Below, piece after piece: positions 1 through 28,645 of a stretch of DNA of 28,645 nucleotides. The position numbers and the translations under genes were made by a program. The notes under the pieces were generated by a model. The model was given only the letters and a program-made list of their open reading frames with translations, was not told the origin of the DNA and made no database searches. Positions within the stretch are counted from its first letter, which is position 1; each line of letters opens with the position of its first letter. The stretch is taken from IMG/VR virus record IMGVR_UViG_3300032304_000166, positions 1-28,645 of that record; one strand, written 5' to 3'. Source of the DNA: a virus.

Positions 1-372
1 ACCAATATATATAAAGAATCTAAAGATTCTTTGTCGGCAGGGTTGCCGACTTGCCCCCATCAGGACATTTTGAATCTTTACAAAAAGCATTTGCCACAGC
101 TTGCCCAGCCAAGGGTGTGGGATGGGGTTAGGCAGACCAACTTACGGCAAAGGTGGTTGCAAGCCGCTAAACCGTCTGTATTCAGCCCACAGGGGTATGC
201 AAGCCAAGCCGATGGGCTGGCATGGTGGGATTCGTTTTTTGCCTACATTGCCAACGATACCAAGCTGGCGCAGGGGTTTGAAACCAAGGACAGGACATGG
301 CGACCTGATCTGGTGTGGATAGTGAATGCAACCAATTTCGCCAAGATAATTGATGGAAAGTACCAAAAATGA
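1..372 (+). CDS. Phage replication protein, C-terminal part (5' truncated)
   Basis: The frame is open from base 1 to a TGA at 370-372, so the gene begins outside the window; the TTG at 31 is internal. The visible 123 residues contain LPTCPHQDILNLYKKHLPQL, a W-rich middle (LAWWDSFFAYI) and an end with RPDLVWIVNATNFAKI and GKY. This pattern (CPHQ..I..LY, then W..FF, then DL.W....NF.K...G.Y) is what I know from the C-termini of phage O-like and helix-turn-helix replication initiators in Burkholderiales phages. The DNA-binding N-terminus that would confirm this is missing. It heads a run of genes joined by 4-base stop/start overlaps, which suits an early replication operon. Family assignment is by remembered pattern only. 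Confidence 0.65.
   Translation, partial: TNIYKESKDSLSAGLPTCPHQDILNLYKKHLPQLAQPRVWDGVRQTNLRQRWLQAAKPSVFSPQGYASQADGLAWWDSFFAYIANDTKLAQGFETKDRTWRPDLVWIVNATNFAKIIDGKYQK
13..32. repeat. Perfect 8-bp inverted repeat inside the replication gene
   Basis: Arms AAAGAATC (13-20) and GATTCTTT (25-32) are exact reverse complements around a TAAA loop. The repeat encodes the Lys/Glu/Ser/Asp stretch just before the C-terminal domain of the replication protein. It may be an origin-type site or an accident of a charged linker; nothing else here decides this. Confidence 0.5.
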
Positions 373-593
373 ACTTTGTAAAACCAGAAACCAAAAAAGA
401 CCCGCTAGACGATGTTCAGCGCCTGATGTGCAGTGTGCCAGGATGCCCCAAACGCTGGTCTGTTGACATGGGTAAGCCAATGTGCAGCGAACACCAATGG
501 TCTGACAGAAAACCAGCCACAAGGCGCGACATTGCCGCCCTGTTGCCCAACACTAAACCCGTGAAACATTGGATGGATGACGAGGCATTTTGA
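369..593 (+). CDS. Small zinc-finger-like protein
   Basis: This 74-residue protein starts at ATG 369, which overlaps the upstream TGA as ATGA, so it is probably translated by coupling. Cys21, Cys26, Cys39 and His42 (CSVPGC, then CSEH) have the spacing of a single small zinc-binding knuckle. A basic stretch follows (SDRKPATRRD). There is no enzymatic motif. Its place between a replication protein and small early genes suggests a nucleic-acid or protein-binding accessory of the replication operon. I do not recognise a named family. Confidence 0.75.
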   Translation: MNFVKPETKKDPLDDVQRLMCSVPGCPKRWSVDMGKPMCSEHQWSDRKPATRRDIAALLPNTKPVKHWMDDEAF

Positions 594-817
594 TGAATTA
601 CTTTGACGCGCACAAACTTTTGGATAGGGTAAAAGATGGACAAACATTCAGCCGTGTCGTTATCGACCATGCGCTTGAACTTACTGGAGACTATGCGCCA
701 AGCGGAAGCGCGGGAATGGATTTTGAGATACCAGCAGAAAACCAAGGAACTGGGCAAAGCCAAGGCATCAGCATGGTGGCAGACCACGATTGCAGACATT
801 TCCAAGCGCAGGGGTGA
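593..817 (+). CDS. Small early protein, overlaps the next gene out of frame
   Basis: This 74-residue ORF starts at ATG 593, sharing one base with the previous stop (TGATG); a TTG at 590 is an alternative. Its first 34 residues (MNYFDAHKLLDRVKDG, then ALELTGDY) look like a conserved small phage protein with an F/Y-x-AH-x-LLD...G...I..AL..TGD pattern. From about base 695 on, the residues are the shifted reading of the well-formed helical protein starting at 636. Either the two genes genuinely overlap by about 180 bases, or only the first part matters, or a +1 shift joins the two. The N-terminus is convincing; the C-terminus is less so. Confidence 0.55.
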   Translation: MNYFDAHKLLDRVKDGQTFSRVVIDHALELTGDYAPSGSAGMDFEIPAENQGTGQSQGISMVADHDCRHFQAQG

Positions 818-869
818 AGCCGCTGCCAACGACCTCAGAAACCGAATGAACCAAGAAAGATCAAAATGA
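636..869 (+). CDS. Small helical early protein
   Basis: This is a 77-residue ORF if it starts at ATG 636, which has a GGG-containing ribosome site six bases upstream. ATGs at 669 and 693 are alternatives. The body (ETMRQAEAREWILRYQQK, then KASAWWQ and DLRNRMNQER) is charged, amphipathic and clearly protein-like, resembling small proteins often seen beside phage replication genes. The first dozen residues lie inside the conserved part of the 593 gene and may not be used. Its TGA overlaps the next ATG as ATGA. Function is unknown; no catalytic or metal-binding motif is visible. Confidence 0.7.
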   Translation: MDKHSAVSLSTMRLNLLETMRQAEAREWILRYQQKTKELGKAKASAWWQTTIADISKRRGEAAANDLRNRMNQERSK

Positions 870-976
870 AAATTGATGTACAAAAAATGCATAGCGTTGG
901 CTTTGGTGTCTTGTTTTTCCCAAGATACGGCCTTGGCATCCAGATTGGTCGGCGGTGGTTCGGAATAAAAAAATGA
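866..976 (+). CDS. Hypothetical 36-residue protein
   Basis: A very short ORF is linked at both ends by ATGA overlaps: its ATG at 866 overlaps the previous TGA, and its TGA at 974-976 overlaps the next ATG at 973. The product begins MKIDVQKMHSVGFGVLFFP and ends GRRWFGIKK. It contains aromatic and glycine residues and a basic end. Exact coupling at both ends is strong support that it is translated despite its size. Function is unknown. Confidence 0.7.
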   Translation: MKIDVQKMHSVGFGVLFFPRYGLGIQIGRRWFGIKK

Positions 977-1239
977 GATATGCCGCTAGGGTTGATGCCA
1001 ACCAAAAGCAAATCATCACAGCATTGGAGGCCGCTGGCGCTTATGTCTGGGTGATTGGCCTACCTGTTGACCTTTTGGTGGGGTACAAGGGGCATACCTT
1101 TCTGGTCGAAGTCAAGAATGGCCCTAGAAAGCGTTTAACGGCTCTACAAGCGGACTTTTTTGAGAATTGGTCTGGTAGTACCTTGGCAAGAATTGATGGC
1201 CCTGACGGGGCTTTACGCATGATTGGAGTTTTGAAATGA
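973..1239 (+). CDS. VRR-NUC-like PD-(D/E)XK nuclease
   Basis: The 88-residue product starts at ATG 973 (ATGA overlap with the 36-residue gene); a GTG at 955 is possible but would overlap more. An N-terminal helix with Glu19 is followed by GLPVDLLVG (Asp33) and FLVEVKNG (Glu46, Lys48), then a helix with LTALQADFFENW. This is the PD-(D/E)XK core with E, D and ExK in the order known from stand-alone phage VRR-NUC and Holliday-junction-resolvase-like nucleases. Expected role is metal-dependent cleavage of branched or recombining DNA during replication. The exact substrate cannot be read from sequence. Confidence 0.8.
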   Translation: MRYAARVDANQKQIITALEAAGAYVWVIGLPVDLLVGYKGHTFLVEVKNGPRKRLTALQADFFENWSGSTLARIDGPDGALRMIGVLK

Positions 1240-1565
1240 AACCAGAAGAAGCAGCGCAAGACATACGCAACAAAGCCGCCGCTTATGGCGATGCCAAAGC
1301 CCAGCGGGTTTATTTGGAAGAATTCCGCAAGTCAAAAAAAGCCCTTTTGATGAAAGATGCCTTGCAAATGGGCTACGAGGCGGCAAACGCCCAAGAACGC
1401 GAGGCTTACGCTGACCCCGAATATCACACCTTGTTAAAAGGGCTGGCGGCGGCAATAGCACAAGAAGAAACCTTGCGCTGGGAAATTGAGGCGGCAAGGC
1501 TTGACATTGAGATTTGGCGAACAAAAGAGGCCACCAACCGACTGCAAGACAGGGCGCACCAATGA
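1236..1565 (+). CDS. Conserved helical phage protein, unknown function
   Basis: This 109-residue protein starts at an ATGA overlap with the nuclease gene. It is charged and predicted all-helical, with a central motif EFRKSKKALLMKDA, then QEREAYADPEY, then a long helix (EETLRWEIEAARLDIEIWRT). I recognise this pattern from small proteins encoded next to recombination genes in Burkholderiales phages, where function is not established. Position between a nuclease and a methyltransferase suggests a DNA-metabolism accessory. No catalytic residues are apparent. Confidence 0.75.
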   Translation: MKPEEAAQDIRNKAAAYGDAKAQRVYLEEFRKSKKALLMKDALQMGYEAANAQEREAYADPEYHTLLKGLAAAIAQEETLRWEIEAARLDIEIWRTKEATNRLQDRAHQ

Positions 1566-2224
1566 AAGTAGAACTAGAAAACGCAACCCTTTATTTGGGT
1601 GATTGCATGGACATTCTGCCAACATTGCCAAAGGTTGATGCTGTGATTACTGACCCGCCTTATGGCATTGCTAAAACTTGGAAAGGTGGATTTAGCGCAA
1701 AACATGGATGGGGAAAAGCTGGAATTGACGCTGATTTAAGAAATGACTGGGATGCTGAAATACCGTCAGATGATTTAATAAATTTAATTTTATCAATGGG
1801 CGATCAACAGATTATTTGGGGCGGCAACTATTTTAATTTACCTCCTTCTCGATGTTGGTTTGTATGGAATAAGCCAGAGCGTGGTTTTACACTAGCTGAA
1901 GCAGAGTTAGCTTGGACTAACAGGGACAATGTTGTTAGAGTGTTTGACGGTCCACGAAGCGATCCTGGTCGCCAACACCCAACGCAAAAACCTTTGTCTT
2001 TAATGTCTTGGTGTGTAAGCAAAACCAAAGGCTCAACAATCTTAGACCCATTTATGGGAAGCGGAACAACAGGCGTGGCGGCTATCCAAATGGGGCGAAA
2101 GTTCATAGGCATAGAGCGTGAGCCAAAATACTTTGACATTGCTTGCAAGCGCATAGAGCAAGCATCAAAACAAGTGGATATGTTTGTTGAACAACCCAAA
2201 GCGGTTCAAGAGGTGATGTTTTGA
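1562..2224 (+). CDS. DNA adenine-N6 or cytosine-N4 methyltransferase
   Basis: The start is ATG 1562 (ATGA overlap), giving 220 residues. The catalytic motif IV DPPY is at residues 31-34 (VITDPPYGI) and the AdoMet-binding motif DPFMGSGTTG begins at 162, followed by IGIEREPKYFDIACKRI. DPPY before FxGxG with the target-recognition region between them is the beta-type N6_N4_Mtase arrangement. No restriction endonuclease partner is adjacent, so it probably methylates phage DNA for protection against host restriction or for regulation. The centre of the gene (about 1640-2060) looks richer in A/T than the flanks, which suggests an exchanged recognition domain. Sequence specificity cannot be inferred. 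Confidence 0.92.
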   Translation: MKVELENATLYLGDCMDILPTLPKVDAVITDPPYGIAKTWKGGFSAKHGWGKAGIDADLRNDWDAEIPSDDLINLILSMGDQQIIWGGNYFNLPPSRCWFVWNKPERGFTLAEAELAWTNRDNVVRVFDGPRSDPGRQHPTQKPLSLMSWCVSKTKGSTILDPFMGSGTTGVAAIQMGRKFIGIEREPKYFDIACKRIEQASKQVDMFVEQPKAVQEVMF

Positions 2225-2406
2225 AATGCCCAGAATGCGGAACATGGACAATCGTTAAAGAATCCAGAATATCCACAGGCAATACGCGAAGAAGGCGGTT
2301 AGAGTGTGCAAATTTCCACAGGTTTTCCACCTTGGAGACGATAGTTGATCGAAAAACATTCATACGTCAGGTCAAAAAAGCTGTTGAAACTGGTGGCAAG
2401 CCTTGA
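2221..2406 (+). CDS. NrdR-like zinc-ribbon protein (TTG start)
   Basis: This 61-residue protein starts with TTG at 2221, overlapping the methyltransferase stop as TTGA. It opens MKCPECGTWTIVKESR and continues with RRRRLECANFHRFSTLE. Cys3, Cys6, Cys29 and His33 match the zinc ribbon at the N-terminus of NrdR, the repressor of ribonucleotide reductase genes, including the Arg-rich strand before the third Cys. The fourth ligand is His in C-x3-H, where NrdR has C-x2-C, and the ATP-cone domain is absent. It is therefore a DNA-binding ribbon alone, perhaps a phage transcription factor. The 3' end overlaps the next gene by 62 bases. Confidence 0.75.
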   Translation: MKCPECGTWTIVKESRISTGNTRRRRLECANFHRFSTLETIVDRKTFIRQVKKAVETGGKP

Positions 2407-2662
2407 CTGTCAAGCCTGTGGTTCTGGCAATATGGTGCAAGCGGCGCACACAAACTGGGGCGGCGGCAAGGGCCGAGGGGTCAAAGCTGATGACAATTTA
2501 GTCGCTGCGCTGTGCTTGGGGTGTCACTACGAGATCGACCAAGGCAAGGATTTGAGCCGCCAGGAACGTCAGGAAATGTGGCTAAAGGCCCATCACAGGA
2601 CAATTGATGCCCTGCGGAACTGCTGGCCTATTGACATTCCTTTGCCTGATGCGAAAATCTAG
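2345..2662 (+). CDS. DUF1364-like putative nuclease (HNH-like Cys/His protein)
   Basis: The product is 105 residues from TTG 2345; later TTG/GTG starts near 2384-2393 would keep the conserved core. Motifs are RSKKLLKL, DCQACG (Cys22, Cys25), QAAHTNWGGGKGRGVKADD (His35), and CLGCHYEIDQG (Cys57, Cys60, His61), then a basic helix (RQERQEMWLKAHHRTI). This order, zinc knuckle then AH.NW...G.K..D then C..CH..ID, is the DUF1364 family of lambdoid and related phages, thought to be HNH-type nucleases or recombination accessories. It is the last gene before a strong terminator, so it closes the early operon. The start codon is uncertain. Confidence 0.8.
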   Translation: MIEKHSYVRSKKLLKLVASLDCQACGSGNMVQAAHTNWGGGKGRGVKADDNLVAALCLGCHYEIDQGKDLSRQERQEMWLKAHHRTIDALRNCWPIDIPLPDAKI

Positions 2663-2689
2663 CCTTGTTGGTAGCAGTTGCCAATATTT

Positions 2690-2711
2690 GGGGGTTCGCC
2701 CCCTTTTTTTT
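2690..2711 (+). terminator. Rho-independent terminator with UUCG loop
   Basis: GGGGG (2690-2694), loop TTCG, CCCCC (2699-2703), then eight T (2704-2711) form a textbook intrinsic terminator with an extra-stable tetraloop. It lies 27 bases after the DUF1364-like gene and ends the early operon. Confidence 0.9.
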
Positions 2712-2713
2712 GA

Positions 2714-2719
2714 TATAGT
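2714..2719 (+). promoter_or_regulatory. Possible -10 box directly after the terminator
   Basis: TATAGT lies three bases beyond the terminator T-tract and seven bases before the ATG at 2726. No acceptable -35 exists because the hairpin fills that position. Any transcript would start at or near the ATG and be almost leaderless. There is no recognisable ribosome site for the 2726 gene. Confidence 0.3.
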
Positions 2720-2725
2720 GAGCGC

Positions 2726-3091
2726 ATGAAAAACGAAGAAGTTGCCGAATTTGTCGCCACGCTGTTTCATGCGGGAACAATCACGCACTTCCAGCATTTG
2801 CAAACGACCGAGTACAGCACCCATAAAGCATTGGGAAAGTTTTACCCCAAGATCGTAGACCTTGCCGACAGTCTGGCAGAGAGTTACCAAGGGCGCTACG
2901 ACACCAGGATGAAGAAGTTTCCTGATGAATTGCACGACCCCAAAGACACGCCGCATGAGTATCTGACCCAGCTAAAAGGGTTTGTGCAAGAAGCGCGAGA
3001 AGAAATCCCCCAAGACTCAGAATTGCAAAACATCGTTGATGAAATTGCTGATCTGATCAATTCAACCCTGTATCTTTTAACTTTGAAATGA
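2726..3091 (+). CDS. DUF5856-like helical protein (Dps/ferritin-like fold suspected)
   Basis: This 121-residue protein starts at the ATG after the terminator. It has a pattern I recall from the DUF5856 family found in diverse phages: THFQHLQTTEYSTHKALG, then YPKIVDLADSLAESYQG, and an end with DSELQNIVDEIADLINSTLY. His-rich N-terminal helices with Glu/Asp in later helices suggest a four-helix bundle of the Dps/ferritin type, possibly metal-binding. Such proteins are annotated as Dps-like in some phages, but activity is not established to my knowledge. It opens the second gene block. Confidence is high that it is a real gene and moderate for the fold. Confidence 0.75.
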   Translation: MKNEEVAEFVATLFHAGTITHFQHLQTTEYSTHKALGKFYPKIVDLADSLAESYQGRYDTRMKKFPDELHDPKDTPHEYLTQLKGFVQEAREEIPQDSELQNIVDEIADLINSTLYLLTLK

Positions 3092-3098
3092 GGAAATC

Positions 3099-3305
3099 AT
3101 GGCAAATATGATGAAAAACGAACCCAAAGGCTACGGCGCACAAGTCTCCATGAAGGGCAACCCTGCCCCTGACATGAAGTCAAACGGCAGCGTAAAAAAC
3201 AACATTCCCAATGCCATGACTAACAAAATGTCTGGCGGCAATGAATGCACTGGTGGCAAATCGAATGGTGTTTGCTACACTCACAATCGCAAGTCTTGCC
3301 AATAA
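3099..3305 (+). CDS. Small Gly/Asn/Lys-rich protein, unknown function
   Basis: This 68-residue ORF has a good ribosome site (GAGGAAATC before ATG 3099). It is polar and basic, with repeated Asn, Met, Gly and Lys, looks largely disordered, and carries three cysteines near the end (NECTGG, VCYTH, KSCQ). No family is recognised with certainty, although similar small proteins sit upstream of terminase genes in related phages. It is followed by a stem-loop at 3309-3343. Confidence 0.7.
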   Translation: MANMMKNEPKGYGAQVSMKGNPAPDMKSNGSVKNNIPNAMTNKMSGGNECTGGKSNGVCYTHNRKSCQ

Positions 3306-3308
3306 AGC

Positions 3309-3343
3309 GTAAGCCCCACCGTGAATAAGACGGCAGGGCTTAC
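3309..3343 (+). other. Intergenic stem-loop without a T-tract
   Basis: GTAAGCCC (3309-3316) pairs with GGGCTTAC (3336-3343), with two more G-C pairs (CC 3319-3320 with GG 3332-3333) above a 2x2 mismatch. The loop is 11 bases. No T run follows, so simple termination is unlikely; an RNA processing or stabilising element is possible. It lies 27 bases before the next gene. Confidence 0.55.
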
Positions 3344-3369
3344 TGACCAAACAAAAAAGGAGGTTTTGA

Positions 3370-3621
3370 ATGGCTGAAATAGATTCTAATTGCGGGAACT
3401 GCAAGTATTTTCGCGCCCAGCAAATTATGGGTATTTGTCGGTTTAATCCGCAACAAATTAACAAGCACGAAAAAGATTGGTGTGGTCAGCATCTGATTGT
3501 TGAAACTCAGGACGTAAAGGTTGATTTAGTCGCCTTGCCTGTGTACGACATAACCACCGATCAGACCACGCCCTCAAAGCGCAAATACGAGAGGAAAGCA
3601 AATGCTAAAGCCTCTGTTTGA
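3370..3621 (+). CDS. Four-cysteine small protein (putative metal-binding)
   Basis: The 83-residue product starts at ATG 3370 behind a strong AAGGAGG site. Its N-terminal half holds NCGNCKYF (Cys8, Cys11), GICRFNPQ (Cys23) and DWCGQH (Cys38). This C-x2-C-x11-C-x14-C pattern looks like a zinc or iron-sulphur binding module known in uncharacterised phage proteins. The tail (SKRKYERKANAKASV) is basic and flexible. Its 3' end overlaps the GroES gene by 20 bases, so the two are translated together. Function is unknown. Confidence 0.75.
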   Translation: MAEIDSNCGNCKYFRAQQIMGICRFNPQQINKHEKDWCGQHLIVETQDVKVDLVALPVYDITTDQTTPSKRKYERKANAKASV

Positions 3622-3859
3622 CAGGGTGGTTGTGCGCCCCCAGGTGCGGCATATCTCCGACATAATCTATATTGACAACAAAGAACCCTTCAACGAGGGA
3701 ACGGTTGTGGCGGTTGGCCCAGATGTGGAGGGCGTTCAAGTTGGCGACTTCATCAAGTATGGGAATGGGGATTACTTAAAGTGGCCCACCCATAAAATCG
3801 ATGGGCAGGATTATCAAATCATTCAAGAAGCGGACATTTGCGCCGTTGTGGAGGTTTAA
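3602..3859 (+). CDS. GroES-like co-chaperonin (Cpn10 family)
   Basis: The 85-residue protein has the Cpn10 pattern: LKPLFDRVVVRP at the N-terminus, a mobile-loop region (about 14-30, with hydrophobic IIY at 21-23), EGTVVAVGPDVEGVQVGDFI, then DYQIIQEADICAVVEV. Length is about ten residues below bacterial GroES, and the usual GGI sequence of the loop is absent, as in divergent phage co-chaperonins such as T4 gp31. Expected role is to cap host GroEL during folding of coat or other large virion proteins. No GroEL is encoded here, so it must use the host's. It overlaps the upstream gene by 20 bases and precedes the packaging and capsid genes. Confidence 0.85.
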   Translation: MLKPLFDRVVVRPQVRHISDIIYIDNKEPFNEGTVVAVGPDVEGVQVGDFIKYGNGDYLKWPTHKIDGQDYQIIQEADICAVVEV

Positions 3860-3861
3860 AA

Positions 3862-4029
3862 ATGGCAACTAAACCTGGGCTTTACGCCAACATTCACGCT
3901 AAACAAGAACGCATAGAGCGCCAAAAGGCGGCGGGTAAGACCCCAGAGCGCATGAGGTCGCCAGGGGCAAAGGGTGCGCCGACTGCCCAAGCGTTCAAAG
4001 AATCAGCCAAAACCGCCAAAAAGAAATAA
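3862..4029 (+). CDS. Small Lys/Ala-rich phage protein
   Basis: This 55-residue product starts at ATG 3862, supported by GAGG nine bases upstream inside the end of the GroES gene; an in-frame start at 3838 would overlap GroES and lacks a site. It begins MATKPGLYANIHAKQERIER and ends with GAKGAPTAQAFKESAKTAKK. The KPGLYANIHAK...MR.PG.KGAPT..AFK.SAKT pattern recurs in many tailed phages as a small basic protein of unknown function. It sits next to another such protein, three bases apart. It is likely disordered and may bind nucleic acid or capsid. Confidence 0.85.
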   Translation: MATKPGLYANIHAKQERIERQKAAGKTPERMRSPGAKGAPTAQAFKESAKTAKKK

Positions 4030-4031
4030 TT

Positions 4032-4310
4032 ATGGCGACTAAAAAACACGATAAGCCGATTGCCCACACCACTACGGGAAAGGGCAAAAACTACAATGCC
4101 ACTGAAAAAGGTGCGGGAATGACCGCTAAAGGCCGTGCAGAGTACAACGCTAAGAACAATTCAAACTTAAAGCCACCAGCCCCAAACCCCAAGACTAAGG
4201 CAGATGCTGGACGAAAAGCCAGTTTTTGCGCTAGGATGGAGGGGGTGGTAAAACACTCTAAAGGCCCAGCAGAACGGGCTAAGGCCAGTCTAAAAAACTG
4301 GAATTGTTAA
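4032..4310 (+). CDS. DUF6321-like small basic protein
   Basis: This 92-residue protein begins two bases after the previous stop. It is Lys/Asn/Ala-rich with GAGMTAKGRAEYNAKNNSNL, PPAPNPKTKADAGRKASFCA, and a C-terminal RAKASLKNWNC. The combination of GLTAKGR.KYN, GRKSFCARM and K.W.C matches small phage proteins annotated as DUF6321. Their function is not known to me; abundance near structural genes suggests a virion or DNA-associated role. Cysteines lie in the SFCARM motif and at the very last residue. Confidence 0.8.
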   Translation: MATKKHDKPIAHTTTGKGKNYNATEKGAGMTAKGRAEYNAKNNSNLKPPAPNPKTKADAGRKASFCARMEGVVKHSKGPAERAKASLKNWNC

Positions 4311-4338
4311 CCCTTTTGGAAGAAATAAAGGAAATATC

Positions 4339-4920
4339 ATGGCAAATTCAATCGCAACAGGCGTTGCATACGCAGACCCAGAGTTCGTTTCAGTTCAAGT
4401 TGGTAATGCAACTGTCCCAGTAGCTGTAACGACCAGCGGCATCATCAACGGGGCTTATGCTACGACCAGCGCCGCAAGTGGCGACACCCGACTAACTTAC
4501 CAGCGTCTGACGTTTAGCAGCACTGGTAGCGGTGAAACCATCCGAGCGTTCAGCGTTGTGACGGGCGCTGGTGCTGCTACTGGTGGAACAATCAATGGCG
4601 CACATTTGAGTTTGAGCGTTAATGGCGCTGGCACTATTTCTGGCGCTGGCAATGCATTGCGGGCTACGTTAGGCGGTACATCCACCAACCCAGGCGGCAC
4701 GTTGGCGGCTATTCAAGCGGATTCCAACTTTGCATCTGGTGGCACTTGGACGAATACATCATTTATTCGTTTCACCAACAGCGGCACGGGTACGGTTCCC
4801 AACTTGTTCAACATTCCCGCAGCTTTGTTTGTAACAAGCACTGCCACCATTGCCAAGACTTTGAAAGTTGTGGCATCGGATGGTACGCCTTACTACATCA
4901 TGTGTTCGAGCGCAGCGTAA
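4339..4920 (+). CDS. Beta-rich virion protein, putative decoration or head-fibre
   Basis: This 193-residue protein starts at ATG 4339 after AAAGGAAATATC. It is dominated by Gly, Ser, Thr, Ala and Val with short alternating strands and almost no charge. Its C-terminal third (ASGGTWTNTSFIRFTNSGTG, then KVVASDGTPYYIMCSS) resembles small beta-sandwich decoration or head-fibre proteins of phages. There is no signal peptide or catalytic motif. It lies upstream of terminase and not beside the coat gene, which is unusual for a decoration protein. It is followed directly by the next ATG. Assignment is by composition and position. Confidence 0.6.
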   Translation: MANSIATGVAYADPEFVSVQVGNATVPVAVTTSGIINGAYATTSAASGDTRLTYQRLTFSSTGSGETIRAFSVVTGAGAATGGTINGAHLSLSVNGAGTISGAGNALRATLGGTSTNPGGTLAAIQADSNFASGGTWTNTSFIRFTNSGTGTVPNLFNIPAALFVTSTATIAKTLKVVASDGTPYYIMCSSAA

Positions 4921-5130
4921 ATGTTGAAGCATCCAAACCCAGAAATTCAGCTTTTGGTTGAGATGCTAGAGGGGCAGCGGGATTCCGCTATGGCGCAAGC
5001 CGCTGCCTTTTTTAGAGAAAACACCGAGTTGAAGCAAGCCTTACAAGAAAAGCTGGCCCAAGAATCCAAGGAGAAGGCAAATGCCGCTGATAGCATCAAT
5101 GACCCCCAAGGCGCTGAAGGCCAACATTAA
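4921..5130 (+). CDS. Small coiled-coil protein
   Basis: This 69-residue ORF has its ATG immediately after the previous TAA. The first 25 residues (HPNPEIQLLVEMLEGQRDSA) and the following ones (FFRENTELKQALQEKLAQE) form a heptad-like helix; the tail is polar. No enzymatic or DNA-binding motif is seen. It overlaps the next small gene by 50 bases in another frame. A scaffold-like or packaging-accessory role is possible from position before small terminase, but this is a guess. Confidence 0.7.
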   Translation: MLKHPNPEIQLLVEMLEGQRDSAMAQAAAFFRENTELKQALQEKLAQESKEKANAADSINDPQGAEGQH

Positions 5131-5245
5131 GGCAGAGATCGCCGCTGGCAAGCCACCCAAACAAGCGGTGGCTATTGGCTATTCAGTACAGCGGGAAGCC
5201 ATGAAAGATGCGGGAAAGAAACCCACATCAAAAAAGAAAAAGTGA
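5081..5245 (+). CDS. Small basic protein with KQAVAI motif (DUF6496-like)
   Basis: This 54-residue ORF starts at ATG 5081 with AAGGAG seven bases upstream, inside the end of the coiled-coil gene. It contains KALKANIKAEIAAGKPPKQA, then VAIGYSVQREAMKDAG and a Lys-rich end. The N(I/V)KAE..AGKP.KQAVAI.YS pattern is shared by many small phage proteins and resembles DUF6496. The motif and good ribosome site support it although it is short. Function is unknown; the basic tail suggests DNA or RNA contact. It precedes the terminase genes. Confidence 0.8.
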   Translation: MPLIASMTPKALKANIKAEIAAGKPPKQAVAIGYSVQREAMKDAGKKPTSKKKK

Positions 5246-5254
5246 TTTAATCAC
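5242..5254. promoter_or_regulatory. 13-bp perfect palindrome before small terminase
   Basis: GTGATT-T-AATCAC spans the stop codon of the 54-residue gene and the leader of small terminase. Perfect dyads of this type are typical operators, and packaging recognition sites also lie near small terminase genes. No further copy was noticed in the window, so function is unproven. Confidence 0.4.
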
Positions 5255-5275
5255 AAAGACTTACAGGTTAAATCA

Positions 5276-5542
5276 ATGGCTGCACCACAAGGAAACCAGA
5301 ACGCTGCAAAGGGCAGACTGTTTTACGACAAGTTGCGCCTTGTTTTGACCACTGAGCCGCACCGACTTAGGGGGATTGCCGAGCAACTGGTAAGGCAAGC
5401 CGAGGAGGGCGAACCTTGGGCGATCAAAGAGATCATCGACAGGATGGACGGCAAGGCAATACAGGCAACGACCATTGAAAACGCTGATGGGTCGCCTTTG
5501 TTGGGTGGGATTCAAGTCACATTCATCAAGCCCAATGAGTGA
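5276..5542 (+). CDS. Terminase small subunit-like protein
   Basis: This 88-residue protein begins MAAPQGNQNAAKGRLFYDKL and contains HRLRGIAEQLVRQAEEGEPW followed by AIKEIIDRMDGKA. The GNQNAAKG start and the helical (A)EGEPWAIKEIIDR.DGKA segment are familiar from small DNA-binding proteins encoded just upstream of large terminases (DUF5681-like or small terminase). It is shorter than classical TerS, with no separate oligomerisation domain visible. The last 8 bases overlap the large terminase start. Expected role is recognition of the packaging site and delivery of DNA to the motor. Confidence 0.75.
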   Translation: MAAPQGNQNAAKGRLFYDKLRLVLTTEPHRLRGIAEQLVRQAEEGEPWAIKEIIDRMDGKAIQATTIENADGSPLLGGIQVTFIKPNE

Positions 5543-6806
5543 TGTTTCTGACGCAATTGCAAGGGCAGAGTTCCCTGTAAAGCTGCAAGGGCTGTTTCAG
5601 AAGTCACGCTACAAAGTTCTTTATGGTGGACGGGGCGGGGCAAAGTCTTGGGGAATAGCCAGGGCATTGCTTATCCTGGGGGCAAAGAACCCCATCCGCA
5701 TCCTGTGCGCCCGAGAGTTTCAAACCAGCATTAGGGATTCGGTTCACAAACTGCTGTGTGACCAGATTGAAAGCCTTGGATTGCTGGGGTTCTATGAGAT
5801 CACCCAGGCCAGCATCAGGGGGCGCAACGGCACAGAATTCAGCTTTGTGGGCCTTAAAAATAATGTGTCAAATATCAAATCCTATGAAGGTGTAGACATT
5901 TGCTGGGTTGAAGAAGCCCAGACCACCAGCCGTTTATCGTGGAACATCCTGATTCCAACCATTCGCAAGGGCGGGTCAGAGATATGGATTTCATTCAATC
6001 CTGAGTTGGAAACAGACGAAACTTACCAGCGTTTTGTGGCAAACCCCCCAGAGGATTGCATCACGATGCGGGTGAATTGGTCAGATAACCCTTGGTTTCC
6101 CGAAACCCTGCGCCTAGAAAAAGACTCGCTAAAGCAAAGGGATGAAGAAGCCTATAACCAAGTTTGGGAAGGGTTGTGCCGCCAAACTGTGGATGGGGCG
6201 ATCTTTGCCAAAGAAATGCAACAAGCCGAGAAGGATGGGCGCATCACCAAAGTGCCCTATGACGCAACCAAACCCGTTCATGCGGTGTTTGACCTGGGCT
6301 GGTCAGATAGCACCGCCATCTGGTTCTTGCAGTTTGTGGGGATGGAGACAAGGCTAATCCGATACATTGAGGATGCCCAGAAAACCATCAGCTATTACCT
6401 TGCAACCATGCAGACATATGGTTATGTCTACGATACCGTTTGGCTACCCCATGACGCTGAGAATAAGACGCTGGCGGCGGCGGGGCGGTCAATTGATGAC
6501 ATTGTGAGGGCCGCAGGGTACAAGACCACCATCCTGCCTAGAGTGCCGATTCTGGACTCTATCAACGCCGCCAGGACGATATTCCCAAACTGTTACTTTG
6601 ACCGCGAACATACCGCCGATGGGCTGGCTTGCCTGAGACATTACAGGTATGAGGTTGACCCAGACACGGGGCAATTCAGCCGCAACCCATTGCACGACCA
6701 TTATTCCCACGGGGCAGATGCGTTTCGATACATTGGGCTTATGATCAAAGAACCCACTAAACGCAAGAAGCAAATGGTTGCCACAGCGGGTTCATGGATG
6801 GGATAA
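5535..6806 (+). CDS. Terminase large subunit
   Basis: The chosen start ATG 5535 overlaps the small subunit by 8 bases and gives 423 residues. The ATPase domain has the P-loop GGRGGAKS at 31-38, Walker B with catalytic acid in ICWVEEAQ (122-129), and the coupling region WISFNPE (151-157). The nuclease domain shows VFDLGWSDSTAIW (Asp253), LPHDAENK (Asp307) and HGADAFRYI (Asp395). This is the PBSX/Terminase_3 type that works as a pentameric packaging motor at the portal vertex and cuts concatemers. Length and motif spacing are normal for the family. Portal follows 18 bases after the stop. Confidence 0.95.
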   Translation: MSDVSDAIARAEFPVKLQGLFQKSRYKVLYGGRGGAKSWGIARALLILGAKNPIRILCAREFQTSIRDSVHKLLCDQIESLGLLGFYEITQASIRGRNGTEFSFVGLKNNVSNIKSYEGVDICWVEEAQTTSRLSWNILIPTIRKGGSEIWISFNPELETDETYQRFVANPPEDCITMRVNWSDNPWFPETLRLEKDSLKQRDEEAYNQVWEGLCRQTVDGAIFAKEMQQAEKDGRITKVPYDATKPVHAVFDLGWSDSTAIWFLQFVGMETRLIRYIEDAQKTISYYLATMQTYGYVYDTVWLPHDAENKTLAAAGRSIDDIVRAAGYKTTILPRVPILDSINAARTIFPNCYFDREHTADGLACLRHYRYEVDPDTGQFSRNPLHDHYSHGADAFRYIGLMIKEPTKRKKQMVATAGSWMG

Positions 6807-6824
6807 TCGCCCAAAGGGGTTCAT

Positions 6825-8951
6825 ATGGCTTATCAAGACGAAGATGGCGCAAACGCCAAGATTACCGAAGCGATCAAGTTCTGGCGCTTGGTCAATGATT
6901 CGGACTCCACAAACCGAGCCGAGGCGCTAAACGACATTAAATTTGCCGCTGGTGACCAATGGCCCGTGGAAATCCAAAACTCACGCAATCTGGAAAGCCG
7001 CCCTTGTCTGACCATCAACAAGATTGATGCTTACATTCGACAGGTAACCAACCAGCAAAGGATGCAGCGCCCACGCATCAAGGTTCACCCCGTCAACAAC
7101 CTTGCCGATTACAAGATTGCCCAGGTTATTGAGGGCATCACCCGTCACATTGAGGTCAATTCCAGCGCCGACACTGCCTATGACACCGCATTTGACTATG
7201 CCGTGCGGATGGGCTGGGGCTATTGGCGCATCAATTACAAGTATGTGCGGGAAGATTCATTCGATCAAGAAATCTACATTGATGCAGTTGAAAACCCCTT
7301 CACTGTCTATTTTGACCCCAACAGCGTCAGACCAGATGGGTCGGATGCCGAGCGATGCCTGATCACCACGGTGCTGGACAAGAAGATTTTTCGGGAAATG
7401 TATCCAGGTGCAAACGATGGGGCTAACTTCCAGCAACGCAGCACAGGGGATGACACCTCTGCCTGGGTGACCAAAGAGGATATTCGGATTGCTGAGTATT
7501 TTTACATTGAGCGTGAACGTGCCAAGCTGTATTTGCTGAGTGATGGCACAACGTCTTTTGGGGATAGCGCCAACTTCTTTGCACGGGTTGAGGCCGCAGG
7601 GTTGACTGTGGTTGATGAACGGGACTCATTCCGCAAGGCCGTTAAATGGGTCAAGATGACCGCAATGGAAGTGCTAGAGGAAAAGACCTGGGCGGGTAAA
7701 TATATCCCTGTTGTGCCTTGCTATGGCGCACAAGTCATTGTGGATGACAAACGCAAAAAATACGGTCTGGTGCGGTTTGCCAAAGACCCCCAGCGTATGT
7801 ACAACTTCTGGCGCACCAGCATGACCGAATCGGTGGCGCTTGCACCCAAGGCCAAATGGTTGCTGGCAGAGGGCCAAGACGAGGGTCATGAAAACGAATG
7901 GGCAATGGCTAACATCAAGTCCATGCCTGTGCTGAGATACAAGCAAAAAGACATTGAAGGTGTGCCAGCCCCAGCACCCCAGAGATTGCAACCCGAGCCA
8001 CCACCCGCAGGAATTATGGAAGCGGCGGGGGCAATTTCTGCTGATTTGCAAATGGTGCTGGGCATTATGGATCCGAATCAGTTGCCGTCTGGGAATATCT
8101 CAGGCAAGGCATTGCAGGGCCAGCAAAATCAGGTTGATCTGTCTAACTTCCACTTTTACGACAATTTGACCCGTTCGATTGCTCAAACTGGGCGCATCAT
8201 TCTTGACCTGATTCCCAAGATTTACGATACCCAACGGGTGATGCGGATTATTGGTTCGGATGGTCAGCCCGACATGACCACGATTAACGAGGCCAACGAG
8301 ATTGGCGAAGTTTTAAACGATGTGACTGTTGGCGAATACGATGTGGTGATGGACACAGGCCCAGGATTCCAGACCAAGCGCCAGCAAGCGGTTGAATCCA
8401 TGATGCCTTTGCTGACCAGCAATCAAGAATTGTTCAATATCGCTGGGGATTTGGTATTCAGAAACATGGATTTCCCAGGTGCTGATGTAATCGCTGACCG
8501 TCTTGCTGCCATGAACCCAATGGCAAACATTGACGAGAAATCCGACATACCGCCAGAAGCCCAGATGCGCATGGCACAGTCTGAGCAAATGATTCAACAG
8601 TTGCAACAGCAATTGCAAGCGGCAGGGTTGGAGATCAATAACAGGGCGCAAGTGGCCCAGATCAGAGAAGAAGGCGCAACCAGACGCAAGCTGATGGATG
8701 TGACCGCACGGGCGCACAACACTGAAACCATTAACGAAGCAAAAGTTAATCAAACCAATGTCAATGCAATCACTAGCCAAAACAAATCTGAAATTGATGC
8801 GTTGGTCAAAATGCTTATTGCAAGAATGTCACCTGATCAGTTAATGATGGAGATTGAACGCCTAAACGCTGAACAGCAACAGCTTGCAATGTTTGCCGCA
8901 CAGGATATTAGTCACCAGGCCAATCCCTTTATACAAGGAATGCCGCAGTAA
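6825..8951 (+). CDS. P22-type portal protein
   Basis: This 708-residue protein is close in size to P22 gp1 (725). The N-terminal part has the P22_portal features AAGDQWP, RPCLTINKIDAYIRQVTNQQ, and RMGWGYWRINYKYV, then NPFTVYFDPNS. The stem and clip region lies near IMDPNQLPSGNISGKALQGQ. A long C-terminal coiled coil (about residues 580-700, EQMIQQLQQQLQAAGLEI onwards) corresponds to the barrel of P22 portal. The dodecamer forms the DNA channel and binds terminase, scaffold and gp4. ATG 6825 has an AAAGGGG site. A promoter begins directly after its stop. Confidence 0.93.
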   Translation: MAYQDEDGANAKITEAIKFWRLVNDSDSTNRAEALNDIKFAAGDQWPVEIQNSRNLESRPCLTINKIDAYIRQVTNQQRMQRPRIKVHPVNNLADYKIAQVIEGITRHIEVNSSADTAYDTAFDYAVRMGWGYWRINYKYVREDSFDQEIYIDAVENPFTVYFDPNSVRPDGSDAERCLITTVLDKKIFREMYPGANDGANFQQRSTGDDTSAWVTKEDIRIAEYFYIERERAKLYLLSDGTTSFGDSANFFARVEAAGLTVVDERDSFRKAVKWVKMTAMEVLEEKTWAGKYIPVVPCYGAQVIVDDKRKKYGLVRFAKDPQRMYNFWRTSMTESVALAPKAKWLLAEGQDEGHENEWAMANIKSMPVLRYKQKDIEGVPAPAPQRLQPEPPPAGIMEAAGAISADLQMVLGIMDPNQLPSGNISGKALQGQQNQVDLSNFHFYDNLTRSIAQTGRIILDLIPKIYDTQRVMRIIGSDGQPDMTTINEANEIGEVLNDVTVGEYDVVMDTGPGFQTKRQQAVESMMPLLTSNQELFNIAGDLVFRNMDFPGADVIADRLAAMNPMANIDEKSDIPPEAQMRMAQSEQMIQQLQQQLQAAGLEINNRAQVAQIREEGATRRKLMDVTARAHNTETINEAKVNQTNVNAITSQNKSEIDALVKMLIARMSPDQLMMEIERLNAEQQQLAMFAAQDISHQANPFIQGMPQ

Positions 8952-8979
8952 TTGACATTGACATGATTTCGGGTAATAT
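8952..8979 (+). promoter_or_regulatory. Promoter with tandem TTGACA upstream of scaffold
   Basis: Two adjacent consensus -35 hexamers, TTGACA at 8952-8957 and 8958-8963, start right after the portal stop. TAATAT at 8974-8979 matches four of six -10 positions at 16 bases from the first copy. This would drive separate expression of scaffold and coat, which are needed in large amounts. Confidence 0.55.
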
Positions 8980-8989
8980 CGCCCAAACC

Positions 8990-9013
8990 TTACCAGTTGG
9001 GTCAACTGGGTAA
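8990..9013 (+). promoter_or_regulatory. Inverted repeat in the scaffold leader
   Basis: TTACCAGTTG (8990-8999), spacer GGT, CAACTGGGTAA (9003-9013): seven pairs are perfect (CCAGTTG/CAACTGG) and three more pair after one bulged G. It lies about 11 bases beyond the -10 box and 18 bases before the scaffold ATG, suitable for an operator or an RNA hairpin that shapes expression. No T-tract follows. Confidence 0.5.
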
Positions 9014-9031
9014 ATTCTTAGGATAAAACCT

Positions 9032-9946
9032 ATGTCTGAAGTGCAAGAAGCACCAAAAGTCGCCGCTAACGTGGTGACAAGTGAAAATTTAGCTGAGTTC
9101 AACGCCAAGAAGATGGGTTTAGCTGATAGAGCGCCTGTCGAGGCTGTGGTTGAGAAAACTCCCACAGAGCCGACAGAAACGCAAAGCCAGAGTGAGCCGC
9201 TTGGGGAAGATGAAGCGACAGCGACAGAGGAAAGAAAACGCAATCCAAAGCTGGAATTGAGGTTTGAAAAGATAACCAAGCAACGCGAAGAAGCAAGGCA
9301 AGAAGCCAAGCGGGAACGGGAAGCGCGGGAATCTTTGGAGGCCAAAGTTAGGGAATTAGAAGGTCGGGCAAAGCCGCAAGCGGAAACCCAGCCAACTGGT
9401 GAACCCAAGCCAGAGAATTTCTCCGATATGTATGAATACGCCAAGGCGTTGACAGATTATCGAGTTGAACAGAGGATGGGCGAGGAAAAGCAGAAGGAAG
9501 CACAGGCTAAACAGCAAGCCGAACGGGAAAAGGTGATAAACGCCTGGACTGATCGGGTCAAAGCTGCCAAGTCTGAAATGCCTGATTTTGACGATATGGT
9601 TGGTTCTGCTGACGTTGTTGTGAGCAACGAAGTGCGGGACGCAATCTTTGAATCAGATGTAGGGCCGCGAATTCTGTATCACCTTGCCGAGAATCCCGAG
9701 TTTGCAGAGAAACTTTCTGGCATGACCGTGGCATCGGCTTTGAGAAGCATTGGAAAGCTAGAGGCCCAGTATGAAAAGACTGAGCCAACATCTAAGACTG
9801 TTGTTGGGAAAAGCAAAGCGCCAGCGCCGATTAACCCAATCAGATCGGCGGCAAACGGCAGAGATGTGCCCCTTACCAGCGATGGTAAATTTGAAGGGTC
9901 ATATCAAGCCTACAAAGCCGCACGAATGGCAGGGCGAATCCGCTAA
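9032..9946 (+). CDS. Scaffolding protein
   Basis: This 304-residue protein lies between portal and coat, the place of P22 scaffold gp8 (303 residues). It is highly charged: an acidic disordered N-terminus rich in Glu, Thr and Pro, a long coiled coil (about 70-115, KITKQREEARQEAKREREAR), a middle helical region, and a basic C-terminus ending YKAARMAGRIR. In P22 the basic C-terminal helix-turn-helix binds coat. It should direct procapsid assembly and then leave. ATG 9032 has an AGGATAAAA-type ribosome site. Confidence 0.88.
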   Translation: MSEVQEAPKVAANVVTSENLAEFNAKKMGLADRAPVEAVVEKTPTEPTETQSQSEPLGEDEATATEERKRNPKLELRFEKITKQREEARQEAKREREARESLEAKVRELEGRAKPQAETQPTGEPKPENFSDMYEYAKALTDYRVEQRMGEEKQKEAQAKQQAEREKVINAWTDRVKAAKSEMPDFDDMVGSADVVVSNEVRDAIFESDVGPRILYHLAENPEFAEKLSGMTVASALRSIGKLEAQYEKTEPTSKTVVGKSKAPAPINPIRSAANGRDVPLTSDGKFEGSYQAYKAARMAGRIR

Positions 9947-9971
9947 ATCAATCTTTTTTTAAGGAAATGAA

Positions 9972-11210
9972 ATGAGCAACAATCTGCTTACCATCTCCAT
10001 GATCACCAACGAAGCGTTGATGGTCTTGGAAAACGAATTGACCTTCTCCAGCGAGGTTGACCGCAACTATGACGATCAATTTGCCGTTACTGGCGCAAAG
10101 ATCGGTAACACTCTTAACGTTCGCCGCCCTGGTCGTTTCATCGGAACTACTGGCCCAGCATTGAACGTTGAGGATTTCAACGAAACTTCTGTGCCTGTAA
10201 CACTTACTACTCAGTTTCACGTTGACACCCAGTTTACGAGTGCTGATTTGGCATTAAGTTTGGATATGTTCTCTGACCGAGTGCTGAAACCCGCTGTGGC
10301 TGCTGTTGCCAACAAGATCGACTTTGACGGTCTGACGATGGCAAAGAACAACACCGCCAACATCGTTGGTACGGCTGGCACTCCCCCAACCTCCTTGCTC
10401 ACCTACTTGACCGCAGGTGCGTATTTGGACAGCGAGGGCGCACCCCGTGACGGTCGCCGTTCATGCATTGTTGAGCCTTTCACGGGCGCAACCATTGTTG
10501 ACAGCTTGAAGGGTTTGTTTGTCCCATCCGATGTGATTGCCAAGCAATACCAAAAAGGCATGATGGGCCGCGACAGCGCGGGAATGTCATGGAAAATGGA
10601 TCAAAACGTTGTGAACCAAACCTTTGGTTCTTACGCTAGTTTGACTCTTTCCACCAACACCACCAGCATCGGCATCAGCACGGGTTGGGCACAAACCAGC
10701 AGCGTCACCTTGGTGGCATCTTCTGCTTTGACCTTAAACCAGGGCGACACCATCCAAATCGCTGGCGTGTACGCTGTCAACCCCCAAAACCGTAGCGCAT
10801 ATGGTTCGGGCAAGTTGCGTAGCTTTGTGGTGACCTCGACCACCGCTGTGGCTACTGGCGGCGGTACTGCCGTGACCGTTTCTCCTGCCATCATCACTGG
10901 TGGTCAGTTTCAGAACGTCACCATTACCACCACCAGCGCAACCGCAGTTGTGACCCCCTTCAACAACACAGGTACTGTGTCTCCCCAAAACATCGTGATG
11001 CACAAAAACGCATTCACTTTGGCTACGGCTGATCTGGAACTGCCTGATGGCGTTGTGTTCGCTGGTCGTGCAAGCGACAAGGAATTGGGCTTGTCAATGC
11101 GTGTGGTTCGTCAGTACACCATCAATAACGACTCTATCCCCACCCGTGTGGATGTGTTGTATGGTTGGGCGCCCCTGTATCCCGAACTCGCTTGCCGAGT
11201 TGCAGCTTAA
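9972..11210 (+). CDS. Major capsid protein, P22 coat type
   Basis: This 412-residue protein (P22 gp5 is 430) has the N-terminal MITNEALMVLENELTFSSEV and VDRNYDDQFAVTGAKIGNTL, then FIGTTGPALNVEDF and FHVDTQFTSADLALSLDMFS. Its later half carries GDTIQIAGVYAVNPQ, KLRSFVVTS and MHKNAFTLATADLELPDG, ending RVDVLYGWAPLYPELACRVA. This is the P22_CoatProtein pattern of an HK97-like fold with an extra inserted domain. It forms the capsid shell. AAGGAAATGAA gives a strong ribosome site. Use of common GC-ending codons (GGC, ACC, AAC) is more marked here than in neighbours, as expected for a highly expressed gene. Confidence 0.93.
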   Translation: MSNNLLTISMITNEALMVLENELTFSSEVDRNYDDQFAVTGAKIGNTLNVRRPGRFIGTTGPALNVEDFNETSVPVTLTTQFHVDTQFTSADLALSLDMFSDRVLKPAVAAVANKIDFDGLTMAKNNTANIVGTAGTPPTSLLTYLTAGAYLDSEGAPRDGRRSCIVEPFTGATIVDSLKGLFVPSDVIAKQYQKGMMGRDSAGMSWKMDQNVVNQTFGSYASLTLSTNTTSIGISTGWAQTSSVTLVASSALTLNQGDTIQIAGVYAVNPQNRSAYGSGKLRSFVVTSTTAVATGGGTAVTVSPAIITGGQFQNVTITTTSATAVVTPFNNTGTVSPQNIVMHKNAFTLATADLELPDGVVFAGRASDKELGLSMRVVRQYTINNDSIPTRVDVLYGWAPLYPELACRVAA

Positions 11211-11233
11211 TTAACATTGAAAGGACTTTAATC

Positions 11234-11656
11234 ATGTCTAATCCAGGCGCAGCAAGCACCACCACCAACCATCCCAGTAACTTGGCAACCAATCAGGCAT
11301 TGCGCTTGATTGCCTCTGCCCAAGGCGTGAACATGAACGCTGTTGCTGACACTATCGCCCCCATCCTGGGGTCAGGTAATGTCAGCGTTCAGAGCATCAT
11401 TGTTGCAAACGCCAGCACCAGCTTGACCACGGCACAACTTGCCGTGTACACAGGCCCAAGCGCTACTGGTACAGCAGTGAAATCAGCATATGCGTTGTCG
11501 GGTAATAACTCGACCACCGCAGTTGTTGTGACCGCCGCAACCTCAACGGCATCGATTACGGGAACCCCCCTGTACATTCGTGTGACCACCGCCCAAGGCG
11601 CTGCCGCAACCGCAGACGTATTTATCTACGGTTACGACTTGTCGTTCCTGCCTTAA
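11234..11656 (+). CDS. Small beta-rich virion protein
   Basis: The start is ATG 11234 behind AAAGGACTTTAATC; the frame stays open upstream to about 11165 but that would overlap coat. The 140-residue product is rich in Ala, Thr, Val and Ser with few charges, for example STSLTTAQLAVYTGPSATGT and SITGTPLYIRVTTAQG. It looks like a compact beta-sandwich. Immediately downstream of coat and upstream of a terminator, it fits a capsid decoration or head-associated protein. No named family is recognised. Confidence 0.75.
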   Translation: MSNPGAASTTTNHPSNLATNQALRLIASAQGVNMNAVADTIAPILGSGNVSVQSIIVANASTSLTTAQLAVYTGPSATGTAVKSAYALSGNNSTTAVVVTAATSTASITGTPLYIRVTTAQGAAATADVFIYGYDLSFLP

Positions 11657-11679
11657 AACGGCATGAACTAAGTGAAAGG

Positions 11680-11705
11680 GCCGCCCTCAAAAGGGGTGGC
11701 TTTTT
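11680..11705 (+). terminator. Rho-independent terminator after capsid genes
   Basis: GCCGCCCT (11680-11687) pairs with GGGGTGGC (11693-11700) with two G-T pairs across a 5-base loop, followed by TTTTT and then ATCTTTT. It separates the capsid block from the adhesin block. Confidence 0.85.
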
Positions 11706-11718
11706 ATCTTTTGAAGCA

Positions 11719-11724
11719 TATAAT
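11719..11724 (+). promoter_or_regulatory. Consensus -10 box (TATAAT) after the capsid terminator
   Basis: A perfect TATAAT lies 14 bases past the five-T tract and 24 bases before ATG 11748. The -35 position falls in the terminator stem and matches poorly, so an activator or a phage-specific factor may be needed. Confidence 0.4.
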
Positions 11725-11747
11725 TTGATGAACTGAAAGGCCAAGCC

Positions 11748-12011
11748 ATGTCCAATTACGCACAGATTTCTGCCACCGCAATGGTGAAAAATCAACCTGG
11801 AAAATTAAAAGGCATTTTTGTTAGCACCGTTTCCAGCACTCCCACCGTGACTGTGTACGATGCCCAGACCCCTGGCACAGATGTGAAAATCATTGATACA
11901 TTCACCATGACAGCGGCAACAAATATCAATTTTTATGATGGCATCAACTGTGAAAACGGGTTGTATGTCGTGATTTCTGGGACTGCAAGCATCACGGTTT
12001 ATTTCGAGTAA
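11748..12011 (+). CDS. Small beta-sandwich virion protein
   Basis: This 87-residue protein has the pattern KNQPGKLKGIFVSTVSSTPT, VTVYDAQTPGTDVKI, NINFYDGINCENGLYVVISG, and ends TASITVYFE. This G.L.GI.V.S.S..TVTVYD...F.GLYV.I.GT...TV.. arrangement is common in small phage proteins encoded beside tail-fibre or head genes, probably a single beta-sandwich domain. AAAGG lies upstream of ATG 11748. It precedes the long fibre gene by three bases. A decoration or fibre-adaptor role is inferred. Confidence 0.75.
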   Translation: MSNYAQISATAMVKNQPGKLKGIFVSTVSSTPTVTVYDAQTPGTDVKIIDTFTMTAATNINFYDGINCENGLYVVISGTASITVYFE

Positions 12012-12014
12012 GCC

Positions 12015-14144
12015 ATGACCACAGCGGTCACCCAGACCACTAATTTTGTCCCTGTGCAGGGCGTTTTTGCGCCCGAGCCTACCTTTGCCCTTCAGTACTT
12101 TGTTGGCCCTGCTGGAACGCCTTTTTATGGCCCAGAAAACGCCTCATTCACAAACATCAGCACGGTAACTGGCACGATCACCACAACCCCAACTAGCGCC
12201 ACAGACATTGCCAACAAGGGCTATGTGGATTCGGTGGCGCAGGGTTTGGATGTAAAAGCATCCTGTGTTTATTCGACCACCAACAACATTACGCTGTCTG
12301 GCTTGGCGGTACAGGCAGGAGGCGATTGGGTTGCAACGCTGACCGCTGGGGATAGGATTTTGGTCAAGAATCAGACTCTGAGCCAGTTCAACGGCATTTA
12401 TGTGGCGGCATCTGGTGCTTGGGCGCGATCTGCTGACATGAATACATGGGCAGAAGTGCCATCAGCGTTCACCTTTATTGAATCTGGCACAACTTTGGCT
12501 GATACGGGGTGGGTGTGTACTTCAAACCAAGGCGGCACAATTGATGTGACCGCAATCACTTGGTCACAGTTTTCTGGGGCTGGGTCTTACTTGGCGGGTA
12601 CAGGACTAACCCTGACAGGCAACACATTCAGCATCACCAACACAGCGGTGACTGCGGCGGCATACGGGTCGGCCTCCCAGGTGGCGACTTTCACGGTCAA
12701 TGCTCAAGGCCAAATTACCTTGGCGGCAAACGCCAGTATTGCTATTGCGGCATCACAGATAACCAGCGGCACGATTGACAGCGCCAGATTGTCGGGCAGT
12801 TATTCGGGCATAACTGGTTTGGGAACGCTGGGCGACTTGACGGTTACCAACACCATCACGGGTTCGGTATCAGGCAACGCTGGCACGGCTACAACGGCAA
12901 CCAAGGCCACAAACATTGCGGGTGGTGCGGCTGGTTCATTGCCATACCAAACAGCGGCAGATGTAACGGCATTTTTGGCGGCTGGTTCTAACGGTCAGGT
13001 TTTAACATTGGCAAGCGGCATTCCTTCATGGACAAATGCCGCAACAGGGACTGTTTCATCAGTTAGCGGGACAGGCACGGTCTCAGGCATTAGTTTGTCG
13101 GGCACTGTGACCACCACGGGCAATTTGACGTTGGGCGGCACATTAGATTTGTCTGCGCCCCCTGCAATTGGCGGGACAACTGCCAACACAGTCAGAGGCA
13201 CAACAATCACGGCAACGACTAAGTTTGTTGGGCCATTTTTTGAGGCTGCAACAAGTGCGGGTGGTGCTTTGCGTAATTCGGGCGGTACAAATCAATTGTC
13301 TTGGGGCGCTGGTGGTGGTGACAACCTAACATTAAGTGTTTCTACCAATATCAATGGTGCAAATGCACAGATTGACATTAGCCCAACGGGTACGGGTCAT
13401 GTTCACATGAAGCCAACGGGTACAGGTGCGATTGAGATTGCCCCGACAAACCTTGGCACGATTAACAATATGTCGATTGGTGCAACCACAGCATCAACGG
13501 GAAAATTCACAACAATAGATTTCAGCAGCACTTTGGCTGTGTCGGGTGCAACGGGTTCAGCGGGGCAAGTTCTGACTTCTAATGGCGCAAGCGCCCCCAC
13601 ATGGACAACCCCCACCGCTTATGCCACGGTCACAGATGACACCACCACCAATGCGGTGCGTTATCCCTTGTTTGCTGACCAGACAACGGGTAATTTAGCC
13701 ACCACTTTGGTTAGTTCCACAAAGTACAACTTTAACCCCAGCACGGGATTGTTGACCGCCACAGCGTTTAGCGGGTCAGGGGCAAGCCTTACGAGCCTGC
13801 CTGCGGGTCAGCTATCAGGAACGATTCCAAGCGGTGTATTGGGTAATTCAAGCCTTTACATTGGCACAACCTCAATTCCTTTGAATCGGGCTAGTAGCGC
13901 CCAATCATTAACAGGCGTAAACATTGATGGGTCGGCAGGGTCGGCAACCACAGCGGGAACCGCAACAAACGCAACTAATGTGGCGATAACTGATGACACC
14001 ACCACAGCGGCAGAAATGTACCTATCCTGGGTGACCACAACCACAGGAAATTTGCCAATCAAGGTATCATCTACTAAACTCAAATTTAATCCATCCACGG
14101 GCGTTTTAACTGCCACGGGCGGGGTCACAGGGGGCACATTCTGA
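12015..14144 (+). CDS. Long tail fibre protein
   Basis: This 709-residue protein is low in charge and Gly/Thr/Ser/Ala-rich. Residues about 60-195 form a known fibre module: NKGYVDSVAQGLDVKAS, then AGDRILVKNQTLSQFNGIYV and ADTGWVCTSNQG, ending with FSGAGSYLAGTGLTLTGNTF. The remaining two-thirds is repetitive beta-strand sequence with motifs such as GSAGQVLTSNG and FNPSTGLLTATAFSG, typical of trimeric fibre shafts. It ends TGGVTGGTF. It likely forms a host-recognition fibre. It is the first large gene of the adhesin block and shares one base with the next start. No S74 domain is present, so a separate assembly factor may be needed. Confidence 0.85.
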   Translation: MTTAVTQTTNFVPVQGVFAPEPTFALQYFVGPAGTPFYGPENASFTNISTVTGTITTTPTSATDIANKGYVDSVAQGLDVKASCVYSTTNNITLSGLAVQAGGDWVATLTAGDRILVKNQTLSQFNGIYVAASGAWARSADMNTWAEVPSAFTFIESGTTLADTGWVCTSNQGGTIDVTAITWSQFSGAGSYLAGTGLTLTGNTFSITNTAVTAAAYGSASQVATFTVNAQGQITLAANASIAIAASQITSGTIDSARLSGSYSGITGLGTLGDLTVTNTITGSVSGNAGTATTATKATNIAGGAAGSLPYQTAADVTAFLAAGSNGQVLTLASGIPSWTNAATGTVSSVSGTGTVSGISLSGTVTTTGNLTLGGTLDLSAPPAIGGTTANTVRGTTITATTKFVGPFFEAATSAGGALRNSGGTNQLSWGAGGGDNLTLSVSTNINGANAQIDISPTGTGHVHMKPTGTGAIEIAPTNLGTINNMSIGATTASTGKFTTIDFSSTLAVSGATGSAGQVLTSNGASAPTWTTPTAYATVTDDTTTNAVRYPLFADQTTGNLATTLVSSTKYNFNPSTGLLTATAFSGSGASLTSLPAGQLSGTIPSGVLGNSSLYIGTTSIPLNRASSAQSLTGVNIDGSAGSATTAGTATNATNVAITDDTTTAAEMYLSWVTTTTGNLPIKVSSTKLKFNPSTGVLTATGGVTGGTF
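13635..14141 (+). repeat. Degenerate repeats at the end of the fibre gene
   Basis: A unit of about 47-50 codons occurs twice, starting at 13635 and 13992. Both begin DDTTT and continue to VSSTK, then FNPSTG(L/V)LTAT. Repeats of this kind extend beta-structured fibre shafts or build the tip. Confidence 0.7.
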
Positions 14145-14419
14145 TGTGGAAAATCTTGGAAATCCAAGCCGATGGCGACCTGATCACAGGCGCACGGTAT
14201 TTCTGCGCCAAAAACGGGGTGGAAACTGAGGGCTGGTGGAAGTTTGCCGAGCCTGTGCTTACCGTGCCATTTGCTGATGTGACCGAGGATATTGTGATCG
14301 GCTGGGTGACCGCTGACATTGGCGCACAAGTTGAGGCCCGATTAGACGCGCAAGCTGCGGCAACCCAACGGGTCGTTGTCGCCCCCTGGTTGCCCCAGGT
14401 CTTTACACCAAGCATTTAA
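14144..14419 (+). CDS. Small fibre-associated protein (DUF7936-like)
   Basis: This 91-residue protein has ATG 14144 sharing one base with the fibre stop (TGATG). It begins MWKILEIQADGDLITGARYF and contains PFADVTEDIVIGWVTADIG and a C-terminal helix with VEARLDAQAAATQR. The W.I......G.....V...(W)..........PF..LTE..V..WV...LG...EA.L pattern matches a small domain (DUF7936-like) found beside phage fibre or tail genes. Strict coupling to the fibre gene suggests a fibre chaperone or cap, a role similar to Tfa proteins in other phages, although it is not a Tfa homologue by sequence. Confidence 0.7.
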   Translation: MWKILEIQADGDLITGARYFCAKNGVETEGWWKFAEPVLTVPFADVTEDIVIGWVTADIGAQVEARLDAQAAATQRVVVAPWLPQVFTPSI

Positions 14420-14428
14420 GGATAAAAC

Positions 14429-14926
14429 ATGGCAGTATTTTTATCACCAATAGGCGGGGCAGGGTGGCAGTTTTTCAATAACGATGGCACGGTATTGTCG
14501 GGGGGATTGTTGTATACCTACACAGCGGGAACAACAACGCCACAAGCCAGCTACACCACAAGCACTGGCAATATTGCCCATTCAAATCCAATTGTTTTGA
14601 ATTCTGCTGGGCGTGTACCAACTGGAGAAATTTGGTTAATTGCCACTCCATACAAGTTTTCACTATTTACGGCAGCAAACACACTAATAGCAACTTACGA
14701 TAATATTTCTGGCGTTGGTGCGGCAGAATATCAAGTTCAAAACTTTACTGGCACAGGGTCGCAAACAATATTTACATTAAGTTCGGCATCATTGGGCGAA
14801 AACTTCACATTTGTTTATATCAATGGCGTGTATCAACAGAAGAATACTTATTCTGTTTCTGGTACAACATTGACGTTTTCACAAGCACCGCCTCTTACTT
14901 CATCCATTGAAGTCATGTTCAATTAA
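14429..14926 (+). CDS. Tailspike head-binding-like adaptor protein
   Basis: This 165-residue protein starts at ATG 14429 after AGGATAAAAC. The first 90 residues (GWQFFNNDGTVLSGGLLYTY, TAGTTTPQASYT, HSNPIVLNSAGRVPTGEIWL, YKFSLFTA) match the N-terminal domain that attaches P22-like tailspikes to the virion. The rest (QNFTGTGSQTIFTLSSASLG, FVYINGVYQQKNTY) is a small beta domain common in fibres. There is no enzymatic beta-helix, so it stands alone as an anchor on which other adhesins may dock. It sits between two fibre genes, which supports this. Confidence 0.75.
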   Translation: MAVFLSPIGGAGWQFFNNDGTVLSGGLLYTYTAGTTTPQASYTTSTGNIAHSNPIVLNSAGRVPTGEIWLIATPYKFSLFTAANTLIATYDNISGVGAAEYQVQNFTGTGSQTIFTLSSASLGENFTFVYINGVYQQKNTYSVSGTTLTFSQAPPLTSSIEVMFN

Positions 14927-14934
14927 GGTTAAAC

Positions 14935-16404
14935 ATGGCACAAACTGGCTTTACCCCCATCCAACTGTATTCGTCAAGTACAGCAACAAATGTGCCGTTA
15001 GCGGCAAATCTTGCTACTGGTGAATTGGCAATCAACATTACCGATGGCAAGCTGTTTTACAAAGACAATGCTGCGGCGGTGCAAGTTATTGGATGGAAAA
15101 CCACGCCAACGTCAGCGGGGGGAACGGGGCTAACTTCATATACCGCTGGGGATATGGTGTATTACGCCAGCGGCACGGCATTGTCAAAACTTGCTATTGG
15201 TACAACTGATTATGTGATGACCAGCAGCGGCACAGCCCCACAATGGTCTGCATCATTAAAAGCCAAAGCTGGTGGCACAGGTCAAACATCGTATGCGGTG
15301 GGTGATTTGCTTTATGCGGACACCACTACAACCCTTGCAAAACTTGCGGATGTAGCCACAGGTAATGCGCTTATCTCTGGTGGTGTATCAACTGCGCCAA
15401 GCTGGGGCAAGATTGGTCTAACCACGCACGTTAGCGGCACATTGCCAACGGCAAACGGCGGCACAAACTTAACCTCATTCACTGCAAATGCTTTGGTGTA
15501 TGCGTCAAGTACAAGTGCATTGGCTACGAGCAGTAATTTGACCTGGAATGGAACAACTTTTATTAACGCCGCTGGCCCAATTCAATCTAGTGCTGGTGCT
15601 TATTCATCGTTTTATTGCACAAATCAAGATGGTGCTTATCCTTCCAATTACATAAACACAGCGGGGGGAGATAACCAAATTTCCTTTGCATCTAATTGGT
15701 TTAGCGGTCAAAGAGATTTATCAATAATTAACAGCAATATTGCTGGTAATGGTTTTGGTTTTTACCAAATGACGGGCGCATCTGCTAAAACCCGATTGGC
15801 TTTTACTAACTCAGGAACATTTGAGCCTGGAGTTGATAACACAATGACCCTTGGCAGTGCATCATTTAGATGGACAACTGTTTACGCTACAACTGCCTTA
15901 ATTAACACATCCGATGTAAACGATAAACAGCAAATTAAAAATTTAACAAGTGCAGAAATTGCGGTTGCCAAAAAACTTAAAGATTTGTTTAAGTCTTACA
16001 AATTTAATTCGGCGGTTGCCGAAAAAGGCGATAACGCCCGTATCCACATTGGTTTAATGGCGCAAGATGTACAACAAGCATTTATTGACGAGGGTTTAAA
16101 TCCTAATAGATATGCTTTGTTTTGTTCTGACACATGGCAAGAATACAACGGGCAAGCGGTTTTAGTTGATGCTGAAAATATGTATAGCGTATTAACTGGC
16201 TATGAACTTGATGGGCAAACTTTTACTTTAGATGAAGGCAATGTAGCGCCCGAAAATTCCACTGCAATTTATACAAAAATGCCAACACAAACAGTAACAA
16301 AATTAGGTTTGCGATACACAGAAGTAATGGCGTTTTTGATGGCGGCTGTTGCTCAAGAACTTAATTCCTTAAGTGCCCGAGTTGCGGCACTTGAACTCAA
16401 ATAA
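14935..16404 (+). CDS. Tail fibre with S74 self-cleaving chaperone domain
   Basis: The 489-residue protein has an N-terminal module (LATGELAINITDGKLFYKDN), a set of GGTG repeats, a beta-rich body, and from about 325 a peptidase S74 intramolecular chaperone. Ser326 and Lys331 (TSDVNDKQQIK) fit the S-x4-K dyad that cleaves endosialidase-type fibres; IGLMAQDVQQAF and LRYTEVMAFLMAAVAQEL also match the family. The chaperone trimerises the fibre and then cuts itself off, leaving a mature protein of about 325 residues. The part from 15580 on is visibly richer in A/T than the start, consistent with tip exchange. Confidence 0.9.
   Translation: MAQTGFTPIQLYSSSTATNVPLAANLATGELAINITDGKLFYKDNAAAVQVIGWKTTPTSAGGTGLTSYTAGDMVYYASGTALSKLAIGTTDYVMTSSGTAPQWSASLKAKAGGTGQTSYAVGDLLYADTTTTLAKLADVATGNALISGGVSTAPSWGKIGLTTHVSGTLPTANGGTNLTSFTANALVYASSTSALATSSNLTWNGTTFINAAGPIQSSAGAYSSFYCTNQDGAYPSNYINTAGGDNQISFASNWFSGQRDLSIINSNIAGNGFGFYQMTGASAKTRLAFTNSGTFEPGVDNTMTLGSASFRWTTVYATTALINTSDVNDKQQIKNLTSAEIAVAKKLKDLFKSYKFNSAVAEKGDNARIHIGLMAQDVQQAFIDEGLNPNRYALFCSDTWQEYNGQAVLVDAENMYSVLTGYELDGQTFTLDEGNVAPENSTAIYTKMPTQTVTKLGLRYTEVMAFLMAAVAQELNSLSARVAALELK
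15115..15534 (+). repeat. Three GGTG-type repeats in the S74 fibre
   Basis: Units begin at residues 61, 112 and 174 with AGGTGLTSYTAGDMVYY, AGGTGQTSYAVGDLLYA and NGGTNLTSFTANALVYA. The spacing is about 50-60 residues. This is the common phage fibre shaft repeat. Confidence 0.8.
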
Positions 16405-16413
16405 AGGTTGATC

Positions 16414-18141
16414 ATGGCTTTGACCAAAGTTTCTTATTCAATGATTAGCGGGGCTGTTTTCAATGTTCTTGACTATGGCGCTAAAGGTGATGGGACAACC
16501 AATGACGCGGCAGCAATCCAGGCCGCCATTGACGCTGCTTGCCCATTAGTAGGGTCTGGCGGGTCGGTTGGTGCGGTGTTTTTCCCCACTGGCAATTACC
16601 TATGCAATACAACTTTAAATGCCACGAATAGCCGTGTAAATGGAACAAGACAACGTGATGGTCTTATGCTGTTTGGGGCGGGTGAAGGTTCTGTTATTTT
16701 AGGAAACGCAGGGGCAGGATACGCAATAATTGAAACCACAGGTTCGCAATGGCTAACCATGCGAGATATGCAGTTGACTGCTGGCGCAACTAATCCTGCG
16801 ACTGTTGGCATTTACCAAGGTGTATCCTCAACTTTGCCACAAACTCAAAATCAAAAGTTTGAAAGTTTAACTTTATTTATGGGCGACAATGCCGCAACCA
16901 ATAATAATCAAGGAACAATTGGTATTTGGAATTTTGGCGCAGAAGAAAACACATACGACACTTGTTATGTGCTTGCCAATTTACCTTACGTTTTTACTGC
17001 TTATTCACCTTCTCCTAATCTTGGCCTTTCATACGCGTACAGTTTTCAAACATTAGCCGCAAGCCATAGCTGTGGAGTAAACACTTTAATCGGTGAAAAC
17101 TTTCTTGTAAGCGTAAACCGCAGAAACGCTTGTTTAGTGACAGAAGATGTAAACAGTCTAAATCTAGAAAATGTTTATATGTCTAACACTGGAACTGGCG
17201 GTTCTAATATTGCGGCTTGGAAAGTGTATGGTTCTTGCTCTGGTACAAATGGAAATGGAACTATTGAAGAATATGGAACTGCATTGAGTATTTTTGGAGT
17301 TCTAAGCGCAGCAGAATTAAGATTTACTTTTGGTGCTATGTTCAACACATCTAGCAACAGAATTACTTTGCAATATAGCGGAAACACAAGCCAAGGTTTT
17401 CTCATAAACAGCAATATTTCATTTTACGACAATGTTTCACCTAGTAGGCCGCTAGTCGGATTGCCAGCGGGTCAGCCAGCAACGCCTGACGCTGTGGTTA
17501 CTTGTTATATTTCAAACACAACGTTTAAAACCAACGCCAATGTTGCAAGCACGGATTATTTGGCTATTCAAGAAAACATTAAATGGAATCCAAACACGGG
17601 TAACGTTGATTTATTTGGTTTTTATAACGGCAAGGCGTATAGATACCAAATAAACTATCAGAGGGATATTATTGATATACCCCCGATCACTTGCTTGATA
17701 AATGCTGGAATAACTTCAGCGCAAATTTGTAGGGTTAAGATGCCTACTGTTTACGGCAGTAACAATGCAACTGCGGTATCAGTAAGGGTCAGAGGCACTT
17801 TGTCCATTGTTGGTTCGGGGACAAATTCAATGTCAACGAAATACATTGATGCACAAATATCAATGTCTAGTGAGTATTCCACGGGTGTGGTTTATTTTGG
17901 CGCGGGAAGCACGACAGGAACAGCCGATCAGTTGGTTTCTGCAACAACTGCTAACGTAAACGCAAGCGGAAACAGCATCACCGCTGGCGCAATTACGACA
18001 ACTGTCACTTCAAACGTGGTTAGCTTAATAATGACCCCAACCAGAACAGGCACTAACAATGAGCCTGTCCAATTTAATGGAACTGCTGAAATGATATGGG
18101 CTGGTAACGTTGCTAGAGCGCCATCTTTATTGGTAGGATAA
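16414..18141 (+). CDS. Tailspike with pectate-lyase-like beta-helix
   Basis: ATG 16414 with AAAGG six bases upstream gives 575 residues; a TTG at 16408 is less likely. The N-terminus NVLDYGAKGDGTTNDAAAIQ, followed by FFPTGNYLCNTTL, is the start of the Pectate_lyase_3 right-handed beta-helix found in capsule-degrading tailspikes. The middle is Asn/Ser/Thr-rich with many short strands; the C-terminal 140 residues look like a separate beta domain. There is no head-binding domain of its own, so it must attach through another protein, for example the adaptor at 14429. Catalytic residues cannot be assigned. The gene is A/T-rich compared with the capsid genes. Confidence 0.85.
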   Translation: MALTKVSYSMISGAVFNVLDYGAKGDGTTNDAAAIQAAIDAACPLVGSGGSVGAVFFPTGNYLCNTTLNATNSRVNGTRQRDGLMLFGAGEGSVILGNAGAGYAIIETTGSQWLTMRDMQLTAGATNPATVGIYQGVSSTLPQTQNQKFESLTLFMGDNAATNNNQGTIGIWNFGAEENTYDTCYVLANLPYVFTAYSPSPNLGLSYAYSFQTLAASHSCGVNTLIGENFLVSVNRRNACLVTEDVNSLNLENVYMSNTGTGGSNIAAWKVYGSCSGTNGNGTIEEYGTALSIFGVLSAAELRFTFGAMFNTSSNRITLQYSGNTSQGFLINSNISFYDNVSPSRPLVGLPAGQPATPDAVVTCYISNTTFKTNANVASTDYLAIQENIKWNPNTGNVDLFGFYNGKAYRYQINYQRDIIDIPPITCLINAGITSAQICRVKMPTVYGSNNATAVSVRVRGTLSIVGSGTNSMSTKYIDAQISMSSEYSTGVVYFGAGSTTGTADQLVSATTANVNASGNSITAGAITTTVTSNVVSLIMTPTRTGTNNEPVQFNGTAEMIWAGNVARAPSLLVG

Positions 18142-18181
18142 AAATTGATGCTTAATAATTGTTTTAGCATAAGGACAAGCC

Positions 18182-19369
18182 ATGACCCAGCCGATTGACA
18201 TCATCACCCGAGCCATGAAGGACATTGGCGCTGTCGCCGCTGGTGAAGTGCCAACGGCAGACGAGGCGCAAGATGGTTTGGATATGCTTAACGACATGAT
18301 CGCCCAATGGTCAAATGAAAACATGATGGTTTTCTATCGGTCAGAGATCATTTTCCAGACCACACAAAACCAAGTCCAGTACACCATTGGCCCAAGCGGT
18401 CAGATGGGGGCGGCATTCACAGGGTCAATTTCTGGCACAACCTTGACCGTCCCAGCTAATGCGGTGACCGCTGGTGGCATCAACATCGGTCAGACGCTAT
18501 CAGGCACAAGCATCACAGCGGGAACAAGGATTGTGGGCTTTACAACGGGCGCTGGCGGCAATGTAAACGAGGGCGGGACATATACCTTGTCTAGCAGTAA
18601 TACCACGCCCACGCCAGCTTTCACGGGGTCTATCAGCGGCACAACTTTAACTGTTAGCGCCATTTCTGCTGGTTATTTGGGCGTTGGTTCTGTGATTGCT
18701 GGAAGCGGTGTCACCGTTGGCACTACGATCACAGCGTTTGTGAGTGGTCTTGGCGGGGTTGGAACTTATACCGTTTCGGTTTCCCAAACCGTTGGCAGCG
18801 TTGCCATGACGGGAACCATTATTCCTTTTCCAATCACGGCCTACTATGAGCGCCCATTGTCAATTGAATCTGGCTTTGTGCGGGTTTCTACTCAACAGGG
18901 CGGGACAAACATTGCTGGGGGTTATCTAGACTATCCCCTGTCAATTCTGAGCCTTGAAGAATACGAATCCATCGGCATCAAGCAATTGAACGGCCCTTGG
19001 GCAAAAGCTATCTATTACCAGCCCTCCGAATTGCTGGGCACAATCTATGTGTACCCCAACCCGTCCCAGGGTGAATTGCACCTTTTCACTCAGACAATCT
19101 TTCGAGAGTTTTCCACGTTGAACGACACCATTCAACTGCCCCAAGGCTACAACATGGCTTTGCGGTGGTGCTTGGCTGAACGTTTGCTGCCCATGTTTGG
19201 CAAGGTCAATCAGGTACAGATTGCCATGATCAACGCCTATGCAGGGCAAGGCAAAGCCACGGTTAAGCGCACGAATATGCGCCCAGCCCAGATTTCCCGA
19301 TACCCTGACAGTCTGATGGTTGGCAGGGCTAGAGATGCTGGCTTTATCATGGATGGAGGATTCCGATAA
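18182..19369 (+). CDS. P22 gp4-like tail accessory factor with inserted domain
   Basis: The 395-residue protein starts at ATG 18182 after AAGGACAAGCC. Residues 1-65 ([20 protein letters not shown], then [16 protein letters not shown]) match the helical N-terminus of the P22 gp4 family, which binds the portal ring and begins tail assembly. The C-terminal part (about 215-395) has [20 protein letters not shown] and a helical [15 protein letters not shown], also typical of larger gp4-like proteins. Between them, residues 79-211 are two tandem Gly/Thr-rich beta repeats that do not belong to gp4 (P22 gp4 has 166 residues). The stop overlaps the gp10-like start as TAATG. Confidence 0.85.
18416..18814 (+). 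repeat. Two tandem beta repeats inserted in the gp4-like gene
   Basis: Both units start [13 protein letters not shown] (residues 78-90 and 146-158) and continue with (I/L)..G....G..(I/V)T.GT.I..F..G.GG....GTYT(L/V)S. Each is 65-68 residues. The same kind of unit is found in many phage and bacterial surface proteins. Confidence 0.85.
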
Positions 19370-20847
19370 TGCCTGATTTTGGGTTTGTCGGCACATCCTA
19401 CGTTGCGCCATCTATCTACCAGGGCGACCAAGAATGCATTAATTTCTTTGCTGAGATTGATTCATCTAAGCAACCTGGGGACAGGGGCATTGTGGCGCTA
19501 TACCCCACGCCTGGACTGACACAAGAAGCACAACTTCTGGCGGCAGAGGTGCGGGGCTTGCACACTATGTCAGGTGGAACCATCCTGATTGCGGTGGCGG
19601 GAAATCTGGTCTATCAGGTCAGCACGGCATTTGTTGCCACCCAGATCGGGACGCTAACCACCAGCACGGGGCAAGTGTCCATATCAGACAACATTGATTT
19701 GGGATATGGATTGACCGCTTACATTGTGGATGGCCCAAATCGATACACCTGGGTGGTGGCGACCAACACATTCACCCAATTGCCGCCAACTGACGGCCCT
19801 TGGCAGGGTGCTTCTGTGGTTGATGTGGTTGACAACTACAACATCTATAACGAGCCAGGAACGCAAAACTGGGCTTGTACTGATCTGGGGTCTAGTCTAT
19901 CCACCCAAGCCCTGTACGGCACGGCTGATGGGTCATCTGACCTGTTGGTGACGCTGATTGTGAACCAGCGACAGGTGTATTTAATTGGGGAAGTGACCAC
20001 CGAGGTCTGGACAGATGTGGGCAACGTAATTGCAGGGATTACCAGTTTCCCATTTCAGCGAGTGCCAGGGACTTCAAGCCAATCAGGTATTGTTGCCAAG
20101 TATTCGCTGGCCCGATTGGGTGAAACGTTTGCTTGTGTGGCAAAAGACAACAGGGGTGCAGCAACCATTGAAAAGATGGAAGGTTACACCTGGGTCAGAA
20201 TCAGCACTCACGCTGTTGAACAGTCTTTGCTGAATTCTGTGGTTTCTGATGCCATTGCCTATACCTACCAGATTGAAGGCCATGAAATGTATGTGGTCAC
20301 CTTTCCCAGCGTTGGGGAATACGGCCTTACTTGGGTTTATGACCTGTCAACCAAAAGCTGGCACAAATGGTTGTCTTGGGACTCCAATCTAGCGGTTTAC
20401 AAGCGCCATCGGTCAAACTGTGCGGCATTCTTTGCCAATAAAAACATCGTTGGTGACTTTGAAAACGGCAAGATTTACAGCTTGGATAACGCTGTATATA
20501 CAGACAACGGCAACACAATCCGCAGACTGCGCCGAGCCATTCACCTGACCCAAGACTTACAACGTCAATACTTTGATTCTTTCCAGATTCAGTTTCAGCC
20601 AGGGGTTGGGTTGAATACGGGTCAAGGCCAAGACCCCCAGGCCATGCTGAGATGGTCAAACGATGGCGGGTCTACTTTTTCAAATGAGCATTGGGTCAGC
20701 ATCGGCAAGATTGGAAACTACGTCAATCGTGCTTTGTGGCGGCGCTTGGGCTGGTCACGGGATAGGATTTTTGAGGTAGTGATTAGCGACCCTGTGAAAA
20801 CGGTCATTGTTTCTGCCGAACTGAAAATGTCTGCTGGGGATAACTGA
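19369..20847 (+). CDS. P22 gp10-like packaged DNA stabilisation protein
   Basis: This 492-residue protein (P22 gp10 has 472) starts [20 protein letters not shown] and has NFFAEIDSS, ALYPTPGLTQ, VRGLHTMSGGTILIAVAGNL, GPWQGASVVDVVDNYNIYNE, and FPFQRVPGTSSQSGIVAKYS. This is the Phage_stabilise pattern: a WD-like beta-propeller hub protein that assembles on gp4 after packaging, closes the portal and forms the attachment site for tailspikes. The C-terminal part contains RWSNDGGSTFSNEHW, also typical. Its position directly after gp4 matches P22 order. Both ends overlap neighbours by one base. Confidence 0.92.
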   Translation: MPDFGFVGTSYVAPSIYQGDQECINFFAEIDSSKQPGDRGIVALYPTPGLTQEAQLLAAEVRGLHTMSGGTILIAVAGNLVYQVSTAFVATQIGTLTTSTGQVSISDNIDLGYGLTAYIVDGPNRYTWVVATNTFTQLPPTDGPWQGASVVDVVDNYNIYNEPGTQNWACTDLGSSLSTQALYGTADGSSDLLVTLIVNQRQVYLIGEVTTEVWTDVGNVIAGITSFPFQRVPGTSSQSGIVAKYSLARLGETFACVAKDNRGAATIEKMEGYTWVRISTHAVEQSLLNSVVSDAIAYTYQIEGHEMYVVTFPSVGEYGLTWVYDLSTKSWHKWLSWDSNLAVYKRHRSNCAAFFANKNIVGDFENGKIYSLDNAVYTDNGNTIRRLRRAIHLTQDLQRQYFDSFQIQFQPGVGLNTGQGQDPQAMLRWSNDGGSTFSNEHWVSIGKIGNYVNRALWRRLGWSRDRIFEVVISDPVKTVIVSAELKMSAGDN

Positions 20848-21125
20848 TGGCAACCGCAGTTCCCAACAGCAACATTAATATCCCCTATTCGGCGTTTCTT
20901 GATGAAACCACGGGGCGACCCAGCATTCCCTGGTTGCAATGGTTGATGAATCCCAACATCATCACGCTGAATGTACAAAACACCAATATCACGGGTGGAA
21001 CAATCACCAATGTCACCATCACCAACAGCATAATCAACAGTTCCACCATTGGCCTCACAAACCCTGCGGCGGGTAAATTCACCGATTTCACGGCCTTGAA
21101 TGGGGTCAAAGGGGGCACGTTTTGA
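20847..21125 (+). CDS. Mini-fibre protein in the tail-needle position
   Basis: The 92-residue protein has ATG 20847 sharing a base with the gp10-like stop. After MATAVPNSNINIPYSAFLDE and PSIPWLQWLMNPN it contains a short repetitive beta stretch (NITGGTITNVTITNSIINSS) and ends NPAAGKFTDFTALNGVKGGT plus a final Phe. The end resembles that of the 709-residue fibre (VTGGTF) and fibre repeats of the type GKFT. In P22 the gene after gp10 is gp26, the trimeric needle that plugs the portal. This protein may do that job in reduced form, or be a small fibre; sequence similarity to gp26 is not evident. Confidence 0.65.
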   Translation: MATAVPNSNINIPYSAFLDETTGRPSIPWLQWLMNPNIITLNVQNTNITGGTITNVTITNSIINSSTIGLTNPAAGKFTDFTALNGVKGGTF

Positions 21126-21484
21126 ACAACGCAGATTTGTTTGTTGCCCACCAAGGCAAGTTTGAAGCTGATTTAGGCGTTGAACATCACTTTTCTGATG
21201 GCCTATATGCCAAGCGGATGCGTATCCCAGCGGGGTTTATTGCTGGGACTCATGCCCACAATTACAGTCATTTGAGCATTCTTGCCAAAGGGCGGGTAAT
21301 TCTGCGTACAGATGAAGGCCAAAAAGAATACACCGCGCCAGCCTGTTTAGAAATAAAATCAGGTGTCCATCACACAATTGAGGCACTAGAAGATTGTGAA
21401 TGGTTTTGCATCCATGCAACAGATGAAACCGATGCAACCAAGATTGACGAAGTTTTGATTCGAAAGGAAACATCATGCCAGTAG
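21122..21484 (+). CDS. Cupin-domain protein (TTG start)
   Basis: This 120-residue protein starts at TTG 21122, overlapping the previous TGA as TTGA; no closer ATG is available before the conserved part. It has a single small cupin: GTHAHNYSHLSILAKG gives HxH-x3-H-x6-G (His in place of the usual Glu), followed by KSGVHHTIEAL and EWFCIHATDETD. The three or four His can hold a metal. Its N-terminus LFVAHQGKFEADLGVEHHFS is familiar from cupins in other podophages. It occupies the place of gp14 between tail and ejection genes. A virion or assembly function is inferred from position; an enzymatic role is also possible. Confidence 0.82.
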   Translation: MNNADLFVAHQGKFEADLGVEHHFSDGLYAKRMRIPAGFIAGTHAHNYSHLSILAKGRVILRTDEGQKEYTAPACLEIKSGVHHTIEALEDCEWFCIHATDETDATKIDEVLIRKETSCQ

Positions 21485-22251
21485 CATGGGCCATAGGCGG
21501 TGCAGCGTTATTAGGGTACATGGGTTCTCAACAGCAAGCGGGTGCTGCAACATCTGCCGCTGGTCAACAATATGCAGCCACTCAGGATGCCGCCCGTGTA
21601 CAACGGGAAATGTTCGACATTTTGAACAAGCAACAAGAACCATATCGCGTTGCTGGAACTGGTGCGCTTACCAGAATAGGGCAAATGTTGCCGCAACTGA
21701 CAGAATTGCCAGCGGGGTATAAGCCATTTACCGCCGCTGATTTGCAAACAAACCTTGCGCCAAACTATGAGTTTATGAAGGGACAAGGTTTAGGGGCAAC
21801 CCGACAAGCCCTAAACGTTGGCGGGGGTGGGTCTAATGTTGAACGAGGCGGGATTAAGTTTGCGGAAGATTACGCAAGCAATGCCTACCAAAACGCCTTG
21901 CAAAATTACATGACGCAAGAAGCCCAAAAGTTTAACCAACAACAAACTGGCCTTGGAAACGTTTACAACCGATTAGCGGGGATTGCTGGCATTGGACAAA
22001 CCGCCACGGGGCAGACAGCAAACCTTGGCACAGGCACTGCTGCCAATATTGGGCAACTGGGCATTGGGGGTGCATCTGCCCTTGGCGCTGGTCAGATCGG
22101 GGCTGCAAACGCTATGGCAGGGGGTATGCAAGGGATTGGAAACGCCGCAACCTTGGCATCTTTGTTACGCCCACAAGGGGCAATGGCTGGCGCAATGAAC
22201 TTGCCCACAGGCTATAACGATGCGGGTTTTAGCCAATATCTTGTAGGATAA
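21475..22251 (+). CDS. DNA ejection protein, P22 gp7-like
   Basis: The 258-residue protein overlaps the cupin gene by 10 bases. A hydrophobic N-terminus (AWAIGGAALLGYMG) is followed by QQAGAATSAAGQQYAATQDA and REMFDILNKQQEPYRVAGTG, then APNYEFMKGQGLGATRQALN, then Gly/Ala/Gln-rich helical sequence. This is the pattern of DNA transfer proteins of P22-like phages, which are packed in the capsid and leave with the DNA to make a channel through the envelope. Position before two more such genes agrees with gp7, gp20, gp16 order. It ends LVG followed by a stop that overlaps the AGGATAAAA ribosome site. Confidence 0.82.
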   Translation: MPVAWAIGGAALLGYMGSQQQAGAATSAAGQQYAATQDAARVQREMFDILNKQQEPYRVAGTGALTRIGQMLPQLTELPAGYKPFTAADLQTNLAPNYEFMKGQGLGATRQALNVGGGGSNVERGGIKFAEDYASNAYQNALQNYMTQEAQKFNQQQTGLGNVYNRLAGIAGIGQTATGQTANLGTGTAANIGQLGIGGASALGAGQIGAANAMAGGMQGIGNAATLASLLRPQGAMAGAMNLPTGYNDAGFSQYLVG

Positions 22252-22254
22252 AAA

Positions 22255-23757
22255 ATGGCAACTTTTGACGTTCCACCAATTGGCTTAAACATTAAGCCGC
22301 CACAGCAAACGTCCCTTTCCGATATGCTGGGCATTGCAAGGGGGGCGCAAGCCTATCAGCAAGCCGAACAAATTAACCCGCTGGCTTTACAGCAACAACA
22401 ACAAGCCGCCAGAACTGGTCAGATTCAATTGGGCGTTGTTGAGCAAGGCGACATTGAGCGCCGCAATCTACAAACATTTTTTGCAGACCCCAACAATTTT
22501 CAAACTGATGGGCGCATTGACATTGACAAAATCAACGCCGCTGTTCCAAAGATTGCGCCTTTAACTGGCCCTGATTACGTCCAAAAAATCACAACTTTGG
22601 GCACGGCACAAACAGAGGGCTTAAAAGCCAAACAGAATCTAACGCAAGATAAAAAGGCGTTGATTTCATCCTTTTTAGGCGCGGCTGGGCGTTTTGGTGT
22701 AGATGACCCCGCAGTTGTAAACAGAGAATTGCAAAATTTTCTTGCCACAAATCCTAACGATCAAGAAATGAAAAACTTGGTTGAAAAAGCCTATGTCCCT
22801 ATTTTTTCCCAAATGCAAAAAGGGCCACAGGTTACCGATGCGTTGATCAAGGCAAGCCAAGCCATCATGTCGCCTACGCAGCAACAAACCACATTTGCGC
22901 CAACCATCACGACAACGGCAGAAGGCAAGACAGTCACCACCACGCCTGGAGTTGGTATTGCACCGCCCACATCAACCATTGGCATGGCTGGCGGTCTGCA
23001 AGCCAACGTCCCAACAGGTGGGCCTAGTGCTGGCGGGTTGCCTACTGCTGGTGCTGAAGTTGCCCCAGGTATGCGTTTGCCCTTCCCTGTCCGCAGGGCA
23101 GATCAGCCATACATTGCCGAACCAACCGAGCAAAAAGATCAATTAGCTGGTCAAGAATACAGAAATAGATTAGTGGAGGCCCAAGGCAAATTGACGCAAG
23201 GGCGCAGGAACGTGGAAGAAGTTATCCAGACGGCATCTGGCATTGGGGAAAATTTACTTTTTCCAGGCGGTGGCGTGATGGGTCGATTAGAGCAAAAAGT
23301 TTTGTCTGCAATGAAAAGCAGTGAATACGATATGCTTGCCAAAGACTTGGCAAACCTTGCGTTATCTAATGCCACAGCTATGGGTGGCGCTGGCAATACT
23401 GTTGCTGGATTGGATATGCAAGCGGTGGCTAACGGCACAATCAAAGTGCCGCCAGAAGTGTTGATAAAAATTGCCCGTAGGGTGCAAGCTGATCAAACCA
23501 ATCTGGATATGCAAGCCACAGGCGCACAACAGTTCTACCAAAAATTTGGCGACAACAACATGAAGGCTTACCAGCAAGCATGGAACGCCAATGCTGACAG
23601 CAAGATTTTTGAAGCCATGAACATAACACGGGATATAACTGACCCTGCTAAACAAAAAGAAGAATTAACTAAACTTTTTCCCAATGCCAATCAGTACAAG
23701 GATTTTCTGAAAAAGTATCAGAACATTAAAAAGCTGACAGAAACTGGGAGTTTGTAA
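22255..23757 (+). CDS. DNA ejection/internal virion protein, gp20-like position
   Basis: The 500-residue protein starts MATFDVPPIGLNIKPPQQTS and has a Gln-rich helix (ALQQQQQAARTGQ). It then has a helical part (KKALISSFLGAAGRFGVDDP), a low-complexity Thr/Pro/Gly linker (about 215-270), and a helical C-terminal half ending FLKKYQNIKKLTETG. The composition and its place between the gp7-like gene and the largest ejection gene match P22 gp20 (471 residues). It probably forms part of the ejected channel. No enzymatic motif, such as a transglycosylase, is seen. It is followed at once by the next ATG. Confidence 0.75.
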   Translation: MATFDVPPIGLNIKPPQQTSLSDMLGIARGAQAYQQAEQINPLALQQQQQAARTGQIQLGVVEQGDIERRNLQTFFADPNNFQTDGRIDIDKINAAVPKIAPLTGPDYVQKITTLGTAQTEGLKAKQNLTQDKKALISSFLGAAGRFGVDDPAVVNRELQNFLATNPNDQEMKNLVEKAYVPIFSQMQKGPQVTDALIKASQAIMSPTQQQTTFAPTITTTAEGKTVTTTPGVGIAPPTSTIGMAGGLQANVPTGGPSAGGLPTAGAEVAPGMRLPFPVRRADQPYIAEPTEQKDQLAGQEYRNRLVEAQGKLTQGRRNVEEVIQTASGIGENLLFPGGGVMGRLEQKVLSAMKSSEYDMLAKDLANLALSNATAMGGAGNTVAGLDMQAVANGTIKVPPEVLIKIARRVQADQTNLDMQATGAQQFYQKFGDNNMKAYQQAWNANADSKIFEAMNITRDITDPAKQKEELTKLFPNANQYKDFLKKYQNIKKLTETGSL

Positions 23758-26361
23758 ATGGCTGATGTACTAGAGAAATTCTTTGGTGGGCAAGCGGTGG
23801 CAGAACCGCCAAAAAAGCCAGCCGAATCAACCCGAGTTGCGTCTGATGTACAGGCCCAGCGGGATAAAGATTCTTTGTTTATCTTGCAATCTGAATTAAA
23901 CAAAGCACAGGCGGCGCTGACAAAAACAACTGACCCAAAACAAAAACTGCGGTTAGAAGCCGACATTGCTGGATTGACTAGGGAAATATCCCGTGCGCCA
24001 GCAAGTAAGGCACAACCCGCCGCACCATCTGCACCATCCGCACCCGTTGCCGCCTTTGGTGACCCGCTAGAAGCCTTTTTGTCTGGCAAGACTGCCACCG
24101 CACCCGTTGCGGCAAAAGCCGCCCCTGCCGCCCCTGCCGCCCCCGCTGCCACGATTGAACAACCGCCCACAAGTGGCGCACGGCAAGCCATTGCACAAAC
24201 AGCGGCACAAGTTACTGAGCCTGGGGGCGTTCGCCAATTGGTTGGCAAGTTCCTAAAAGGTGCGTTAGAAACCAAGCGTGAAATTCCCGAACGTGTGGCT
24301 GGCGCTATCGACACTCTTTATGGGATTGTCCCTGCAACATATGGTGCGGCAGTACAAGCATTGGCAAGAACGGCACAAAGCCCCGAACGAGCAGAGCAAA
24401 CGGGGCAAGCCGCCGCCGCAAGCATCGACAAGCCTTTGGGCAAGGCGTTGGGCCTTACAGGTAAAGAAACTTATCAAAAGCCATTGGGCGGAATTACTGA
24501 ACCTGTTATTGAGCAAGTCAAAAAAATGGCTGAACAGTTGGGCATGACACCCAAACAGATTTCTGAAAAAACAGGCATACCCGAACAAGACATTAAAAAC
24601 ATGATGGTCATTGGGTCTGTTGCTGTGCCGCAAGCAATTAAAGAAGTTGCCCCTGTTGTGAAAGAAACGGTACAAGCTGTTACCACACCAATCAAGCAAG
24701 CTGCCGCTGAGTTGCAAATTGTTAAGCCTGGACAGCTAACCAAAGAACAAGCGCAAGCCCAGTTTGAGGCCAAGCAAGCCCCAGTAGGTAGTGCTGGCGC
24801 AGCCGCTGTGCAAAACAACCCATATTTGGGAAAAATTACAGGCGAGGAAACTGTCCGTGGCGCTGGAGTTGGCGCAACCTTTCCACAAATAAAACTTACA
24901 AAAATTCCTAAAGATGTGCCTGTTGTTGAACAACAATTACGGTCACAACTTTTTCAAGATGTTTTGCCTGGACTCAAGCCACGGCCTGGGGTGGTCACGG
25001 GAAACGACAATCTATTACGCAATGAGCATGGTTTGGCAAACATGGCTGAACCTTCTCCATTGGGATTAAAGCTAAAAGAACAAATTGCCAACGAGCAAGT
25101 GGGTCTTTCTAAATTTGCTGAAGAACGTGTAAACGCTACTGGCGCAAGCCGTTCTTTTACAAATGATGAACAACGTGGCAATTTTGTCAATGATGTGGCA
25201 TATGGAAAATCACCTGATGATTTAGCATCATCAAGTTTGACGGGATATTTAAATCAAGTTAAACAAGAGACCTATAACTCTGCTTTTAAAAATGCAGGGA
25301 ATAACAAAATTAATACAAGTAACGTTGATGAGTTATTTGTAAACCCTCAAGAAATTGCAACATTTAAAGCTGCTGGAACATCACAACTTTTAGAAGCGGC
25401 TAAAGATTTAATTAATGAAGCAAAAACTGCAGGTTTTAAATTACCTAATGGCGAAATTGCAGCACCTGGGTCTGTTGCCGCTTATGACAGAGTGCGTAAA
25501 ATTTTTAATAGCCCAAGAGTTTGGACACCAGAAAAAGCAGAATCAATCAGAACAATTAATCAAGCAATTGATAAAGACATTGCGGCGGTTGCTGACCCTG
25601 CAATGTATAAACTTGGAGACAAAATACATCAAGTTGAAAAAACTATTTTGGGTTCAACTGGATTCAAGCGTTTGTTTGGCGAAGTGGATGCAAATGGTAA
25701 TGTCACATCAAAAGTTGCCCCCGAAAAAATGTTGTCATCATTAAACAATTTGCGAAAAGATGAATGGCGACACATTCGTGATACTTTTAATGAATTGGCT
25801 AATGGTCGGGTCAGAGGTGCGCCAGAGGGATTGCCGCCAGTACCCCCTGAGTTGCGTCAAGCTGCCGCTGGCGCTGTTGCAGAAATGGATGGGGCATTAG
25901 CCCGTGAAGTTTACAAAGCTGGCGCTGACAAAGTTGGCGAATGGAATTCTAATTCTGTTAACAAAACAATGACTTCAGTTGTTGGTGAAAAGATTTTAGA
26001 AACATTCCCACCAAATGAAGTGCAAAACTATGTCAAATTAAATTTGGTTGGTCAATTTACGCCTGGGTTGAAATATGAAGGCGCTGGACAACAAACAAGG
26101 CGTGTTAGTTTGTTAGAAAAAGGCTTGCCTGGTGCAGGGGCTTCTGCGGGTGCTGCAATTGGTGGCGTGTTAGGTGAAGGTAGCCCGTTGGCAATAGGTG
26201 CTGGTGCATATTTCGGTCGTGAAATTGGCACAAAAGTTCAAACAGCAAAAGCCGCTAAAGCAGAAGCTAAAGCCGTAAAAAAAATGGAAAAAGAAATGGA
26301 AAAAGCATCTGCCCTTGGCAAACAAACAGGCAAAAACAAACTTGAAGATTTGAACAAGTGA
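23758..26361 (+). CDS. Large DNA ejection protein, gp16-like position
   Basis: This 867-residue protein (P22 gp16 has 609) has an Ala/Pro low-complexity linker at about 80-140 and a helical middle with TVQAVTTPIKQAAAEL. A central domain follows (about 360-760; VRKIFNSPRVWTPEKAESIR). The C-terminal glycine-zipper hydrophobic segment GAGASAGAAIGGVLGEGSPL continues to AIGAGAYFGREIG, then a Lys-rich tail. A glycine zipper near the end suits membrane insertion during ejection. From about 25120 to 26110 the sequence is clearly richer in A/T than the first half. It is probably the largest ejectosome component. No lytic transglycosylase motif was recognised. Confidence 0.75.
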   Translation: MADVLEKFFGGQAVAEPPKKPAESTRVASDVQAQRDKDSLFILQSELNKAQAALTKTTDPKQKLRLEADIAGLTREISRAPASKAQPAAPSAPSAPVAAFGDPLEAFLSGKTATAPVAAKAAPAAPAAPAATIEQPPTSGARQAIAQTAAQVTEPGGVRQLVGKFLKGALETKREIPERVAGAIDTLYGIVPATYGAAVQALARTAQSPERAEQTGQAAAASIDKPLGKALGLTGKETYQKPLGGITEPVIEQVKKMAEQLGMTPKQISEKTGIPEQDIKNMMVIGSVAVPQAIKEVAPVVKETVQAVTTPIKQAAAELQIVKPGQLTKEQAQAQFEAKQAPVGSAGAAAVQNNPYLGKITGEETVRGAGVGATFPQIKLTKIPKDVPVVEQQLRSQLFQDVLPGLKPRPGVVTGNDNLLRNEHGLANMAEPSPLGLKLKEQIANEQVGLSKFAEERVNATGASRSFTNDEQRGNFVNDVAYGKSPDDLASSSLTGYLNQVKQETYNSAFKNAGNNKINTSNVDELFVNPQEIATFKAAGTSQLLEAAKDLINEAKTAGFKLPNGEIAAPGSVAAYDRVRKIFNSPRVWTPEKAESIRTINQAIDKDIAAVADPAMYKLGDKIHQVEKTILGSTGFKRLFGEVDANGNVTSKVAPEKMLSSLNNLRKDEWRHIRDTFNELANGRVRGAPEGLPPVPPELRQAAAGAVAEMDGALAREVYKAGADKVGEWNSNSVNKTMTSVVGEKILETFPPNEVQNYVKLNLVGQFTPGLKYEGAGQQTRRVSLLEKGLPGAGASAGAAIGGVLGEGSPLAIGAGAYFGREIGTKVQTAKAAKAEAKAVKKMEKEMEKASALGKQTGKNKLEDLNK
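24118..24150 (+). repeat. Ala/Pro-coding 9-bp tandem repeat
   Basis: GCCGCCCCT is repeated twice and followed by a variant, inside a longer Ala/Pro-rich linker (about 24016-24150). It is probably a flexible rod, and long antisense open frames here are by-products of it. Confidence 0.75.
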
Positions 26362-26591
26362 TGGCAGACATTGACCTAGTTAAATATGGCGTTCTTTGGC
26401 AAAAGGTCGAGGACTATGAGCGCCGATTTGATGACATGGACAAGAAGATGACCAAGATGGAAGGCCAGCTAGAACAATTGGTGGCCCTTGCCAACCAGGG
26501 TCGAGGCGGGTTCTGGGCTGGTATGGCGCTGGTGTCTGCCATTTCTAGTGCAATGGGCTATGTGTCCCATTGGATTGGCAAATCAAATTAA
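26361..26591 (+). CDS. Small coiled-coil membrane protein, XhlA/holin-like
   Basis: The start chosen is ATG 26361, sharing one base with the previous stop (TGATG); GTG 26358 would add one residue. The 76-residue protein has a charged coiled coil (DYERRFDDMDKKMTKMEGQL) and one C-terminal membrane helix (GFWAGMALVSAISSAMGYV). This plan resembles haemolysin-XhlA-type proteins and small lysis accessories. It opens the lysis cassette. It could be a holin partner or regulator; sequence alone does not decide. Confidence 0.7.
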   Translation: MADIDLVKYGVLWQKVEDYERRFDDMDKKMTKMEGQLEQLVALANQGRGGFWAGMALVSAISSAMGYVSHWIGKSN

Positions 26592-26603
26592 TCTGGGAAA
26601 AGC

Positions 26604-27059
26604 ATGATTGACTTAACTAAAGCCATTGGCGCTGTTGCCGCAAGCGTTGCCGCACTGGGTGGCAGTTACACGTTAGCCGATAAATTTGGCTGGTTTGATC
26701 GGGCCATTCTTGAATGGTCACCAGAGCATTTTAAAATTGTGGCAGAGGCTGGGCAACCCATAAATGTCACTGTTGCACGAATAAAAAAACGGGACGATTG
26801 TTCTGTTGAAAGTTTTACGCCAAGCATTCGGGATGCGGCGGGTATGGTGCATGAGGCGACCACCACGGCAAGCAGATTCAGCGGCCCAGCAGGGCCAGAG
26901 ATTGACACGTTTACCTACCAGTTGACGATGGTGAGAAAAGAAAAGATTGCTGAAGGCAAGGCAACTTTGCTGGCAACGATCAAATACAAATGTCCCGAGG
27001 GTGAACGTGTTGTTCAATACCCCCGCCATGCCAATCTAAGTTTTGATTTAAAAGGCTAA
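26604..27059 (+). CDS. Membrane-anchored lysis-cassette protein, unknown function
   Basis: The 151-residue protein has a weakly hydrophobic N-terminal segment (AIGAVAASVAALGGSYTLA), probably a signal anchor. A soluble, beta-rich domain follows with two Cys (KKRDDCSVESF, IKYKCPEGE) that may form a periplasmic disulphide. ATG 26604 has GGGAAAAGC upstream. It lies between two membrane proteins and the lysozyme, so a periplasmic role in lysis, for example spanin-like, is possible. It has no lipobox and no extended coiled coil as expected in classical spanins. I do not recognise a named family. Confidence 0.65.
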   Translation: MIDLTKAIGAVAASVAALGGSYTLADKFGWFDRAILEWSPEHFKIVAEAGQPINVTVARIKKRDDCSVESFTPSIRDAAGMVHEATTTASRFSGPAGPEIDTFTYQLTMVRKEKIAEGKATLLATIKYKCPEGERVVQYPRHANLSFDLKG

Positions 27060-27062
27060 AAA

Positions 27063-27566
27063 ATGCTAACCTTGTTTTCATCTCTAGTTAGTTTCCTGAT
27101 GGGCGGTCTGCCCAAAATCCTTGAATTTGTCCAAGACCGTGCCGACAAGAAACATGAATTGGCATTGGCGGCAATGCAGACTGAAAGGGAACTCACCCTT
27201 AAAAAAGCTGGCCTAGAAGCACAGGAACGCATTGAACACATCCAAACTGAGCAGATACAGATTAACGCAGAAGTCACCAATGCCCAGACCGCCATGCAAG
27301 AACGCCAAGCCTTGTACGCCCATGATGTGGCGCTAGGCCAAGGTGCATCAACCTGGGTGATCAACATGAGGGCGGCAACCCGTTCGGTCATTACTTACGG
27401 TATGTTTGTGATGTTTATGTTTGTTGAAATCTTTGGTTTTTACTATGCTTGGCACACAGATGTTGCTTTTGATGTGGCGCTAAACCATTTGTGGGATGAT
27501 GAGACTCAGATTATTTGGGCTTGCATTGTCAGTTTTTGGTTTGGCGGTCAAGCGTTCAAAAAATGA
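27063..27566 (+). CDS. Holin, 3TM GTA type
   Basis: The 167-residue protein has an N-terminal hydrophobic segment (LFSSLVSFLMGGLPKIL), a long charged helix (about 25-85), the conserved INMRAATRSVITYGMFVMFM leading into a second membrane helix (FVEIFGFYYAW), and a third (IIWACIVSFWFGGQAF). R.(A/S)TRSV.TY at the start of a membrane pair is typical of the GTA_holin_3TM family. It should make the membrane lesions that release the lysozyme. Its stop overlaps the lysozyme start as ATGA, so the two are translationally coupled. Confidence 0.85.
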   Translation: MLTLFSSLVSFLMGGLPKILEFVQDRADKKHELALAAMQTERELTLKKAGLEAQERIEHIQTEQIQINAEVTNAQTAMQERQALYAHDVALGQGASTWVINMRAATRSVITYGMFVMFMFVEIFGFYYAWHTDVAFDVALNHLWDDETQIIWACIVSFWFGGQAFKK

Positions 27567-28042
27567 ACATCAGCCTTGAAGCTGTTGAGATGGTCAAGCA
27601 CCATGAAGGGGTGAGGTTTAAGCCTTACCGTTGCCCAGCAAAACTTTGGACGATTGGAGTTGGTCATGTACTTTACCCAGATCAAGGCAAGATGCCTGTT
27701 GATCAAAGAGATGGTTATCAGCTACGCCCAGAAGATAACCGCACGTTTTCAGCAGAAGAAGTAAATGCCATTCTCAGAAACGATCTCACAAGGTTTGAAC
27801 GTGGAGTACACATTTTATTTCCTGTCGATCTCAGCCAAGGGATGTTTGATAGCCTTGTTTCTTTTTCTTTTAACTGCGGCTTGGGAACAACCCAGCGTTC
27901 AACGCTACGCCAGAAGGTGCTTAGAGGCGACAAGGCGGGTGCTGCGGATGAATTCCTAAAGTACACCAAGGGCGGCGGCAAAGTCTTGCCAGGGCTGGTC
28001 AAACGCCGCCAGGATGAAAGGGCGCTATTCCTCCATCCATAG
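27563..28042 (+). CDS. Endolysin, GH24 T4-type lysozyme
   Basis: ATG 27563 overlaps the holin stop, giving 159 residues. VKHHEGVRFKPYRCPAKLWT contains the E-x8-(D/C)-x5-T catalytic triad, here Glu15, Cys24 and Thr30, followed by IGVGH. NDLTRFERGVHILF, MFDSLVSFSFNCGLG, and PGLVKRRQDERALF also match phage lysozymes (muramidases) that cut the MurNAc-GlcNAc bond. There is no signal sequence or SAR segment, so export depends on the holin. The last 18 bases overlap a small gene on the other strand. Confidence 0.95.
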   Translation: MNISLEAVEMVKHHEGVRFKPYRCPAKLWTIGVGHVLYPDQGKMPVDQRDGYQLRPEDNRTFSAEEVNAILRNDLTRFERGVHILFPVDLSQGMFDSLVSFSFNCGLGTTQRSTLRQKVLRGDKAGAADEFLKYTKGGGKVLPGLVKRRQDERALFLHP

Positions 28043-28120
28043 CAGGATTTGAACGAATACCCAGGCGACTGCCACCACAACGGCAGCGCCCAGGCATAGG
28101 ATTAGCAACAATCCGATCAC
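28025..28120 (-). CDS. 31-residue single-span membrane peptide
   Basis: On the reverse strand, GTG at 28120-28118 overlaps the TGA of the preceding gene (GTGA), and the frame ends with TAG at 28027-28025. The product starts MIGLLLILCLGAAVVVAVAW and ends with a second aromatic/aliphatic part and MEE. It is almost entirely one membrane helix. Coupling to an upstream gene supports translation. It runs into the lysozyme gene tail to tail (18 bases overlap). A membrane regulator or small toxin-like role is possible; function is unknown. Confidence 0.55.
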   Translation of the reverse strand: MIGLLLILCLGAAVVVAVAWVFVQILLWMEE

Positions 28121-28269
28121 ATGACCCCCCTCATTTCCCAACCTGCTAAAAAATAATTCCACCTGCCCTGCATAGCGGGGTTGGTGTACTTGTCACCAGT
28201 CATGTGCAAATCAGCATCTGTGTAGCCTTTGGAGGCCATCAGCGCAATAAAGACTTTTCGTGCTTTCAT
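28117..28269 (-). CDS. Small conserved early phage protein (50 residues)
   Basis: On the reverse strand, ATG 28269-28267 overlaps the previous TGA (ATGA). The product reads MKARKVFIALMASKGYTDAD, then KYTNPAMQGRWNYFLAGWEM and a short end. The GYTDADL....KY.NP.MQ.RW.YF..GWEM pattern is one I know from small phage proteins of unknown function, so this is a real gene in spite of its size. It is probably expressed early with its neighbours. No catalytic motif. Confidence 0.75.
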   Translation of the reverse strand: MKARKVFIALMASKGYTDADLHMTGDKYTNPAMQGRWNYFLAGWEMRGVM

Positions 28270-28484
28270 TTTTTCATTCCTCTGACAAAAGCCGCAAACG
28301 ATTGAACGGTGTCCCTGCCAAACGGCCCAGAAAACTTGTCCAGTTCTTGGGCAATCTCCTCAATAACAGCATTGCGTTCAGAGTTTTCAGCAAAGCGCAT
28401 GATCTGGTGTTTGCGTGAACCTTGTAGACCCCAATCGCCTTGTCTGCGACTGAGTTCATCAAATGCTTCATCTTCTTCAGTCAT
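28266..28484 (-). CDS. Small acidic early protein (72 residues)
   Basis: The start chosen is the ATG at 28484-28482, with GGGAG five bases upstream; the frame is open further to 28517 but that would overlap the preceding gene more. It begins MTEEDEAFDELSRRQGDWGL and continues GSRKHQIMRFAENSERNAVI, ending SFAAFVRGMKK. It is charged, helical and without a known domain. It overlaps the HTH gene upstream and the 50-residue gene downstream by four bases each. An early host-takeover or regulatory role is possible but not shown. Confidence 0.75.
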   Translation of the reverse strand: MTEEDEAFDELSRRQGDWGLQGSRKHQIMRFAENSERNAVIEEIAQELDKFSGPFGRDTVQSFAAFVRGMKK

Positions 28485-28645
28485 ATCAACTCCCGCTGTA
28501 CAGGCACAAACCGCCATTCACGTTCTGCCCTGCCTGACTTTGATTTAGTAACTTGCCCAGTTAATTCCACCAAGCCAATCTTGGCTAACTCAGGCAGTCG
28601 CCGTGCAACTTGATTGCCATCTAACCCAGTTAGTTCAGCAATGCC
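28481..28645 (-). CDS. Winged-helix DNA-binding protein, C-terminal part (5' truncated)
   Basis: The reverse-strand frame is open from the right edge to TGA at 28483-28481, giving the last 54 residues. GIAELTGLDGNQVARRLPEL is a helix-turn-helix (helix, turn at LDG, recognition helix NQVARRLPEL), followed by a wing (KIGLVELTGQVT) and a basic stretch (KSKSGRAEREW). Such winged-helix proteins of the MarR-like or replication-helper type are common in phage early operons. The N-terminus is outside the window, so its own start and promoter are not visible. Confidence 0.75.
   Translation of the reverse strand, partial: GIAELTGLDGNQVARRLPELAKIGLVELTGQVTKSKSGRAEREWRFVPVQRELI

Follow-up and report, generated by a model that had tools for sequence, protein, structure and literature searches.

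Copy-variable beta units inserted in the head-to-tail adaptor of a P22-like phage

The adaptor and the nozzle of short-tailed phages are usually viewed as conserved plumbing. The adaptor gene of the virus record analysed here (the window, 28,645 bases in its full length) encodes 395 residues, compared with 166 in P22 gp4, and this raises the question of which residues are additional, where they stand on the virion and what they do. The structural block has the P22-like order terminase, portal (phrog_156), coat, fibres/spikes, adaptor, gp10-type closure/nozzle (phrog_578) and DNA-ejection protein, in which terminase and coat are named from their own sequences and from gene order and not from a profile scan. 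The adaptor gene directly precedes the nozzle gene and its stop overlaps the gp10 start at 19369, as expected of the gp4/gp11 class (Table 1). The genes beside it encode a fibre that has a Peptidase_S74 chaperone at its C-terminus (14935–16404) and a pectate-lyase-like spike (16408–18141), which points to two distinct appendages for host binding or degradation.

Identity and fold of the adaptor

Profiles of three origins identify the protein. It is matched by phrog_637, ‘head-tail adaptor Ad3’ (E 1e-4), and by Pfam SU10_adaptor (E 1.5e-6, above the cut-off), and a profile of the 58-sequence family compared with the PDB finds P22 gp4 (E 2.6e-5) and the Pam1 adaptor (E 0.0036). The alignment with P22 gp4 covers two helical parts, and the beta part is missing from P22. 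The initial annotation, which placed the N- and C-terminal parts in the gp4 family, is borne out by these matches.

An AlphaFold2 (AF2) model, built from an alignment of 50 natural relatives restricted to rows from the window and viral contigs, consists of two helices, a long beta region and two helices (mean pLDDT 78.8, pTM 0.62; mostly 80–94 in the insert). The strands, at residues 51–306, lie between helices 26–43 and 323–338, so that the beta domain stands between helix 2 and helix 3, the layout of the fibre-dock subtype. Among PDB entries, Foldseek ranks podophage adaptors first (E 1.1e-5 to 2e-3), namely those of cyanophage A4, Moo19, B2, KHP30, GP4, N4, SU10 and crAss001; in BFVD, the model matches a ‘tail tubular protein A’ of 231 residues (TMt 0.85).

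The beta part of the T7 and SU10 adaptors is the ‘fibre dock’, absent in P22 and Sf6 (PMC6702177; PMC9509320). With T7 gp11, SU10 gp11 and KP32 TTPA, the window protein shares the succession of helix pair, beta domain, helix pair and C-terminal tail, but a hairpin of its dock domain is enlarged by two additional beta units. With P22 gp4 and Sf6 gp7, it shares the helical parts and the gene order portal, coat, gp4, gp10, whereas P22 gp4 is devoid of the whole beta domain and therefore could not host the insert. P22 gp4 is for the same reason a poor yardstick of size, and the excess over 166 residues is made up of an ordinary dock domain and an insert. Residues 79–212 are the insert, and ~100 further residues belong to the fibre dock; insertion of the whole excess is ruled out. 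In the literature searched, no adaptor carrying such an insert was found.

Table 1. Features of the adaptor gene and of the adjoining nozzle gene in the window
Feature	Coordinates	Strand	Basis
Head-to-tail adaptor gene, gp4/gp11 class, 395 aa	18182..19369	+	ORF call, Pfam/PHROG, P22 gp4 profile match, Foldseek
N-terminal helices, residues 1-48 (model helices 4-15, 26-43); part of portal-binding four-helix bundle	18182..18325	+	AF2 model; phrog_12985, phrog_637; P22 gp4 alignment
First strands of fibre-dock-like beta domain, residues 49-78, ending with invariant YTIGP before the insert	18326..18415	+	Alignment, model
Inserted unit r1, residues 79-145; GGNVNE subtype (adaptor copies only)	18416..18616	+	HMM; subtype count
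Inserted unit r2, residues 147-209; generic subtype; missing in relatives L036, L037 and L044	18620..18808	+	HMM, DNA comparison, subtype count
Return linker and remainder of fibre-dock-like beta domain, residues 210-309; invariant RP at 224-225	18809..19108	+	Pfam, alignment, model
C-terminal helices (323-338, 344-365) and low-confidence tail 366-395 (probable portal-embracing segment)	19148..19366	+	P22 gp4 alignment, model
gp10-like nozzle/head closure Hc3, 492 aa; unit-free in the window; units at ~135-280 in many relatives	19369..20847	+	phrog_578, E 4.7e-102
gp10 hairpin tip, residues 131-134 (NRYTWVV-ATNT-FTQLPP); two units here in relatives	19759..19770	+	Alignment

Copy number and history of the units

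The insert occupies the tip of a beta-hairpin, between the invariant motifs YTIGP and RP, and is made of two units of ~65 residues. The two similar tandem units first noticed in residues 79–211 (here 79–212) are real repeats: r1 and r2 are 49% identical (blastp E 1e-6), and their local alignment score of 147 lies far beyond the 47 ± 7 obtained in 1000 shuffles, with a shuffle maximum of 84. A search with the unit HMM across loci finds 0, 1, 2 or 3 units in adaptor homologues, always at this one site. Homologues without units have ~232–241 residues, and a loop of 5–6 residues joins YTIGP to RP. The region is thus an inserted module in a gp4-type adaptor, as had been proposed, and not a part of one compact fold common to all homologues. 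In Xanthomonas phage PBR31, the insert site of the adaptor is occupied by a divergent stretch that resembles a unit.

Copy number has changed repeatedly. A tree of the adaptor core, from which the units were left out, requires at least four to six such changes, and one two-copy relative (L010) is joined to two one-copy relatives (L036 and L051) on zero-length branches. Between the window and L036/L037, the flanking adaptor DNA has 91–95% identity, and the sequences differ by a net 213 bp, an in-frame length that corresponds to one whole unit. A unit is therefore dispensable, being absent in close relatives among near-identical phages. Simple unequal crossing-over between r1 and r2 is not supported as the source of the one-copy form, because the alignment does not show the end of the single copy as a hybrid of r1 and r2.

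The motif GGNVNE distinguishes the units by position. It is found in 39 of 42 first units of two, in 39 of 56 single units and in all three middle units of three. The 37 second units of two, the 62 units of gp10 and the 26 other viral units all lack it. Judged from this distribution, GGNVNE is probably the mark of a resident adaptor unit, so that one unit would be an old resident, with extra generic units added later, after it in two-copy forms and on both sides of it in three-copy forms.

In composition, the insert is 54.5% Gly/Ser/Thr and 1.5% charged (D/E/K/R). Over 171 pairs, pN/pS is 0.07 for r1 and 0.11 for r2, compared with 0.04–0.06 in the core; the units are thus maintained under purifying selection, neither decaying nor hypervariable. 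A hypervariable receptor-binding part is rejected on these pN/pS values, and also on unit identity, which tracks that of the core.

The junction between gp4 and gp10 is itself a variable place. Ten relatives have an HNH-type ORF exactly between the adaptor and nozzle genes, and in four of these ORFs (L002, L015, L044 and L190) Pfam models for homing-endonuclease zinc-loop/HNH domains match; one further relative has a NUMOD3 ORF there. No HNH-type ORF is seen at this junction in the window. Such ORFs could drive gene conversion that moves units. Fibre-like genes lie between gp4 and gp10 in nine relatives, whereas the fibre genes of the window are upstream of the adaptor; fibre genes thus move around the junction.

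Other carriers of the unit

In many relatives, the nozzle protein gp10 carries two units (up to four) at residues ~135–280, at another hairpin tip. In the window, gp10 has only the plain tip, and the HMM finds no further unit outside the adaptor. Expressed as gp4/gp10 unit counts, the loci, which overlap and hence are not independent, are distributed as 0/0 (29), 1/0 (42), 1/2 (21), 1/4 (1), 2/0 (35), 2/2 (22), 3/0 (1) and 3/2 (2). A model of a unit-bearing gp10 from one relative, L077 (pLDDT 87, pTM 0.86), matches the nozzles of Pan3, P22, Sf6 and Pam1. In this model, each unit begins and ends with a strand of ~20 residues, and the last strand of the first unit turns directly into the first strand of the second; the strand order is the same in the adaptor model. 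With its first and last strands side by side, a unit would be pluggable into hairpin tips and leave the host fold undisturbed, and it is this adjacency of the ends that would make insertion possible in unrelated folds. Beside a three-unit adaptor, the gp10 of L130 (3763–6090 of that locus) has 776 residues, ~280 above normal length, with no recognisable unit, and therefore holds another or a very divergent insert.

The unit is not confined to the connector. Its carriers include the tail sheath (phrog_205), baseplate wedges (phrog_438 and phrog_6), central tail fibre J (phrog_31), fibres and members of phrog_3287, phrog_1876, phrog_3645 and phrog_687, several of which are unnamed structural families. 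Presence on such unrelated virion proteins is the behaviour of a promiscuous accessory domain. In cellular genomes, most classified carriers look prophage-like; one GH5 cellulase protein and one GEVED protein also carry the unit. Contractile tail sheaths with one or two units inside occur at five loci, on Paraburkholderia and Rhizobium genome contigs and on one viral contig, and in several cases the sheath adjoins a phrog_1876 protein that also carries units. Two collagen-repeat proteins of the giant virus Indivirus ILV1 (BFVD A0A1V0SCQ2 and A0A1V0SDM6) align with the adaptor model at 22% identity over >300 columns, so the unit is possibly present on giant-virus surface proteins of this type. 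Structural comparisons also suggest, as a lead only, a unit on a phage HK97 major capsid protein.

Sequence and profile searches of Pfam, NCBIfam and PDB sequences found no family that covers the unit. A tblastn search of phage records with the consensus unit gave no match, for which the low-complexity filter is a possible cause. The insert has no Pfam match to Ig, Big or FN3 families, and the repeat profiles find no Ig family significantly. Antibody matches of the adaptor model in the Foldseek PDB search have probabilities of only ~0.01–0.06. An Ig-like fold is thus without support in Pfam, Foldseek or repeat profiles. Within the part of the literature covered, beyond which earlier descriptions may exist, both the domain family and a copy-variable promiscuous domain on adaptor and nozzle rings appear to be new.

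Exposure and possible roles

In T7, the channel wall is formed by the helix bundle, with the fibre dock outside it (PMC6702177). Twelve inserts would take ~214,000 Å3, compared with ~75,000 Å3 for the channel (40 Å channel, ring height of 60 Å assumed). Situated in the dock, outside the channel-lining bundle, and larger than the channel in volume, the insert should face outward or against its neighbours, and topology makes its exposure on the outside very probable.

In the reading to which slightly more than an even chance is given, the window phage is a freshwater (lake) P22-like short-tailed phage, the 395-residue protein is its dodecameric head-to-tail adaptor, and the units form an accessory adhesion or decoration module that would bind host surface or glycans weakly. 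A hairpin loop of the dock domain carries two copies of a mobile beta domain of ~65 residues, and 12 subunits would display ~24 units as a belt below the capsid, around the connector. The units are gained, lost and exchanged whole and in frame, and are common to nozzle, sheath, baseplate, fibres and further surface proteins in the virions of unrelated phages. This is the behaviour of phage Ig-like domains, which designates accessory adhesion or decoration as the most likely role and makes weak host-surface binding plausible. As the same domain is present on many other surface parts of phages, and in 0–3 copies in relatives, the connector seems to be one more place at which phages attach an exchangeable and probably sticky module to their surface. 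Two properties that set the units apart from a receptor-binding part engaged in an arms race, their near lack of charge and the absence of hypervariability, speak against adhesion, as does the position of the belt, which would sit near the capsid, behind the tail tip and away from first cell contact.

Precedents exist for parts of this reading. The initial annotation took a portal-ring protein doubling as an adhesin platform to be new, yet a tail-ring protein that is also an adhesin has a precedent: TTPA and TTPB of Vibrio phage OWB bind the host protein Vp0980 and mediate adsorption (PMC7241545). There too adaptor and nozzle bind the host surface, as is conjectured for the window phage, but the OWB proteins recognize a specific protein receptor, and the accessible description of them mentions no inserted repeat units. 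Ig-like domains on virions are promiscuous, modular and variably present (Fraser et al. 2006, as summarized in PMC9022992), and weak carbohydrate binding has been proposed for them (PMC9022992; PMC9230969). The unit resembles them in all three properties and in the many classes of virion surface protein that carry it; it differs in matching no Ig family and in its presence on adaptor and nozzle, which are outside the five carrier classes listed in the consulted account (PMC9022992). In contractile sheaths, additional beta domains are attached to a conserved core and point outward from the tube, with adhesion or stability as proposed roles (PMC9230969); the addition to a conserved core is alike, but those domains are mostly Ig-like, while the present unit is common to sheath, adaptor and nozzle. 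Phage structural proteins, those of neck passage structures included, are known to shuffle domains (PMC10684548).

Of the alternatives, all unlikely, the one that survives best is an extended fibre dock, in which the units clamp the N-terminal domain of a tail fibre or spike onto the adaptor–nozzle junction, as the T7/SU10 dock does. The insert lies within the fibre-dock domain, loops of the SU10 dock hold fibres (PMC9509320), several fibre genes are directly upstream in the window (12015–18141), and the T7 fibre sits between the adaptor and nozzle docks (PMC6702177), exactly the two proteins that carry units in relatives. A clamp of this kind is difficult to reconcile with the presence of units on proteins to which no such fibre is attached, sheath and baseplate among them, with copy numbers that differ between near-identical phages, and with Moo19 and B2, whose adaptors have zero-copy size (234 residues) and hold tailspikes.

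Still more doubtful is a cement belt, in which contacts between neighbouring inserts, or of inserts with the capsid, would stabilize the portal vertex. The carriers of the unit are many and unrelated and differ in their neighbours, so one packing interface could not suit them all. Purifying selection would agree with such a role, as would the virion stabilization proposed for additional sheath domains (PMC9230969). Foldseek also matches a 124-residue chain of an entry for Arthrobacter phage Bridgette (71 columns, 31% identity, prob 1.00, E 0.11), a phage with dimeric capsid cement proteins (PMC13033339); this chain is not necessarily a cement protein, and the sequence profile does not support the match.

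Least probable is a tolerated hitch-hiker, without function and spreading by recombination: near-harmless insertion at hairpin tips of two unrelated folds, frequent gain and loss, and homing endonuclease genes that could drive local conversion between gp4 and gp10 in relatives would suit it, but the low pN/pS and the long retention of units by adaptors that diverged deeply speak for a role under selection, even if folding constraint alone could explain part of the low pN/pS.

Beyond the accessory adhesion or decoration role, it is tempting to propose, with somewhat less than an even chance of being right, that the unit family is a second phage-wide ‘sticky module’ system beside Ig-like domains. 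It would be specialized for hairpin tips, with the connector (adaptor and nozzle) among its main sites, and would surround the neck of these short-tailed freshwater phages with an adhesive belt whose 12 to 48 units are tuned by copy number. If adaptor and nozzle carry exchangeable surface modules, host contact, stability or environmental stickiness would be tunable there, and the natural series of 0, 1, 2 and 3 copies offers a ready comparison. The family, named in no curated library searched, would also allow annotation of many ‘hypothetical’ virion proteins. On a 34 kb contig of a Methylococcales MAG (L204), an adaptor with one unit is encoded together with a nozzle that also has units, which hints weakly at freshwater methanotrophs as hosts of some of these phages.
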